DNA of 64,000 bases. It comes from Fidelibacterota bacterium. GTDB taxonomy: Bacteria > Fidelibacterota > Marinisomatia > Marinisomatales > TCS55. The notes under the pieces were generated by a model, which was not told the origin of the DNA, searched no databases, and was given only the letters and a program-made list of their open reading frames with translations. This document shows positions 1 to 64,000 of the stretch, in pieces; position 1 is the first letter of the stretch, and the number at the start of each line of letters is the position of its first letter. Position numbers and translations under genes: made by a program. The DNA is taken from NCBI GenBank assembly GCA_018674655.1, contig JABGZQ010000009.1, positions 1 to 64,000 of the forward strand, in the 5' to 3' direction.

Positions 1-1923
1 ACAGGATTGGCTGCAGATGTGTCCACAAGTGGAAAAGTGACATTTACACCCACAAAATTGGATACGGCTGATTATGTGTTCCGTGTCATCGTTACGGACA
101 ATTGGGCACTATTAGACACCGTAGATATTGATATAAAAGCTGAAGCTGTCAATGATCCGCCCATCATTAATTTATCATCCATTACAAAACTGAGCTTTTT
201 AGAGGGCGCAAATTCTGACTCTATAAATTTAACTCGATATAGTTATGATGAGGATAATGACACAACCGATCTCAAATATACATTTAGAATTGCATCAACA
301 CTTCCAGCTAAGGGGGGATTTCCCACAGCCAAATTTGGCTTTTTATCCGATTTTAGCCAAGAGTATAAGAATTCATTTATTACCAAATTGGTAGATGAAT
401 TTCCTGCGTCAACGATTATACAAAAAAATAATGCATTTGTTATTTATTCGGCGAGTGTGGATCAATTTATTGATCCACTAAAAGTCGATTCTCTGGCCAT
501 CGGAGATTCTGTATTTTCATGGATTACGCCAACAGATACAGCTTCGGCCGACACGAATTATTATACATCTTCAGATATGCTGGTTGAATTTACGGTAACG
601 GATCCAGATGGTTTGACCGGGAAAGATACCGTTACATTCTTTATTAATCCTATTAACGATCCACCTGTGTGGTCTGGTATTCCTGATACTACAATTTTAG
701 AGAATGATTCGTTATATTTTGATTTTGCCAATTATTTAACTGACGTGGATGATTCTACGTTAACTATTTCTATTTTGCCTCTGAAATTTGGTGATAATAT
801 TTCTATAGTACCGACTAAGACATTTGAGACAAAAGCCTCAGGGATCGAGTATTCTAGCAATGCTCATATTGATACCGTTAAGTTTAAACCCGATACGCTT
901 TGGTTTGGACCTTCCGGTCCCTGGGTCACCAACAAAACTGATTCCACCCTCATTCAAATTACGGCCGCTGATGGCGACACATCTGCAATAGATACGTTTG
1001 TCGTTAAAGTCCAGCGTGTACCGCGTCCTGAGATCCGCATGTACGTTGTCCAAAACAATGCGTTCACCAATTATTATGAGATTTTTCTCATTGATTCGGT
1101 GAGTAAAACAAAGGACCTTACACTTAAAGTACAGTCTAAAGCTGTGACACTGGATACAGCGGCCGCATTTACTTATGTGGGACACTACAATTTCAAGACC
1201 AAGGGAACATATACATTTGAAGTTGCGGCAAATGGTGTCGTGGGAGATACCGTTATTACCCAAAATTTGGGTCTTGCTTTAGCCAAAATGTATGGCACAT
1301 GGTCTGGCAAAAGCGCCGATGGTCAATTTAATGTAATTGGGAGAAATGGCGCTGTAGATTTTGATCAGTCAATTATGATATTGGATTCTACACTGTTTGA
1401 ACCCTATTTCAATGACCGGGCATCTTATTTATTAGGAAATGAAGCATTTAGGTTTAAAAAATCTGTGGAAATCTCGATGCCGGGACAAGACGAAGAAATG
1501 GCCCTTTATCAGCGAACCACAGGTACAGGCTGGGTTGAGTTACCCTCTCTTACACAGGGGAACAGAGTGATGGCTTATACGGAAAAAATGGGCTATTTCC
1601 GAATGGGACCCAAAACTTTGATTGTGCCAGGACAAACAGCGTTACAACAAAATTACCCAAATCCTTTTAATCCAGTAACGACCATAGAATATGATTTAGG
1701 CTTTATCGATGGTCCTTTTCAAAAAGTAACATTAACTGTTTATGATATTTTGGGCAGAAATGTAAAAACATTGGTCAATACGCAACAGGGAATTGGGCGA
1801 TACCGATTAAAGTGGAATGGTAAAGATCAAAATGGGGTGCCGGTTTCTTCCGGTATATATTTTGTTCATTTACTCACCAATATGGGCCGAAGCCAAACTA
1901 AAAAAGTGATGTTAATGCGATGA
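1..1923 (+). CDS. Secreted cadherin/Ig-like repeat protein with type IX secretion tail (5' partial)
   Basis: The reading frame is open at the window edge, so the N terminus and signal peptide are missing. The visible 640 residues contain tandem beta-rich repeats ending in VNDPP-like motifs (NDPPI, NDPPV), typical of cadherin-like or bacterial Ig-like modules. The last ~95 residues form a FlgD-like/Por secretion tail: a YPNPFNP motif, then a Y-D-I-L-G-R strand, a G-rich turn and a final KKVMLMR. In this family the tail directs export by the type IX system and attachment at the outer membrane. The stop overlaps the next start as ATGA, so the two genes are probably translationally coupled. The role of the cargo domains (adhesion or a surface filament) is unknown. 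Confidence 0.85.
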   Translation, partial: TGLAADVSTSGKVTFTPTKLDTADYVFRVIVTDNWALLDTVDIDIKAEAVNDPPIINLSSITKLSFLEGANSDSINLTRYSYDEDNDTTDLKYTFRIASTLPAKGGFPTAKFGFLSDFSQEYKNSFITKLVDEFPASTIIQKNNAFVIYSASVDQFIDPLKVDSLAIGDSVFSWITPTDTASADTNYYTSSDMLVEFTVTDPDGLTGKDTVTFFINPINDPPVWSGIPDTTILENDSLYFDFANYLTDVDDSTLTISILPLKFGDNISIVPTKTFETKASGIEYSSNAHIDTVKFKPDTLWFGPSGPWVTNKTDSTLIQITAADGDTSAIDTFVVKVQRVPRPEIRMYVVQNNAFTNYYEIFLIDSVSKTKDLTLKVQSKAVTLDTAAAFTYVGHYNFKTKGTYTFEVAANGVVGDTVITQNLGLALAKMYGTWSGKSADGQFNVIGRNGAVDFDQSIMILDSTLFEPYFNDRASYLLGNEAFRFKKSVEISMPGQDEEMALYQRTTGTGWVELPSLTQGNRVMAYTEKMGYFRMGPKTLIVPGQTALQQNYPNPFNPVTTIEYDLGFIDGPFQKVTLTVYDILGRNVKTLVNTQQGIGRYRLKWNGKDQNGVPVSSGIYFVHLLTNMGRSQTKKVMLMR

Positions 1924-2576
1924 TGGGACGGATGTCAAAAACAACAGTCTTGTTTATCCTATCGTTGGGTTTAATTACTGTAGATGCATGTCGGAAAAAA
2001 TACTATGCAACTGCAGAAGATATGGCAGAATACGGATGGGTATTATTTGAAACACAAGAATATTTAGCTAGTAATGCTTGGTTTTTAGATGCGATTAACG
2101 AAGATAAAGATTGGAAAGATGGATATAATGGCTTGGGCTGGACCTATGCAAAATTAATGGTATTGGATAGTAGTATTGCCCATTTTACAACTGGATTAGA
2201 GAAAACGCAGAATCAATGGAACCCGATTGATGTTCAATCAGAAATATTGGCTGGCCTGACATTTGCGAATCACGCTTTAGGAAAAGACGCCAAAACGATC
2301 CAATATGGGACGGCATTTTTGGATTCAACCGTTAAGCCCCTTACACTGGGGTGGACTTTTACACACGATTCTCTCCTTAATTATTTAGATGTTAGAATCA
2401 CGATGGCTGCTTCGTATTACGCTTTGGGAAAATTTGATTCTACAATTTTACAAGTCACGGTTATCTTGGATTCGTTGAATTCCAGTGAACTTGTCATCAC
2501 AGATACGACCCTTGCCGGTCGTAAAGAAATGGCGAAACAAATCATGACACTCCAAGATTATCTCCTTTCCAAATAA
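1920..2576 (+). CDS. Small TPR-like lipoprotein
   Basis: 218 residues. The N terminus has a hydrophobic signal segment ending in V-D-A-C, a plausible lipobox, so a lipid-anchored protein is likely (a start at the second ATG, MSKTTV, is also possible). The rest is alpha helical with TPR-like repeats: AEYGWVLFETQEY, a DGYNGLGWTYAKL block and a second helical pair near residues 130-165. It starts inside the stop codon of the upstream T9SS cargo gene, which suggests a shared operon and perhaps a shared envelope role. No specific family is recognised. Confidence 0.7.
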   Translation: MMGRMSKTTVLFILSLGLITVDACRKKYYATAEDMAEYGWVLFETQEYLASNAWFLDAINEDKDWKDGYNGLGWTYAKLMVLDSSIAHFTTGLEKTQNQWNPIDVQSEILAGLTFANHALGKDAKTIQYGTAFLDSTVKPLTLGWTFTHDSLLNYLDVRITMAASYYALGKFDSTILQVTVILDSLNSSELVITDTTLAGRKEMAKQIMTLQDYLLSK

Positions 2577-2582
2577 TTTCAC

Positions 2583-3041
2583 TTGAGAAAAGATAATGAA
2601 TACTGGATGCTTCAGGCACTCCATGAAGCGGAAAAAGCCTATGAAGCGGATGAAGTGCCCGTTGGTGCGGTCGTGGTATACGAAGACCGTATTATTGGGC
2701 GTGGATATAATCAACGTGAGCAACTAAACGATCCAACGGCTCATGCAGAAATTATCGCCATAACGGCAGCTGCGAATACATTAGAAGATTGGCGGCTCAA
2801 TAATTGTACCCTTTTTGTCACCAAAGAACCATGCCCCATGTGTGCGGGTGCAATTGTAAATGCCAGGCTAAAAATGGTTATATTTGGTTGCTACGATGAA
2901 GAAGCTGGGTGCTGTGGCTCCTTATACCAGCTTTGTGGCGATCCTCGTTTCAAAACAAAAGTATCCGTAAAAGGTGGTGTTTTAGAAAAACAATCAATTT
3001 CCCTTATTCGGGACTTTTTCAAAGTGCAAAGAAGTACTTAA
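2583..3041 (+). CDS. tadA: tRNA-specific adenosine deaminase TadA
   Basis: Deaminates the wobble adenosine of tRNA-Arg(ACG) to inosine in the cytoplasm. The 152-residue protein matches the family's usual length. Visible motifs are EVPVGAVVV (residues 24-32), the zinc/catalytic HAE at 54-56 (Glu is the proton shuttle) and PCPMCAGA from 83, giving the two zinc-binding cysteines. The start is TTG at 2583; an in-frame ATG at 2607 would remove residues usually present before the first helix, so TTG is preferred. In Bacillus, tadA lies just before the SRP RNA and dnaX; here those are 10 kb downstream. Confidence 0.95.
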   Translation: MRKDNEYWMLQALHEAEKAYEADEVPVGAVVVYEDRIIGRGYNQREQLNDPTAHAEIIAITAAANTLEDWRLNNCTLFVTKEPCPMCAGAIVNARLKMVIFGCYDEEAGCCGSLYQLCGDPRFKTKVSVKGGVLEKQSISLIRDFFKVQRST

Positions 3042-3059
3042 TTTCCGAACTGATTTTTT

Positions 3060-3147
3060 GGAGAGATGGCAGAGTCTGGCTGAATGCGCCGCACTCGAAA
3101 TGCGGTATATCCTTTGGATATCGGGGGTTCAAATCCCTCTCTCTCCG
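3060..3147 (+). tRNA. tRNA-Ser(CGA)
   Basis: Acceptor GGAGAGA pairs with TCTCTCC, the anticodon loop CTCGAAA gives anticodon CGA, there is a long variable arm typical of serine tRNA, and the T arm is GGGGG-TTCAAAT-CCCTC. The discriminator is G. CCA is not encoded; the bases after the discriminator are CAA. Confidence 0.95.
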
Positions 3148-3303
3148 CAAAATACAAATGAGAAATGAATAAATTATAATTATGTGCTATATCAATTGAT
3201 TAGACTCGTAATTTTTAGGAGACTACATCTTAATCTACTCTAAGATAATTCTAAATTCACTATTGTGATGGTCTCTGCTGAAGGCTAATTTTTCTGTCAG
3301 CCA

Positions 3304-4506
3304 ATGAAGCTCAAATATCTATTCATCCTATCAATTTTAACCGCATATCTTTTTGCCGATGATCATACCATATCGGTCCTGGATTTTACCGGGGAAGGGG
3401 TTGCCGATACAGAACTACAATCGTTAAGTGAACTTTTCCGGGTGGAACTCCTTAAGCAGGATACACTCCGGGTGATGGATTATGGGGATATGAACCAGGT
3501 ATTGTCCATAGCCGGGTATGATGATCCCAAATGTTCCACCATTGAATGTGCGGTTATTAGTTCCATGTTGTTGGACACCGAATGGATGGCCACCATCCAT
3601 ATTGCAAAAATTGGTGATATTTTTATGACGGAAGGTCGCTTGTATGAATCCGAAACTGGGCGAGTTATTAATGTAGTTACGTATGATCATGAACTGTCCT
3701 TGGAGGGATTAAAAACCAGAGGGATGCATAATTTAGCTGACATGCTCATGTCCGCTCGAGTTCCCATGGAAGTACATGAACGACAAAATCTAGTTTATAT
3801 TAAAACAAAACCAGCAGGAGCTATGGTTCGCGTTGGCAGAGATACGTTGGGTGGGTTCACTCCAATGGCATTGGATCGTGTGGTGGTGGAAAGTCGTCCG
3901 ATAATTTTATTAAAAAATGGATATGAACCTTATCGTTTAAAACATCTTCCAGAGGATGAATCAGATATCATTTATGTTGAGCTGCAGCACTTAGTACCTC
4001 AAATTGGACATGTTGCTTTCGAAGCGCCTGTACCTGAAGGAATTGTAATTGTATCCGCCGATGGGGCGTCTCGTTTTCTTGTGGAAGAAGGTGCCATTGA
4101 ATATAAAAAGTTGGATGCAGGATCCTATCATTTAGAATCCGGTCAATATATTATCCATAATGAAAACTTTCGAATTCGTCACCGCAAAACCACTCATGTG
4201 AATCCAAAGTTTCATGATATTTTACTCATCGAAAAAGATAGAGATAAATACAAATTCAAAAGAAACATCTTAATCGGTTCTTTGGTTATTACCGCTGGAT
4301 ATCGTGGATATCTTCAATATGAATCGGAAAATATCTATAAATCTTATGGAAGTAATATATTGGAAGGAGATGAGAATCATAAACAAATTGAGGCACTAGA
4401 TCAACTCAAACCCATCATGGATGGGATATCCATATTTACTATATTTCCAATATTATATTATCAAGCAAGATACATGCAAATGAATCGGTGGTTGAGAGCA
4501 GGATGA
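3304..4506 (+). CDS. Exported protein with CsgG/FlgO-like N-terminal region and PEGA domain
   Basis: 400 residues with a clear signal peptide ending near the Ala of LFADD. Residues ~20-150 (ISVLDFTGEGVADTELQSL, then VELLKQDTLRVMDY) resemble the fold of periplasmic CsgG/TolB-N/DUF2380-type proteins that begin with a V-x-D-F strand. Residues ~163-225 form a PEGA-type beta sandwich (VYIKTKPAGAMVRVG, later LKNGYEPY), a module common in cell-surface proteins. A hydrophobic stretch near 312-330 could be a membrane segment. The stop overlaps the next gene's ATG by ATGA, indicating an operon. The function is unknown; an envelope assembly or sensing role is inferred. Confidence 0.65.
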   Translation: MKLKYLFILSILTAYLFADDHTISVLDFTGEGVADTELQSLSELFRVELLKQDTLRVMDYGDMNQVLSIAGYDDPKCSTIECAVISSMLLDTEWMATIHIAKIGDIFMTEGRLYESETGRVINVVTYDHELSLEGLKTRGMHNLADMLMSARVPMEVHERQNLVYIKTKPAGAMVRVGRDTLGGFTPMALDRVVVESRPIILLKNGYEPYRLKHLPEDESDIIYVELQHLVPQIGHVAFEAPVPEGIVIVSADGASRFLVEEGAIEYKKLDAGSYHLESGQYIIHNENFRIRHRKTTHVNPKFHDILLIEKDRDKYKFKRNILIGSLVITAGYRGYLQYESENIYKSYGSNILEGDENHKQIEALDQLKPIMDGISIFTIFPILYYQARYMQMNRWLRAG

Positions 4507-6410
4507 AAAGGATATTTATCCTAATTGCTTTAGTCATCGCATGCGAGGATACTGTACGGGTGTGGGATAATCCGTATGATCCACGAAGTGATCGAAGTCT
4601 TTGGACACCGGACACACTTCGGGCCACTCAATTATCTTCAGATAATATTGAATTGACATGGTTTAGAAAAGGTCGGGATTTTGACGGATTTATAATGGAC
4701 AAGAAAATAGGAGAAGAAAGTTGGCAAGACAGTATTGCTATTCTCTGGGATTCAACTTATAGTTGGATTGATACACTTGATCTGAAAGAGGTTGTCAATA
4801 ATCCAGTAACATATTCTTATCGCATTTATGCGTATGCTGATTCAAACATTTCCAATAAAGTCAGTGTATCAATTGAACCCAGTGTCCCTGGACCACCTGG
4901 ATCTGTAAATGTTTTATCCGTTTCTTACACACTACCACCAAACCAAATTCTATCGGTTACGTGGGATCAATCATTAGAAGGCGATTTTGCCAAATACAAT
5001 CTGTATCATGGTATCACTGAGTCCGGGGAAAAAACATTAATTCGAGCGATTGCTGATATAAATACAACAACTTTTGACACCAATACGTTTTCACCTGTCC
5101 AGGAAAATTGGTATTGGATTGAGGTAGAAGATACAACAGGTCAAAAGACGATGGGTGCAGGAGAGGGGCACCCAGTGGATTTGGCGCCAAACCCTGTTAG
5201 ATTAGATTCAATTACCTACGCAGAAGGTGAATTCTTGGTAAAATGGACTCAGTCACCCATTTCTGATTTTGAAAAATATGTCATTGAACAAATATCTCTA
5301 CCGGATTCAACTATTGTCGATTCTACACTAATCACTACACAATCGGATACATTAGGTACAGTAGATGTAGCCCAAGATAAGGAAATCTACTTTCGTCTTC
5401 GAGTGACCGATAAATGGAATCAATCCGCATGGAGTAGTGTTAGAGGTGGATCTTCCTATCAACGCGTGGTTAAAGTGGATTATATCCGTGAAATTGGGGA
5501 CGATATAACTATATTAAATATGGGGTCCGGATTGCCATTTACTCATTTATTATCCAATGTAAATGCTCAATTCACCCTGTGGATACAAAACGGACAAAAA
5601 GTATTTTCTCTTGTTGATGGGGGGATGGGTTTGATTGTGAACCAAAATGGATCAAATATGAGAACAATTTCTGGAGAAGAGCCTCAAGATATCGCTTTTA
5701 ATTCAGATCAATCTATGGCCGTATTTACAGGGGCCGACCACAATATATATTTGATAAACTTAAATGAAGATCAATCGCCAGTTAAATTAACGGCTGAGTC
5801 AAATAACGAATGGTATGGTGATCCAGAATTCATCGAAGGCGAAGATCGAATATTATATTGGCAGCAAATTCACCAAGCCAATAATAATGTGGGTGTTAAA
5901 GATATTTTTACCATGGATTTTGATGGAAAGAATGTAATTCAAGTTTCTCAAGCACAAAATTTTGATAAATATATCATGCCCCGAATGTCACCAGATGGAA
6001 CAAAAATATTATACGTTATCGAAGGGAATGGCCTCTATCAAATGAATTATCCTGGTGAAATTTCAGGTAATCCCGTTACAAAATCTAATGGAGAAAAAAT
6101 ATTCCCTGTCGTGAGCCAATATTTCCGGAATATTCGTTGGTCATCCGACAGTCAAAAAGCCATTCTCTGGTCTTATGAAAATGGGAGTTACTTTCTATAT
6201 GTATACCTAATAGGCGGAACACCGGAATTGATCTTATTACAGGCAGGAGCCAGATATGCCGATTGGCTATATGGCACAAGTACAGATACAGTTGTGTTTC
6301 GAAGTGAATCATCCAATGCTATGTATAAGAAGGATATAAGTGCAACATCGGGCGCAGAGCCTATACTATTATACAATGCCCCATGGGCCCAAATACAGCC
6401 AAGGCAGTGA
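4503..6410 (+). CDS. Lipoprotein with FN3-like domains and a C-terminal TolB-like beta-propeller
   Basis: 635 residues from ATG 4503. A GTG at 4488 would also be in frame, but 4503 gives a standard lipoprotein signal with lipobox V-I-A-C and overlaps the previous stop as ATGA. After the Cys come motifs such as WDNPYDP, then three fibronectin III-like modules (repeats of ELTWFR, SVTWDQS, VKWTQS). Residues ~345-630 contain propeller-type blades (NSDQSMAVFTG, ILYVIEGNG, RWSSDSQKAILWS) as in TolB/WD40-like PD40 repeats. It is probably anchored facing the periplasm or surface. The role is unknown; the pairing with the PEGA gene suggests a common complex. Confidence 0.7.
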   Translation: MKRIFILIALVIACEDTVRVWDNPYDPRSDRSLWTPDTLRATQLSSDNIELTWFRKGRDFDGFIMDKKIGEESWQDSIAILWDSTYSWIDTLDLKEVVNNPVTYSYRIYAYADSNISNKVSVSIEPSVPGPPGSVNVLSVSYTLPPNQILSVTWDQSLEGDFAKYNLYHGITESGEKTLIRAIADINTTTFDTNTFSPVQENWYWIEVEDTTGQKTMGAGEGHPVDLAPNPVRLDSITYAEGEFLVKWTQSPISDFEKYVIEQISLPDSTIVDSTLITTQSDTLGTVDVAQDKEIYFRLRVTDKWNQSAWSSVRGGSSYQRVVKVDYIREIGDDITILNMGSGLPFTHLLSNVNAQFTLWIQNGQKVFSLVDGGMGLIVNQNGSNMRTISGEEPQDIAFNSDQSMAVFTGADHNIYLINLNEDQSPVKLTAESNNEWYGDPEFIEGEDRILYWQQIHQANNNVGVKDIFTMDFDGKNVIQVSQAQNFDKYIMPRMSPDGTKILYVIEGNGLYQMNYPGEISGNPVTKSNGEKIFPVVSQYFRNIRWSSDSQKAILWSYENGSYFLYVYLIGGTPELILLQAGARYADWLYGTSTDTVVFRSESSNAMYKKDISATSGAEPILLYNAPWAQIQPRQ

Positions 6411-6436
6411 CGTGAACTCTATTCTGCCTTAAACCT

Positions 6437-9220
6437 ATGCCTGTCCCCAAAAATATATCTTCAGAAATTTGGTCGGAACATCTTATAGATCGACTGGCTT
6501 ATGCCCATGATGCCAGCATGTATAGATTGGTTCCCCAATCTGTCGTTCGCCCACAAAATGAAATAGACGTTATATCTTTACTTGCCCATGCAAATGATAC
6601 AAAGACCCCCATTACATTTCGAACGGGCGGCACGTCCCTCTCTGGCCAGTCACTTACAAATGGAATAATGGCTGAAGTGGTGCGTGGGTGGCAGAATTAT
6701 GAAGTCATGGAAGGGGGAAGTGCCATAAAACTGCAACCCGGTGTTATTGGCTCTCGTGCGAATATATATCTGTCTCCCTATCAGAAACGTATTGGCCCGG
6801 ATCCTGCTTCGATGAATTCTGCAAGAATCGGTGGTATCATTTCCAATAATTCTTCAGGAATGGTTTGTGGTGTACAAAACAATGCGTATCACACATTAAA
6901 GCATATCCGGTTCATACTGGCCAATGGTCATACCTATGATACTTCAATACCAGATGATTACATTCGGTTTGTAAAAAATGAAGCTCATTTTGCATCTGGA
7001 ATCATTGCATGCAAACGGGATATAGAAAACCGGTCAACACTCACAGATAAAATACGACATAAATACCGGATCAAGAATACTTTAGGGTATTCACTGAATG
7101 CTTTTATTGAATATGAGCATCCCTTAGATATTTTTGCCCATTTAATGGTGGGATCAGAAGGAACGTTGGGCTTTTTATCTGAAGTAACTTTACATACAAT
7201 CGATGATCCGACACTCAAAACCATGGGAATGGCCCTATTTGATTCTGTAGGATCTTCTGTGGCCGCATTGCCGTTATTAGTGGATGCTGGAGCTGATGCA
7301 ATCGAAATGCTTGATGATGCATCGTTACGAACAGCAAAGTATCTTGATAATCCACCTTATGACCCTAATCACATTCAGAAAAATTCATCGGCCCTTTTAT
7401 TTGAATTTCAAAAATGGCATATAAATGAAATTCAGCAATTAGCAGAAAGTATTCCACATGATTTATCTAATGTAGGTGGGCAATTGCCTTTGGGCATGAT
7501 TTCAGATGAGCATCAGCGCAACCAATTATGGAATATCCGTAAAGGACTTTATCCAACAGTAGGGTCTATGCGAAAAAAGGGTACCAGCGTAATTACAGAA
7601 GATTTATGTTATGATTATCGAGATTTACCCAAGGTTGTCAATGAACTAAAATCTATCTGTCACCAGTGGCAATATGATGATGCGGTCATTTTTGGTCATG
7701 CGAAAGATGGAAATCTCCATTTTGCTGCTTCAATAGATTTGAATACCAGTGAGGGTGAAAAGCGGTTCGAAGGATTGATCCAAGACATGGCTGAACTGAC
7801 TGTAGGTAAGTTTGATGGTTCTTTAAAAGCTGAGCATGGTACCGGGCGCAATATGGCTTCATTTGTCGAATATGAATGGGGTGGTGCACTCTATGATATT
7901 ATGTGGAAAATTAAAAACTTAGCCGATCCCAACAGTATATTGAATCCAGATGTTCTCCTCGCAAAAGATTCGAAGATTCATGTTAAAAATTTAAAAAAGA
8001 TGCCTTTGGTATCAGATGAGGTGGATTTATGTGTTGAATGTGGATTTTGTGAGCCGGTTTGTCCATCGAAAGAACTAACCATGACGCCACGACATCGAAT
8101 CGCAGTCCAAAGAGAAATTGCGGGTGGTAATGCCGACCCATCTGTTTTGAATAAATATCTTTATGACGGAATTGATACCTGTGCGACAGATGGTTTATGC
8201 GAAATGGCGTGCCCCGTCAATATTGATACCGGGTCTTATGTTAAATCTTTAAGGCAAGGGTCTGTCTCAAGGATAGGAAAATGGGTAAGCATTTGGAGTG
8301 CGAAGCATTTTGCATCCACTCAATTTATGGTTCGATCGATGTTAGGTATCGGAAAAAGTTTAGAATCCATTCTCGGTTCAACGATTTGGGCTTCAATTTT
8401 TGGTCTATTAAATAAAATTGGTTTTCCCTATCATTGGAATGATAAAATACCTCGCGTTGCCAACAATTTCTCCATTTATAACGGAATCGATAGGGAAGCG
8501 TGGGTCTATTTCCCCACTTGTTTGTCACGTGTGTTTGCTGGTAATGATCAAAACGCATCCATTGTTGATACCTTGGTAGACATATCTAAAAAGGTGGGTA
8601 TATCACTCGAAATACCGCCTGGAATTAATGCTTATTGTTGTGGCCAACCATATAGCTCAAAAGGGTATGATACGGCTGCTGCAATCAGTCAAGAAAAAAC
8701 CATTGATTTACTGTGGCAATCATCGAAGCACGGTGAAATCCCTATTTTGATTGATACATCTCCGTGTACCCATCAATTACGCCATTCCAACGCCACATTA
8801 AAGGCAGAAACGATTGCAAAATTGGAGCAATTAAATATCGTAGATATAATCCCGTTTTTAAACCAATGTATAGATAAAATGAATTTGCCAAAATTGGAAC
8901 GGAAAATAGTACTGCATCCCACCTGTTCTACTGAAAAAATGGGGCACGTGGACGCTTTTAAAGAATTGGCAGAAAAATGTACAGAACATGTAGAAATCCC
9001 AACGCATTGGGGTTGTTGTGGATTTGCTGGAGATCGAGGACTGATTGTACCTGAATTAAATCTATCAGCGACGTCCCATGAGTTATTGGATACAAAAGGA
9101 TTAATGAAGGGATACTCTACCAGTCGAACATGTGAAGTGGGTATGATGTCCCATTCTGAACTGAATTACGAATCGGTCGCATTTTTAGTAAAAGAATATT
9201 TAAATCAATCTGTGAACTAA
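6437..9220 (+). CDS. FAD-linked D-lactate/glycolate-type dehydrogenase fused to a GlcF-like Fe-S protein
   Basis: 927 residues combining a GlcD-like flavoprotein and a GlcF-like electron-transfer module. Residues ~40-215 are the FAD-binding domain (FRTGGTSLSGQS, IGGIISNNSSGMVCG) and ~225-510 the FAD-oxidase C-terminal domain (AEHGTGRNMA near 468). Two 4Fe-4S motifs follow: CVECGFCEPVCP near 533 and CATDGLCEMACP near 581. Two CCG-type heterodisulfide-reductase-like modules follow (YCCGQP near 733, HPTCS near 827, WGCCGFAGDRG near 857). This arrangement occurs in Dld-II-type D-lactate dehydrogenases that oxidise D-2-hydroxy acids and pass electrons to quinone or cytochrome. The substrate (D-lactate, glycolate or D-2-hydroxyglutarate) cannot be told from sequence. 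It stands alone between envelope genes. Confidence 0.88.
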   Translation: MPVPKNISSEIWSEHLIDRLAYAHDASMYRLVPQSVVRPQNEIDVISLLAHANDTKTPITFRTGGTSLSGQSLTNGIMAEVVRGWQNYEVMEGGSAIKLQPGVIGSRANIYLSPYQKRIGPDPASMNSARIGGIISNNSSGMVCGVQNNAYHTLKHIRFILANGHTYDTSIPDDYIRFVKNEAHFASGIIACKRDIENRSTLTDKIRHKYRIKNTLGYSLNAFIEYEHPLDIFAHLMVGSEGTLGFLSEVTLHTIDDPTLKTMGMALFDSVGSSVAALPLLVDAGADAIEMLDDASLRTAKYLDNPPYDPNHIQKNSSALLFEFQKWHINEIQQLAESIPHDLSNVGGQLPLGMISDEHQRNQLWNIRKGLYPTVGSMRKKGTSVITEDLCYDYRDLPKVVNELKSICHQWQYDDAVIFGHAKDGNLHFAASIDLNTSEGEKRFEGLIQDMAELTVGKFDGSLKAEHGTGRNMASFVEYEWGGALYDIMWKIKNLADPNSILNPDVLLAKDSKIHVKNLKKMPLVSDEVDLCVECGFCEPVCPSKELTMTPRHRIAVQREIAGGNADPSVLNKYLYDGIDTCATDGLCEMACPVNIDTGSYVKSLRQGSVSRIGKWVSIWSAKHFASTQFMVRSMLGIGKSLESILGSTIWASIFGLLNKIGFPYHWNDKIPRVANNFSIYNGIDREAWVYFPTCLSRVFAGNDQNASIVDTLVDISKKVGISLEIPPGINAYCCGQPYSSKGYDTAAAISQEKTIDLLWQSSKHGEIPILIDTSPCTHQLRHSNATLKAETIAKLEQLNIVDIIPFLNQCIDKMNLPKLERKIVLHPTCSTEKMGHVDAFKELAEKCTEHVEIPTHWGCCGFAGDRGLIVPELNLSATSHELLDTKGLMKGYSTSRTCEVGMMSHSELNYESVAFLVKEYLNQSVN

Positions 9221-9298
9221 CGCACTTGAGGTTTTGTCTTTTTTTGGTAAATTCAAGAGCAATAATCAAAATTTTCTATCATAAATAAGGTACATCAA

Positions 9299-11545
9299 AT
9301 GGCGATGTCATACATGAAAAAAATATCAATTATATATATATTATTCATCGTTTCGATTTGTTCGGCTGAAACGATTGGTAGAGTCATGAAAGCCAATGGA
9401 GAAGTTCTTATTAAACCTATCGGGAGCGGAACTTATTCTGTCAGTGTGAAACCAGGCCAGGCCGTATCCAATGGAGATGCGATTCGCGTGGGGGAAGCGA
9501 GTTTTGCAGTTGTCATATTCCTCGACGATAAATCGGTTGTTAAAATTCGGGAAAATACGGATTTTCAATTTGTAGAAACATCAAATACAAGAAGCCTAAT
9601 CATAGAGCAAGGGACCACGCTACATAACGTAAACAGTAAGGATAGAAAAAAAGCTTATCGCGTAGAAACACCTGTATCTGTTGCATCTGTGAAAGGAACA
9701 CAATTTTCAGCGTTTCATGATGCGGTTGCTGGTATAGATAAATTTGTGGGAAAAACGGGAAACTTTGACGTATTTAATACGATTAGTGGCATGACCGTTA
9801 ATGTTGGTGCTGGACAAAAAGCTGTTTCCAATGCACTGGGTCAACTCATACCGGCGCCGGCTGAGCCTGGAGATTATCCTGAAGATCCAGACGGGGAATC
9901 GCCTGATGATTCTCAAGAAGAACAAGATGAGCCGGAAGACCAGGATGATCAACAAGAGCAAGATAATGAACCCGAAACTCAAGAAGAACCCCAAACTGAG
10001 GAGCCTTCAACAGAGCAAGAGCCTGAACCAGAACGGTCTTCAGATTCATCAGAACCTCAAGCTGATCAACCTTCAACAGAGCAAGAGCCTGAACCATCGG
10101 CGAAAAAACCTCTTAACTTAGGATTGGGTGTTGGATCTGCTACCATTGATGGGGTTATATATAATCAAGTGGCACTTCGCCCGGAATTATCCTTTGGCAA
10201 ATTAGGTATTGGGCTAGATTTGGTTATGTACATAGACAATGAAGGTGCAATTCGAAAAGACGAATGGGACGAAGCATCGGACTTTATTGATAAATTTTTA
10301 TTCATCCGTTGGGGACAAAAATCAGACCCATTTTGGTTTAAATGGGGATCATTAAATAATGTTACCATTGGTTATGGCGGGCTATTAGCTGGATACTCAA
10401 ATATGATGGAGTTCCCCTCTGTTCGGAAAGTGGGTATAAATACTGGCGTATCCTTCGGAAACTTTGGCACAGAACTCTTCCTGTCGAATATGAAAGATTT
10501 CTCCCGAGGCGGTACCCTCATGGGACTTAGAGGCACATACAAACTATCCGATGCAATACCATTGACATTCGGATTGAACTTTATCATGGATATGAATCAA
10601 TTTTCCGGATTAAAAGATGTGGATGGAGATACCTATCCGGATATGTTTGATGATTTCCCCACAGATAAAGATTACTGGAACGATACAGACGGCGATGGCA
10701 TTGCCGATGTGAATGGTGGAACCAAAGAACCGGAAAATGGATGGGATATTGATGGTGATGGAGACAATATCATCGATTCTGCTGATAGTGATCTCACCTT
10801 AAAACCAACCCCATTTAGTTTAAAGGACAATAAAGCAACAGCTCAAGGGTTTGCTTTTGATCTGGGCTATCCAATTTTGAGAGGGAAATCGCTTAGTTTG
10901 GAAGCCTATATGGAATTCAATAAACTCATCTTTCCTGCCGTAGCTGGGGATGCCTATTATAGCCGTAAAGCAATGGGGGGAACTGGTATTACAGTTCCTG
11001 GCGTTCGAGCAAGCTTATTTAGTTTTTTAAATGTGAGTTTTGAATACCGTATTAAGCAAGGATTCTTTGCGCCGCAATTTTTTGACGGCAGTTATGACCT
11101 CTCTCGTGTTGTTGCTGAATTCAGCGAGGACGGTACAATAATTCGGACTAAGGATCAAGTTGTTCTGGTTGATTCTTCTAATACTTCAGGTATGTACGGT
11201 TCTGCATCTGCGGACTTATTCAACTTGGTCAGCTTCAGTGCCTCATATGCCAGCATGAAGGGTGAAGGCGATGTTGAGTTCAACAGCTTTAATGCTATGT
11301 TCGATATTAATGCAGAAAATATTCCTAAACTTAGTGTGGCTCAAGCATATTACTTACGGAATAACGATAAGAATCCATTTGATTTTAGCAATCCAACTAT
11401 AAATACTATATTTGGGTATAAAGTAGGATATGAAGTGAGCAAAGGTGTCAGTTTAATATGGGATTTCCGCCAATATTATCGTGACACGGGCACAGGATTA
11501 GAACCGGTGAAACAAACCACGATTGAAACAGCTTTCGATTTTTAA
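9299..11545 (+). CDS. FecR-domain protein with acidic linker and outer-membrane beta-barrel-like C terminus
   Basis: 748 residues. A signal peptide starts best at the third Met (9314). Residues ~25-175 are a FecR-like domain (GEVLIKP, VSVKPGQAVSNGDAIRVG, VASVKGTQFSAF). Residues ~180-270 are a low-complexity Glu/Gln/Pro/Asp spacer containing an exact 27-bp repeat. The C-terminal ~470 residues alternate short amphipathic strands and end in ETAFDF, with the terminal Phe typical of barrel proteins. A loop near 440-500 carries D-x-D-G-D calcium-type repeats (thrombospondin type 3-like). FecR domains in this setting often act as extracytoplasmic peptidoglycan- or signal-binding modules; here it is joined to a barrel. 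The stop overlaps the ATG of a 44-residue membrane protein. Confidence 0.75.
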   Translation: MAMSYMKKISIIYILFIVSICSAETIGRVMKANGEVLIKPIGSGTYSVSVKPGQAVSNGDAIRVGEASFAVVIFLDDKSVVKIRENTDFQFVETSNTRSLIIEQGTTLHNVNSKDRKKAYRVETPVSVASVKGTQFSAFHDAVAGIDKFVGKTGNFDVFNTISGMTVNVGAGQKAVSNALGQLIPAPAEPGDYPEDPDGESPDDSQEEQDEPEDQDDQQEQDNEPETQEEPQTEEPSTEQEPEPERSSDSSEPQADQPSTEQEPEPSAKKPLNLGLGVGSATIDGVIYNQVALRPELSFGKLGIGLDLVMYIDNEGAIRKDEWDEASDFIDKFLFIRWGQKSDPFWFKWGSLNNVTIGYGGLLAGYSNMMEFPSVRKVGINTGVSFGNFGTELFLSNMKDFSRGGTLMGLRGTYKLSDAIPLTFGLNFIMDMNQFSGLKDVDGDTYPDMFDDFPTDKDYWNDTDGDGIADVNGGTKEPENGWDIDGDGDNIIDSADSDLTLKPTPFSLKDNKATAQGFAFDLGYPILRGKSLSLEAYMEFNKLIFPAVAGDAYYSRKAMGGTGITVPGVRASLFSFLNVSFEYRIKQGFFAPQFFDGSYDLSRVVAEFSEDGTIIRTKDQVVLVDSSNTSGMYGSASADLFNLVSFSASYASMKGEGDVEFNSFNAMFDINAENIPKLSVAQAYYLRNNDKNPFDFSNPTINTIFGYKVGYEVSKGVSLIWDFRQYYRDTGTGLEPVKQTTIETAFDF
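10004..10096 (+). repeat. Exact 27-bp direct repeat in the FecR protein linker
   Basis: The 27-bp unit at 10004-10030 is repeated without change at 10070-10096, 66 bp apart. It encodes the P-S-T-E-Q-E-P-E-P part of the acidic linker. The spacing is a multiple of three, so gain or loss of a unit keeps the frame. Confidence 0.95.
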
Positions 11546-11679
11546 TGAATGATAACATAAAAACCGTTTACCGATATGATGCTGGAGGACGTGGGTTCCG
11601 AAAGGCAGCCATAATTCTTTTCGGATTGGCCGGTGCATTGGGCGTTTTTGGCGTTTATTGGATTACAACCTGGCTTTAG
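11545..11679 (+). CDS. 44-residue single-pass membrane protein
   Basis: A small ORF whose ATG overlaps the upstream stop as TAATG, so translation is probably coupled. The N-terminal 20 residues are polar and basic (ending GGRGFRK). Residues ~21-43 are one hydrophobic helix rich in Gly/Ala/Leu/Ile, suggesting N-in C-out insertion by the positive-inside rule. It is followed four bases before the next start by a perfect AGGAGG that overlaps its own stop. It has no family that I recognise. It could be an anchor or partner for the upstream FecR protein or the downstream redox protein. Confidence 0.6.
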   Translation: MNDNIKTVYRYDAGGRGFRKAAIILFGLAGALGVFGVYWITTWL

Positions 11680-11687
11680 GAGGCGCA

Positions 11688-11921
11688 ATGCATATTTCGA
11701 TTGAATATTGCAATCAATGAAACTACTTACCCCGGGCGGCCAGTATGGCTTCCGCGTTACTTGAAAAGTATGGCAATCGTATTAAATCATTTGAACTCAT
11801 ACCATCGGGTGGGGGTGTGTACGAAGTGAAAAAAAATGAACACCTAATATTCTCAAAAAAAGCGACAGATCGATTCCCAGAATTGGACGAAATAATTGAA
11901 TCCTTGGAAGCGCCTGTTTAA
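11688..11921 (+). CDS. SelW/Rdx-family thioredoxin-like selenoprotein (UGA = Sec at codon 11)
   Basis: Read through the in-frame TGA at 11718-11720, this is a 77-residue protein with all hallmarks of the Rdx (SelW/SelT/SelH-like) family. It has a first beta strand (ISIEY), a CxxU redox motif (C-N-Q-U), then NYLPRA with the conserved R-A, a central FELIPSGGGVYEV strand, and the closing IFSKK-ATDRFPE-DEI block. The family's second redox position is Cys or Sec, exactly where the TGA lies. AGGAGG ends four bases before the ATG. A hairpin at 11736-11755 sits where a bacterial SECIS would be. The 3' end overlaps the next gene by 26 bp. No selA, selB, selC or selD is visible in this window. A nonsense mutation is the alternative, but the reading frame downstream is perfectly preserved. 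Redox function is inferred from the family. Confidence 0.8.
11736..11755 (+). promoter_or_regulatory. Candidate bacterial SECIS hairpin
   Basis: GCG pairs with CGC and GCC with GGC, with a three-base 3' bulge (TTC) and the apical loop AGTAT. The loop begins 22 bases after the TGA and has G in its second position, both within the ranges usually given for bacterial SECIS elements. The stem is short and GC-rich in an AT-rich region. This is a hand-drawn structure, not a folded minimum. Confidence 0.5.
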
Positions 11922-12684
11922 ATCGTTACTAATTATTGGGATGATTTTACCTTTATGGGGTCAAAAGGGTGAAATTGTTCAATTAACAAAGCATATAGGA
12001 TTTACACTGGATGCAGAAGAAAATCAATATTACCAAGTGTATCCAGAAATTGCAAATTTTGAGAGTGCTCAGTTTTTTGAAATAAATAATAATCGGATTG
12101 AATCTCGGGTTTCATTCGTGGAGTATACCCGAGTAAAAATTAGTAAACGTGCATACACTCAACGTGAGTTTATCGGTTTGCAAATGCGAATAAAACAATT
12201 GCCAAAAATTACAGAAGAGATTAGAGAATCATTTCGGAAAAACTTGACCTATTTACGGACAAAAGATGTGTTAACAAATATACCAACAGGACAATACGTT
12301 TCTGTGAAACATCAAAATGGGAAATGGGTCAGGGGTACTCTATTATCTTACAAAAAAGAACGATTATTACTCCAAACACCGTTTGCCATTAAATCTGTAC
12401 CGATTACCAAAATGGAGCGGATTAATTACCGAGAGAATATTATCCAACGACCTGAATGGAAATTACATTTTTTTGGTGTGGCGGCACTATTGGGACTTGG
12501 GTTAATGGAATCCTGGAATCGTCAAACAAGTCCCGCCTGGGGTTCCATGTGGCATAACCGATTTTTAGGGGCCATATTCGGATTAATCGCCGGGGCAGAA
12601 GTCTACGATACATCGATGATTCTTATATCAAAAAAATCACAGTTTGGCCTAACCCCAGCTGAATTGGAAAAAATTAACCATTAG
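11896..12684 (+). CDS. Exported/membrane protein of unknown function
   Basis: 262 residues from TTG 11896, overlapping the selenoprotein gene by 26 bp in another frame. The N terminus is a signal sequence (basic KRLFK, then hydrophobic LLIIGMILPLWG). The middle is charged and beta-rich, with a short module GQYVSVKHQNGKWVRG that looks like a small SH3- or Sm-type barrel strand pair. Two hydrophobic segments lie near 195-210 and 222-240. I do not recognise the family. The start is uncertain: no ATG lies between the overlap and the signal sequence, so TTG is the only start that keeps the whole signal. Confidence 0.6.
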   Translation: MNPWKRLFKSLLIIGMILPLWGQKGEIVQLTKHIGFTLDAEENQYYQVYPEIANFESAQFFEINNNRIESRVSFVEYTRVKISKRAYTQREFIGLQMRIKQLPKITEEIRESFRKNLTYLRTKDVLTNIPTGQYVSVKHQNGKWVRGTLLSYKKERLLLQTPFAIKSVPITKMERINYRENIIQRPEWKLHFFGVAALLGLGLMESWNRQTSPAWGSMWHNRFLGAIFGLIAGAEVYDTSMILISKKSQFGLTPAELEKINH

Positions 12685-12699
12685 AACTCTGGAGATAAT

Positions 12700-13074
12700 G
12701 TGACAGAAGAAACGACAGAATTTAAAAAAGAATACTTAAATGAAAAGCTTCAAGCCATTGGAAATAAATTAGGTGATGCCTATGGCCAACCATTCATGGA
12801 AGAATTAATCAATCGCATGGAACGAACCGTATCTCATTTTAATGAAGAAGTGAATGAAATGCTAAAAACGGTTCATAAGCGCACACGTAACCAATATGGA
12901 TTATTAGCATCCATGCGCGGGGAAGACCCGAATGCGGAACCGGTTGAGTTGAGTGAATTTGAAAAGAAATTATCCACAGGCGATGGTTCAAAAAAGGATG
13001 TTCCTGAAAAGGAAGTAACAGAAAAAAAAACCAAAAAGAAATTTTCATTTTTTAAGCGTAAAAAGAAAAAATGA
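12700..13074 (+). CDS. Small helical protein, paralog of the 31.7-kb gene
   Basis: 124 residues starting at GTG 12700 after GGAG. It is predicted almost wholly helical and charged. Residues ~8-95 align with the protein at 31691-32023 through K-x-x-Y-L-x-x-K-L, YGQ, EL-x-x-R-x-E-x-T, FN-x-EV, and the closing LSEFEKKL versus LSEWEKRL. The last ~25 residues are very Lys-rich (KKTKKKFSFFKRKKKK), so nucleic acid, ribosome or inner-membrane surface binding is possible. The next gene's ATG overlaps its stop. The family is unknown to me; having two copies in one window suggests a lineage-specific family with a real role. Confidence 0.65.
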   Translation: MTEETTEFKKEYLNEKLQAIGNKLGDAYGQPFMEELINRMERTVSHFNEEVNEMLKTVHKRTRNQYGLLASMRGEDPNAEPVELSEFEKKLSTGDGSKKDVPEKEVTEKKTKKKFSFFKRKKKK

Positions 13075-13460
13075 AAATGATTCCCGGGGGGAAGTGGGTC
13101 GCCCAATTAATTATAAGTTGCTTAGTGGTCTCGGCAGCCGTTTCCCAAGAATCAAATCAAAAATTCACGGAATTTATATCGCTTACCAAGCGTGTATATT
13201 ATTACACAAAGGTAGAGTTCATTACACCGGAAGGTGAATTTAATGATGCAATTTGCACCTTAGTCATTCCTGAATTAAAAGAAGAAAGCCCTCCTTATGT
13301 GGCTATCTATTACAAAAGAGACAATTCAGATTGGTTTACAGAATCCCTTTATAGAAAACGTGTTCGGTACAGTTTCAAGAATGGTGTCATTAAATTGGAT
13401 CGATCCAACTTTTGGGATTGGTATGAGGTCAATGAAATTAAGGTGGTAATAATTTATTAA
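13071..13460 (+). CDS. Small exported protein of unknown function
   Basis: 129 residues with a signal peptide (basic start, hydrophobic LIISCLVVSAAVS, cleavage after the Ser-Gln). The mature part is beta-rich and aromatic: YYYTKVEFITPEGEFNDA, YVAIYYKRDNSDWF and a Trp/Tyr-rich end. ATGA overlap with the upstream helical gene makes it the last gene of the 9.3-13.5 kb run. No cysteine-based anchor follows the signal, so it is probably periplasmic or secreted. I cannot name a family. Confidence 0.6.
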   Translation: MKMIPGGKWVAQLIISCLVVSAAVSQESNQKFTEFISLTKRVYYYTKVEFITPEGEFNDAICTLVIPELKEESPPYVAIYYKRDNSDWFTESLYRKRVRYSFKNGVIKLDRSNFWDWYEVNEIKVVIIY

Positions 13461-13608
13461 GTATTTACATCAACACTAAGAATCCGTCAATCCATTTTCC
13501 ATCATAAATCTCCCTTTTTACATGCCACCTTTAGCGGCACCGATTCTTCCATTGCTTCCCGTCAGTCAGAACAGGTAGATTTCTACCGTAGAAATTATTT
13601 GAAAATTT

Positions 13609-13878
13609 GGTCGTGCTAGATGGGGAATTAGCGGTGCCCTGTAACCTGCAACCCGCTATAGCAGGATTGATGCTTGCATCAGGCAGATAATGATCATTTT
13701 ATGCAAGTTAAGTGGTGTTGAAGTTTCAATTCTTCGCAATGATTTTACACTAAACCCCGTCAGGACCGGAAGGGAGCAGCGGTAGGTGATTAGGATTATG
13801 TGCCGGGGAACCTCTGAAATGGAGCTAACTGACTTGTCATAAATTGACACCAGGTCTGACAACCGCAAGTGCACGGCC
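13609..13878 (+). ncRNA. ffs: SRP RNA, long form with Alu domain
   Basis: The conserved S-domain core GTCAGGACCGGAAGGGAGCA is at about 13761-13780, with the matching GCCGGGGAACCT arm downstream. The 5' region (GTGCTAGATGGGG, AGCGGTGCCCTGTAACC, CCGCTATAGCAGG) and the GTTAAGTGGTGTT segment match the Alu domain of the ~270-nt Bacillus-type scRNA, not the 114-nt E. coli 4.5S form. The ends pair: GGTCGTGC at 13609 with GCACGGCC ending at 13878. It targets nascent membrane proteins with Ffh. It lies 18 bp upstream of dnaX, an order also seen in Bacillus. Confidence 0.93.
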
Positions 13879-13896
13879 ATCATTATTTGAGAGAGA

Positions 13897-15615
13897 ATGT
13901 CTTACCAAGTTTTATCCCTGAAATGGCGACCTCAATCTTTTGCCGATGTTATTGGGCAAAATCATGTCACCCAAACATTAATTAATGCCTTTAAAAAGGA
14001 TCGTGTGGCCCAAGCCTATATGCTGACGGGCCCAAGGGGCGTCGGTAAAACGACCACAGCGAGAATCATCGCAAAAGCATTAAACTGCCCCAATACGAAT
14101 GATGGTGTTCCCTGCAATACATGTAATATATGTCAGGAAATCACGGATGGGCGAAATCTAGACGTGTTAGAAATCGATGGTGCATCGAATCGAGGTATTG
14201 AAGAAATCCGTAATTTGCGAGAACAGATTAAATATGCGCCTATGAATGCATCGTATAAAATCTTTATTATTGACGAAGTGCATATGCTCACCAACCAGGC
14301 ATTTAATGCGTTGCTTCGGACCTTAGAAGAGCCACCGTCCCATGGTAAGTTTATCTTGGCCACAACAGATATTCATAAAGTACCCTCAACGATCATCTCT
14401 CGGTGTCAAAGGTTTGATTTTAACCGAATCACTGAATCCACTATTTCTGAGAGATTAGCCATGATATTGGGCGAAGAAAAGATTTCAGCCGATGATGAAT
14501 CTTTGTCCGCCATCAGCCGGAAAGCGGACGGTAGTATGCGAGATGCGTTAAGCCTCATGGATCAGGTAATAGCTTTTTCTGGAGAAACCATTAATATTGA
14601 TGATGTTGCTACGGTGATTGGGCTCATCCCGATTGATATCTTTTTTAACTATTCTAACGCTATTGCGGAAAAAGATACCTCTCGAATGATAGATGTTCTC
14701 CAAAAGATTCAAACCACTGGTTTACCCTTAGAAGATGTTACCCAAGGATTAAACCAGCATTTTCGCAATTTACTCATTAGCTTGATTAAGGATGGTGAAG
14801 GTTTATTGGAATTAAACGATGATCATGTAGAACGCTATTTAGATAGCGCTAAGTCGTGGAATAGTAAAGATATACTCAGAATAACTAATGTACTTAATGA
14901 ATTAGAATATTCATTAAAAAGGGTATCCCAGCCATCCATTCAATTTGAAATGACCGCTATGAAATTTTTGGAATTTGATACGTCAGTTTCCATATCTGAT
15001 TTACTTGCCGGTGTGGAACCGAAGGAAGTAAAAAAAAATCCTAAACCGGTAAAAAATGTCACTGTTGATTCAACACTGCCTCAAGTGCCACAAACGGAAA
15101 TTTCGATTGAGAAAAATATAGAAAAAAAAGTTTCAGAAAAGCCAAAGGTGGATCCTGTTGAAGATTCGACAGTGAAATTGGTCAAACCAGAAAAAGTGGA
15201 CCCAATTGAGGAACCACCGGTACCCACTCAGAAAATATCACTCGAAGAAATCGAAAAAGGATGGCTTAGGTTTATTGAGGGTATTCGGAAAGAAAGACCT
15301 TCCATTGGTACTGTGTTGGAACATAGTGAGCCCTTTGAACTCATAGGAAATAGATTGGTCATTAAGGTTTATGATCTCCCAAAGTTCAGTGTGGGAAGTT
15401 TGAATCGGAACAATCGGGTGGTAGAGAAGTTTATCGAAGATCATTATGGCGCTTCCTTTCAATTGGTTGCAGAATGGCAAGAAGGTAAAGGGACGACAGA
15501 TCGGATAGAAAAATCTCGCGAAAAACAGGACAGCAGCGATGGTGATAAAAATAAAGATGGAGACCAAGTAGTCTCCAGAGTTTTAGAAGTATTTGATGGT
15601 GAAATTTTAAGATAG
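13897..15615 (+). CDS. dnaX: DNA polymerase III subunits tau/gamma (DnaX)
   Basis: Clamp-loader ATPase of the replisome. Walker A GPRGVGKT is at 45-52, four zinc-binding cysteines are at C64, C73, C76 and C79, Walker B is at D126-E127 followed by VHML, and the SRC arginine-finger motif is at 168-170. The AAA+ part and helical domain III end near residue 370. A Lys/Pro/Glu-rich linker follows, then a C-terminal tau region from ~450. A run of nine A at 15030-15038 lies at the start of the linker; both shifted frames stop within a few codons, which would give a gamma-like ~380-residue product. ybaB and recR follow in the usual order. Confidence 0.97.
   Translation: MSYQVLSLKWRPQSFADVIGQNHVTQTLINAFKKDRVAQAYMLTGPRGVGKTTTARIIAKALNCPNTNDGVPCNTCNICQEITDGRNLDVLEIDGASNRGIEEIRNLREQIKYAPMNASYKIFIIDEVHMLTNQAFNALLRTLEEPPSHGKFILATTDIHKVPSTIISRCQRFDFNRITESTISERLAMILGEEKISADDESLSAISRKADGSMRDALSLMDQVIAFSGETINIDDVATVIGLIPIDIFFNYSNAIAEKDTSRMIDVLQKIQTTGLPLEDVTQGLNQHFRNLLISLIKDGEGLLELNDDHVERYLDSAKSWNSKDILRITNVLNELEYSLKRVSQPSIQFEMTAMKFLEFDTSVSISDLLAGVEPKEVKKNPKPVKNVTVDSTLPQVPQTEISIEKNIEKKVSEKPKVDPVEDSTVKLVKPEKVDPIEEPPVPTQKISLEEIEKGWLRFIEGIRKERPSIGTVLEHSEPFELIGNRLVIKVYDLPKFSVGSLNRNNRVVEKFIEDHYGASFQLVAEWQEGKGTTDRIEKSREKQDSSDGDKNKDGDQVVSRVLEVFDGEILR
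15030..15052 (+). promoter_or_regulatory. Possible slippage site in dnaX (A9 run)
   Basis: Nine A in a row at 15030-15038. One extra A (or a -1 shift) brings TAA at 15042 into frame; one missing A (or a +1 shift) brings TAA at 15050 into frame. In Thermus thermophilus an A9 run in dnaX is known to cause transcriptional slippage that makes gamma. A9 runs occur elsewhere in this AT-rich window, so this is suggestive only. Confidence 0.4.
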
Positions 15616-15623
15616 GAGAATAA

Positions 15624-15950
15624 ATGTTTAATAAAGGGAATATGGCCAAAATGTTAAAACAGGCCCAGGATGTTCAGAAAAAAATCGAAAACGTTCAAAA
15701 CGAACTCGATGATTTGCATATCGACGGAGAATCTGGCGGTGGGTTGGTCAAAGCGACCGTAAATGGAAAAATGGAATTATTAGATATGTCGCTTCAAGAT
15801 GATATTCTTGAAGAGGATAAAGAAATGATTGAAGATTTGATTATTTCTGCTGTGAATAATGCCCTTTCTAAAGCACAGGAAGAAAGTCAAAACAGGATGA
15901 ATTCTGTGACAGGTGGTATGATGAGCGGTATGAAGATACCTGGAATGTAA
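15624..15950 (+). CDS. ybaB: YbaB/EbfC nucleoid-associated protein
   Basis: 108 residues, the usual family length. It starts with MAKMLKQAQDVQKK (second Met), followed by the conserved GGGLVKATVNGKMELLDM region at ~39-56 and a Met/Gly-rich tail (GGMMSGMKIPGM). These small dimers bind DNA as hook-shaped tweezers and are nearly always encoded between dnaX and recR. The spacing is 8 bp from dnaX, with an AGGAG site, and recR begins directly at its stop. Confidence 0.95.
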   Translation: MFNKGNMAKMLKQAQDVQKKIENVQNELDDLHIDGESGGGLVKATVNGKMELLDMSLQDDILEEDKEMIEDLIISAVNNALSKAQEESQNRMNSVTGGMMSGMKIPGM

Positions 15951-16544
15951 TTGAGTACCATTCCAGATAGCATTAATCGTCTTATTGAGGAATTTGCCCG
16001 ATTCCCAGGTATCGGTCGTAAGACCGCCCAACGTATGGTGTTCCATGTTCTAAAGTCACCCAATGATCATGCGGTAGAATTGGCCGAATCCGTTATGGAT
16101 ATTAAAACAAAAATTCGATTTTGCTCAATCTGCAATGGAATCACTGAAGAAGATCCATGCCGTATATGTACAAATCCAAAAAGAGATCAAACTTCAATAT
16201 GTATTGTGGAGGATGCAGCTGATATATATACCTTCGAAAAAACAAATGCATTTCAGGGGGTTTATCATGTTTTGGGTGGGGTGCTATCTCCATTAGATGG
16301 CATTGGACCAGAGGATATTAATTTGAATTCATTGCTCGATCGTACCCAACCTGGATATGAAATTATAATTGCCACCAATCCAACGATAGAAGGAGAAGCA
16401 ACATCTTTGTATATTGCGAAACTCCTGAAGGACAAAGAAGTGAAAGTAACGCGTCTTGCTCGTGGATTGCCTATGGGAGGCGATTTGGAGTACATTGATG
16501 GTGCAACAATTTTAAGAGCGATGGAAGGCAGAACAGCCCTATGA
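15951..16544 (+). CDS. recR: Recombination protein RecR
   Basis: 197 residues; part of RecFOR, which loads RecA at gaps. It has an N-terminal helix-hairpin-helix (FARFPGIGRKTAQRM), a C4 zinc finger C58-C61-C70-C73, and a Toprim domain from ~80 (ICIVEDAADIY, later GEATSLYIA). The start is TTG immediately after the ybaB stop; no ATG lies near and the N terminus matches the family from this codon. The 3' end overlaps pgsA by ATGA, so the dnaX group continues into the phospholipid genes. Confidence 0.96.
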   Translation: MSTIPDSINRLIEEFARFPGIGRKTAQRMVFHVLKSPNDHAVELAESVMDIKTKIRFCSICNGITEEDPCRICTNPKRDQTSICIVEDAADIYTFEKTNAFQGVYHVLGGVLSPLDGIGPEDINLNSLLDRTQPGYEIIIATNPTIEGEATSLYIAKLLKDKEVKVTRLARGLPMGGDLEYIDGATILRAMEGRTAL

Positions 16545-17125
16545 TGACATTACCTAACATGCTGACAATTTTTCGAATTTTATTGACGCCTGTATTCATT
16601 TTATGTCTTTTTTCTGATTTTGAACACGCACAAAAATGGGCCTTAATTATCTTTATCGTTGCATCTATTACCGACGCATTTGATGGTTATTATGCCCGTA
16701 AAAACGATATGGTGACAGACACAGGTCGATTTTTAGACCCTTTAGCAGATAAAATATTAGTTTCTTCGGCTTTTATATCATTTGCGGTTTTGGGCCTGAT
16801 TGATTTTTGGATGGTTGTTCTTATTATTTTTCGTGATTTATTTGTGACTGGCCTACGGGTTGTCATGGCACGTAAAGGATTCACCATGATGACAAGCAAA
16901 ATTGCCAAATCAAAAACAGGCGTTCAGATTGGGATTATTATCTTTACGCTTATTTTTTTGAGTCTAAAAGGCATTTACTGGTCGGTTGTCACCGATTATC
17001 TTGCCTTTGTCAAAGAGTATGAATTGATATATTACTTTACCATGGTTGCAGTGCTATTTACCCTATATACTGGATTTACATATATTCAGGAAAATCGTAA
17101 AGCAATCAAGGAGATTATGAACTGA
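16541..17125 (+). CDS. pgsA: CDP-diacylglycerol-glycerol-3-phosphate 3-phosphatidyltransferase
   Basis: Makes phosphatidylglycerophosphate in the inner membrane. 194 residues with several hydrophobic helices. The CDP-alcohol phosphotransferase motif is intact: D45-x2-D48-G49-x2-A52-R53-x8-G62-x3-D66-x3-D70. The next gene, pgpA, removes the phosphate from its product, so the two consecutive steps to phosphatidylglycerol are encoded side by side. Confidence 0.95.
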   Translation: MMTLPNMLTIFRILLTPVFILCLFSDFEHAQKWALIIFIVASITDAFDGYYARKNDMVTDTGRFLDPLADKILVSSAFISFAVLGLIDFWMVVLIIFRDLFVTGLRVVMARKGFTMMTSKIAKSKTGVQIGIIIFTLIFLSLKGIYWSVVTDYLAFVKEYELIYYFTMVAVLFTLYTGFTYIQENRKAIKEIMN

Positions 17126-17128
17126 TTC

Positions 17129-17581
17129 ATGAATCGGTTAGCGGCTGAATGGATTAGCACTGTATTTAATATCGGTAAATTGCCATTGGCTCCTGGTACC
17201 TGGGCAAGTATTGCAGCTACCATATGTTGGTATATGTTGTTTAAGGATGCAAACCCGATCACACTTCCCGCAATTGCATTAATGTTATTCTTGATAGGCG
17301 TTTTTGCCTCCGACACTATCGTGCAAGATACACGGGAGCATGACCCATCCAGAATTGTCATTGATGAGTGGGTGGGGCAATGGTTAACCTTTTCCATGTT
17401 TCCTGTAAGCATAACTACAGGAATAGTGGGTTTGGTTGCATTTCGAATTTTTGACATTCTCAAGCCGGGGCCCGTGAAATGGGCCGAACGCCTTCCTGGC
17501 GGATGGGGAATCATGGCTGATGATATTGTCGCGGGTATAATGGCATTTATTGTTCTAAAAATATTTTACGGATTCGTTTAA
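17129..17581 (+). CDS. pgpA: Phosphatidylglycerophosphatase A
   Basis: 150 residues, multi-pass. The N-terminal GKLPLAPGTWAS block and the central IVIDEWVGQWL and FRIFDILKPGPVKWAERLPGGWGIMADDIVAGI blocks (metal-binding Asp/Glu) are diagnostic of PgpA. It converts phosphatidylglycerophosphate to phosphatidylglycerol. It sits 3 bp after pgsA, and its last base overlaps the cinA ATG. Confidence 0.95.
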   Translation: MNRLAAEWISTVFNIGKLPLAPGTWASIAATICWYMLFKDANPITLPAIALMLFLIGVFASDTIVQDTREHDPSRIVIDEWVGQWLTFSMFPVSITTGIVGLVAFRIFDILKPGPVKWAERLPGGWGIMADDIVAGIMAFIVLKIFYGFV

Positions 17582-18801
17582 TGAAAATTGGCCTTATTAC
17601 CATTGGTGCCGAATTATTAAATGGCGCGCGAACTGATACCAATGCATCTTGGATAGGCCAAAATGTGATTGCGTCAGGTGGTTCTGTTGAGTGGCATATG
17701 ACAGTCAATGATGATAAAAAATCAATTGTAAATGCTTTGGATTCAGTCCCCATTTCTATTGATGGCGTCTTATGTACAGGTGGCTTGGGTCCTACTCATG
17801 ATGATATTACGCCTACAGTCCTATATGATTATTTTGGTGCCAAGCCAAAGTTTGATGAATCCTATTGGGAATTACTCTCAGAGAAATTTGCTGCACGAGG
17901 TCGAGCAATACCTGAATCTAATCGAAATCAAGCCATGAGACCCGATACGGGAGAAGTCATTCCGAATCCCGTCGGTTCCGCTCGAGGGCTCCATTTTACA
18001 AATGACCGTTATGATTGTTTTGCTATGCCCGGTGTACCCTCAGAAATGAAAGCCATGATGCAGAACACAATTTTGCCTTGGATAGCATCCAAATCAGATG
18101 TGAAACACCATATTGTCGTCTTGCGAACCACTGGTATAATGGAATCGGCTCTATACGAAAAAATTGAATCAATTATTTCAAATTACCCAATTGTAAATAT
18201 CGCTTTTCTTCCCAGGTTCACCGGTGTAGACTTGAGAATATCCTCTACAGATGCAGACCTAATTGAAGAAATGGTCAGCCAGATTGCACCTATTATTAAA
18301 AAGTACCATTTTGGCGGTGAAGGGGTAGAATTAGAAAATGCAGTCGGCAGATTGCTTGTCCAATCAGGAAAAACAATTGCCACAGCTGAATCATGTACAG
18401 GCGGATTAATTGGGGATCGTTTTACCAATGTTTCTGGAAGTTCAGCCTATTACAAAGGCGGTATCGTTGCATATAGCAATGAAGTGAAACACAATATCTT
18501 GGGCGTAAAGAATAAAACATTGAATGCCTATGGTGCTGTTAGTGAAGAAACAGCATTAGAAATGGCTATAGGTGTCCGCCGATTATTAAAATCTAATATA
18601 GGTCTCTCAACTACCGGCATTGCAGGGCCCACAGGGGGGACAGATGAAAAACCGGTAGGATTAATCTATGTTGGCCTCAGTTACGAAGGCGGCAATAAAG
18701 CATTTAAATTCATATTCACACCATCCAGACTTACCAATAAACGAATGACCAGTCAAGCTGCCTTAAACATAACACGCCTATTTCTATTAGATGTATCATA
18801 G
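17581..18801 (+). CDS. cinA: CinA: nicotinamide-nucleotide amidase/ADP-ribose pyrophosphatase-like protein
   Basis: 406 residues, full length. The N-terminal MoCF/COG1058 domain (~1-170) begins IGLITIGAELLNG and has TGGLGPTHDD and PGVPSEMKAM. The C-terminal PncC-type amidase domain (~250-405) carries TAESCTGGLIGDRFTNVSGSS and TTGIAGPTGG. In other bacteria the protein recycles pyridine nucleotides and is often encoded just before recA, as here (thpR lies between). Confidence 0.95.
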   Translation: MKIGLITIGAELLNGARTDTNASWIGQNVIASGGSVEWHMTVNDDKKSIVNALDSVPISIDGVLCTGGLGPTHDDITPTVLYDYFGAKPKFDESYWELLSEKFAARGRAIPESNRNQAMRPDTGEVIPNPVGSARGLHFTNDRYDCFAMPGVPSEMKAMMQNTILPWIASKSDVKHHIVVLRTTGIMESALYEKIESIISNYPIVNIAFLPRFTGVDLRISSTDADLIEEMVSQIAPIIKKYHFGGEGVELENAVGRLLVQSGKTIATAESCTGGLIGDRFTNVSGSSAYYKGGIVAYSNEVKHNILGVKNKTLNAYGAVSEETALEMAIGVRRLLKSNIGLSTTGIAGPTGGTDEKPVGLIYVGLSYEGGNKAFKFIFTPSRLTNKRMTSQAALNITRLFLLDVS

Positions 18802-19372
18802 GCTGATCCGCACATTTATTGCGATTCCGGTTCCTGAATCTGTGTTTAAACTTCAAAGCAATCTAAAAAATACTATTTCAGAAAAAACGGGGAAAGTTAG
18901 ATGGGTAAAAAGAGATCAACTTCATATAACACTAAAATTTGTTGGTGATACGCCAGAAGAATCCATCGATGACGTTCGTAGTGCAATCAAAATAATTGCA
19001 GATAACACCAAACCATTTGAAATATTTATCCAAGGGACTGGATGCTTTCCAAAGATTGAGCGCCCACGGGTAATGTGGATAGGATTAAACGGCGCATTGG
19101 GTCAACTCAATCAATTGGTAAAAAATATTCATAATTCTTTAGATCCGATTGGATTCCCAAAAGATGAAAAGGAATTCAATCCGCATATCACCATGGCAAG
19201 AGCAAGGTATCCACAAAAGAAAACGCCTGATATTTCTTCATTTTTAAATGCGAATTTCGATCCGATTCCATTTCGAATTGAAAAATTTCAATTTATAAGC
19301 AGTGAACTCTTCCCTAATGGACCAGTTTATACTATTTTAAGCACTCACTTTTTTGGAAATAATTCAGTTTAG
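18791..19372 (+). CDS. thpR: RNA 2',3'-cyclic phosphodiesterase (2H family, LigT/ThpR)
   Basis: 193 residues. The two HxTx motifs that define the 2H phosphoesterase fold are at H45-T47 (HITLKFVG) and H132-T134 (HITMARA), with RTFIAIPVP at the N terminus. It hydrolyses 2',3'-cyclic phosphate ends to 2'-phosphate; the physiological substrate is unclear in most bacteria. It overlaps the end of cinA by 11 bp and precedes recA by 8 bp. Confidence 0.93.
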   Translation: MYHRLIRTFIAIPVPESVFKLQSNLKNTISEKTGKVRWVKRDQLHITLKFVGDTPEESIDDVRSAIKIIADNTKPFEIFIQGTGCFPKIERPRVMWIGLNGALGQLNQLVKNIHNSLDPIGFPKDEKEFNPHITMARARYPQKKTPDISSFLNANFDPIPFRIEKFQFISSELFPNGPVYTILSTHFFGNNSV

Positions 19373-19380
19373 GTACATAA

Positions 19381-20412
19381 ATGGCAACAACAGAAAATAA
19401 AAAAACAAAAGCATTAGAACTGGCAATATCCCAAGTTGATAAACAATTTGGCAAGGGATCTCTCATGAGACTTGGAGACAATCAACCTGTCATGTCTGAC
19501 AATAGTATTTCTACAGGATGCTTATCTTTAGATGTGGCACTTGGAGTAGGGGGAATCCCGAAAGGTAGGATTGCAGAAATATATGGCCCCGAATCATCAG
19601 GTAAAACAACACTGGCATTGCATATTGTAGCGGAAGCACAAAAAGCAGGCGGATATGCCGCATTTATAGATGCAGAACATGCAATGGATGCGCAGTATTC
19701 TCATAAATTGGGTGTCAATTTAGAAGAATTACTCGTATCTCAACCTGATACAGGTGAGCAGGCATTAGAAATAACCGAAACCCTTGTTCGCAGTGGTGCT
19801 TTAGATGTAATTGTCATTGATTCTGTTGCAGCCCTTGTCCCCAGAGCTGAACTGGAAGGCGAAATGGGTGACACCCATGTTGGTCTCCAGGCTAGACTGA
19901 TGTCTCAAGCATTGCGAAAATTAACTGGAACAGTAAGTCGGTCGAATACAGCGGTTGTTTTTATTAACCAAATCCGAGAGAAAATTGGCGTAATGTATGG
20001 AAGCCCGGAAACTACACCTGGTGGCCGCGCATTAAAGTTTTACACATCCGTACGATTAGACATCCGACGGGTTACCACCATTAAAAATGGTACGGATGTC
20101 GTTGGTAATCGTACCCGTGTTAAAGTGGTAAAAAACAAGGTAGCACCACCATTTAAACAAACAGAATTTGATATCATGTACAATCAAGGAATCTCATATA
20201 CAGGTGATATTTTAGATTTGGCTATCCAAGGTGATATAATTCAAAAAATGGGATCTTGGTTTTCTTACGGTGATATGAAAATTGGGCAGGGTCGTGAAAA
20301 TTCAAAAGATTTTTTAGCGGATAACGAAGATGTGATGAAGGAAGTCGTAACAAAAGTGAAATCTTTTATGGGCTTAGAAGAATCTCAACCGGAGAAAAAT
20401 GGTAAATCGTAA
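19381..20412 (+). CDS. recA: Recombinase A
   Basis: 343 residues. Walker A GPESSGKT is at 69-76, the DNA-binding L1/L2 regions are intact (around [18 protein letters not shown]), and the start [18 protein letters not shown] is typical. It promotes strand exchange and LexA-type self-cleavage. The 3' end overlaps recX by 14 bp. A terminator-like hairpin lies 62 bp after the stop, inside recX, and probably ends most recA transcripts. No SOS box could be identified by eye upstream; recA seems to be transcribed with the cinA/thpR genes. Confidence 0.98.
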
Positions 20413-21034
20413 AATTGTACGTGTAAAACGGTCTTCAAAATATAGCGACCGAATAATTATACATTTAGATGATAAAAACGTCTTCAGGATTCCTGAAGAC
20501 GTTTTTGTTTCTAACCCATTACACGTGGGCGAGACAGTTTCCTTACAAAAAATTGCGGCTTATGGCAAAAAAATGCGACTACAGGAAGCCAGAGACAGTG
20601 CTTTTAAGTTATTGGGTTTTCGAATGAGAAGTATCGCTGAAATGAAGAAACGACTCACAGAAAAAGATTATGATCCAGAAGAGATCGAAAAAACTATTCA
20701 ATACTTAACCGATAGAAAATATTTAAATGATAAAGAGTTTGGAAAAGCTTTTGTTAAAGAAAAAGTTAAAAATAAAAAAATTGGGCCGCGTGCGTTAAAG
20801 TCGGAAATATATCCCCATCATCTATCACCAGAACTCATCGATTCGTTAATTGATGATATCTATGATGAATTTGACCAGAATCATTTAATTGAAACCCATT
20901 TAATCAAAAGAAAGATTGAGAAGCATAAGCCATTGAATCATAAGGAGAAAAATAGACTCACTTCCTTTCTACAGAGAAAAGGATTCGGTTGGGAAACGAT
21001 TATAGATGTTTATCATGATTGGGGCTTAATATAA
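20399..21034 (+). CDS. recX: Regulatory protein RecX
   Basis: 211 residues, helical. The RecX three-helix repeats are visible: [22 protein letters not shown], then [26 protein letters not shown], and [15 protein letters not shown] at the end. It binds and limits RecA filaments. An N-terminal ~60-residue extension ([22 protein letters not shown]) precedes the core, as in Bacillus-type RecX. Codons ~26-36 form a perfect hairpin with a T tail, so expression may depend on read-through from recA. Confidence 0.9.
20474..20510 (+). terminator. Intrinsic-terminator-like hairpin inside recX
   Basis: AAAAACGTCTTCAGG at 20474-20488 is followed by ATT and its exact reverse complement at 20492-20506, then the T-rich tail TTTTTGTTT (20502-20510). 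The 15-bp perfect stem is the strongest hairpin I found in the window and it is fully contained in an ORF. It starts 62 bp past the recA stop. Confidence 0.7.
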
Positions 21035-21067
21035 AATGGAACCCGTTTGCGTATAAAAGTAACAACG

Positions 21068-22753
21068 ATGAATATAGCGTCACTTCAAAAAGAGTTAGGT
21101 CGTATACCAAATGACATTGAAAAAGCATTTTTCAAAGCATTTTGGAAATCAAATCAATTGCAAAGTGTGTTTGACTCTGAAGTCTCTCAATCTGAGATTC
21201 CTTCAAATGATACCAAATTAATGACTATTGTGGCGCAGAGTAGCTCTGATCCGCGCAATAGAATCGCAGACAATACACTCCATGCGTTAAATGGAAAAAA
21301 AATAGCATCCTTATTACGGAAAGATGGATCGTTTACGTTGGGCATTCTACCTAGCCAAGACCGACATCAATCCAAAATGGTTCACCATCTTTACTTTTTA
21401 TACGGTTCAAATCTAAAAGGAATGGCCCGATCCTTATATCAAGAGGATTGGTTTGAGGCAGCTATTCCTATAAATAAAGCCGGATTGGGCCATGCGCTCT
21501 TTCGAATGTTAAAGGATTATGAATGTGGGCTAAAATGGACAATAGAAACACAAAAAGATTTAACAATGTTATCCAGAAAAGGGATTAATGGAATTTTAAT
21601 TTTATTAAATCGAAATCCATCAATAGATTTTAATAATCTTTCAAAAAAACACAAATGCAATTACATGGATTTGGGCCAAATTTCGAAAGGGAAAAATATT
21701 GATTTAATTCAAAATGATCAATCAGTTGGCCATATTCCACTCACCGTTTTGAATAATATCGTTAATCAGAATTCAAATATTGATGAATTAAAAATACAAA
21801 CCTCAGTCACCACTAAACCGGCAACATCACTCAATGAAAAGAAACGGTATAATAAGGAGTTAATTACCTTGATGAAGGAAGGCGTTGAAATAGACGACCT
21901 TCAATTTTCGCAACAACATATCACTACAAGAGGCCATATTGCAATTATTCCTAACTCAGGAATTCTTTATGGATTGGCTGTCAATAACAATGAAACAAAA
22001 TATTATCAAGATTATTTAATGAAATCTGTTTCAGCTATTGCCAATAGTTCGCGGCAATTGGCTTGTGCAGGTATCCGTCCAAAAGTGTGTAGTGGGATTG
22101 TCAAAGTATCTGATTCGAAACCGAAGAATAAGGGATCATATCTCAAAGGAATTAAGGATGCAGGCAAATTCTTAAACCTAAGTATAGACCATTTGTCTTT
22201 TGAAAAAGGCCATCAAGATATTTCGGGTGAATTTTGTTCTGGTGGCGTCGGAATTAATAATGAATTATTTCCTGATATTTTCCCCCAATCAAATTTATTT
22301 ATTTCAATGCTGGGTAGCCATAGGGGAGAGCTTGGGGGAAGTCGCTTTTTATCTCTTGTAAATCAGGAGAATACTGGATTACAACCTATCGTCGATTTAT
22401 CGATGGAATCACGTCTGCAAGAAACCATTTTAACCAGCATTCAAGGCGGACTAATTCAATCAGCCAGAGATGTTGGTTCAGGAGGTCTGGCCATTTCTAT
22501 TGCCAAATCTTTTGGGAAACACACACAATTAGGCGCCAGAATACATGTATCCAGAAAACTGAAAGTATATGAACTCTTATTTGGTGAAACGCAGGGACTC
22601 GTGATAGTAACTATAAAAGAAACAGATCTAATGGAATTTGAAAGAGTTTGCATGACCATTGGCATTCCTGCCACCACAATTGGTCGCGTTACGGATGATG
22701 GTATTTTTTCATTTAATGATTTAATTAAACTAAATATAAAAGATATAAATTGA
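21068..22753 (+). CDS. Divergent PurL-like (FGAM synthase-related) protein, probably without normal catalysis
   Basis: 561 residues from ATG 21068 (TTG 21047 is also possible). The N terminus LGRIPNDIEKAFFKAFWKSN matches the PurL linker LGR-PND-E-xxF-xxxW, but the SEHC that follows in true PurL is replaced. A region resembling AIRS_C follows at ~140-230. The C-terminal half resembles the second PurL repeat: SSRQLACAGIRP for RNLA-VGA-P, LGSHRGELGGSRFL for the elggSey block, ARDVGSGGLAISIAK for HDVSDGGL and LLFGETQGLVIV for LFSESQSR. The conserved acidic and His residues are poorly kept and the first AIRS ATP domain is shortened. It may be a structural or regulatory paralog of PurL. It lies between recX and a FAH-family gene, overlapping the latter's leader. 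Confidence 0.65.
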   Translation: MNIASLQKELGRIPNDIEKAFFKAFWKSNQLQSVFDSEVSQSEIPSNDTKLMTIVAQSSSDPRNRIADNTLHALNGKKIASLLRKDGSFTLGILPSQDRHQSKMVHHLYFLYGSNLKGMARSLYQEDWFEAAIPINKAGLGHALFRMLKDYECGLKWTIETQKDLTMLSRKGINGILILLNRNPSIDFNNLSKKHKCNYMDLGQISKGKNIDLIQNDQSVGHIPLTVLNNIVNQNSNIDELKIQTSVTTKPATSLNEKKRYNKELITLMKEGVEIDDLQFSQQHITTRGHIAIIPNSGILYGLAVNNNETKYYQDYLMKSVSAIANSSRQLACAGIRPKVCSGIVKVSDSKPKNKGSYLKGIKDAGKFLNLSIDHLSFEKGHQDISGEFCSGGVGINNELFPDIFPQSNLFISMLGSHRGELGGSRFLSLVNQENTGLQPIVDLSMESRLQETILTSIQGGLIQSARDVGSGGLAISIAKSFGKHTQLGARIHVSRKLKVYELLFGETQGLVIVTIKETDLMEFERVCMTIGIPATTIGRVTDDGIFSFNDLIKLNIKDIN

Positions 22754-22758
22754 TCTCC

Positions 22759-23391
22759 ATGAATTACGATGTTAAATCCGATGGTGAATCTGTACTTGTT
22801 AGGAATATTTACTGTGTTGGTCGGAATTATAAAGCCCATGCTGCTGAATTAAATAATGATATTCCTAAAAGTCCTATTGTATTTCAAAAATCAATTCCTG
22901 CATTGAATACGTCCGAAGAGGTTGTTTTACCAAAAGATCGTGAAATTCAGCATGAGCTCGAAATTGTCGTTTTAATTGGGAAAGATGGTGAAAATATTTC
23001 AATCGATGATGCATCGACATTTATCCATGGATATGGATTGGGACTGGATTTGACCGATCGAAAATATCAAATGGAATTGAAGGCTAATAAATTGCCCTGG
23101 CTATTGGCAAAATCATTCAAGGGTTCTGCTGTTGTTTCTTCTTTCAAACCAAATGAAATAATGGAAGATTTCTGGCTTAAAGTCAATGGAAACATTCGTC
23201 AAAAGGGTAGTAGAAATGATATGGTTTTCTCCATATCCGCTCAGATAGCCTATCTTTCTGAAATGATCCCTTTGATTCGGGGCGATTTGATTTTTACAGG
23301 GACACCTAGTGGTGTGGGGCCATTAAGTCAGGGAGATCAATTGGAATTGGGAATTGGAGATCATTCAATTCATTCTATTTCAGTCTCTTAG
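22759..23391 (+). CDS. Fumarylacetoacetate hydrolase family protein
   Basis: 211 residues from ATG 22759. The FAH fold is shown by CVGRNYKAHAAE (19-30), the metal-binding QHELEIVVLIG (E67, E69), GLGLDLTDR and SKSFKG-like and FTGTPSGVGPL near the end. Related enzymes are acylpyruvases, oxaloacetate decarboxylases and 2-hydroxyhepta-diene-dioate isomerases. The substrate here is unknown, and no aromatic-degradation genes are adjacent (the kynurenine genes are 30 kb away). It converges with suhB. Confidence 0.88.
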   Translation: MNYDVKSDGESVLVRNIYCVGRNYKAHAAELNNDIPKSPIVFQKSIPALNTSEEVVLPKDREIQHELEIVVLIGKDGENISIDDASTFIHGYGLGLDLTDRKYQMELKANKLPWLLAKSFKGSAVVSSFKPNEIMEDFWLKVNGNIRQKGSRNDMVFSISAQIAYLSEMIPLIRGDLIFTGTPSGVGPLSQGDQLELGIGDHSIHSISVS

Positions 23392-23463
23392 ATTCTATTG
23401 ATTGAAATGATGAGCGTAGTAAATTATTTCTACATTTCATATTAATAGTTTTTATATTTTTCG

Positions 23464-24255
23464 CTATAAAAGTAATTCTAGGACTGGTTTTGTATGCTTT
23501 AACATGATTTCATGAATATTTCCGTTAGTTGCCAGAATATGGTCTTGATAGATATCAATATTTATGCCATTCAGTTGACTGACTTTCCCTCCTGCTTCAG
23601 ATACCATTAATATCCCCGCTGCCATATCCCATGGTTTAAGATCGAACTCCCAAAAACCGTCTACAAATCCACAAGCCACATGACATAAATCAATCGCTGC
23701 AGCGCCTAACCGACGCACACCTTGCGATTTGTCTGTAAAATGTTTGAATAATTTCATGTTGGCTTCCCATTTATTACCATGATCATAACCAAACCCAGTG
23801 ACAAGAAGACTTTCATTTAAAGTCTCAGTATTCGAAACTTTGATTTTATGTCCATCCACAAATGCACCTTGGCTTTTTACCGTTGTAAATAACCTATTTA
23901 CTGGGAGTTCCAATATTACGGCAACTTCTGGTATGCCTGATCTTAAACAAGCGATTGATACGCCAAAAGAAGGGTAACCATGAACAAAATTAGTTGTACC
24001 ATCCAGCGGATCAATTACCCATTGGTAATCAGATTTTGTATCTTGCGCTCCACTTTCTTCGGCTAAAATAGAGTGTCCCGGAAATTCACTATTAATATGT
24101 TTAATAATGAGATCTTCACATTCTCGATCTGTTTTTGTGACCAAGTCTGTCTGGCCTTTATAATCAGGTCTTCTGGGTTGATTGAGTGCAGCCAAAATGA
24201 TTTGTCCTGCATCTCTGGCAGCCAATTCGGCGACGGCTAAGAGTTCTATATTCAT
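23464..24255 (-). CDS. suhB: Inositol-1-monophosphatase family protein (SuhB-like)
   Basis: 263 residues. The metal-binding EES at 66-68, the DPLDGTTNF motif at 82-90 and the late KPWDMAAG motif are intact, so magnesium-dependent phosphatase activity is expected. In E. coli the homolog also takes part in rRNA antitermination. The ATG lies six bases beyond the T-tract of the upstream gene's terminator and has no visible Shine-Dalgarno, so it is expressed either by read-through or from a promoter with almost no leader. Confidence 0.93.
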   Translation of the reverse strand: MNIELLAVAELAARDAGQIILAALNQPRRPDYKGQTDLVTKTDRECEDLIIKHINSEFPGHSILAEESGAQDTKSDYQWVIDPLDGTTNFVHGYPSFGVSIACLRSGIPEVAVILELPVNRLFTTVKSQGAFVDGHKIKVSNTETLNESLLVTGFGYDHGNKWEANMKLFKHFTDKSQGVRRLGAAAIDLCHVACGFVDGFWEFDLKPWDMAAGILMVSEAGGKVSQLNGINIDIYQDHILATNGNIHEIMLKHTKPVLELLL

Positions 24256-24260
24256 CGAGT

Positions 24261-24286
24261 AAAAAGGCCCCGATACACGGGGCCTT
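24261..24286 (-). terminator. Intrinsic terminator of agcS
   Basis: On the minus strand AAGGCCCC...GGGGCCTT (8 bp plus an inner G-C pair, loop about five bases) is followed by five T. It is 14 bp after the agcS stop and ends five bases before the suhB start. Confidence 0.85.
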
Positions 24287-24299
24287 AGTATTAGCTTAT

Positions 24300-25850
24300 C
24301 TATGATTTATACGTTGGGTGATCCACGGCAAAATATTCGTTAGTTAATTTCTTTAATACGCCTGATAGAAGAATGATCGAAACGAGATTCGGAAAGGTCA
24401 TAAAACCGAGAGCAGCATCACCAAATGACCAGATCGCTTCGAGACTGGCGATGGCACCGACAAATACGAAGAAAATATAGAATCCACGGTAAACTGGAAT
24501 TGCTTTTTCCCCAAAGAGGTATTCGGTAGAACGATCTCCATAAAATGACCAGCTAATAACAGTCGATATAGCAAAGAGCAGTACGCCTAAGGTAATGATT
24601 TTATCCCCATAAGGAAATATATACGCCAGCCCATCTTTAAAAGCCAATGAGGTCAGGAGACTTCCATTTAGCAATGGCTCTGTGAATGAGGGGTCAATTC
24701 TTGTGGTGTAAAATTCTGTATGATACCACGCGCCGGTTACAATGATCGTCAGTCCCGTAAGTGTACATATGATAATGGTATCAATAAATGGTTCTAAAAG
24801 GGCTACGGCGCCTTCTCTAACTGCATATTCAGTTTTGGCCGTTGAGTGAGCAATCGGTGCGCTACCCTGACCAGCTTCATTTGAGTATAGTCCTCGTTTT
24901 ACACCCCAAAGCATGGTGTTCATTATGACCAGTAAGGTACCTCCTGCAATTCCGCCTACGGCCGCAGGCGGGTTAAAAGCCATAGAGAATATCTTAGCAA
25001 AACTGGCAGGAATATCGCCAATGTTAGCGACAATAATTAATAAAGCTGAAACCACATATAGAACAGCCATAAATGGTGCCAATTTAGATGTAACATTTCC
25101 AATTCGTTTAATACCACCAATTATAACCAATCCAGCAATAAATGCAATTGCGATACCATTAATCACTTGTTGAATGGATACTGAATACCAATCGGTGATT
25201 TGATGTTTTATCGTTAACCAATGTTCTGCACCCACCACTTGCGTGACTTCTGACAGTAGTTGGTCAGATAAAGTAAAGGATTGGATGGCATTACCCGTTG
25301 CAAATGAACATATTACAGCAAAGCATGCAAACATAATGGCTAACCATCTCCATTTAATCCCCATCCCTTTTTCTATGGTATACATTGGACCACCTGCGGT
25401 CATTCCTTTACTGTCAAAATCGCGATATTCAACGGCGAGGGTACATTCCGCAAACTTTAAAGCGGAACCAAAAAATGCTGTAATCCACATCCAAAACAAT
25501 GCACCTGGGCCACCATAGTAAATGGCGGTTGCCACACCAGCGATATTGCCAATGCCTACTGTTGCAGAAAGGGCAGTAGTCAGTGCTTGAAAATGGTTCA
25601 AATCACCCGCTTCGTTGGGATCATCATACAATCCACGGGTGACTCTAATACCATGTTTTAAATAGCGAATTTGGGGGAAGCCTAAATAAATTGTGGTGAA
25701 TATTCCTGTGCCCAAGAGAGCTACAATGATAAATGGGACTAGACTGAAAGAGGGGAAGGACCATATTCCTTCGAAAAACTCCACACCAAAGACGAGGAGA
25801 AAAAAGAGAATGATCCCAAAAATTATAAGTGCACCTGTTTTCTTATTCAT
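24300..25850 (-). CDS. Sodium:alanine/glycine symporter (AGCS family)
   Basis: 516 residues with about ten to eleven hydrophobic segments. AGCS signatures are seen: TALSATVGIGNIAGVATAIYYGGPGALFWMW (written here as its parts TALSATVGIGNIAGVA and GGPGALFWMW), GGPMYTIEKGMG, and GLYSNEAGQGSAPIAHSTA. It imports small neutral amino acids with Na+, consistent with a marine habitat. It is transcribed divergently from comEC and is followed by a clear terminator. Confidence 0.94.
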   Translation of the reverse strand: MNKKTGALIIFGIILFFLLVFGVEFFEGIWSFPSFSLVPFIIVALLGTGIFTTIYLGFPQIRYLKHGIRVTRGLYDDPNEAGDLNHFQALTTALSATVGIGNIAGVATAIYYGGPGALFWMWITAFFGSALKFAECTLAVEYRDFDSKGMTAGGPMYTIEKGMGIKWRWLAIMFACFAVICSFATGNAIQSFTLSDQLLSEVTQVVGAEHWLTIKHQITDWYSVSIQQVINGIAIAFIAGLVIIGGIKRIGNVTSKLAPFMAVLYVVSALLIIVANIGDIPASFAKIFSMAFNPPAAVGGIAGGTLLVIMNTMLWGVKRGLYSNEAGQGSAPIAHSTAKTEYAVREGAVALLEPFIDTIIICTLTGLTIIVTGAWYHTEFYTTRIDPSFTEPLLNGSLLTSLAFKDGLAYIFPYGDKIITLGVLLFAISTVISWSFYGDRSTEYLFGEKAIPVYRGFYIFFVFVGAIASLEAIWSFGDAALGFMTFPNLVSIILLSGVLKKLTNEYFAVDHPTYKS

Positions 25851-25996
25851 GTTGAGTTTGATCCCGATTTGTTAATGGATGAATGATAATATTCGCGTTT
25901 AAAACAATGACAAGCTTAGAAACTGTAAATTTAATAAGCAATTCCAGAATTGGTTAATTATAGGTCATTAATATATATTCCTTTAGATTTAGCATC
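25851..25996. other. Divergent intergenic region agcS/comEC
   Basis: 146 bp, AT-rich, between two divergent starts, so it must hold promoters for both. TTGGTT then 16 bases then TATATA (near 25950) is a possible sigma-70-like pair facing comEC, but neither box is convincing. No palindromic operator was seen. Confidence 0.3.
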
Positions 25997-28330
25997 ATGG
26001 GAATAATGCCAAAGTTAAAATCCATTCCATTATTCTACATTTTATGTGCTTATCTTATGGGCATTACTTTTAATTGGCTCCCAATTTGGGCCGTGATTTC
26101 CTTTCATATTCTATTTCTTATATTATTTTCATTTCGTTATAGAAATATTTATGGGTTCGGCGCCTTGGTCATTTGTCTATTGGGATATGTTCAAACAGAA
26201 ATCCGACTAGATAGAATTAACGAAAATTATAAAACAGCCACTGCCTTAAATGACTCTCCAATCACCGTTACCGGTGTCGTTGATGAAGTTGTAGTTCAGG
26301 AGAAAGGGTTTCGATTCAGGGTAAAGTCTCCCGTCATTGCATTTGACACTTTATACATCGAATTTCCTTTTATTTTTATATTTGCCGAAACAAATCAAGA
26401 AATTTCTGTCGGAATGAAAATAACCACCATGGGAAATTTTTATAAAATACAGGGGTCAAGGAACCCGGGAGATTTCGACTATAAGTCTTTCTACGGAAGA
26501 AAGGGTATATTTGGACGAATTTACTCTGATGAATCAGAATTAATCACAATTGATTCTTTTGAATTGACCCCGATTCAAACTGTGCAAGAGTGGATCCGGA
26601 GAATATTTAAAGAAAAAGTGGGTAATGAATTTGGACTACTCACCGCATTAATACTTGGAGATAAAACATCGGTTGATCCCGAAATTAGAGAAAACTTTAC
26701 AAACACAGGGGTGATTCATGTCTTGGCCGTATCGGGCCTTCATGTAGGATATGTTCTGATTATACTATTAATAATAGCCAAACTTTTTCACCTTCCTTGG
26801 GGCTGGGATCGCATGCTCATCATTATGGGTTTAATCTTTTTTTGTCTTCTCACCGGTGGTAAGCCCAGTGTTATCCGCGCCAGCCTCATGGCGGGGATTT
26901 ATTTGATAACGCCAATCACGAACCGAGAAGGAAATTTATGGAATACCATTTTTTTATCTGGATTAATTTTATTGTTATTTGACCCATTATACATCATGGA
27001 TTTGGGATTCATTTTCAGCTACGCGGCAGTGGCTTCAATTATAATATTTTACAAATTAATTCAGGATATCCTTCCTGAAAAAATAAAAGTGAATGCAATT
27101 CAATCAAAGCCCATTCAGTTTATATATGGATTATTTTTAGTATCCCTATCTGCCCAGATAGGCACATTGCCTATCACTGCTTATTATTTTGGTCGTATTC
27201 CTATTATTTCTCTCGTGGCAAATGTGATCATAGTCCCGGTAATCGGAATTTTGGTTGCTATTGGTTTTTGCATATTATTTTTTGGTTGGATACCCATTCT
27301 TGGAAATTGGATTGGCGATAGCGCGTGGTTGATTACAAAAGCTATATCCTGGGTCGCAGACATTTTTGCCCAAGTTCCATTTGCATTTATAGAAGTGGAC
27401 CGCTTCAACCTGATAAATATTATGATTTATTTTATTGTATTAAGTATGGTTTTTCTCTCATTAATGAATAAATACAGGAAATACGCCATTTTTTCGGGTT
27501 TATTGATTGGGGCTACTTTTATATGGAAAATCGCTATTTCATCTCAAAATTTAAATGTTATATATATGGATGTGGGGCAGGGGGATGCGATTCTCGTTAC
27601 ACTGCCAAATAAAAAAACATTAATGATTGATGGGGGGCAACGATTTGGCCGTAAGGACTATGGTGAATTGGTTGTGAAACCGGTTTTAAAATATTTTGAA
27701 ATCAATCGAATCAATTGGTTGGTCATGACCCATCCTCACAGCGATCATATTGGTGGACTTGTTTCTGTCGGTGAATCGGTGCCTATAGATACAGCTTTTT
27801 ATACCGGCCTAGATTATAATTCATGGGTTTATAAGACTGTAATGGTAAAATTAGCAGAAGATAGTGCGTCAATCGTTCAACCATTTCCCGGGCAAGTATT
27901 ATCCCTAACTAAAGATTGTTATTTAATGTTTTTTACACCTGATTCAAATTTCGTTAAACATTCACGAAATATCAATAATACCAGCATTGTTATGAAATTG
28001 GTTTATGGTGGCACATCATTTTTATTTACAGGTGATTTGGAATTGGAAGGGGAAGCTCAAATTCTTCAGTATAACGCAGCATTAAAATCTGATGTACTTA
28101 AAGTAGGACATCATGGTTCTAAAACCAGTTCTTCGGAGTATTTTCTTGAAAGAGTACTCCCTAAAATCGCTGTAGTTTCCGTTGGGTATAAGAATAAATT
28201 TCGGCACCCAAACAAAGATGTTATGAAAAGAATCAGTCGCTATACAGAAAACATTCACCGTACCGATCAATTGGGTGCGCTTTGGCTTCGATCTGATGGC
28301 ACAAATATTTGGGAAGTCAATTGGAAATAA
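25997..28330 (+). CDS. comEC: ComEC/Rec2-type DNA uptake channel
   Basis: 777 residues. Order: N-terminal membrane segments and DUF4131-type region (~1-180), the Competence channel domain (~200-480) with VIHVLAVSGLHVGYV and many hydrophobic helices, and a C-terminal metallo-beta-lactamase domain (~515-777) with MDVGQGDAIL and HPHSDH near 578-583. In naturally competent bacteria it passes single-stranded DNA across the inner membrane, and the MBL domain is thought to degrade the other strand. All expected parts are intact. The last ten bases overlap the next gene. Confidence 0.95.
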   Translation: MGIMPKLKSIPLFYILCAYLMGITFNWLPIWAVISFHILFLILFSFRYRNIYGFGALVICLLGYVQTEIRLDRINENYKTATALNDSPITVTGVVDEVVVQEKGFRFRVKSPVIAFDTLYIEFPFIFIFAETNQEISVGMKITTMGNFYKIQGSRNPGDFDYKSFYGRKGIFGRIYSDESELITIDSFELTPIQTVQEWIRRIFKEKVGNEFGLLTALILGDKTSVDPEIRENFTNTGVIHVLAVSGLHVGYVLIILLIIAKLFHLPWGWDRMLIIMGLIFFCLLTGGKPSVIRASLMAGIYLITPITNREGNLWNTIFLSGLILLLFDPLYIMDLGFIFSYAAVASIIIFYKLIQDILPEKIKVNAIQSKPIQFIYGLFLVSLSAQIGTLPITAYYFGRIPIISLVANVIIVPVIGILVAIGFCILFFGWIPILGNWIGDSAWLITKAISWVADIFAQVPFAFIEVDRFNLINIMIYFIVLSMVFLSLMNKYRKYAIFSGLLIGATFIWKIAISSQNLNVIYMDVGQGDAILVTLPNKKTLMIDGGQRFGRKDYGELVVKPVLKYFEINRINWLVMTHPHSDHIGGLVSVGESVPIDTAFYTGLDYNSWVYKTVMVKLAEDSASIVQPFPGQVLSLTKDCYLMFFTPDSNFVKHSRNINNTSIVMKLVYGGTSFLFTGDLELEGEAQILQYNAALKSDVLKVGHHGSKTSSSEYFLERVLPKIAVVSVGYKNKFRHPNKDVMKRISRYTENIHRTDQLGALWLRSDGTNIWEVNWK

Positions 28331-29247
28331 TTGCAGGTGTGGATGAAGCAGGGCGTGGTCCATTGGCAGGTCCAGTCGTTGCATCGGCAGTCAATTTGCC
28401 AAAAAATCATGGCATTGAAGGATTGGCTGATTCAAAAAAAATATCGGAAAAAAAACGGGAGAAACTGTTTGCTGAGATTAAAGAGGTTGGAGACGTGGGA
28501 ATCGGTATTGTATCTCATCGTACCATCGATAAAATAAATATTCTCCAGGCCACATTTAAAGCCATGCGACAGGCGATTACCAAACTTGAGAGACCTCCTG
28601 ATAAATCGTTGATTGATGGATTTGGATTTCCAGACCAAAATATAAAAAATGAAGGCATAATAGATGGAGACAGTAAAGTAGAATCAATCAGCGCAGCATC
28701 CATCATTGCGAAAGTGACGCGAGATAAAATCATGAAAGAAATTAATCCTATCTTTCCTGAATATGGATTTGCCAAGCATAAAGGATATGGCACACAATAT
28801 CATATGAATGTTTTGCGGGAATTAAAGGCCACACCTATTCATCGTAAATCATTTAAACCGGTACAAGAAAATCTTCCGAACATGGATTGGCTAAAAAAAA
28901 ATAAAAAGATCGGACCGCTGGGCGAGCAACTGGTGGCGCTTCAATATTATAATAATGGATATTCGATAATAGAAATGAATCGATCGTGTAGCCATTATGG
29001 AGAATTGGATATTATTGCCCAAAAAAACAACGAATGGGTATTTGTTGAAGTTAAAACCGCAACAAAAGAGCAATTGGGTGGACCGGTATTAAAAGTCGAC
29101 AATTCCAAACTTCAGAAATTAGAATCAGCAATTCAATATTTTTTATCGGAACAAGAAGACGAGAAAGACATTCGATTGGATGTAGCGACTGTAATGTTAA
29201 GTAAAACGCCTATAATTAATAATTATAAAGGGATCAGCTTGGATTAA
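28321..29247 (+). CDS. rnhB: Fused ribonuclease HII + YraN (UPF0102) protein
   Basis: 308 residues from TTG 28321 (TTG 28309 would add four residues). Residues ~1-187 are RNase HII: IAGVDEAGRGPLAGPVV with the catalytic D-E pair, LADSKKIS, GDSKVESISAASIIAKVTRD, KHKGYGT and the terminal HRKSFKPV. It removes ribonucleotides and RNA from DNA hybrids. Residues ~188-308 are a YraN-like endonuclease-fold domain: GPLGEQLVALQYY, GELDIIA and the E-V-K of VFVEVKT. The two genes are neighbours in many bacteria but usually separate. The join lies at an A9 run (28893-28901). A slippage product or a sequencing indel could restore two separate proteins, with YraN starting at ATG 28882. Confidence 0.9.
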   Translation: MEIIAGVDEAGRGPLAGPVVASAVNLPKNHGIEGLADSKKISEKKREKLFAEIKEVGDVGIGIVSHRTIDKINILQATFKAMRQAITKLERPPDKSLIDGFGFPDQNIKNEGIIDGDSKVESISAASIIAKVTRDKIMKEINPIFPEYGFAKHKGYGTQYHMNVLRELKATPIHRKSFKPVQENLPNMDWLKKNKKIGPLGEQLVALQYYNNGYSIIEMNRSCSHYGELDIIAQKNNEWVFVEVKTATKEQLGGPVLKVDNSKLQKLESAIQYFLSEQEDEKDIRLDVATVMLSKTPIINNYKGISLD

Positions 29248-29248
29248 T

Positions 29249-29368
29249 TTGATCATAGAGATATTTACTGAAAAATTAAATGAGATTACTCCAAATCCAA
29301 TTGCCTCTGTTAACAAGGATTATATATATAAATCAATCAATTGCTTGTACAATAATATCAAATATTAA
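29249..29368 (+). CDS. Possible 39-residue ORF (doubtful)
   Basis: A TTG-initiated ORF starting one base after the rnhB-yraN stop: IFTEKLNEITPNPIASVN then a Lys/Tyr/Asn-rich end. Its composition looks protein-like and it is tightly spaced, but it lacks an ATG and a clear ribosome site, and I recognise no family. It may be a remnant or chance ORF. Confidence 0.2.
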   Translation: MIIEIFTEKLNEITPNPIASVNKDYIYKSINCLYNNIKY

Positions 29369-29449
29369 TATTGGGTCTTTGAGCCTCCTTGGGGAAAAGA
29401 CGAATATTCGTTTCAGATTGAAGTATCAACGGAAGTAATTTTGCCGCCT

Positions 29450-30412
29450 ATGAATTCAAAATTTTCTAAAATAATCCACGAAATCAGATCTTTATTTATT
29501 CTGGTCATTATTGTATTGACGCTGAAAGTGACCATATTTGAACTTTATATTGTACCCACGGGTAGTATGGAAAACACAATAATGACTGGTGATTTTCTTG
29601 CGGGCAATCGCTTTGTTTATGGCATGCGTACACCAGACTGGATTGGAATACCTTATACAGATATAGGATTTGAAATTCCTTCAATAAAATTTCCATCCTT
29701 TCAAGAGCCAAAAAGAGGGGATGTTATTATTTTTAAATTTCCCAGAGATACGAAACAGAAATATGTTAAACGATGTGTTGCTGGACCGGGCGATCTCCTA
29801 GAAGTGAGCGATAAACTCATATATATTAATGAAGCCCCATACCCGCTTCCTGAAAATGGGAAATTTATAATGTCTCCTATTTCTCCTGAATTTTCACAAC
29901 AGGATATTTTTTTAGGCAAACAAGGGAATAAAGATCATTTTAAACCACTTCGTATGCCAAAAAGAGGAGATAAAATTGCCGTATCTCCAGAAAATACCAA
30001 GTTACTACTACACTTGATGCTTTTGGATGGGCATGAATTATCGTTGGTCAATGGACAACAGGTATATTATTTCACTATGGTGAGTCCAGACGAACTATAT
30101 CGTCGTAAGGGTAAAATGGATGTGTACAATCCATATTATCCTCAAGGAAATAAATTGGTACCATGGTCAAATACTTTCCCAAAAGGGAAGTTTCTCATGG
30201 ATGGAAATCCCATTGGCAACTTAACCCATTATACGGTGGAGCAAGATTATTACTGGGCAATGGGTGACAATCGAGATGATAGTTTAGATTCTCGATATTG
30301 GGGATTTGTTCCAAAATCTCATATTTTGGGAGAAGCATTGTTTTCATACTTTTCATTGAATTTAAATACATGGATTCCAAGGTTTAACCGCATTGGTACC
30401 ATTATTCAATAG
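29450..30412 (+). CDS. lepB: Signal peptidase I
   Basis: 320 residues from ATG 29450 (TTG 29441 is upstream). One N-terminal membrane helix (~13-33) is followed by box B VPTGSMENT with catalytic S39, PKRGDVIIFKFP, box D YVKRCVAGPGD with catalytic K107, and box E MGDNRDDSLDSRYWGFV near the C terminus. It cleaves signal peptides on the outer face of the inner membrane. A large insert (~125-265) between boxes D and E is typical of the longer signal peptidases of the Bacteroidota-like group. An ACGAATATTCGT palindrome lies 39 bp upstream. Confidence 0.95.
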   Translation: MNSKFSKIIHEIRSLFILVIIVLTLKVTIFELYIVPTGSMENTIMTGDFLAGNRFVYGMRTPDWIGIPYTDIGFEIPSIKFPSFQEPKRGDVIIFKFPRDTKQKYVKRCVAGPGDLLEVSDKLIYINEAPYPLPENGKFIMSPISPEFSQQDIFLGKQGNKDHFKPLRMPKRGDKIAVSPENTKLLLHLMLLDGHELSLVNGQQVYYFTMVSPDELYRRKGKMDVYNPYYPQGNKLVPWSNTFPKGKFLMDGNPIGNLTHYTVEQDYYWAMGDNRDDSLDSRYWGFVPKSHILGEALFSYFSLNLNTWIPRFNRIGTIIQ

Positions 30413-30415
30413 GGC

Positions 30416-30444
30416 TTGATTGCCAATAATTGATAATGTATTTT
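30416..30444 (+). promoter_or_regulatory. Candidate sigma-70-type promoter
   Basis: TTGATT, 17 bases, then TATTTT, placed 30 bp before the ATG of the exported protein gene at 30474. Box matches are moderate and the background is AT-rich. Confidence 0.35.
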
Positions 30445-30473
30445 GAGAAGTTAAAAGAAGGATAGGAAACTGA

Positions 30474-31157
30474 ATGAAGACTCTATTTTCAACAATAATT
30501 ATATTCACTTTATGTTTGGCGCAGGAACCCACTGCAGCCCCGGAACCAATCGAGAAAGTTCAATCATTAGATTCCGATACGACTCAGCAGGTTCCTTCTG
30601 GTTTAGATATTGGGTACAAAGGACTTGCCTGGGGAAGCAAACCGGGAAGCCCAATACCAACTTCTCTCACAAAAATTGATTCAAACGACAGTCTGGCTAC
30701 ATTTCAATCCTTTAATGGTAATTTGGGACCCGATTCAGTAAGTGTAACATACTTTTTTGCTGATAGTGGATTTTGGAAAGTTGAAATTGATATTTTGATA
30801 TCATTACATGAGATTGATGATCATATTTCCAATTTTCGTCGACTTGAAAAAAATATTTCTGAAATTTATGGTCCACCAAAGCGAATGAATCAGCAGGAAT
30901 CAGGACCTTCAGGATCGTATTCAAATCATTTAGATCAAAAATTTACACGAGCGTTTTATCGTTCTACATGGTCTGTGACCCCGACAATAATTGATTTATA
31001 TTTAAATTCGTCCGTTTTGCTTCCGGCGACCGATCTACCTATCTTTTCAGGAAATTCAAGCACACTAAAATTGGTTTACTATAATCCAGATTATATGCAT
31101 TCATCCCAACCAGTGCCACAAGCAAAAGAAGTTCAGTCTATATTTGAAATATATTAG
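30474..31157 (+). CDS. Exported protein of unknown function
   Basis: 227 residues with a signal peptide cleaved after the L-A of CLAQ. The mature part opens with a Pro/Glu/Ser-rich stretch, then a mixed domain: GYKGLAWGSKPGSPIP, FFADSGFWKVEIDI, and RRLEKNISEIYGPPKRM. The last pattern (short strand, amphipathic helix, then YGPPKR) is seen in small periplasmic proteins that track a substrate or stress, but I do not recognise a named family. It overlaps the next lipoprotein gene by 14 bp, so the two are likely co-expressed. Confidence 0.6.
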   Translation: MKTLFSTIIIFTLCLAQEPTAAPEPIEKVQSLDSDTTQQVPSGLDIGYKGLAWGSKPGSPIPTSLTKIDSNDSLATFQSFNGNLGPDSVSVTYFFADSGFWKVEIDILISLHEIDDHISNFRRLEKNISEIYGPPKRMNQQESGPSGSYSNHLDQKFTRAFYRSTWSVTPTIIDLYLNSSVLLPATDLPIFSGNSSTLKLVYYNPDYMHSSQPVPQAKEVQSIFEIY

Positions 31158-31611
31158 CTTTTTATATAAAAAAGCATTTTTCAATCTTTTACTAATTCTA
31201 CAATTGGTGTCCTGTACAACTCCGCCTAGAATGGTCCAATCATTCCATTATGATATCCCTAAATCAGCCGTACTTGAAAAATGCAGGAATATTCTTATAA
31301 AACTGGATTACGAAATTGATATATATGCCACTGAAAGCAATATGCTCATTACACGACCTATCCAACTACGGAGAGCATTGAGGCGGTATGATTACATAGT
31401 GTATTTGCAGGTAAACGACCGTATTCAAGTCCATGTTGCTGCCGAACGGAGCATCTTTAAACGCGGTTCTCAATCTACATTTGGCGGTGATAATCAAATT
31501 GAGAAACAGGCAGAATCAACAATGCCTATTCGATTACAAAAAAAGATATATAAGCCCATTCATCGAGGGATGATCAAAAATAATTTCAGGCCAAACAAAA
31601 TCTCGAAATAA
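31144..31611 (+). CDS. Small lipoprotein of unknown function
   Basis: 155 residues from TTG 31144, overlapping the previous gene. The signal sequence ends with a good lipobox L-V-S-C, so lipid anchoring is likely. The mature part (KSAVLEKCRNILIKLDYEIDIYATESNMLITRP) has the alternating pattern of the NlpC/BamC-like or outer-membrane lipoprotein fold where a helix is followed by paired strands. The C terminus is basic. The role is unknown; it may assist the product of the gene upstream. Confidence 0.6.
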   Translation: MKYISFLYKKAFFNLLLILQLVSCTTPPRMVQSFHYDIPKSAVLEKCRNILIKLDYEIDIYATESNMLITRPIQLRRALRRYDYIVYLQVNDRIQVHVAAERSIFKRGSQSTFGGDNQIEKQAESTMPIRLQKKIYKPIHRGMIKNNFRPNKISK

Positions 31612-31690
31612 ATCCCATTACATTAAAAAAAAACTGTGTTAATTTCGCATTCCTTATTTTAACAAGCACCATTAATTTGAAGCCCATTTT

Positions 31691-32023
31691 ATGAGTATTG
31701 ATTTCGGAAAAAAAGAAGCCCGTGAAGGGTACCTACAAGCAAAGTTAGATGATTTACTGGATGGCATAAACGCCTCCTACGGTCAATCTCTTCTTGATGA
31801 ACTGATGTCAAGATTGGAAGCAACAATTGATGATTTCAATAAAGAAGTAGACGATTTGATGGGATCGCTTAAAAAAAGTTCAGAGGAAAAAGAAAAATTA
31901 ATCCAGCAAATAAAAGCGGGAAATCCTGAGAAAACTGAAGTAAAAAACTCAGATGAATCTTCTGAGGAGGATGTAGAGAGAGAGCTTAGCGAATGGGAAA
32001 AAAGGCTGGAAGGAATAAGTTAA
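31691..32023 (+). CDS. Small helical protein, paralog of the 12.7-kb gene
   Basis: 110 residues, charged and helical, probably a coiled coil. It shares an ordered set of motifs with the protein at 12700-13074: Y-L-x-x-K-L, YGQ, EL-x-x-R-x-E-x-T, FN-x-EV and LSEWEKRL. It lacks the other copy's Lys-rich tail and is instead acidic in the second half (SDESSEEDVERELSE). The next gene, 18 bp downstream, encodes a membrane-anchored coiled coil, so a partner role is plausible. The family is unknown to me. Confidence 0.65.
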   Translation: MSIDFGKKEAREGYLQAKLDDLLDGINASYGQSLLDELMSRLEATIDDFNKEVDDLMGSLKKSSEEKEKLIQQIKAGNPEKTEVKNSDESSEEDVERELSEWEKRLEGIS

Positions 32024-32041
32024 CGATTTAACGAGGAAACA

Positions 32042-32548
32042 ATGAGTATTAAAGATAAGATTATATTTGGACTATTAATTATCATTATCGCTGCTGGAGG
32101 ATATTTTCAGTGGATGGCTGATGATATGAAATCGAGAATGGATGAACTCAATCAAAACGATCAAGAACATCTGGATGTGATTGATAAAGAGTTTAGAGAA
32201 GATTTGCGAAATCTAAATTTGCGCTTCGAAGGTAGAGGGAAACATATCAGAAAAGCACAACAAGACATTATTGCAAACACCGATCTTATTAATACTACAG
32301 CATCTGAGTTGAATGATAAAATTGATGAAGTCCAATATAATCTTGATGAGTACAGTCGAATTACGGATTTAAAAATAGACAAAACAAATAACGCATTGGA
32401 CGACTTGCAGGATTCTTTCGATAGTCAGAAGCGTCAGACTCGACGTAAATTTTCTGATTTGGACCAGACAATAACCCAATTGCAAAACCAAGTCAAAGAA
32501 TTACATGCACCTCCTAAAGAGGATGATAAAAAGAAGAAAAAACGATAA
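32042..32548 (+). CDS. Membrane-anchored coiled-coil protein
   Basis: 168 residues. One N-terminal membrane helix (~6-22) is followed by ~135 residues of heptad-like, highly charged helix (MDELNQNDQEHLDVIDKEF and similar blocks) and a Lys-rich end. The layout suggests a periplasmic or cytoplasmic coiled-coil rod on the inner membrane. It is preceded by the small helical protein and followed by a terminator. No family assigned. Confidence 0.6.
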   Translation: MSIKDKIIFGLLIIIIAAGGYFQWMADDMKSRMDELNQNDQEHLDVIDKEFREDLRNLNLRFEGRGKHIRKAQQDIIANTDLINTTASELNDKIDEVQYNLDEYSRITDLKIDKTNNALDDLQDSFDSQKRQTRRKFSDLDQTITQLQNQVKELHAPPKEDDKKKKKR

Positions 32549-32576
32549 ACTTCTAAAGCCATGAATATTATTTACG

Positions 32577-32606
32577 AAAGGGCTGCATAATTGTAGCCCT
32601 TTTTTT
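32577..32606 (+). terminator. Intrinsic terminator, touching the next start codon
   Basis: AAAGGGCTGC pairs with GTAGCCCTTT (10 bp, one G-U) around a six-base loop, followed by a run of seven T ending at 32606. The ATG of the DUF309 gene is the next base. Confidence 0.85.
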
Positions 32607-33044
32607 ATGTTAGAAACACAACAAGAAGAATACTTATTCGATTGTGGTATTCAATACTTTAATGCCAATCAATATAAATCAGCACATAAAGAATGGGAGG
32701 AATTGTGGAAATTAATCGGACATTTACCGCGAAGATCCAGTTTGAAAGTATTCCTTCAACTCACGGGAATTTACCAAAATATTGAATTGGGAAAATGGGA
32801 TGCTGTACGCTATGGCATTCGAGTCGCAAACCAACGATTAACTGAAAATCTTGATTCAATTAAAGAACTTATTGAAGTAGATGCTATAGAGGCTTTCCTT
32901 TTATCATATAGAGATAAGAAGGTGACACTTAAAGCTTTTCATGAACTTGTAATACAAAGAAATGGGGTAGAGTTCACAAAGACCTCGGAACTGAGTGAAC
33001 GTCTACCCCTTCCACATACCAAAGGTACCAAGCCAGCACCTTGA
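32607..33044 (+). CDS. DUF309 family protein
   Basis: 145 residues. The N-terminal half has the DUF309 pattern F-N-x-x-x-Y-x-x-A-H-x-x-W-E-x-x-W followed by a helix with LKVFLQLTGIYQNIELG. The family is helical, TPR-like and of unknown function. The ATG follows the T-tract of a terminator directly, so there is no room for a ribosome site if transcription starts downstream of it; expression by read-through or from a leaderless mRNA is likely. The C-terminal 30 residues are not conserved-looking. Confidence 0.8.
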   Translation: MLETQQEEYLFDCGIQYFNANQYKSAHKEWEELWKLIGHLPRRSSLKVFLQLTGIYQNIELGKWDAVRYGIRVANQRLTENLDSIKELIEVDAIEAFLLSYRDKKVTLKAFHELVIQRNGVEFTKTSELSERLPLPHTKGTKPAP

Positions 33045-33115
33045 TGGGTTAAAGTAAAAGTTTAAACAATGGGATGCAAGCTATTTTTTATAGGTATAAA
33101 TAATAGAGGAAATTG

Positions 33116-33197
33116 TGCCGGAGGGGGGACTCGAACCCCCACACCTTTCGATACGCGAGTTTGAGTCGCGCGCGTCTACCAATTCCGCCACCCCGGC
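33116..33197 (-). tRNA. tRNA-Leu(CAA)
   Basis: On the minus strand GCCGGGG pairs with CTCCGGC, the anticodon arm is CGCGA-CTCAAAC-TCGCG (anticodon CAA), and the T arm is GGGGG-TTCGAGT-CCCCC. The discriminator is A and the next bases are CAA, so CCA is not encoded. Confidence 0.93.
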
Positions 33198-33341
33198 TTA
33201 AAAGTGAGCATTTTAGCGGCGAAACTTATTATAATTCATTAACGGAGTCAAATTATTATATGATTGATTTAACTCTAATTTATCAAAAATGGTTTGTTTA
33301 AATTTTAGAATTGTAATACACTTAACCAAAAGGTATTGATT

Positions 33342-35120
33342 ATGAAAATAACTCCACAAATTTTATTCGAGAATGCAAATAATTTTAGTTCTGAATCCGC
33401 TCTATCATTTACGGATAAAGATGGTAATTGGGTTTCAAAAAATTGGAAGGACTTGGAATCCTATGTATTAGACATTTCAAAAGCGCTATATGCATGTGGA
33501 GTAGGTGTTAACGATAAGGTCAGTATTTATAGTTACAATCGAATAGAGTGGTATGCGGGATATTTGGCCACGCAGGTGATTGGAGGTGTTGGCGTTGGCG
33601 TTTATCATACCTGTTCTTCAGATGAAGTAAAATGGATTGTGGAAAATTCTGATTCGAAAGTGGTATTTGTGGGAAATAATCCTATGGATAACGACGATAT
33701 TCAGAAAATGCCGAATCATCGTTTATTGGAAGTTTTGGACAGTCTTCCAAAGGTAGAGACCGTTGTCATGATGCATGATATTGAAGTATTAAATCATGAA
33801 AAATGTATTTCTTGGGAAGAATTTCTTTCAAAGGGAAAAGAAATATTGACTGAGACCATTCGATCAACTCTCGATCAAATCACCAAAGATCATTCTGCAT
33901 GTTTGATCTACACATCTGGGACAACGGGTAATCCAAAAGGTGTCGAATTAACTCATAAGAATTGGTCATTTGAGATTCGGGTCGCCAACAGTATATTTAA
34001 ATTTAATCAAGGTGAAAAATATATATCTTGGTTACCCCTTGCCCATGTATTCGGTCAATTAATTGATGTTAATTATTGGGTTCAGAACGCATTGCATCTA
34101 CATGTGTGTGATTCACCCCTAAAGGTTGTAGACTGTGCAAAAGAAGTAAAACCGCATCTTTTTATTGGTGTCCCAAGAATTTATGAAAAAATATATTCAA
34201 ATTTGAAATCAGCTATTGATGGAAAAGCCATTTTAAAATATGGATTAAAAATCCCAGGGCTTTCCAAAATATTAAAAGGAAAATTAAAGGAAGCAATTGG
34301 TTTTACCAATGCACGGTTTGTTGTGTCTGGTGCAGCACCAATCAACATAGAAATTTTACATTTATTTCAATCCTTAGATATTCCGCTTTTTGAAGGATAC
34401 GGTATGACAGAAAATGCTGCAGCAGCTACATCAAACTATGAAGGTATGAATAAAATCGGAACCGTAGGTATAGCACTCCCAGAAACAGAAATTAAAATTG
34501 CTGAAGATGGGGAGATCCTGATTCGCGGCGATCATGTCATGAAAGGATATTATAAAAATCCTGTAGCCACAAACGAAACTCTGATTGATGGTTGGCTTTA
34601 TACCGGCGATGTGGGCGAACTTGATAACGAAGGATTTTTGAAAATAACAGGTCGAAAGAAAGAAATCTACGTTACATCTGGTGGAAAAAATGTTGCACCA
34701 TTAATTATTGAAGAAACAATGAAATCAATCACATTGCTTTCCCAATGCTTTTTGGTTGGAGATGGAAGAAAATATTGTTCAGCATTATTTACATTAGACG
34801 TAAGTGCAATATTGCGTGATAAATTGGGTGTCGACTCCAAATTGATCCCCAAAGACCCACAAGATCAATTAAATATGTTAAAGGAAAATGGGGTTTCCCT
34901 TTCTGACTATACTGATAACTCTGAAATCATTTCAGAAGTCCAATCTCAGGTGGATACATTAAATGGCAATTTCTCAAACCCAGAACAAGTTAAAAAGTTT
35001 TCGATTCTGCCGAGAGATTTCACCATCGATGATGGTGAGTTAACGCCAACATTAAAAATTCGACGAAAACAAATCCGTGAAAACTGGTCATCGGTCATTG
35101 AATCCATGTATGCGGATTAA
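33342..35120 (+). CDS. Long-chain-fatty-acid-CoA ligase (AMP-forming)
   Basis: 592 residues from ATG 33342. The AMP-binding motif YTSGTTGNPKGVELTH is near 191, GYGMTENAAAAT is in the middle, and YTGDVGELDNEGFLKITGRKKE is near 430. The C-terminal lid follows. The sequence pattern (FVVSGAAPI, long linker, IVTSGGKNVAP-like block) fits bacterial FadD/FACL-type enzymes that activate fatty acids to acyl-CoA. gpsA follows after 3 bp, which links fatty acid and glycerolipid metabolism. Confidence 0.92.
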   Translation: MKITPQILFENANNFSSESALSFTDKDGNWVSKNWKDLESYVLDISKALYACGVGVNDKVSIYSYNRIEWYAGYLATQVIGGVGVGVYHTCSSDEVKWIVENSDSKVVFVGNNPMDNDDIQKMPNHRLLEVLDSLPKVETVVMMHDIEVLNHEKCISWEEFLSKGKEILTETIRSTLDQITKDHSACLIYTSGTTGNPKGVELTHKNWSFEIRVANSIFKFNQGEKYISWLPLAHVFGQLIDVNYWVQNALHLHVCDSPLKVVDCAKEVKPHLFIGVPRIYEKIYSNLKSAIDGKAILKYGLKIPGLSKILKGKLKEAIGFTNARFVVSGAAPINIEILHLFQSLDIPLFEGYGMTENAAAATSNYEGMNKIGTVGIALPETEIKIAEDGEILIRGDHVMKGYYKNPVATNETLIDGWLYTGDVGELDNEGFLKITGRKKEIYVTSGGKNVAPLIIEETMKSITLLSQCFLVGDGRKYCSALFTLDVSAILRDKLGVDSKLIPKDPQDQLNMLKENGVSLSDYTDNSEIISEVQSQVDTLNGNFSNPEQVKKFSILPRDFTIDDGELTPTLKIRRKQIRENWSSVIESMYAD

Positions 35121-35123
35121 TAA

Positions 35124-36128
35124 ATGGCAAATATTTCGTTAATAGGATGTGGGTCGTGGGGTAGCGCCTTAGCCAATGTTTTGGCTGAGAATGGGCATTC
35201 TGTTGTTGCCTGGCATTATAAAGAAGATGTTTTGGATTCTATGGAATCTTCAAGAGAACATCTGCGATTGCCAGGTTTTCATTTCCATAAGAATATTCAA
35301 TTTGAATATGACTTAGAAACCAACTTAAGGCATTCAAACTATATTATTGTTGCAGTTCCATCCCATGCGGTTCGCGAGACTATGAGTCTTGCACTTCCTT
35401 TTATTCGAAAGGAACCCATCGTAATAAATGTGGCAAAGGGAATTGAAAATGGTACACTCAAGACGATGAGCCAAGTATTGGCAGAGTTGTTAAACTATGA
35501 TAGTCATAAAATTGTATCTTTGTATGGCCCCAGTCATGCCGAAGAAGTTATCGCCAATCATCCTACAACATTGGTATCTGCTTCAACGTCAAATAAAACG
35601 GCATCAGATGTTCAAAATATATTTTCTTCTGATTCCCTACGTGTTTATCGAAATCATGATATCCGCGGTGTGGAATTGGGTGGTTCCCTAAAGAATGTTA
35701 TTGCCATTGCTTCAGGCATTTGCGACGGTATCGGATATGGAGATAATACAAAAGCGGCCCTGCTTACCCGTGGTATCTACGAAATTACACAGTTGGGGAT
35801 TCTGATGGGTGCGAATCCAGAAACTTTTTCTGGTTTGAGTGGTATTGGTGACTTAATTGTAACATGTTTAAGCAAACATAGTCGCAATCGATTTGTCGGT
35901 GAAGAAATCGGGAGGGGAGAGTCATTGACTAATATTTTGGATAAAATGGGAGTGGTTGCTGAAGGCGTAAAAACAACCCAATCAGTTTATGACTTATCTA
36001 TAATACACAATGTGGAGATGCCTATTTCAGAAGGCGTTTACCAGATTTTATTCAATCAAAAAGATCCGAAGAAAATTGTCACCGAACTCATGACACGCGA
36101 TCTTACACATGAAAGAAAAATTCCATAG
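35124..36128 (+). CDS. gpsA: Glycerol-3-phosphate dehydrogenase [NAD(P)+]
   Basis: 334 residues. The Rossmann motif ISLIGCGSWGSALANVLAENG, VNVAKGIENGT with the conserved Lys, the central SLYGPSHAEEV, and LKNVIAIASGICDGIGYGDNTKAAL and SGIGDLIVTC are all present. It reduces dihydroxyacetone phosphate to sn-glycerol-3-phosphate for phospholipid synthesis. It forms an operon with the acyl-CoA ligase and is followed by tRNA-Arg. Confidence 0.97.
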   Translation: MANISLIGCGSWGSALANVLAENGHSVVAWHYKEDVLDSMESSREHLRLPGFHFHKNIQFEYDLETNLRHSNYIIVAVPSHAVRETMSLALPFIRKEPIVINVAKGIENGTLKTMSQVLAELLNYDSHKIVSLYGPSHAEEVIANHPTTLVSASTSNKTASDVQNIFSSDSLRVYRNHDIRGVELGGSLKNVIAIASGICDGIGYGDNTKAALLTRGIYEITQLGILMGANPETFSGLSGIGDLIVTCLSKHSRNRFVGEEIGRGESLTNILDKMGVVAEGVKTTQSVYDLSIIHNVEMPISEGVYQILFNQKDPKKIVTELMTRDLTHERKIP

Positions 36129-36184
36129 AATAATCGATTTTCTTCCTTTTACGCAATTCAGTTTCAGAGGTAATTTCATACTCT

Positions 36185-36256
36185 GCCCCTGTAGTTCAAT
36201 GGATAGAATAAATCCCTCCTAAGGATTAGATACTGGTTCGACTCCAGTTGGGGGTA
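36185..36256 (+). tRNA. tRNA-Arg(CCT)
   Basis: Acceptor GCCCCTG pairs with TGGGGGT (first pair G-U, T-G near the end). The anticodon arm AATCC-CTCCTAA-GGATT gives anticodon CCT, and the T arm is ACTGG-TTCGACT-CCAGT. The discriminator is A, followed by CAA; CCA is not encoded. Confidence 0.92.
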
Positions 36257-36276
36257 CAATAATTTGGAGAAAAGAA

Positions 36277-36963
36277 ATGCTAAAGCCTAAAAGAACAATA
36301 TTAAGTAAAGAAATTAAACGAGATCCGTTTTTGGAAAGCATTGCCTCAATTAAGACACATATCACAGAAAAAAAACAAATCTACACTAGGATCGCTTTAA
36401 GCGCCACTATCCTACTGGTTTTGGGATCTATATTTATTCGTAATCAAGAAGAAAACAGAGACATTGCCGAAGGATTGTTAAGCAAGGCCATGATTTATAT
36501 TGATTTAAACGATGAAGAAAATGCCACAATCCACCTTCAAGAATTGATTGATGAGTTTGAAAGTACAGAATCGGGAAAAAATGCCAGTTTTTATTTAGGC
36601 CGAATCTATCTTAATAAGAATGATTTTAATTTGGCTTTACCCTATTTTGAACGATATATAGGTAAAGGCAACAATCCTCTTTTAATAGGGGCTGCCTATC
36701 AGGCGATGGTAAATATTTATTTATCTCAACTGGATTTAAAAAACGCAATTTATCATCAGAAAATGTCTATAGAATATTCAAATTCTAAAGAAGAAAGAGC
36801 CTGGGCTTCTTTGCGCTTGGCAAATCTTTCTTTGGCCATTGGAGATAAAAGCAGTGCATTGAAACTGGTAAATCGAGTGTTAGATGAGTTTACAGAGAAT
36901 GCAGCCTTAACTCAAAGAGCGAATGAAATCAATGGTAAAATTGGCCATATTGGCGAGAGTTGA
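36277..36963 (+). CDS. Membrane-anchored TPR protein (YfgM-like arrangement)
   Basis: 228 residues with a basic N-terminal 35 residues, a membrane helix at ~38-54 and then TPR units (AEGLLSKAMIYIDLNDEENA, NASFYLGRIYLNKNDFNLALPYFERY, NAIYHQKM). The N-terminal region is cytoplasmic by the positive-inside rule, so the TPRs face the periplasm, as in YfgM, which links the Sec translocon with periplasmic chaperones. That function is inferred from architecture only. It is followed by the rimP terminator hairpin. Confidence 0.7.
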   Translation: MLKPKRTILSKEIKRDPFLESIASIKTHITEKKQIYTRIALSATILLVLGSIFIRNQEENRDIAEGLLSKAMIYIDLNDEENATIHLQELIDEFESTESGKNASFYLGRIYLNKNDFNLALPYFERYIGKGNNPLLIGAAYQAMVNIYLSQLDLKNAIYHQKMSIEYSNSKEERAWASLRLANLSLAIGDKSSALKLVNRVLDEFTENAALTQRANEINGKIGHIGES

Positions 36964-37018
36964 TGGCCCGCTGAATTAGTCTTTGATTGACTGATAATAA
37001 CGAGTACATTCCCGGCCG

Positions 37019-37049
37019 AAAAGTGGGTTGCCAAACCCACTTTTCTTTT
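37019..37049 (+). terminator. Intrinsic terminator directly upstream of rimP
   Basis: AAAAGTGGGTT pairs with AACCCACTTTT (11 bp, loop GCCA), followed by CTTTT. It ends nine bases before the rimP ATG. It probably ends the upstream transcript, but it may also act as an attenuator for the rimP-nusA operon. Confidence 0.8.
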
Positions 37050-37057
37050 ACATAGAC

Positions 37058-37486
37058 ATGAATACATTAAAACATAAAATCGGTGAATTAATTCCTGACC
37101 ATGTGGTGCTTTTGGATTGCGTTGAGTTTATCTCTCAATCCAAACTAAAGGTTATTATCGACGGATCCGAACCCGTTGACCTTTCCACCACAACAAAGAT
37201 AGCGAAATCAGTCCGCAATTCGGGATTATTAGACGCAGTATATCCAGAAGGTGTCCAGCTTGAAGTTACATCTCCAGGCTTAGATGCACCGCTTGTACAC
37301 CCGGTTCAATTCGAAAAAAATACAGGACGACAAATTCATGTTATGGCTTTTGGTGATTCGGAACCGACTCAGGTGGAAATCTGCCAGGTTACCGATAGCG
37401 GTTTTGAAGGAAAATTAGCTGATGGAACGATAAATTCTTTCCAATACGATCATATTGAATCGGCTAAAGTAGTAATTAAGTTTTAA
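37058..37486 (+). CDS. rimP: Ribosome maturation factor RimP
   Basis: 142 residues from ATG 37058 (an upstream in-frame TTG at 37028 would fall in the terminator). The IDGSEPVDLSTTTKIAKSVRN and EVTSPGLDAPL blocks are typical. It assists 30S maturation. It is the first gene of the rimP-nusA-infB-rbfA-truB operon, the canonical order. Confidence 0.93.
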   Translation: MNTLKHKIGELIPDHVVLLDCVEFISQSKLKVIIDGSEPVDLSTTTKIAKSVRNSGLLDAVYPEGVQLEVTSPGLDAPLVHPVQFEKNTGRQIHVMAFGDSEPTQVEICQVTDSGFEGKLADGTINSFQYDHIESAKVVIKF

Positions 37487-37503
37487 TCCATTTTGGAGGC
37501 GTT

Positions 37504-38886
37504 TTGGTTAATAGAGAATTAATTGAAGTTTTTTCAGAAATTGCTCGTGAAAAAAATGTAGAGCGATCTGAGCTCGGTTCAATCATTGAAGAATTATTTT
37601 TGCATTTGGTTGAGCGGGAGCGAGGTGATGCCAGTAATTGTAGCGTTATCGTCAATCTAGATAAAGGTGAGTTTGAAATTTATGTAGAGAAAGAAATCGT
37701 TGAAGATGTTGAAGACCCTGTCATGGAAATCACATTGGATGAGATTCGTGATATGGATCCTGAATTGGCTGGGGATTTAGAACTCGGGGAATCATTTATC
37801 GAAATTATTGATCCAATAATATTTGGCCGTAGAATGATACATCTCGCAAAACAATTTTTTGCACAAAAACTTCAAGATGTTGAGAAAAAATATATCTACG
37901 AAGATTATGCTAATCGCGTAGGTGAAATAGTCATTGGTACCGTTCATCAGGTGCAAAGGGACAATACTTTTGTAAATATTGAACACGCAGAATTGCGAAT
38001 GCCACGAAAAGAGCAAATTAAATCAGAACGATATCGTCGAGGCGATGCTATTCGCGCTGTAATAAAATCTGTTGAAATAACATCTCGTGGACCAGATATT
38101 ATGATTTCACGAAGTGATAATCATTTTTTATATAAATTATTCGAAATGGAAGTGCCTGAAATTGAAGATGGTGTAATTGAAATACGTTCAATCTCCAGAC
38201 ATCCGGGCGAACGTGCTAAAATTATTGTTCAATCGCATGATCGCCGTATTGATCCAGTTGGCGCTTGCGTAGGCATGCGAGGCAGCCGAATTCAAGCCAT
38301 TGTTCGAGAATTAAATAATGAAAAAATTGATATTATCAATTATAGCGAACAATCAGAAATCTTAGTGTCCCGTGCCTTATCTCCTGCGAAACCGCTTGAT
38401 CTATATATTGATGATGATAGAAAGTATTGTGTCGCAATTTTTGACGATGATGAACTTGAATATGCCATCGGTCGTGGTGGAATGAACATCAATCTTGCAG
38501 CAGATGTTACCCAATATCGTATCGATGCATTTGGTAAAAAGGAATACGATAGAAAAAATATGGAACAAGAAACATTGTTAGCTGATATTCCGGACATGCC
38601 GACTCGTGCAGTAAAGCCCCTTGCAGATTCTAATATATCTACTGTTTCAGAATTATTAAACTCTGAAGAAGAAAAACTTCTTGAAATAAAAGGTATTGCA
38701 GATACTACATTAGAAAAAATCTATGATGCAGTTCAAACCTTTGTAGAAAACAATCAAAATGTTGATAACGAAGAATCTGAAGAAGAGAGCATTGAGACAC
38801 AATCTCCTTCAGAGGCTGGAGATGAGGTTTCAAATGAGTCCGAACCAGATAATCCTTCTGATAAATTAGAAAAGATAGAATCATAA
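37504..38886 (+). CDS. nusA: Transcription termination/antitermination factor NusA
   Basis: 460 residues from TTG 37504; GGAGG five bases upstream supports this start. Domains: N-terminal RNAP-binding (~1-130), S1 (~135-205, VGEIVIGTVHQVQRD), KH1/KH2 (~210-345, with GACVGMRGSRIQAI and AIGRGGMNINLA), a helix-hairpin-like segment (~370-415), and an acidic tail. It modulates pausing and intrinsic termination, which makes it relevant that a hairpin lies right before this operon. Confidence 0.97.
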   Translation: MVNRELIEVFSEIAREKNVERSELGSIIEELFLHLVERERGDASNCSVIVNLDKGEFEIYVEKEIVEDVEDPVMEITLDEIRDMDPELAGDLELGESFIEIIDPIIFGRRMIHLAKQFFAQKLQDVEKKYIYEDYANRVGEIVIGTVHQVQRDNTFVNIEHAELRMPRKEQIKSERYRRGDAIRAVIKSVEITSRGPDIMISRSDNHFLYKLFEMEVPEIEDGVIEIRSISRHPGERAKIIVQSHDRRIDPVGACVGMRGSRIQAIVRELNNEKIDIINYSEQSEILVSRALSPAKPLDLYIDDDRKYCVAIFDDDELEYAIGRGGMNINLAADVTQYRIDAFGKKEYDRKNMEQETLLADIPDMPTRAVKPLADSNISTVSELLNSEEEKLLEIKGIADTTLEKIYDAVQTFVENNQNVDNEESEEESIETQSPSEAGDEVSNESEPDNPSDKLEKIES

Positions 38887-38892
38887 TATAAT

Positions 38893-41364
38893 ATGGCAAA
38901 ACGTCGCATATTTCAAATCGCTAAAGAACTTAATATTTCCCATACAGAAATATTATCATTTTTAAAAAGTAAAGACATTTCCGTCGGGAGTCATATGGCG
39001 CCAATCGACGAAGAGACTTATACTATCGTATTGGAAGAATTCCACAAGGACAAAGAATCAATTGAACGGTACAGAAAAGAACAAGTACGACGTGAAATTC
39101 ATGATACGCGAATTATTGAACGGCAAAAAGCTAACAAAAAATTGGAACTTCTGTCACTAGATGAACAACGAAAATTAGAAACTGATGAAAAAGTAAAAGC
39201 TGAGGCTGATAAAAAAAGGAAAGCAGAAGAAGATGAAATCCTAAAAGTGCAGCAAGAGGAAAAAGAAAAAATAAAATCTGAGCTTCAAATTAAAAAAGAA
39301 ACCAAAAATAAAGAACTTGCAGAAATACGCACAAAGAAAGAAAAGAGCCAAAAAGAAAAAGAATCGCATAGGCCAAAAAAGAAACTCCGAAAAATTGATT
39401 TAACTGAGATTGCCGCTCAAGTTGGTAAGGGCACAACCAATAGAAGAAGAGATTTTAAAAAGAAATCAGAGGTGCAACCTCCGAAATCTGCTGTTGATAC
39501 TGTTAGAAAAATAACAGCCAAAATTGACACAAAAACAAAAAAGAAAATTTATAGAAAAGATAAAACCCTTGTTCAAGATGAGACTGCTGATATTGAGATC
39601 AAGCCAATTAAAATTGCAGAGTTTTCTAACGTTGACGAAATATCTAAGATTTTTGATACTAAGCCGAATGACGTAATCCAAAAATGTATGGCGCTGGGAA
39701 TATTGGCAACGATTAATCAAAGATTAGAGTGGGATGTCATTGAATTATTGGCTGAAGAATTTGGTTTCAGCGCTGAACGGCTTGAAGATATCGGTGAGGA
39801 GCTTTTTACTTTAGAAGATTCAGAAGAGGATATTCAAAAAGCAATTAACCGATCCCCGGTTGTGACTGTCATGGGCCATGTGGACCATGGAAAAACGTCT
39901 CTATTAGATTACATTCGGGAAACCAATGTGGTTGGTGGAGAGTCAGGAGGAATTACACAGCATATTGGAGCCCATAAAGTTGAACTTAAAGATGGGAAAT
40001 CTGTTACCTTTTTAGACACACCTGGACACGAAGCATTTACGGCAATGCGTGCCCGTGGTGCTAAAGTAACGGATATGGTTGTTATTGTAGTGGCGGCTAA
40101 TGATGGCGTAATGCCTCAAACTATTGAAGCTATTGACCACGCAAAGGCGGCAAAAGTGCCAATCGTTATTGCCATAAACAAGATGGATTTACCCGATGTT
40201 GATCCAGAGCGTGTAAAGCGGGAATTATCAGAACACGAAGTATTAGTTGAAGATTGGGGTGGAAAAGTCCAAGCCATTCCCATTTCTGCTAAAACAGGCA
40301 ATGGCATTGATGATTTATTGGCATCTATGTTGATTGAATCTGAAATGCTTGAATTAAAGGCAAATTATGACACATTAGCTCGAGGAACAGTAGTCGACTC
40401 TAAACTGGACAAGGGACATGGCCCAATCGCCACAGTTCTAATTCAAAAAGGAAAATTAAAAGTTGGTGATCCGTTCATTTGTAATAACATTACCGGTAAA
40501 GTACGCGCCTTAATTAATGAACGCGGTCAAAGAATAAAAGAAGCAGGCCCCTCTGATCCAGTGCAGGTTCTCGGGTTTGATCAAGTCCCTCAATCTGCGG
40601 ATATTTTCGCCGTTGTCGAGGACGAAAGGGAAATTAAACGAATAGCTTCAGAGCGCCAACGAATTAAACGCGAAATTGACCAAAAGAAAATTGCAGCTCA
40701 ATCATTAGATGCTATGTCGGTTCTGATTAAAGAAGGGACAATTAAAAATTTACCCGTTATCATTAAAGGAGATGTTGATGGATCAATTGAGGCATTATCT
40801 GAACAGTTAGAAAAAATTACGCATGATGAAGTCAGTGTTAAAATTATACATAAGGCCGTAGGTATGGTCTCAGAATCGGATGTTCTTTTAGCGTCTGCTT
40901 CAAATGCTGTTATAATTGGTTTTCATGTGCAAGTATCTTCGAATGCAAAACTCCAGGCGACTCAAGAAGGGGTCGAAATAAGATCGTATAATGTGATATA
41001 TAATGCTGTTGAAGAAATAACTTTAGCGCTTGAAGGTTTACTCGAACCAGAAGCGGTGGAAGAACTTTTGGGAAGAGCGCTTGTCCAAGAAGCATTTAAA
41101 ATCCCAAAAATTGGTGTAATCGCTGGGTCTAAAGTGACCGAAGGGAAAATCCTGAGGAATGCCAAAGCGCGGATTTTGCGAGATGAAGAAGAGATTGCTT
41201 CGGGTGAAATCACATCCTTAAAGCATCTAAAAGATGATGCAAAAGAAATACGAGAAGGATTTGAATGTGGTATCGGTCTAAATGACTTCTCCAAATTCAA
41301 AGAAGGGGATGTTATTGTGTGCTATACAATTAAATCAATCAAAAGGACACTGAGTGGCAAGTGA
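38893..41364 (+). CDS. infB: Translation initiation factor IF-2
   Basis: 823 residues. The N-terminal ~170 residues are Lys/Glu-rich coiled coil. The G domain begins near 322 ([28 protein letters not shown]) and the C-terminal domains end with [14 protein letters not shown]. It places fMet-tRNA on the ribosome. It is 6 bp after nusA, and the rbfA GTG start overlaps its stop by 4 bp. Confidence 0.97.
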
Positions 41365-41720
41365 GATCTGAACGACCCTTTAAACGCTCAGAGCGGGTCG
41401 AGAATGAAATCCAGCAAATTCTTGGAGAAATTCAGACCCAGTATGTTGATCTTTCAGATTTAGGATTTATTACTATTACTCATGTAAAGATTTCGCCAGA
41501 TCTAAAAAATCTAAAAGTCTTTTTTAGTGTTCTTAAACGTAAAAAATCAATAGAAAACATTCAGATAGCAATGAATAAAAAAGCAAAAGCATTCAGAAAA
41601 TATCTGGGTATGGCATTGCGAATGAGATATACTCCTGAAATCAAATTTTATTACGACGATACTGTAGCTTTTGCTCAAAAGTTAGATACGATATTCCACG
41701 ATCTACAATCTGATGATTAA
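41361..41720 (+). CDS. rbfA: Ribosome-binding factor A
   Basis: 119 residues from GTG 41361. The family pattern is visible: SERVENEIQQILGEIQTQYVDL, then VKISPDLKNLKVFFSV, and the C-terminal MRYTPEIKFYYDDT. It binds 30S precursors and is needed for 16S maturation. It overlaps infB and sits 5 bp before truB. Confidence 0.95.
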   Translation: MRSERPFKRSERVENEIQQILGEIQTQYVDLSDLGFITITHVKISPDLKNLKVFFSVLKRKKSIENIQIAMNKKAKAFRKYLGMALRMRYTPEIKFYYDDTVAFAQKLDTIFHDLQSDD

Positions 41721-41725
41721 TTGCT

Positions 41726-42379
41726 ATGATATATAATATATATAAACCGGTAGGTTGGTCCAGTTTTGATGTTGTCAAAAAACTTCGAGGTGTCACAAGG
41801 GATAAAAAGGTAGGGCATGGCGGCACTTTAGATCCTTTTGCAGAAGGTGTATTAATTATAGGTACTAATTCCGATACTAAAGCATTAACAGAAATTTCTG
41901 GAAGCATTAAGACTTATCAAGCGATTTTAACTCTTGGAGAAGAAACTGACACTTTGGATATAGAGGGAAAAGTAATTAATCGATACCCAGTACCTAAGCT
42001 AGAAAAATCGATAGTAGAATCTATATTTAATGATTTTTTAGGAGAAAGTGAGCAAATACCCCCGATGTATTCTGCAAAAAAAATCAATGGAGTTAGGCTG
42101 TATAAGCTTGCTCGTAAAAACCAAACTGTGGAACGAAGACCAACGACTATCAAGATATATAAAATTAAGTTGAATGACATCAAAGAGAATCAAATTAATT
42201 TTTCTGTGACATGTTCAAAAGGAACATATATTCGAGTCTTAGGGTTGGATATCGCAAAAAAATTAGGTACGGTAGGTCATTTAACAAAATTGAAACGAAC
42301 AGCAGTTGGTGGATATGAAATCCATAATTCAATTGGTATAAAGGAATTTGAAGAACAGTGGATGTCTATCGCACCATAG
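41726..42379 (+). CDS. truB: tRNA pseudouridine synthase B
   Basis: 217 residues. YNIYKPVGWSSFDVV is followed by the catalytic GGTLDPFAEGVL block with Asp36, and by IPPMYSAKKINGVRLY. It makes pseudouridine-55 of tRNA. It lacks the longer C-terminal PUA domain of some homologs (E. coli TruB is ~314 residues), as in many shorter bacterial forms. It overlaps ribF by 22 bp. Confidence 0.95.
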   Translation: MIYNIYKPVGWSSFDVVKKLRGVTRDKKVGHGGTLDPFAEGVLIIGTNSDTKALTEISGSIKTYQAILTLGEETDTLDIEGKVINRYPVPKLEKSIVESIFNDFLGESEQIPPMYSAKKINGVRLYKLARKNQTVERRPTTIKIYKIKLNDIKENQINFSVTCSKGTYIRVLGLDIAKKLGTVGHLTKLKRTAVGGYEIHNSIGIKEFEEQWMSIAP

Positions 42380-43293
42380 AAGAAATACCCGTTCTCCCCA
42401 ACAGTGTAGTAACTATCGGAACATTCGATGGGTGCCATCGGGGTCATCAGGAAATTATCAAAAAGGTGAATTCTTTAGCTCAATTTAATGGCAACCCTTC
42501 AGTTTTAATTACATTTGACCCTCATCCTCGACATATATTGCAATCCAAAGATAAATTGCCCCTACTAATGCACATAGATAAAAAACTAGAACTTATGAAA
42601 TCTCTTAATCTGGATAATGTTCTAGTGATTCCATTCAATAAGAAATTCTCTCATATAAAGGCAGAGGATTTCCTAAGTAATATTGTTGTAAAGCATTTTA
42701 ATCCATCTATCGTAGTTGTTGGATATGATCACCATTTTGGTTTTGAGCGTGAAGGGTCACCTCGATTTTTAAGTGAATTCGGAAAAGACAATGGTATTAC
42801 CGTAGATATCGTCGCTCCGATTTCGGATGAAAAAGTGAATATTTCTAGCACTCATATTCGAGGATTAATTAAGCGTGGCTTTGTTCGTCGAGCTTCTTTT
42901 GAATTGGGTTGGGTATTTGGTTTTGAAGCTAATGTCATTCATGGGGCGGGGCGGGGAAGAACCCTCGGTTTTCCAACGGCTAACTTTATTCCGAAAGAAA
43001 AAAATCAACTTGTTCCTGCCCGCGGTGTTTATTGTATTCGTGGAAGGATTAATGGTAAAAGTCTATATGGTATGTGTAATTTAGGGGTCCGCCCAACCTT
43101 CGATGAAGATGATTTCGTCATGGAAGTGCACTTTATTGATGAAAACTTGGATAACCTCTACGGAAAGAAGATTACTGTAGAATTTTTAGAACGAATTAGA
43201 GACGAACAAAAATTCTCTCATTCCCAAGAATTAATTAAACAGTTAAATAAAGATAAACATTTTTGCGTGAAATTGATGCAGAAATACAAATAG
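42358..43293 (+). CDS. ribF: Bifunctional riboflavin kinase/FAD synthetase
   Basis: 311 residues from GTG 42358. The N-terminal nucleotidyltransferase has GTFDGCHRGHQ at 21-31 and VVGYDHHFGFEREG. The C-terminal flavokinase has GAGRGRTLGFPTANF and GMCNLGVRPTF. It makes FMN and then FAD. Its end lies just before rpsO, a common arrangement. Confidence 0.95.
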   Translation: MDVYRTIEEIPVLPNSVVTIGTFDGCHRGHQEIIKKVNSLAQFNGNPSVLITFDPHPRHILQSKDKLPLLMHIDKKLELMKSLNLDNVLVIPFNKKFSHIKAEDFLSNIVVKHFNPSIVVVGYDHHFGFEREGSPRFLSEFGKDNGITVDIVAPISDEKVNISSTHIRGLIKRGFVRRASFELGWVFGFEANVIHGAGRGRTLGFPTANFIPKEKNQLVPARGVYCIRGRINGKSLYGMCNLGVRPTFDEDDFVMEVHFIDENLDNLYGKKITVEFLERIRDEQKFSHSQELIKQLNKDKHFCVKLMQKYK

Positions 43294-43301
43294 GAGACGT
43301 A

Positions 43302-43574
43302 ATGTCCTTAACAAATGAACAAATACAAGAAGTTGTAACCCAATTCGGTAAAGATAAAAGTGATACCGGATCATCACAAGTACAGATTGCTTTATTGACA
43401 GCCCGTATTCGATCCTTAACGGATCATGTGAAAAATAATAAAAAAGATAATCATTCCCGTCGTGGATTGGTTTTGTTAGTGTCACAGCGTAAAAAACTTT
43501 TAAAATATTTGCGTCGGATAAATCCGGAGTCATACTTAAACGTGACAAAAGAATTATCTATACGTCGTAATTAA
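43302..43574 (+). CDS. rpsO: 30S ribosomal protein S15
   Basis: 90 residues from ATG 43302, preceded by AGGAG. An earlier in-frame TTG at 43263 is not used, because the family starts at MSLTNEQ. The diagnostic DTGSSQVQIALLTARI and DNHSRRGLVLLVSQRKKLL blocks are intact. It binds the central domain of 16S. In E. coli S15 controls its own mRNA; no pseudoknot is obvious here by eye. pnp follows, as in most bacteria. Confidence 0.97.
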   Translation: MSLTNEQIQEVVTQFGKDKSDTGSSQVQIALLTARIRSLTDHVKNNKKDNHSRRGLVLLVSQRKKLLKYLRRINPESYLNVTKELSIRRN

Positions 43575-43595
43575 TTATAACAATTAGGAAATAAA

Positions 43596-45773
43596 ATGAA
43601 AAAACAAGAAATAACTATAAATGAGAGTCCACTCTCAATCGCAACCGGTCAAATTGCGCGTCAATCTTCTGGTTCGGTTATTGTCACTCATGGCGAAACA
43701 GCCATATTAGTAGCTGTGAATGCAGCAAAAGAAGCACGGGAAGATATAAATTTCTTTCCATTACAGGTAGAATACCGTGAACGCCATTATGCTGGCGGTA
43801 AAATACCTGGCGGATTTTTTAAAAGAGAAGCTCGTCCATCGGAGCATGAAATTCTAACGAGTCGATTAACAGATCGACCTATCAGACCTCTTTTCCCAAA
43901 ATCGTTCAAATGTGAAACGCAAGTAATCATAACTGTATTATCCAGCGATGGTGAAAACATGGCCGATACATTAGCAGGTGTGGGTGCTTCTGCAGCATTA
44001 ATGATATCAGATATTCCATTTAATGGCCCGATCGCAACTGTCCGCGTTGGTCGTATTGATGGAAATTTTGTCGTAAATCCGACTAGAACTCAAATGGAAG
44101 ATTCAGATATGGAAATAATTGTTTCCGGAAATGAACAAACCATTGTCATGGTGGAAGGTGAGGCAAAACTCATTACTGAAGAAGAGTTCTTAGATGCAAT
44201 GAAATTTGCCCATGGCCCCATAAAAGAATTAATTGGTTTGCAAAAATCATTAATTGAGGGGATGGATATTCTAAAACGAGATACCCCAGAAGATGATACT
44301 GATGAAGAATTAGAGAAGACTATCTCTAATATGATTTCAAGCAAAATTGATGCTGCTATTAAAACGGGGGATAAGGTTGATCGAGAAAACCAAATTTCCG
44401 CATTAAAAGATGAAGCCAAAGAAGCTTTTGCGGAATCTCATCCTGATTCTGAGAAACTCGTGAGTGCATATGTAAATAGTCAACTAAAAACAGCATTCCG
44501 TGAACAGATACTTTCAGATTCAGTGCGTTCAGATGGTCGTAAAACAACAGATATTCGACCGATCACCATTGAAACAGGTATTTTGCCAAGAACCCATGGT
44601 TCGGCCTTATTTACCCGCGGTGAGACTCAAGCAATCGTCGTATTGACAATGGGTACGCCAAGAGACGAGCAAATCATTGATAGTATGGATATAGATGCGA
44701 AGAAGAAATTCTTTTTACACTATAACTTTCCACCATATTGCGTAGGTGAAACTGGCCGTATCGGATTTACGAGCCGAAGAGAGGTTGGACATGGTAATTT
44801 GGCAGAACGTGCGATTAAGGAAATATTACCTGAATATGAAGATTTTCCATATACTGTCCGGATTGTTTCTGAAATCACGGAATCGAATGGTTCATCTTCC
44901 ATGGCATCCGTCTGCGGTGGCTCATTGGCATTGATGAATGCTGGTGCACCTTCCAAAGGGCATGTGGCTGGTATTGCAATGGGACTCATCAAAGATGGGG
45001 ATCGCTATGCTATTCTCAGTGATATTTTGGGTGCGGAAGATCATTTAGGTGATATGGATTTCAAAGTTGCGGGTACAAGAGATGGAATTTCGGCAATTCA
45101 ATTAGATTTGAAAATCGAAGGGATATCATTTGAATTAATGGAAGAAGCATTGGCTCAAGCCAAAGCGGGTCGAAATCATATTCTCGATATTATGTATGAA
45201 GCTGTTCCAGAGCCCATGGAAATGTCAAAATATGCTCCAAAAGTTCTTTCGCTTCAAATTAATCCAGAGAAAATCGGCGGCTTAATCGGACCCGGCGGAA
45301 AAACAATTAAAAAAATCATTGCTGATACTGAATGTGATGTCAATGTTGATGACGATGGTATTGTAACAGTGGCAAGTCTTGATTTGAAACGCTGTCAAGA
45401 AGCAATTGAAATTGTACGCGCAATTACGCTTGAACCTGAAGTTGGGATGGAGTTCGATGGGAGCATCACACGTCTTATGACATTTGGCGCATTTGTTGAA
45501 TTCGCACCAGGCCGTGAAGGATTGATTCATATTTCTGAAATGGAATGGCGACGAGTTGAAAAAGTTGAAGACGTAGTTAAACCTGGAGACTCTGTTCGAG
45601 TAAAATTAATTAAAGTCGACGACCAAGGAAGATTAGATTTTAGTCGAAAAGCATTGCTTGAGAAACCTGAAGGTTATGTAGAACCACCACCAAGAGAGAG
45701 AAATCCACGTGGTGGTGGCAGAGGTCGTAGCGATCGTCAGGGTGGAGGAAGACGTCCGTTCCGTCGTAACTAA
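43596..45773 (+). CDS. pnp: Polyribonucleotide nucleotidyltransferase (PNPase)
   Basis: 725 residues. Two RNase PH domains (ARQSSGSVIVTHGETAIL in the first; TRGETQAIVVLTMGTPRDEQIID in the second) flank a helical linker. They are followed by KH (~555-612, KIGGLIGPGGKTIKKI) and S1 (~620-690, FDGSITRLMTFGAFVEFAPGREGL). It degrades RNA from the 3' end and is part of mRNA turnover. The last ~25 residues form a Gly/Arg-rich tail, which many homologs lack and which could add RNA affinity. Confidence 0.97.
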   Translation: MKKQEITINESPLSIATGQIARQSSGSVIVTHGETAILVAVNAAKEAREDINFFPLQVEYRERHYAGGKIPGGFFKREARPSEHEILTSRLTDRPIRPLFPKSFKCETQVIITVLSSDGENMADTLAGVGASAALMISDIPFNGPIATVRVGRIDGNFVVNPTRTQMEDSDMEIIVSGNEQTIVMVEGEAKLITEEEFLDAMKFAHGPIKELIGLQKSLIEGMDILKRDTPEDDTDEELEKTISNMISSKIDAAIKTGDKVDRENQISALKDEAKEAFAESHPDSEKLVSAYVNSQLKTAFREQILSDSVRSDGRKTTDIRPITIETGILPRTHGSALFTRGETQAIVVLTMGTPRDEQIIDSMDIDAKKKFFLHYNFPPYCVGETGRIGFTSRREVGHGNLAERAIKEILPEYEDFPYTVRIVSEITESNGSSSMASVCGGSLALMNAGAPSKGHVAGIAMGLIKDGDRYAILSDILGAEDHLGDMDFKVAGTRDGISAIQLDLKIEGISFELMEEALAQAKAGRNHILDIMYEAVPEPMEMSKYAPKVLSLQINPEKIGGLIGPGGKTIKKIIADTECDVNVDDDGIVTVASLDLKRCQEAIEIVRAITLEPEVGMEFDGSITRLMTFGAFVEFAPGREGLIHISEMEWRRVEKVEDVVKPGDSVRVKLIKVDDQGRLDFSRKALLEKPEGYVEPPPRERNPRGGGRGRSDRQGGGRRPFRRN

Positions 45774-45797
45774 TCACTGTATTGGGGGAATAGTCTA

Positions 45798-46913
45798 ATG
45801 ATTATTGGCACACCAAAAGAAATAAAATCGCATGAAAATCGTGTGGCTCTTACGCCACACGTTGCTCTGGAATTAACAAAATCTGGTCATGAAGTGCTTA
45901 TTGAAAAAGGGGCAGGTATTTCATCTGGCTTTTTAGATAAGGATTATCAAGCGGTCAACTGCAAAATAGTCACAACACCAAGTGAAATATTTTCAAATGT
46001 TGAAATGATTGTTAAGGTAAAGGAGCCACAGCCAAGTGAAGTCGCAATGTGCCGTAAAGACACGACCATGTTTACCTATTTTCATTTTGCAGCTAATGAA
46101 TCATTGACAAAAAGTTTTCTGAAATCCGGAGCAACGGCAATTGCATATGAAACTATAATGTTATTGGATAAATCGTTACCACTGTTAATTCCTATGAGTG
46201 AGGTTGCCGGTCGAATGTCTGTTCAGGAAGGCGCTAAATATCTCGAAAAATTCCATGGTGGACTTGGAAAGTTATTGGGAGGTGTGCCCGGCGTGGAACC
46301 AGCCAGGGTTACAATCTTAGGTGGAGGTATCGTTGGTACAAATGCAGCACATATCGCTGCGGGTCTTGGCGCCATGGTCAATATACTTGATGTTAATTTG
46401 AATAGGCTTAGATACTTGGATGAAATAATGCCCAAAAATGTACGAACTATCTATAGCAATCAATATAATATTCAAGAATTATTACCAAAAACCGATTTAC
46501 TTATTGGTGCTGTTTTAATTCCTGGCGCAAAAGCGCCCAGCCTTGTATCAAGAAAAATGTTAGGCGATATGCAGAAAGGTACCGTTGTTGTTGACGTGGC
46601 TGTAGATCAAGGTGGCTGTATTGAAACTTGTAAACCGACTACCCATGAAGATCCAATATATGATGTTGATGGCATCATTCATTATTGTGTTGCGAACATG
46701 CCTGGAGCTGTTCCTTTTACCTCTACTACTGCATTAACAAATGCCACAAACCCCTATATTCAAAAATTGGCGAATCAGGGTATTCTAAATGCTCTAAAAT
46801 CCGATAAGGCATTACTGCAGGGACTGAATATTTTTGAAGGAATGATTACCCATAAAGGCGTCTCTGATGCTTTTAATATGGAATTCATGACTCCAGGTAA
46901 AGCGATAACATAA
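45798..46913 (+). CDS. ald: Alanine dehydrogenase
   Basis: 371 residues. GTPKEIKSHENRVALTP opens the protein, EVAGRMSVQEGAKYLE is in the middle, then the NAD-binding VTILGGGIVGTNAA, and MPGAVPFTSTTALTNA near the end. It converts alanine to pyruvate and ammonia, reversibly. Together with agcS at 24.3 kb it could support use of external alanine, an inference. It is a separate unit from pnp, 24 bp downstream with GGGGG. Confidence 0.95.
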   Translation: MIIGTPKEIKSHENRVALTPHVALELTKSGHEVLIEKGAGISSGFLDKDYQAVNCKIVTTPSEIFSNVEMIVKVKEPQPSEVAMCRKDTTMFTYFHFAANESLTKSFLKSGATAIAYETIMLLDKSLPLLIPMSEVAGRMSVQEGAKYLEKFHGGLGKLLGGVPGVEPARVTILGGGIVGTNAAHIAAGLGAMVNILDVNLNRLRYLDEIMPKNVRTIYSNQYNIQELLPKTDLLIGAVLIPGAKAPSLVSRKMLGDMQKGTVVVDVAVDQGGCIETCKPTTHEDPIYDVDGIIHYCVANMPGAVPFTSTTALTNATNPYIQKLANQGILNALKSDKALLQGLNIFEGMITHKGVSDAFNMEFMTPGKAIT

Positions 46914-46943
46914 TTCATCTCTTTCTCTCCCATAGTGCTTGTT

Positions 46944-46972
46944 TTGACTGAGTTTCTTGACTAATATAAAGT
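46944..46972 (+). promoter_or_regulatory. Candidate sigma-70-type promoter before the MerR gene
   Basis: TTGACT, 17 bases, TAAAGT, about 23 bp before the ATG at 46995. It could drive both the regulator gene and the tRNA-Pro downstream. Confidence 0.4.
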
Positions 46973-46994
46973 ATTAGTTGAAGAGGTATTTTAC

Positions 46995-47363
46995 ATGGAC
47001 TCCAGCACACATTCGATAAAAAAATTATATTATTCCATTGGGGAAGTCAGCAAGGACACTGAATTAAAGCAGTATGTACTTCGATATTGGGAAACAGAAT
47101 TTAAACAATTAAAACCTTCTAAGAACAAAGCAGGAAATCGTACTTACAGGCAAAAGGATATAGACTTAATTCTAAGAATCAAGGAGTTACTGTATAATCA
47201 AAAGTTTACGATTGAAGGGGCCCGAAAAATGTTAAGTAGTGAAAATTCTTCAGAAGAACCAGTTATCATTGATCAATCTGAGGAAAAGGGCGAGGCAAAC
47301 TTAGAAATATTAATTAAAATTCGCAGTGAGTTAAAATCTATTTTAGAAGATATAAGTTCATAA
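46995..47363 (+). CDS. MerR-family transcriptional regulator
   Basis: 122 residues. The N-terminal half is a winged HTH of MerR type: [25 protein letters not shown], then [32 protein letters not shown]. There is no conserved effector-binding cysteine set, and the C terminus is short and acidic. Such short MerR proteins are common in the group and of unknown target. It lies 2 bp upstream of tRNA-Pro(GGG), so a shared transcript is likely. Confidence 0.9.
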
Positions 47364-47365
47364 TT

Positions 47366-47439
47366 CGGGGCGTGGCGCAGTCCGGTAGCGCACTTGGCTG
47401 GGGGGCAAGTGGGCGCAGGTTCAAATCCTGTCGCCCCGA
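47366..47439 (+). tRNA. tRNA-Pro(GGG)
   Basis: CGGGGCG pairs with CGCCCCG, the T arm is GCAGG-TTCAAAT-CCTGT and the discriminator is A, followed by CAT. The anticodon arm is CTTGG-CTGGGGG-GCAAG with anticodon GGG; the last pair of the stem would be G with G, so the stem is four pairs in the standard register. Confidence 0.9.
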
Positions 47440-47472
47440 CATATAGACGACAAAGTAAGTATATTGTCAGAG

Positions 47473-47497
47473 AGGGATGGCGTTTCATCCCTTTTTT
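47473..47497 (+). terminator. Intrinsic terminator after tRNA-Pro(GGG)
   Basis: AGGGATG pairs with CATCCCT (7 bp, loop GCGTTT), followed by six T. It ends the merR/tRNA transcript. Confidence 0.85.
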
Positions 47498-47681
47498 ATT
47501 ATATACCTGAAAGTGTCAATCAATTTCATATAATACCATTCCGAAGTGGAATTCGGATACCCAAAGGTTCGAAAGATTTCGAACCTTTTATTTATTTATT
47601 CTTTTGGGGCAAAATCTCTAGGTCTAAATGTGCTTTTCAAGTATTTAATTCATTCATAAATATGACCTAAATTCTATACAA
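47498..47681 (+). other. Noncoding stretch with two further hairpins
   Basis: 184 bp between a terminator and the DUF2914 gene, with no convincing ORF. CCGAA/TTCGG (47541-47556) forms a small hairpin. AAAGGTTCGAAA (47563-47574) is followed by GA and its exact reverse complement (47577-47588), then a T-rich tail. This looks like a second terminator of an unknown short transcript, or a backup of the first. Confidence 0.55.
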
Positions 47682-48407
47682 ATGTTTAACGTTTTTACAG
47701 ACCATCCAGGCCTACTGGAGATAACAATCGTTCTATCACTATTGGTAGGAATAGCGATCTGGCAAAAATTACGTCAAGCAGCCTTGGTGATGGGGGGAAT
47801 ATATATTGTTTATATAGTATATATATTTATTTTACCAAAGGATGCCCCTATTATACCATCCTCTAATCTTGATTCATCAGTTGAACAAGAAATATTTATT
47901 CCTCAAATAATACCCGATTCCACAAATTTGATTTCCACTATTGATGACGTTGGGAAGGTAGATACATTATTAGAATCGTTTGATTCTGATGAAGTGACGA
48001 TTCAAACTATTGACTCAACCATTGGATTTAAACAAATATACGAACCAGAAATAGATAATCCAGAATCAAAAATATCAGTATTAAGCATGACGGTAGGAAC
48101 GGATATTATTAATCGTCGAATTGAAAATCCGGATTCATTATTTTCGGTTGATACGAAAAAAATCTACTGTTTGACCGGCATTCATAATCAGAATGATTCT
48201 AAAGTTATTTACCATAAATGGTTTCAAGACGGAATCTTAAGATCAATAATAGCACAAAATATCGGACGTTCATATCAATGGCGAACATGGAGTTACATTA
48301 GTATTAATAAGCAAAAAATAGGGGAATGGAAGATTTTTGTTGAAGACTCATCTGGCGTTCGTTACGATTCACTTTCATTTCAAATTGTGGATAGCGTAAA
48401 GGAATAA
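47682..48407 (+). CDS. DUF2914 domain membrane protein
   Basis: 241 residues. Two membrane helices (~12-28 and 34-51) are followed by an acidic, Ser-rich spacer and a C-terminal DUF2914-like domain (~170-238): IYCLTGIHNQNDSKVIYHKWF, then SYQWRTWSYISINKQKIGEWKIFVED. The WRTWS and GxWxVxVED-like pattern marks the family, whose function is unknown. It is followed after 5 bp by a YqaA-type gene. Confidence 0.75.
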   Translation: MFNVFTDHPGLLEITIVLSLLVGIAIWQKLRQAALVMGGIYIVYIVYIFILPKDAPIIPSSNLDSSVEQEIFIPQIIPDSTNLISTIDDVGKVDTLLESFDSDEVTIQTIDSTIGFKQIYEPEIDNPESKISVLSMTVGTDIINRRIENPDSLFSVDTKKIYCLTGIHNQNDSKVIYHKWFQDGILRSIIAQNIGRSYQWRTWSYISINKQKIGEWKIFVEDSSGVRYDSLSFQIVDSVKE

Positions 48408-48412
48408 ATTAA

Positions 48413-49027
48413 ATGCAGTGGGTACGTGATTTATATGATTGGGTTTTGAAATGGTCAGAATCTAAATATGGAACTGTAGCATTGGTTGTGATGGCATTTG
48501 CTGAAGCATCATTTTTTCCAATTCCACCAGATATTTTATTAATCGCCCTGGCACTTGGTGCCAGAGAAAAAGCAATACGGTATGGCATATTATGTTCACT
48601 TGGATCTATCGTTGGTGCGATGTTTGGCTTTGGAATTGGATATTATTTATGGTGGTCAAATCCAGGTGAATTTTCCGGGCTGGCTCAATTCTTTTTTAAT
48701 ATTATTCCCGGCTTTACTCAAGACATTTTTTACAGAATTCAGGAACAATATAATGCGTGGAACTTTTGGGTGATTTTTACAGCTGGATTTACACCAATTC
48801 CTTTTAAGATCTTTACGATATCTGCAGGTGCATTTGATATCAATTTCTCACTATTTTTAATTGCGTCCACCATTAGTCGTTCTGCACGATTTTTACTCGT
48901 CACCGGACTTATATGGAAATTTGGTGAACCCATTCGAAACTTCATTGACCAATATTTTAATAAACTGGCAATTCTATTTACTGTATTGCTGATCGGGGGA
49001 TTTTTTATTATTCGTTATATAATATAA
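48413..49027 (+). CDS. YqaA-like DedA/VTT-family membrane protein
   Basis: 204 residues, several hydrophobic helices. The family block AEASFFPIPPDILLIALALG near residue 30 and the GFTPIPFKIFTISAGAF block in the middle are typical of YqaA/DedA proteins. They are proposed to move or flip lipids and to keep membrane potential. No substrate is assigned here. It shares an operon with the DUF2914 gene. Confidence 0.9.
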   Translation: MQWVRDLYDWVLKWSESKYGTVALVVMAFAEASFFPIPPDILLIALALGAREKAIRYGILCSLGSIVGAMFGFGIGYYLWWSNPGEFSGLAQFFFNIIPGFTQDIFYRIQEQYNAWNFWVIFTAGFTPIPFKIFTISAGAFDINFSLFLIASTISRSARFLLVTGLIWKFGEPIRNFIDQYFNKLAILFTVLLIGGFFIIRYII

Positions 49028-49082
49028 GTATTCTCATGGGTTGTTTTGTGAGGGGAGAGGCACCTAAATTTGGCGACGAATT

Positions 49083-49157
49083 CGGGGTGTAGCGCAGCCC
49101 GGTTAGCGCGCGTCGTTCGGGACGACGAGGTCGGAGGTTCAAATCCTCTCACCCCGA
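49083..49157 (+). tRNA. tRNA-Pro(CGG)
   Basis: CGGGGTG pairs with CACCCCG, the anticodon arm CGTCG-TTCGGGA-CGACG gives anticodon CGG, and the T arm is GGAGG-TTCAAAT-CCTCT. The discriminator is A, followed by CAA; CCA is not encoded. Confidence 0.94.
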
Positions 49158-49238
49158 CAAAATACAGATGAGGTTGTCCCAATACAATCGGAACCGCCCA
49201 GACATTATATAATTACGGAATAGACTGACTAATTAAAT

Positions 49239-51656
49239 ATGGCATACAATCATAAAAAGATAGAGAAAAAGTGGCAGGATTATTGGCAAGATAATAAAAT
49301 ATTTCGCGCTGAAGATCATTCCGAAAAGCCGAAGTATTATGTCTTGGATATGTTTCCCTACCCATCCGGAGCCGGTCTCCACGTAGGGCATCCACTGGGT
49401 TATATTGCCACGGATATTGTTGCAAGATATAAACGCCATAAAGGCTACAATGTTTTGCATCCAATGGGGTGGGATGCTTTTGGTTTGCCTGCAGAACAAT
49501 ATGCAATCAAAACCGGTACGCATCCATCTGTTACAACAAAAAATAATATAAAGAATTTCCGCCGACAAATTAACATGTTGGGATTCTCTTATGACTGGGA
49601 TAGGGAAATCAATACCACTGACACCAATTATGTTAAATGGACCCAATGGATTTTTCTCCATCTATATAAAAAGGGTTTAGCGTATGAAGCAGAGGTGCCG
49701 GTGAACTGGTGCCCAGAGTTAAAAGCAGTTTTGGCTAATGAAGAAGTGGTAGATGGCAAGTCGGAAATTGGTGGACACCCTGTTATTCGTGTACCCATGC
49801 GCCAATGGATGCTGAAAATTACCAAATATGCTGATTCTTTATTAGATGGATTGGATGATCTTGACTGGCCCCACAGTGTGAAGGAATTGCAGCGAAATTG
49901 GATTGGCCGTTCGACCGGTGCCAACGTTCAATTCCATATCCCATCGACAAATAAAAATTTAGGCGTATTTACCACTCGACCCGACACATTATTTGGCGCC
50001 ACATATATGGTCATGGCACCAGAGCATCCCTGGGTAAAAGATCTGGTAACCAATGACCAAAAATCTGCAGTACACGAATATATAGATATCGCTTCCAAGA
50101 AATCTGATTTGGATCGAACCGACCTAAATAAAGAAAAAACAGGTGTTTATCTGGGCGCCAATGCGATTAATCCGGTGAATGGAAAAGAAATTCCCATATG
50201 GATATCGGATTATGTAATTATGAGTTACGGTACAGGTGCTATCATGGCTGTCCCGGGACAAGATCAGAGAGATTGGGACTTTGCAAAGGAATTCGATTTA
50301 CCCATTATTCGGACGGTAAAGACTCCAACCGATTTTGCCGGAGAAGCATATATTGGAGATGGGGTCGCTATCAATAGTGATTTTCTCAATGGGTTAGAGA
50401 TTAATGATGCAAAAACAAAAATTATTTCCTGGTTAGAAGAAAAAGAGTTGGGGGAGAAGGCCATCCAATACAAACTGCGTGATTGGTTATTTTCTCGCCA
50501 GCGTTACTGGGGAGAACCCATACCGATTATTCATAAGGATGGAAAAACCATTCCCCTGGATGAATCAGAGTTACCGCTTGAACTCCCTAAGATAGAAAAA
50601 TATGAACCATCCGGTACAGGAGAATCACCATTATCCACCATCCCAGAATGGGTTGAAGTAAAAGATGATAGTGACACAATAATAGGACTTAGGGAAACAA
50701 ATACAATGCCACAATGGGCCGGATCGTGTTGGTACTTTTTAAGGTATATTGACCCAAATAATATTGAAAATGCTTGGGATAAATCGAAAGAAGCGTACTG
50801 GATGCCGGTGGATTTATATGTAGGAGGTGCAGAACATGCAGTTCTCCATTTACTTTATTCACGATTCTGGCATCATGTACTATATGATTTAGGATTTGTA
50901 TCAACAAAGGAACCATTCAAAAAACTCTTTAATCAGGGCATGATATTGGGTCATGATGGGTCAAAAATGAGTAAATCCCGCGGAAATGTTGTAAACCCCG
51001 ATGATACGGTTGATGCACACGGCGCGGACGCTATGCGCTTGTATGAGATGTTTATGGGGCCATTAGATAAGGCTAAACCCTGGAGCTCAACCGGATTGCA
51101 GGGATGTTCCAGGTTTATTAAAAAAATATGGGCGTTACTGATAACTAATGAGGGCGAATTATCACATCTAGTCACTGATGATGAACCAACTAAAGAAACA
51201 ATGCGTTATTTACATAATATGATTAAACGTGTGTCTCATAATATTGAGAATCTCCAATTTAACACATGTGTATCCGAATTTATGATTTTCATCAATCATA
51301 TACATGGACTTGAAACAATCAATATAGATATTATTAAAACTTTTATTGTATTAATGAACCCATTTATGCCGCATTTAGCCCAAGAATTATGGGCATTATC
51401 AGGAAATAAATCTGAACTTACTTTTACTGACTGGCCGAATTATGATGAAAACCAAATTCTGTCCGATAAATTAAAACTAGCGGTTCAAATAAATGGAAAA
51501 CGAAGATCGGAAATTGAAGTAGATCTAAATATGGAAGAAAATGATATAAAACAAATCGCGAAAACTGATTCAAAAATAATTAGGTACTTAGAAGAGAAGG
51601 AAATTGTAAAAGAGATTTATGTGAAGGGAAGATTAGTTAATATTGTCGTAAAGTGA
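49239..51656 (+). CDS. leuS: Leucyl-tRNA synthetase
   Basis: 805 residues. The HIGH-like motif PYPSGAGLHVGHPLGY is at 40-55, the CP1 editing domain follows, and DGSKMSKSRGN (KMSKS) is near 575. A C-terminal tRNA-anticodon domain completes it. It charges leucine tRNA, including the tRNA-Leu(CAA) at 33.1 kb. It is 82 bp downstream of tRNA-Pro(CGG) and converges with the K+ channel gene. Confidence 0.97.
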   Translation: MAYNHKKIEKKWQDYWQDNKIFRAEDHSEKPKYYVLDMFPYPSGAGLHVGHPLGYIATDIVARYKRHKGYNVLHPMGWDAFGLPAEQYAIKTGTHPSVTTKNNIKNFRRQINMLGFSYDWDREINTTDTNYVKWTQWIFLHLYKKGLAYEAEVPVNWCPELKAVLANEEVVDGKSEIGGHPVIRVPMRQWMLKITKYADSLLDGLDDLDWPHSVKELQRNWIGRSTGANVQFHIPSTNKNLGVFTTRPDTLFGATYMVMAPEHPWVKDLVTNDQKSAVHEYIDIASKKSDLDRTDLNKEKTGVYLGANAINPVNGKEIPIWISDYVIMSYGTGAIMAVPGQDQRDWDFAKEFDLPIIRTVKTPTDFAGEAYIGDGVAINSDFLNGLEINDAKTKIISWLEEKELGEKAIQYKLRDWLFSRQRYWGEPIPIIHKDGKTIPLDESELPLELPKIEKYEPSGTGESPLSTIPEWVEVKDDSDTIIGLRETNTMPQWAGSCWYFLRYIDPNNIENAWDKSKEAYWMPVDLYVGGAEHAVLHLLYSRFWHHVLYDLGFVSTKEPFKKLFNQGMILGHDGSKMSKSRGNVVNPDDTVDAHGADAMRLYEMFMGPLDKAKPWSSTGLQGCSRFIKKIWALLITNEGELSHLVTDDEPTKETMRYLHNMIKRVSHNIENLQFNTCVSEFMIFINHIHGLETINIDIIKTFIVLMNPFMPHLAQELWALSGNKSELTFTDWPNYDENQILSDKLKLAVQINGKRRSEIEVDLNMEENDIKQIAKTDSKIIRYLEEKEIVKEIYVKGRLVNIVVK

Positions 51657-51698
51657 TAATTAGTTAAACATCATATTATACATAATATATATTATACA

Positions 51699-52694
51699 TC
51701 AATTCAGCATATCTTCTTTAAAACGGGTTAGATTCTCTTGTGACCCTATTATCATTATCTTTTGCCCTGATAATACACGTTTTTCAGATCCAGGGTTTAA
51801 TTCTGTCTCTCCATTTTCATTAGAAATAGCAACAATCAATAACCCATAATCTTCTCTTAATTTTGTTTCAGCAATAGTCTTCCCATACCATGTAGATAAA
51901 CGCTCAACAGCAAATTCTTCTAATGAAAAGTCGACAGCCATATCATTGGGAGTCTCCAGTGATACCGTATCTTCAACAAAGGGACTAATCAATAATTCTG
52001 CCATTCGATGTCCGCCAGTGATATAAGGATTTACAACCTTATTTGCTCCGGCACGTTTAAGTTTTTTCCCCGTATCATGAAGCGCGCATCGGCTGATAAT
52101 ATATGCGTCTTTGTTTAGATTCCGTGATGACATGGTGACAAAAAGATTGTCCTGATCATTCTCCAGCACAACGACAATTCCTTCGCATCCTTCAATTCCC
52201 GCTTCTATAAGAATATCGTCCATTGTTGCATCGCCATAAATATGCATATATCCAATATCTTGAATTTTATTTATTTTTGATTCATTGATTTCAACAATGA
52301 CGAATGGAATTCCTTTTTTATTCAATTCACCTGCAATGACGGCCCCCATTCTACCGTACCCGCAAATAATATAGTGTGATTTTAGTTTTGATATTTTTTT
52401 TCGCATAGTTCGACTCCGATACGTATTCATTTGAATTAATTCTGCACCCAATTCATATACAATAGCGGCAAAGCCGCTTACACCAAAAATTATTACAAGA
52501 ACTGTCCAAAGTTTCCCTAAATCTGATAATGGATAAACTTCACCAAATCCAACCGTGGAAAGGGTAATTATCGTCATATAAATACTGTCAATGATACTCC
52601 ACTCATCTCCGCCTATTATATAAAAACCCCCTGAGCCGATGGCGACAATCGCACTAAAATATAGTAAATATTTTACTTTTTTACCTTGAAACAT
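51699..52694 (-). CDS. Two-TM potassium channel with RCK (TrkA-N/TrkA-C) domains
   Basis: 331 residues. TM1 (~9-28), a pore loop with the selectivity filter TVGFG at 47-51, and TM2 (~60-80) are followed by RCK_N (~105-225, YIICGYGRMGAVIAGELN, with GDATMDDIL) and RCK_C (~245-330). The layout is that of MthK-type ligand-gated K+ channels. It lies after cutA in the same direction, 15 bp downstream. Confidence 0.93.
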   Translation of the reverse strand: MFQGKKVKYLLYFSAIVAIGSGGFYIIGGDEWSIIDSIYMTIITLSTVGFGEVYPLSDLGKLWTVLVIIFGVSGFAAIVYELGAELIQMNTYRSRTMRKKISKLKSHYIICGYGRMGAVIAGELNKKGIPFVIVEINESKINKIQDIGYMHIYGDATMDDILIEAGIEGCEGIVVVLENDQDNLFVTMSSRNLNKDAYIISRCALHDTGKKLKRAGANKVVNPYITGGHRMAELLISPFVEDTVSLETPNDMAVDFSLEEFAVERLSTWYGKTIAETKLREDYGLLIVAISNENGETELNPGSEKRVLSGQKIMIIGSQENLTRFKEDMLN

Positions 52695-52709
52695 TTTTAG
52701 GTTCCAATT

Positions 52710-53024
52710 TTATCCAATGTTTTCCTGCATCCACCTGAGGTAAGCAGCACTACTATCTTGGATGTTAACCATAATTAATTCGGGCAAATCATACGAATGG
52801 TTTTTTTCAAACATATTTTGAATGTCATTTTTGAATTTTGCATCTGTCTTGATCATGAGTAAAAACTCCGAATCCTGGTGTAGCTCATTTTGCCAATTAT
52901 ATATAGATTCAACATTTGGAATAATATTTACACACGCTGCTAGTTTATTTTTTACCAAATAGTTTCCAATCTTTTGGGCTTCTTCCCTGCTTCCTGTGGT
53001 TGAATAAATTATAACCGGTTTCAT
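52710..53024 (-). CDS. cutA: Divalent-cation tolerance protein CutA
   Basis: 104 residues, the usual length. KLAACVNIIPNVESIYNWQNELHQDSEFLLMIKT is the family core, followed by YDLPELIMVNI and a C-terminal YLRWMQEN. It forms a ferredoxin-fold trimer; linked to copper tolerance in E. coli, its exact role is unclear. It is the first gene of the cutA/K+ channel pair. Confidence 0.95.
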   Translation of the reverse strand: MKPVIIYSTTGSREEAQKIGNYLVKNKLAACVNIIPNVESIYNWQNELHQDSEFLLMIKTDAKFKNDIQNMFEKNHSYDLPELIMVNIQDSSAAYLRWMQENIG

Positions 53025-53119
53025 GCTATGAAGTTACGCTTGGGAATTATTCCCAACAAAAGAAACCAATTGAGTTGTTCGTGTGAATATGAAAAAAGTA
53101 ATAATTTCCGTCCGGATAT

Positions 53120-53193
53120 GCGCCCGTAGCTCAGCTGGATAGAGCGCTTGCCTCCGGAGCAAGAGGTCACAGGTTCGAATCCTGTCGGGCGTA
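53120..53193 (+). tRNA. tRNA-Arg(CCG)
   Basis: GCGCCCG pairs with CGGGCGT (one G-U), the anticodon arm CTTGC-CTCCGGA-GCAAG gives anticodon CCG, and the T arm is CACAG-GTTCGAATC-CTGT. The discriminator is A, followed by CAG; CCA is not encoded. A weak CTGAAT/ATTCAG hairpin with a few T follows, inside the end of kynU. Confidence 0.94.
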
Positions 53194-53204
53194 CAGAACT
53201 GAAT

Positions 53205-54449
53205 CTAATTCAGAATAGTTTTTAAAATCTGTGTAAACTGGAGTATTTCTTTGTAGGTATTGTATAATGGCGTGGGTGCAATCCGAAGTACATCGGGTTC
53301 CCGCCAATCACAAACTACGTTTTTATTGACCAGCGATTCATATACGGATTTACCATTTTTCGTTAATAAGGATAATTGACATCCTCGCTGATTGGGATCA
53401 TTTGGTGTTACAATCGATATTTGTGGCAATTCACTCATAATTAGAGATTCTAGATAGCCTGTTAATTTATGACTTTCTTCCACAAATCTATCCATGCCTA
53501 CTTCTTTATAAATATCCAAAGCATTCTTCAATGGCGCCATACTAAAGATAGATGAATTACTGATGCCCCAACCTGCCGTACTTTGAATGGGATCAATATT
53601 TGATTCCATTTTAAAACGGGTGTCTAATCGATTTCCCCACCATCCGGTAAACCTTGCCCCCTTCCATCGATGGTGTTTTTCATGAACGAAAACGCCGGAT
53701 GGGGCTCCTGGCCCAGAATTAAGATATTTATAATTACACCATGCAGCGAAATCAACGTCCCAATCATGCAATTTGAGAGAGACATTTCCAGCGGCATGTG
53801 CCAAGTCAAATCCAATATAGGCCCCACCTTTTTTACCAATTTTGGTAATGGCCTCCATATCGTATTTTTGTCCCGTATAGTAATTCACTCCGCCTAACAG
53901 AATTAAAGATATAGATTCTCCATGGGATTCAATTGTACTCAGAATATCTTCTGTATTGAGACAATATTCGCCTTTTTTAGGTTGGAGTTCAACGAGAGCC
54001 TCATTTGGATCGTAACCATGAAATTCAATCTGAGATTTTACCGCATATTGATCTGAAGGAAAGGCACCACCTTCTATAATGATCTTATATCTGGTATCTT
54101 TGGGTTTATAAAAAGAAACCATTAGTAAATGGAGATTCACGGTAAGTGCATTCATTAGCATGAATTCTTGCCATTGACCACCTATGATTGGTTCAAAGTC
54201 TGTTAAGAATTGTTGATGGAAGTCTACCCAATCTGACATATATCCATCTGCGCCCTTCAATGCCCATATTTTCGCTTGTTCATTGATTGAATCAGAAACA
54301 CCTATGGGTTGAAGACCTAACGAATTTCCAGAAAAATACAGCAATGGCGTTCCATCTCTCTCAGGATAATGGAACTTTTTTCGAATGGATTTTAGGGGGT
54401 TGAGGTTATCCTTATTGTTGGCATAGGTTTCAGAAAATATTTCACCCAT
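53205..54449 (-). CDS. kynU: Kynureninase
   Basis: 414 residues, PLP enzyme of aminotransferase fold type I. YFSGNSLGLQP opens the fold, GFDLAHAAGN precedes the cofactor region and the PLP-binding Lys is K241 in WCNYKYLNSGPG. It splits kynurenine (or 3-hydroxykynurenine) to anthranilate (or 3-hydroxyanthranilate) and alanine. The ATG overlaps the stop of the SDR gene, giving an operon kynA-SDR-kynU. No kynurenine 3-monooxygenase or HAAO lies nearby, so anthranilate plus alanine are the likely products. Confidence 0.95.
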   Translation of the reverse strand: MGEIFSETYANNKDNLNPLKSIRKKFHYPERDGTPLLYFSGNSLGLQPIGVSDSINEQAKIWALKGADGYMSDWVDFHQQFLTDFEPIIGGQWQEFMLMNALTVNLHLLMVSFYKPKDTRYKIIIEGGAFPSDQYAVKSQIEFHGYDPNEALVELQPKKGEYCLNTEDILSTIESHGESISLILLGGVNYYTGQKYDMEAITKIGKKGGAYIGFDLAHAAGNVSLKLHDWDVDFAAWCNYKYLNSGPGAPSGVFVHEKHHRWKGARFTGWWGNRLDTRFKMESNIDPIQSTAGWGISNSSIFSMAPLKNALDIYKEVGMDRFVEESHKLTGYLESLIMSELPQISIVTPNDPNQRGCQLSLLTKNGKSVYESLVNKNVVCDWREPDVLRIAPTPLYNTYKEILQFTQILKTILN

Positions 54450-55228
54450 TATGCACCATATCGTCCACCATCAACAGACATATTAAATCCATTAATATAA
54501 CTGGCTTCATTTGAAGCAATAAATGCAACTGCACTGGCAATTTCACTTGGTTTTCCTAGACGTTTTAGTGATGTGTTATTTGCCCATTCCAATTCAATCT
54601 CTTCGGAAGTAACACCCCGTTCAATCGCTTTACCTTCTGATAATTCCTTGAGCCTTCTAGTGGCTGTGTACCCGGGTAAAATATTATTGACGGTTATACC
54701 ATAACCTCCCAACTCAAGTGCCAATGTTTTAGCCCATTGGGCCACCGCTCCACGAATCGTGTTAGAAACACCCAATCCCGGAATTACTTGATTTACAGAG
54801 GTCGAAATAATATTTATTATACGACCATAGCCATGTTCTTTCATCATAGGAACAATAGCCTGAGTAACTACTTGATTTGCAATTAACAATCGTTCAAATG
54901 CGATATGAAATTCTTCCTCTTTTGCATTGATTAATTCACCGCCATGAGGCCCGCCAGAATTATTGATCAAAATGTGGATAGGTCCCTTTAATTGATCCGA
55001 TAGTGACTTTTTTAGTGCAACCATATCATTAAAATCAGCACATATAGCGGTATGTGTTTGCCCTGATGAAGTAGAAAGTTCATCACAAACATTTTTAAGT
55101 TTCTTTTGATTTCGGGCCATTATAATAATTTCCGCACCTCTTTCGGCCATAAGTAAGGCGATTGCTTTTCCAATACCATCGGTTCCGCCACAAACAAGGG
55201 TGCGTTTTCCTTCAAATTCTTTGTTCAT
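54449..55228 (-). CDS. Atypical short-chain dehydrogenase/reductase in the kyn operon
   Basis: 259 residues of SDR fold. The nucleotide motif is CGGTDGIG at 13-20 instead of TGxxxGIG, NNSGGPHGG is at 89-97, and Ser142 is kept. At the catalytic YxxxK positions it has S155 and R159 (SNTIR), so the usual Tyr and Lys are both missing. Such SDRs form a known non-canonical subgroup related to FabG. It overlaps kynA and kynU by a few bases, so it is expressed with them. Its substrate is unknown; with the missing formamidase step in this operon, a link to tryptophan breakdown is possible but not shown. Confidence 0.88.
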   Translation of the reverse strand: MNKEFEGKRTLVCGGTDGIGKAIALLMAERGAEIIIMARNQKKLKNVCDELSTSSGQTHTAICADFNDMVALKKSLSDQLKGPIHILINNSGGPHGGELINAKEEEFHIAFERLLIANQVVTQAIVPMMKEHGYGRIINIISTSVNQVIPGLGVSNTIRGAVAQWAKTLALELGGYGITVNNILPGYTATRRLKELSEGKAIERGVTSEEIELEWANNTSLKRLGKPSEIASAVAFIASNEASYINGFNMSVDGGRYGA

Positions 55229-56334
55229 TTATTTTCTTTCACATGAAAATAAAATCCGAGATTATCTTGAACTTCAATGGGTAAACTAGGTAAAGCCGAC
55301 CTTGGTATTAAAAATGTGGTTAGTTCGCTGATATCTGTAAAAATACGATGCTTTTCAGCCGTTTTATTCAAATACTCAGAACCGGTTGAACCACCGGTTC
55401 CAATTTTCCGACCAATCATCCTAGATACCATCAATGCATGGCGGTATCGCCAAGTGGTGAACAATTCATCAATATCAGCAAGTTTTGTCAGTAATCGGTA
55501 AGGATTTAGTAAAATGGGTTGATCTCTATATAATTGGATCAGCAATGCGGCTTGTGTTGCCTTAAGTGATAATCTCCAATTGCCATCTTCCACCATTTTG
55601 TTGTGTAAAGTCTTATCTAATACTACACCAAAGGATACTTCTGTTTTCGCATATTCAGTTAAATGTTTTTCTTTTTCTATAACAGAAAGTTTTTCATTAG
55701 TCTCAATTAAACGACGATCATCATGCAACATGTTCGAGACTGCTTGTTCATACTCATCCCAAAAAGATGTTTCACCCCAATTTAAAAAAGGTGTTCGCTC
55801 TAGCCATGATTCCATTAAATCGAATAGTGATTTTTCCGATTCTGATGCTTTAATCTTTTCCTGGTCTGATTCATGGAGATATGTACAGTAATTGGCATCA
55901 CCATATGTATATCGATCTTCAACTTTCAGGCCCAATTTATTTTCTATTTTTCTAAACTGTACACTTTGGAATCCAGAAGCCGGAATAAGAAAATCCCTAA
56001 AATCAAGGAAATCCATGGGGGTCATTGTTTCTAATACATGGATTTGATCAATTAGGATTTTTTGGATTTCTATAATTCTGCTGAGTCTCGAGACTGCCGT
56101 TCCAATGTGGGTTTCGTTGATTTCTTTTTTACTAAATATGTCTAAGACTGAGTCCAACTCAAACAAAATTTGTTTAAACCATAATTCATATACCTGATGT
56201 ATAATTATAAAGAGCATTTCATCGTGTGCATGCTGACCGTATTCATCGCTTTTTAATTTTTGGCTATCTAAAATTGTCTCAAGCCTTAAATAATCTTGAT
56301 AGTATTGCGGTGGGTATGGTTTCTCTTTACTCAT
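55225..56334 (-). CDS. kynA: Tryptophan 2,3-dioxygenase
   Basis: 369 residues from ATG 56334 (a TTG at 56361 would extend it). The heme- and substrate-binding block HDEMLFIIIHQVYELWFKQI, the middle SVQFRKIENKLG and the conserved TGGSTGSEYL near the end are intact. It oxidises L-tryptophan to N-formylkynurenine. It is the first gene of the operon and is followed by the SDR. Kynurenine formamidase, needed for the next step, is not in the window. Confidence 0.96.
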   Translation of the reverse strand: MSKEKPYPPQYYQDYLRLETILDSQKLKSDEYGQHAHDEMLFIIIHQVYELWFKQILFELDSVLDIFSKKEINETHIGTAVSRLSRIIEIQKILIDQIHVLETMTPMDFLDFRDFLIPASGFQSVQFRKIENKLGLKVEDRYTYGDANYCTYLHESDQEKIKASESEKSLFDLMESWLERTPFLNWGETSFWDEYEQAVSNMLHDDRRLIETNEKLSVIEKEKHLTEYAKTEVSFGVVLDKTLHNKMVEDGNWRLSLKATQAALLIQLYRDQPILLNPYRLLTKLADIDELFTTWRYRHALMVSRMIGRKIGTGGSTGSEYLNKTAEKHRIFTDISELTTFLIPRSALPSLPIEVQDNLGFYFHVKENK

Positions 56335-56390
56335 GTTTTCTTTCGAAAAAAAATTGGACAAAAGTTATGAATTACAATTTATAAGAATAA

Positions 56391-57269
56391 TCATAATAGT
56401 GATCGTTCAGCCGCTTCTACCGTATTTTCAACTAACATGGCAATTGTCATGGGTCCAACGCCGCCAGGGACAGGTGTACACGCAGATGCTTTCCCTTTCA
56501 AGGAAGCTTCTTCTCCATCACCGACTATTTTATATCCTTTGGGTGAATCGTTATCTACGCGGTTAATTCCAACATCTATAATAACCGCCCCTTCCTTTAT
56601 ATCTTTGCCCTTTAAGAATTCGGGTGAGCCCAAGGCCAGGATAACAATATCTGCCTGTTTTGTATATTGACCTATATTTATCGTACCCGAATGACAAATG
56701 GTTGTAGTTCCATTGGAATTTACTTGTTTTAAACTTGTTAAGATTGAAATGGGTCGGCCAACAATATTACTCCGACCTACCACAACAACATGTTTTCCTG
56801 AAATCGAAATATTGTAATGGTGAAAAATCCGCATTATCCCTTTAGGTGTACAGGGAATAAAAATTGGTTTTCCTGCTGTAAGACAACCCAAATTATATGG
56901 ATGAAAACCATCCACATCTTTTTTGGGGTCAATTGCATTAATTATTGCATCTACATCTATATGGTTTGGCAGGGGAAATTGAACCAAGATACCATGGAAT
57001 TGGTTATTCTTATTCAATTCATATATTTTAGAAAGTAATACTTCTTGAGTAATATCTGATGGATATGTTATCGTATCAGAAAAAAGCCCATGATTTGAAA
57101 ATTGCCGGGTTTTATTTCGCACATATACTTGAGAAGCGGGATCTTCTCCAACGAGAATAACTGCTAAGTTTGGTGTAATAGATTGCGATTTTAATGCTGA
57201 TATTCGACTTTTAAGCGCCGAATAAACAGATTGACTTACCTCTTTTCCATTTAGGATTGTTGTAGGCAT
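56391..57269 (-). CDS. folD: Bifunctional methylene-THF dehydrogenase/cyclohydrolase
   Basis: 292 residues. VILVGEDPASQVYVRNK with the Lys of the family, GILVQFPLPNHID, VVVGRSNIVGRPI, and TPVPGGVGPMTIAML are all intact. It interconverts 5,10-methylene-, methenyl- and 10-formyl-THF. It is 18 bp after zapA on the minus strand and ends the thrS-to-folD block; the kyn operon begins 57 bp further on. Confidence 0.97.
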   Translation of the reverse strand: MPTTILNGKEVSQSVYSALKSRISALKSQSITPNLAVILVGEDPASQVYVRNKTRQFSNHGLFSDTITYPSDITQEVLLSKIYELNKNNQFHGILVQFPLPNHIDVDAIINAIDPKKDVDGFHPYNLGCLTAGKPIFIPCTPKGIMRIFHHYNISISGKHVVVVGRSNIVGRPISILTSLKQVNSNGTTTICHSGTINIGQYTKQADIVILALGSPEFLKGKDIKEGAVIIDVGINRVDNDSPKGYKIVGDGEEASLKGKASACTPVPGGVGPMTIAMLVENTVEAAERSLL

Positions 57270-57287
57270 GGTCAGTTTAAGTATTTT

Positions 57288-57596
57288 CTACTGCTGAAGC
57301 GCTTCGTCGACAATTTCTATCAAAGATGAAACTTTTCCCTCAACATCATTTTTGATTGTTTCCGTTTCTCTTTTTGCAGAGAACAAATCATCTGAAATGT
57401 TCATAGCAGCGAGAATAGCAACCTTTCCTGGAACTTGTGGAGTTGACAGTTCATCCTGGACTTCCCGCATCTTCATATCAACATATTCAGCGATATTTTT
57501 GATATAGGTTGCATCGGCAGGTGCCTTAATAGTGTATTCCTGACCGTAGATAGTCACCTTAACGTAATTTTCACTTCCATCCATAGTTTCACTCAT
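57288..57596 (-). CDS. zapA: Cell division protein ZapA
   Basis: 102 residues. YVKVTIYGQEYTIKAPAD and IKNIAEYVDMKMREVQ, then VAILAAMNISDDLF and a coiled-coil tail, fit ZapA. It bundles FtsZ at the division ring. It lies 6 bp after pheT, an arrangement common in many bacteria. Confidence 0.9.
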   Translation of the reverse strand: MSETMDGSENYVKVTIYGQEYTIKAPADATYIKNIAEYVDMKMREVQDELSTPQVPGKVAILAAMNISDDLFSAKRETETIKNDVEGKVSSLIEIVDEALQQ

Positions 57597-57602
57597 TTTT
57601 AT

Positions 57603-59990
57603 TTAACGTAATTTAGCACTGAATATTTTAGAAACCACTCGTATAATTTCATTTATCACTGAGTTTACGTCTTTGTCTTCAAGTGTTTTAGTACTGCTTT
57701 GGAATCGTAGGTTAATTGCCACAGCTTTTTTAGTACTCCCAACTGATTCATCTCTGAATATGCTATAGGGATTTACTGACTTTAATATTGCTTTCCCATT
57801 CTTTTCAATTGCCGAGATAACCTCACCTACGGCCGTAGATTCATTTATAACAAAATTTAAGTCTCTATCAACAATTGGGAAATTGATTATAGGTCGGTAT
57901 TTTATTTCTCTCTCTGATAATAACAATATTTTATTTAGATCAAATTGGAAACCAAATGATTTAGCGATATCTAAATTCATACCGTCAATAATATTATTGG
58001 ATATATCCCCAATATAACCAATAACATCGCCTTGCGTATGAACTGATAAAGCATTCTCGAAACCGAATTCATTATCTGTATCCGGATGAAAAACAATATC
58101 ATGAATTTTGATCCTCGCTAAAAATGTCTTTATTAACCCTTTAAGTACGAAAATTGAAGAAAGCCTACCTATTGAGCGGTGAATTGATTTCTGATGTATA
58201 GCGCCATGGATAATCCCTGAAAGATGAAACTTTTCAACTATTCCCTCCAACCCGGGCTCCTTTTGCTCAAAAACATTACCCCATTCAAAAAGCATTAAAT
58301 CTGAAGTACCATTTTTAATGTTGAAATCTGCTGTTTTCAATAACCCTTGAATTATGCTGGTTCTCAATTGGTTCATATTATCCGATAAAGGATTCAAAAT
58401 TTTAACTGAAGGAATATCTAAAAGTGAAACTTGTCGATTTGATTGTAAAGAATTATTAAACAGTTGAGTAAATCCCAATCCTGTCAAAACAGATATGATG
58501 TGAGCTAATCCCTTATGAGGATCTGGGTTGTGCCCTTCCATCACACCATTATAATGATATTTCGATGGAACATTATCATACCCGTATACACGAAGCACTT
58601 CTTCAATTAAATCGACTTCACGTTCCAAGTCTGGGCGCCAAGTTGGTGGTGTGCAGATCCATTTATCGGATTTTCCATTTATATTACAACCCAACCCATT
58701 TAATGTATGAATAACAAAAGAATCATCGATATCGCATCCGGTTAATAAGTCTAATTTTTTTCGAGTTAATACAATTGGATTTTGGGTGATTACTTTCGGA
58801 TAAGGGTCTACTATGCCCGGAACCCAATCCCCGCCTGCCACTTCTTCTAACAATTGAACTACGCGCCAATATGCATTTTTAGCGCCATTTGGATCTGCTC
58901 CCCGCTCAAATCGTTTTGAAGCATCTGTGCTCATGCCAAGAGATTTTGCCCCTTTTCGAATGGTGGGCGCATCAAAATATGCACTTTCAATCAAAACAGT
59001 TGTTGTATCAAATGTAACCGCACTGTCCAATCCACCCATAATACCTGCGATTGCCACAGGTTTTTCCTCATTGGTAATCATCAATTGCTCTGGAGATATT
59101 TTTCTTTCTATTTCATCAAGGGTGGTAATCTTTTCACCATTTTTACCTCGACGAATTAGAAGTGACTTTGATTCAAACTTATCATAATCAAACATATGTG
59201 TGGGATGGCCCATTTCCATCAAAACAAAATTTGAAATATCAACAATATTATTAATGCTTCTTTGTCCAATCGACTCCAATCTGTTTTTAAGCCAATCGGG
59301 AGATGGACCTACTTCTACATTTTGAACCACGCCAGCTACATATCGAGGACATTCATCTGTATTCTCAAATTCTATTGAAATCATGTCCTTGACTTCATTC
59401 TTCTTATAAATACGTGGATTATAATTCGGAGAGCTCAAGGGCGTTGACATTTTAACAGATAAATCTCTCGCAACTCCAATATGAGAAAAACAATCTGGGC
59501 GGTTGGGCGTAATATCTAATTCAATCGATGCAGCATTTTCTAAAATATATTGTACAAAAGGTGTCCCAGCTTTTGCATTTTCTTTCAAAACCATGATTCC
59601 ATCATGCTCCTGTGAAATTCCCAACTCACTTTCTGAACAAATCATTCCATTACTTACTTCTCCTCGGATTTTGGCTTTCCCAATTTTAATCCCCTCAGGA
59701 AGAATTGACCCTACAGGTGCAAAGGCAATTTTTTGGCCTACATCTACGTTGGGTGCGCCACATACAACGGGTAGTTCATTTTTTCCATCAAAAATTTGAC
59801 ATAAACTTAATTTATCTGCATTTGGGTGAATATCTTTTGCTTTGACTTCACCAATAACAATATCAGTTAATTGTGTCGTATCATAGGTTTCTTCAGCTTC
59901 AAGTCCCAACATAGTGAGTAAATCTGCAACTTCTTGAGTACTGCTGGGTATCTTTACGAATTCCTTTAACCAATCTATTGAAATTCGCAT
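57603..59990 (-). CDS. pheT: Phenylalanyl-tRNA synthetase beta subunit
   Basis: 795 residues. The order is a tRNA-binding OB domain (~40-150, IVIGEVKAKDIHPNADKLSLCQ), B3/4 (~205-390), B5 (~405-475), a catalytic-like domain, and a C-terminal FDX-ACB domain (~700-795). It pairs with PheS to form the alpha2beta2 enzyme. The start overlaps the pheS stop by one base. Confidence 0.97.
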   Translation of the reverse strand: MRISIDWLKEFVKIPSSTQEVADLLTMLGLEAEETYDTTQLTDIVIGEVKAKDIHPNADKLSLCQIFDGKNELPVVCGAPNVDVGQKIAFAPVGSILPEGIKIGKAKIRGEVSNGMICSESELGISQEHDGIMVLKENAKAGTPFVQYILENAASIELDITPNRPDCFSHIGVARDLSVKMSTPLSSPNYNPRIYKKNEVKDMISIEFENTDECPRYVAGVVQNVEVGPSPDWLKNRLESIGQRSINNIVDISNFVLMEMGHPTHMFDYDKFESKSLLIRRGKNGEKITTLDEIERKISPEQLMITNEEKPVAIAGIMGGLDSAVTFDTTTVLIESAYFDAPTIRKGAKSLGMSTDASKRFERGADPNGAKNAYWRVVQLLEEVAGGDWVPGIVDPYPKVITQNPIVLTRKKLDLLTGCDIDDSFVIHTLNGLGCNINGKSDKWICTPPTWRPDLEREVDLIEEVLRVYGYDNVPSKYHYNGVMEGHNPDPHKGLAHIISVLTGLGFTQLFNNSLQSNRQVSLLDIPSVKILNPLSDNMNQLRTSIIQGLLKTADFNIKNGTSDLMLFEWGNVFEQKEPGLEGIVEKFHLSGIIHGAIHQKSIHRSIGRLSSIFVLKGLIKTFLARIKIHDIVFHPDTDNEFGFENALSVHTQGDVIGYIGDISNNIIDGMNLDIAKSFGFQFDLNKILLLSEREIKYRPIINFPIVDRDLNFVINESTAVGEVISAIEKNGKAILKSVNPYSIFRDESVGSTKKAVAINLRFQSSTKTLEDKDVNSVINEIIRVVSKIFSAKLR

Positions 59991-60976
59991 TAAAATTGCT
60001 CCAAAAACCGCATATCACCTTGATATAATAAACGAATATCATCAATGCCATATTTTAACATACATATCCGTTCGACACCCATACCAAATGCAAAACCATG
60101 CCAATCATTTGAATCTATATCTACCGATTTAAAAACTTCTGGGTCAACCATGCCGCACCCGAGAATTTCAAGCCACTGTCCTCGTTTTTCACTCCAAATA
60201 TCCACTTCTGCGCTGGGTTCAGTAAAGGGAAAATAACTTGGGCGGAATCTCATTTTTGTATCTGAACCAAACATTCGTTTAACAAAATATTCTAATATTC
60301 CTTTTTGGTCTGCAAAGGAAACAAATTTATCAACATAAAGTCCTTCTACTTGATGAAAGAGACAATAACTTTTGAAGCTGATAGCTTCATTGCGATAAAC
60401 ACGTCCGGGAATGATATATCGAAGGGGTGGATCTTTTTCTTCCATTAAGTGAATTTGGACATTGGAGGTATGAGTCCGAAGAACAGTTTTCGGGTCAATG
60501 AAAAAAGTATCCTGCATATCTCTTGCGGGATGTTCTGGGGGAAAATTAAGTGCGCTAAAATTATGAAAATCATCATCAATCTCTGGCCCATAGGCTACAG
60601 AAAAACCAATATCCATAAAAATTGATTTGATATCATCCATTATCTGCTGCAATGGGTGAATATGACCAATGGGAAAGGATAACCCCGGTAGAGAATAATC
60701 TGACTCTCCCTTATTGGGTGCGCCAGATTTAGATAAATCAACTTGGGCGTCAAAAGCAGAACCAATCTCTTGCTTCAATTCATTTAATAATTTACCCGCT
60801 AATGGACGCCCTTCCACAGGCACATCCTTCATTCCGGAAAAAAGATCCGCCACAAGACCTCTCCGTCCAAGATATTTTATGCGTAAATCCTCAATCGACT
60901 GGCTATCATTTGGAAAAGGATCTGAATCGGCTCGGAAAGATTTCTGAACCGATTCAATTGATTCCTTTATATTCAT
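59990..60976 (-). CDS. pheS: Phenylalanyl-tRNA synthetase alpha subunit
   Basis: 328 residues. Class II motifs: motif 1 HPLQQIMDDIKSIFMDIGF, motif 2 RYIIPGRVYRNEAIS, then FRPSYFPFTEPSAEVD and GCGMVDPEVF, and motif 3 FGMGVERICMLKYGIDDIR. Catalytic subunit for charging Phe tRNA. It overlaps rplT by one base, so the ribosomal and synthetase genes are coupled. Confidence 0.97.
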   Translation of the reverse strand: MNIKESIESVQKSFRADSDPFPNDSQSIEDLRIKYLGRRGLVADLFSGMKDVPVEGRPLAGKLLNELKQEIGSAFDAQVDLSKSGAPNKGESDYSLPGLSFPIGHIHPLQQIMDDIKSIFMDIGFSVAYGPEIDDDFHNFSALNFPPEHPARDMQDTFFIDPKTVLRTHTSNVQIHLMEEKDPPLRYIIPGRVYRNEAISFKSYCLFHQVEGLYVDKFVSFADQKGILEYFVKRMFGSDTKMRFRPSYFPFTEPSAEVDIWSEKRGQWLEILGCGMVDPEVFKSVDIDSNDWHGFAFGMGVERICMLKYGIDDIRLLYQGDMRFLEQF

Positions 60977-61323
60977 CAGCTGGAAACGGCTTTAGCCAAT
61001 TCAGCAAAAGAATTTGGCTCATTCATAGCCATATCGGCTAATACCTTTCGGTCGAGTTCGATTCCTTTTGCTTTTAATCCAGAGATGAATTGTGAATAGG
61101 ACAAGCCGTGTTGCCGCGCAGCTGCATTGATTCGGATAATCCACAGACGTCTAAATTGACGCTTTCTCTGTCTTCTATCACGATATGCATACAGTCCTGC
61201 CTTCTCAACTGCTTCTTTTGCAGTTTTGAAGTTGCGGCTCCGGGCACCATAGTAGCCCTTGGCCTGCTTCACGATTTTGCGATGTCTTCTGTGCCGTGGC
61301 ACAGAACTATTTGCTCTAGGCAT
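60976..61323 (-). CDS. rplT: 50S ribosomal protein L20
   Basis: 115 residues. [21 protein letters not shown] and [22 protein letters not shown] are family blocks. It is required early in 50S assembly and in E. coli represses its own operon. Order infC-rpmI-rplT-pheS-pheT is conserved across bacteria. Confidence 0.97.
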
Positions 61324-61337
61324 TATATTCTCCTATT

Positions 61338-61532
61338 CTATTGAGCAATCATCCGACGGACGCGCTTTGTTTCAGATGAATCTACCAGATCTGGTTGACG
61401 CATTTTTCGTTTTGCACTGTTACTCCGGCGAATGAGCATGTGACTATGGTTTGCTTTGTTTCGTCTTATTTTACCAGTACCTGTCAAACGAAATCGTTTG
61501 GCGGCACTGCGTCTTGTTTTCTGCTTTGGCAT
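61338..61532 (-). CDS. rpmI: 50S ribosomal protein L35
   Basis: 64 residues, full length: MPKQKTRRSAAKRFRLTGTG at the start and SETKRVRRMI at the end. Basic, with the typical KAN-like block replaced by RRNKANHSHML. Between infC and rplT. Confidence 0.96.
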   Translation of the reverse strand: MPKQKTRRSAAKRFRLTGTGKIRRNKANHSHMLIRRSNSAKRKMRQPDLVDSSETKRVRRMIAQ

Positions 61533-61542
61533 TGACCTTCTC

Positions 61543-62055
61543 CTATTTGCTAGTCAAAACAATCGTCTGTCGACGACCTTCCAATTCTCCATGTTTTTCC
61601 ACGACAGCTATGTCGGAAAATAAATCTATTATTTTGTCCAATACATCCAAACCTAAATCTAGGCGTGACATTTCTCGGCCACGATACATGAGCGTAATTT
61701 TCAGTTTACACCCATCCATTAGAAATTGTCTACCGCGATTCACTTTTGTTAATAAATCGTGATCATCTATTCTCGGACGAACACGCAATTCTTTAATTTT
61801 AACAACATGTTGTTTTTTCTTGCTCGCCTGAGCTTTTTTCTTTTCCTCATACTTGAGTTTTCCATAGTTGAGGATTTTAGCAACAGGTGGCTTTGCATTT
61901 GGCGCAACTTCAATCAAATCTTGCCCGACTTCTCTTGCCCGTGCAATGGCATCATCCAGTTTCATAACGCCTAATTGTTCACCAGTTTCAGAAATTAATC
62001 GCACTTCCTTCGCACGAATTTTTTCATTTACTTTTATTTTATTAACTTTCGCGAT
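61543..62055 (-). CDS. infC: Translation initiation factor IF-3 (non-canonical AUC start)
   Basis: 170 residues if it starts at ATC, codon 62055-62053. A scan limited to ATG/GTG/TTG gives only GTG 62004, which would lose the first 17 residues, including VNEKIRAKEVRLI, the family's conserved N terminus. AGGAG lies eight bases before ATC, ideal spacing. infC starts with AUU, AUC or AUA in most bacteria, and IF-3 represses such starts, giving autoregulation. The C-terminal domain ending VEKHGELEGRRQTIVL is intact. The start overlaps the end of thrS by 14 bp. Confidence 0.93.
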   Translation of the reverse strand: MAKVNKIKVNEKIRAKEVRLISETGEQLGVMKLDDAIARAREVGQDLIEVAPNAKPPVAKILNYGKLKYEEKKKAQASKKKQHVVKIKELRVRPRIDDHDLLTKVNRGRQFLMDGCKLKITLMYRGREMSRLDLGLDVLDKIIDLFSDIAVVEKHGELEGRRQTIVLTSK

Positions 62056-63994
62056 GAGGCAGACTCCTTTTTTTTATTTCAGAATTGAGACTCTCAAGCA
62101 GTTGTTTTATATGTACAGCGCCCTGATCACCGATTATTCTACGGCGTAGTGAAACTGTCTTTTCTTCTGCTTCTTTTTCGCCAACAATAGCCATAACAGG
62201 AATCTTTTTCAATTCCGCTTGACGTATTTTGGCACCAATTTTTTCAGATCTATCGTCAATCTTTACACGAATTCCCGTTTTTTCCATAATCGATTTAACC
62301 GATTGAGCATAAGTAAGTGTTTTTTCAGAAATTGGAAGAATGGCCACTTGTATTGGCGATAACCATAATGGAAAATCACCACCATAGTGTTCAATCAAAA
62401 AACCAATGAATCTTTCATGTGTACTCAAAGGTGCCCGATGGATACATAATGGTGTTTGTTCGCTACCGCTCTCATCAGTATAGGTTAAGTTAAACCGTTT
62501 TGGTATTGCAAAATCAACTTGATTTGTTGCCAAAGTAAATTCTTTTCCAATTGCGCTCCAAACCTGCACATCGATTTTGGGTCCATAAAATGCAGCTTCG
62601 CCTGGAATTTCAACAAAATTAATATTCCCCTTCTTCAATGTGTCTCGAACTACCACTTCCGTTTGATCCCAAAGCTCAGGTTCGTTGATATACTTTTTGC
62701 CTAATTCTACTGGATCGTGGAGGCTTAAACGCATTTCATATTTCTCAATACCAAAAATCTTGAAATACTTCAAATACATTTGACATACATCCATAAATTC
62801 TGTTTCAAAATCGTCTTCAGAACAATAGATATGTGCATCATTCATTTGCATGCTTCGAACGCGCATCAGACCAAATAGTTGTCCCGATTTTTCATACCTG
62901 TAGCACGTCCCATATTCTGAGATACGATAAGGTAAATCACGATAGCTTTTGGGAGAAGCATCGTAGATTTTATGGTGATGAGGACAATTCATGGGTTTGA
63001 TGTAGTATTCAATTCCATCTATATCCATCGCCGGAAACATGGCATCTTTATATAGATCCAGATGCCCCGATTTTTTATACAGATCACCTTTCGTTAGGTG
63101 AGGCGTTCTCACCCGATGGTAGCCGTGTTGCGACTCTGTTTCTTTGGCAAGCCCTTCCAGTTCATCTATAATAATCCCACCATTGGGTAACCACAATGGC
63201 AATCCAGGTCCCACTTCGTCGTCAAAGGAATATATCTCCAATTCCTTTCCCAGTTTCCTATGATCGCGTTTTTTGGCTTCTTCAAGGAAATGTAAATATT
63301 CTTTCAATTCCTTTTTAGTCGAGAATACCGTTCCATAAATTCGCTGTAGCATTTTGTTCTTTTCGTCCCCACGCCAATAAGCACCAGCACTACTCAACAA
63401 TTTAAAATGCTTTATTTTACCTGTAGATGGCACATGTGGCCCTCGACACAAATCGATAAATTCTCCTTGGCGATAAGTTGATATATCATCTTGGGAATCA
63501 ATCTGTTCAATTATTTCAACTTTATAATCTTCACCCATGTCATTGAATAACGTAATCGCCGCATCCCTGCTCATAATTTCCCTTTTAACTGTAAGATCAT
63601 CTTTTGCCATTTGACGCATTTGGTTTTCAATTTTTTCAAGATCTTCATTTGAGAAGGTGCTTTGGATATCGAAATCATAATAAAATCTATTTTCAATCGC
63701 CGGCCCAATTGTCACTTTAGCTTTCGGCCACAACATCTTAACTGCCTGTGCCATCAAATGAGCTGTACTATGAAGAAGCACTTCATGTCCCTCAGGCGAA
63801 TTTCCCGTAAATAACTTGAGTTGTGCATCTGCCATTAGAGGTACAGTTACATCAGATAATTCATCATTAATAGATGCGGCAACTGTATCTTGAGCCAATC
63901 GTTGCCCAATAGACTCTGCTACCTCTAATGGCGTTATGCCCGCGTTGTAGGATCGCGTTGAATTATCCGGTAATGTTATGGTGATTTCACTCAT
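62042..63994 (-). CDS. thrS: Threonyl-tRNA synthetase
   Basis: 650 residues. The N-terminal TGS domain (~1-62), editing domain with the HSTAHLMAQAV motif (~75-230), class II catalytic core (with MNCPHHHKIY, RYEKSGQLFGLMRVRSMQMND) and the anticodon domain from ~545 are all present. The start is ATG 63994, six bases from the window edge, so its promoter and leader are not visible. It heads the thrS-infC-rpmI-rplT-pheS-pheT-zapA-folD block. Confidence 0.97.
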   Translation of the reverse strand: MSEITITLPDNSTRSYNAGITPLEVAESIGQRLAQDTVAASINDELSDVTVPLMADAQLKLFTGNSPEGHEVLLHSTAHLMAQAVKMLWPKAKVTIGPAIENRFYYDFDIQSTFSNEDLEKIENQMRQMAKDDLTVKREIMSRDAAITLFNDMGEDYKVEIIEQIDSQDDISTYRQGEFIDLCRGPHVPSTGKIKHFKLLSSAGAYWRGDEKNKMLQRIYGTVFSTKKELKEYLHFLEEAKKRDHRKLGKELEIYSFDDEVGPGLPLWLPNGGIIIDELEGLAKETESQHGYHRVRTPHLTKGDLYKKSGHLDLYKDAMFPAMDIDGIEYYIKPMNCPHHHKIYDASPKSYRDLPYRISEYGTCYRYEKSGQLFGLMRVRSMQMNDAHIYCSEDDFETEFMDVCQMYLKYFKIFGIEKYEMRLSLHDPVELGKKYINEPELWDQTEVVVRDTLKKGNINFVEIPGEAAFYGPKIDVQVWSAIGKEFTLATNQVDFAIPKRFNLTYTDESGSEQTPLCIHRAPLSTHERFIGFLIEHYGGDFPLWLSPIQVAILPISEKTLTYAQSVKSIMEKTGIRVKIDDRSEKIGAKIRQAELKKIPVMAIVGEKEAEEKTVSLRRRIIGDQGAVHIKQLLESLNSEIKKRSLPHRES

Positions 63995-64000
63995 GGCTAT

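Follow-up and report, generated by a model that had tools for sequence, protein, structure and literature searches.

A SelW-like (Rdx) gene of Candidatus Neomarinimicrobiota very probably decoding an in-frame TGA as selenocysteine

The window analysed here, a stretch of DNA of 64,000 nucleotides, contains a short frame that is almost certainly a functional SelW-like (Rdx) selenoprotein gene of Candidatus Neomarinimicrobiota (SAR406), its selenocysteine (Sec) being delivered through SelB and a SECIS hairpin (Table 1). The initial annotation had described a 77-codon frame with a perfect AGGAGG and an in-frame TGA at 11718, and sequence and coordinates were confirmed as claimed; the observation is real and its interpretation right, the gene very probably decoding TGA as Sec. 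The frame runs from the ATG at 11688 to a TAA ending at 11921, with the TGA as its sole internal stop, and the AGGAGG overlaps the stop of the preceding small ORF. The ordinary ORF list of the window shows only a 58-amino-acid fragment starting at 11745, downstream of the TGA, so that standard gene calling would overlook the gene or cut it short, as had been predicted for callers that stop at UGA. When the whole window was scanned for a second TGA-interrupted frame with a redox motif, judged by eye, no convincing candidate was found.

Table 1. Features of the locus and genes for selenocysteine synthesis and insertion in the same genome (window positions unless a contig is given).
Feature	Position	Strand	Description and basis
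Rdx/SelW-like selenoprotein gene	11688..11921	+	77 codons plus TAA; family profiles, relatives, structure
Shine-Dalgarno sequence AGGAGG	11678..11683	+	4 nt before ATG; from sequence
TGA, very probably read as selenocysteine	11718..11720	+	codon 11, motif C-N-Q-U; relatives and 2fa8 alignment
SECIS-type hairpin	11735..11753	+	fold, covariation in relatives, published bSECIS model
FecR-domain outer-membrane/porin-like protein	9299..11545	+	FecR from profile match; porin-like from reading of the sequence
44-aa single-pass membrane microprotein ORF	11545..11679	+	conserved neighbourhood; separate from the selenoprotein
Conserved protein without assigned family, 262 aa	11896..12684	+	as listed, overlaps the end of the selW-like gene
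selB	C71:3082-4899		profile match, 361 bits; adjoins selA
selA	C71:4932-6272		profile match, 525 bits; adjoins selB
selD	G000:C101:10525-11451 (L110)		404 bits; own TGA at GSGUACK

Membership in the Rdx/SelW-like family is indicated by curated profile cut-offs exceeded across the TGA, in Pfam and in two NCBIfam models. The read-through protein matched Pfam Rdx (PF10262) over residues 3-73 (E 2.2e-23, 82.7 bits, cut-off 22.6), a match that spans the TGA; the earlier statement that the frame reads as a complete Rdx-family protein if TGA 11718 stands for Sec (CNQU) holds. The NCBIfam models, NF041051 (SelTWH_Campy; 94.3 bits, cut-off 88) and TIGR02174 (63.4 bits, cut-off 34.2), are both models for SelT/SelW/SelH (seleno)proteins. 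Solved structures matched by sequence comprised six bacterial SelW-related proteins and human C17orf37/MIEN1. The AlphaFold model of the 77-residue protein (pLDDT 94.1, pTM 0.81) consists at its start of strand E2-8, the CxxU loop (C8-N-Q-U11) and helix H14-31, and thus places CxxU between strand 1 and helix 1, the arrangement sought for a thioredoxin-like fold. Foldseek superposed the model on SelW-related crystal structures, 2fa8 among others, with an rmsd of about 0.9 Å and a TM of 0.9. The best solved homologue, Agrobacterium Atu0228 (PDB 2fa8), has the same fold (rmsd 0.9 over 72 columns, 36% identity) but carries Cys at the position aligned with the TGA, where the window protein would have Sec. 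Bacterial SelW-like proteins (PF10262; NF041051, TIGR02174) share with it their length, the CxxU after the first strand, the fold and the exceeded cut-offs, and the selenoproteins among them also a SECIS-type hairpin inside the coding region; nothing substantial sets the window gene apart from these, although its set of neighbours is particular to Neomarinimicrobiota.

A frame of this kind could also be a pseudogene in which a Cys codon has degenerated into TGA and production of the protein has ceased, as might be suspected from the one in-frame TGA and from the tRNA-Sec not found in its own assembly. The relatives make this highly improbable. Among 61 genomes of the order (13 from one genus, the window's own included), the Rdx gene was present in 48, giving 49 matches in 14 families, and every one of the 49 contained exactly one TGA and no further stop; in all 30 loci read from the order the motif is CxxU and TGA occupies the same codon, and the protein sequence is conserved on both sides of it. 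Together with the Rdx match, the single TGA in 49/49 matches places the frame far beyond chance. In a collection of 84,980 species, 323 loci matched and the best 80 were examined: more than half belonged to Neomarinimicrobiota, including the closest (84% identity), which assigns the organism of the window to this phylum, and TGA stood at the same position in loci of Desulforamulus, Alkaliphilus-type clostridia, Bacillus-type bacteria, KSB1, Chloroflexi, Actinomycetota and Verrucomicrobiales. The TGA is thus aligned with TGA in relatives and with Cys in 2fa8. The initial annotation had asked whether relatives carry Cys or Sec at codon 11, and had named additional stops or frameshifts in them as the mark of a pseudogene; TGA was found in all loci read, with no Cys form among this sample (not a census) from the best 80 of 323, and neither extra stops nor frameshifts appeared in the 49 matches or the loci read. 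Covariation in the SECIS hairpin of the relatives, described below, likewise speaks against a pseudogene.

Taken by itself, the in-frame TGA would also fit an altered code, in which this lineage would use TGA for some amino acid other than selenocysteine. The 40 long frames of the window, however, end in TGA (11), TAA (17) or TAG (12), so TGA is not generally reassigned; furthermore, TGA is found at the known Sec site in both Rdx and SelD, families unrelated to each other, and the Sec machinery is present, with tRNA-Sec (TCA) in relatives. We regard an altered code as extremely improbable.

In bacterial Sec decoding, a hairpin in the mRNA is bound by SelB, which supplies Sec-tRNA(Sec) at the UGA. 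Behind the UGA of the window gene, nucleotides 11738-11742 can pair with 11746-11750, and 11735-11736 with 11752-11753. The bSECIS model, as quoted in PMC13188914, calls for 4 or more base pairs in the upper stem, G in the first two positions of the loop, a spacing of 16-37 nt and an MFE <= -7.5 kcal/mol, and the window hairpin agrees with all of these points (5 bp, loop GUA closed by A-U, 22 nt from UGA to loop, -10.0 kcal/mol). The evidence for the hairpin comes entirely from the alignment, single-sequence folding of the region being uninformative, with a stability no higher than that of shuffled sequences (z 0.31). A gap-free alignment of 43 distinct Neomarinimicrobiota sequences, anchored at the TGA, shows an NGCC-AGU-NUG-GCN-type hairpin spanning +21 to +33; in 43/43 the loop contains GG or GU and the upper stem at least 4 pairs, while the energy limit of -7.5 kcal/mol is reached by 30 sequences and missed by 13.

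Support for the stem comes from two synonymous third codon positions that covary. These positions, columns 21 and 33, are the wobble bases of two codons specifying Ala in nearly all sequences, and they are paired in 42 of the 43, compared with 20.7 expected from shuffling; none of 5000 shuffles reached 42. Six standard kinds of pair occur (CG, AT, GC, GT, TA, TG), column 21 is paired with other third positions in only 12-27 of 43 sequences, and the mutual information of columns 21/33 is 1.22 bits, against 0.59 for the next best column pair. Per sequence, 6.26 of the 7 stem pairs were observed versus 4.19 +/- 0.14 under synonymous codon resampling. In all 30 sequences whose loop codon specifies Ser, that codon is AGT, whereas further along the genes AGT accounts for only 10 of 156 Ser codons. 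Shuffling ignores kinship, yet the number of pair types makes it unlikely that shared inheritance would be the sole cause of the 21/33 pairing.

The initial annotation had proposed to search the genome for selA, selB, selD and selC. In the assembly to which the window belongs (2.13 Mb, 111 contigs, 90.8% complete), selA, selB and selD are all present, the first two side by side. Matches over cut-off were obtained for selA in 28/31, selB in 50/61 and selD in 54/61 genomes of the order. In the window's genome, selD too encodes a selenoprotein (GSGUACK), and its TGA is followed by a strong hairpin, GGUCC-AGA-GGACC. In another genome of the order, the selD match (G058:C50:17724-18650, L048) falls within an open frame of 748 codons that contains no TGA and may perhaps encode an NADH dehydrogenase-SelD fusion with CxxC such as has been reported from ocean metagenomes (PMC2398784).

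As regards selC, the outcome was divided: tRNA-Sec was not found in the window's own assembly, which lacks the conserved selC neighbourhood as well, but it was found in most relatives. For tRNA-Sec, 35 of 41 genomes of the order gave a match over the cut-off, one of them marginal (48.1 bits), and the 30 relatives' loci tested were all tRNA-Sec with anticodon TCA. In the window's genome, the sub-cut-off matches examined were ordinary tRNA-Ser, Leu, Cys and Gly, and no tRNA adjoins selA-selB or selD. Where this locus was read in genus members, selC is flanked by the genes of a SPOR/TPR and a Lys-rich protein; the SPOR/TPR gene and selC are both present in the same 10 of 13 genus genomes and both absent from G000 (the window's genome), G004 and G011. 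The DNA of a near relative's selC locus gave no useful match in the window's genome, and a 29% match to the membrane neighbour at that locus is a paralogue at best. If selC had been lost in this species, the gene would be intact and its protein unmakeable here though relatives make it, a reading that fits the missing tRNA-Sec at 90.8% completeness. Against it stand the intact selA, selB and selD and the SPOR/TPR neighbour missing in exactly the same three genomes, as an assembly gap would give, and we consider such a loss very improbable. The same pattern would arise if three lineages had lost the entire locus by deletion, which is less likely. Because the neighbour is lacking precisely where selC is, an assembly gap is the likely reason for the missing selC, and the organism itself probably possesses the gene.

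From these data we infer that Sec is inserted at UGA 11718. SelA would make Sec-tRNA(Sec) using selenophosphate from SelD, and from its site on the SECIS hairpin, some 20 nt past the UGA, SelB would deliver it to the ribosome, yielding a 77-residue thioredoxin-like protein whose predicted CxxU redox centre lies where strand 1 ends. Such a product is most likely a small thiol/selenol oxidoreductase, the CxxU centre suggesting one that would form a selenenylsulphide.

Within 9299-13460, the window carries in order the FecR/porin-like gene, the microprotein, the SelW-like gene, and genes for 262-aa, 124-aa and, as is often the case, 129-aa proteins. This order is common to most Neomarinimicrobiota loci, and the neighbour set was not seen at loci from other phyla. 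Farther downstream in the window lie SRP RNA, dnaX, ybaB and recR. The downstream proteins of the conserved set had no Pfam match over cut-off. The microprotein (MNDNIKTVYRYDAGGRGFRKAAIILFGLAGALGVFGVYWITTWL), located between the FecR/porin-like gene and the selenoprotein gene, begins within the stop of the former (TAATG); its pattern KTVYRYDxGGxGFRKAA, followed by a hydrophobic stretch and FWIxSW, recurs at the same place in 17 further distinct Neomarinimicrobiota loci, and it had no significant match in Pfam or NCBIfam. It is less familiar than the SelW-like selenoprotein itself. The SelW-like protein could conceivably be part of an envelope gene set, exchanging electrons with the microprotein or other neighbours in Neomarinimicrobiota, which we regard as rather doubtful; if true, it would provide a bacterial SelW with a partner and a defined setting. 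For the role of bacterial SelW, the neighbours in the operon are a concrete starting point.

The window gene belongs to an already known selenoprotein family and is ordinary in kind; recognizing it corrects the gene calling on sound grounds but brings no surprise. In the Global Ocean Sampling data, the SelW-like family is reported to rank first among selenoproteins in both spread and abundance, with 427 Sec sequences versus 56 Cys homologues (PMC2398784), and SelW-like proteins are again reported, at 11.3%, in PMC9402790. These are CxxU SelW-like proteins like the one described here; the ocean survey, however, consisted of metagenomic reads, whereas here the host phylum, the machinery and the neighbourhood are known (PMC2398784). 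In a different host, Campylobacter jejuni, the similarly unannotated SelW of about 80 amino acids with UGA (CJnc60) was shown by Ribo-seq and proteomics to be translated to full length past the UGA (PMC11955535), and SelW genes of Epsilonproteobacteria wholly missed by annotation were noted in 2015 (PMC4607533). A literature search of partial coverage found no dedicated account of selenoproteins or selenocysteine in Marinimicrobia. In Table 1 of a 2016 survey, three SAR406 single cells are listed with an 'orphan' SelD and no other selenium trait (PMC5029168). Since selA, selB, Sec-type selD and tRNA-Sec are nearly universal in the relatives searched in this order, that listing suggests incomplete single-cell genomes, though those cells may lie outside the order. 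With gene callers losing or truncating the gene in this uncultured marine phylum, the use of selenium is under-recorded there.
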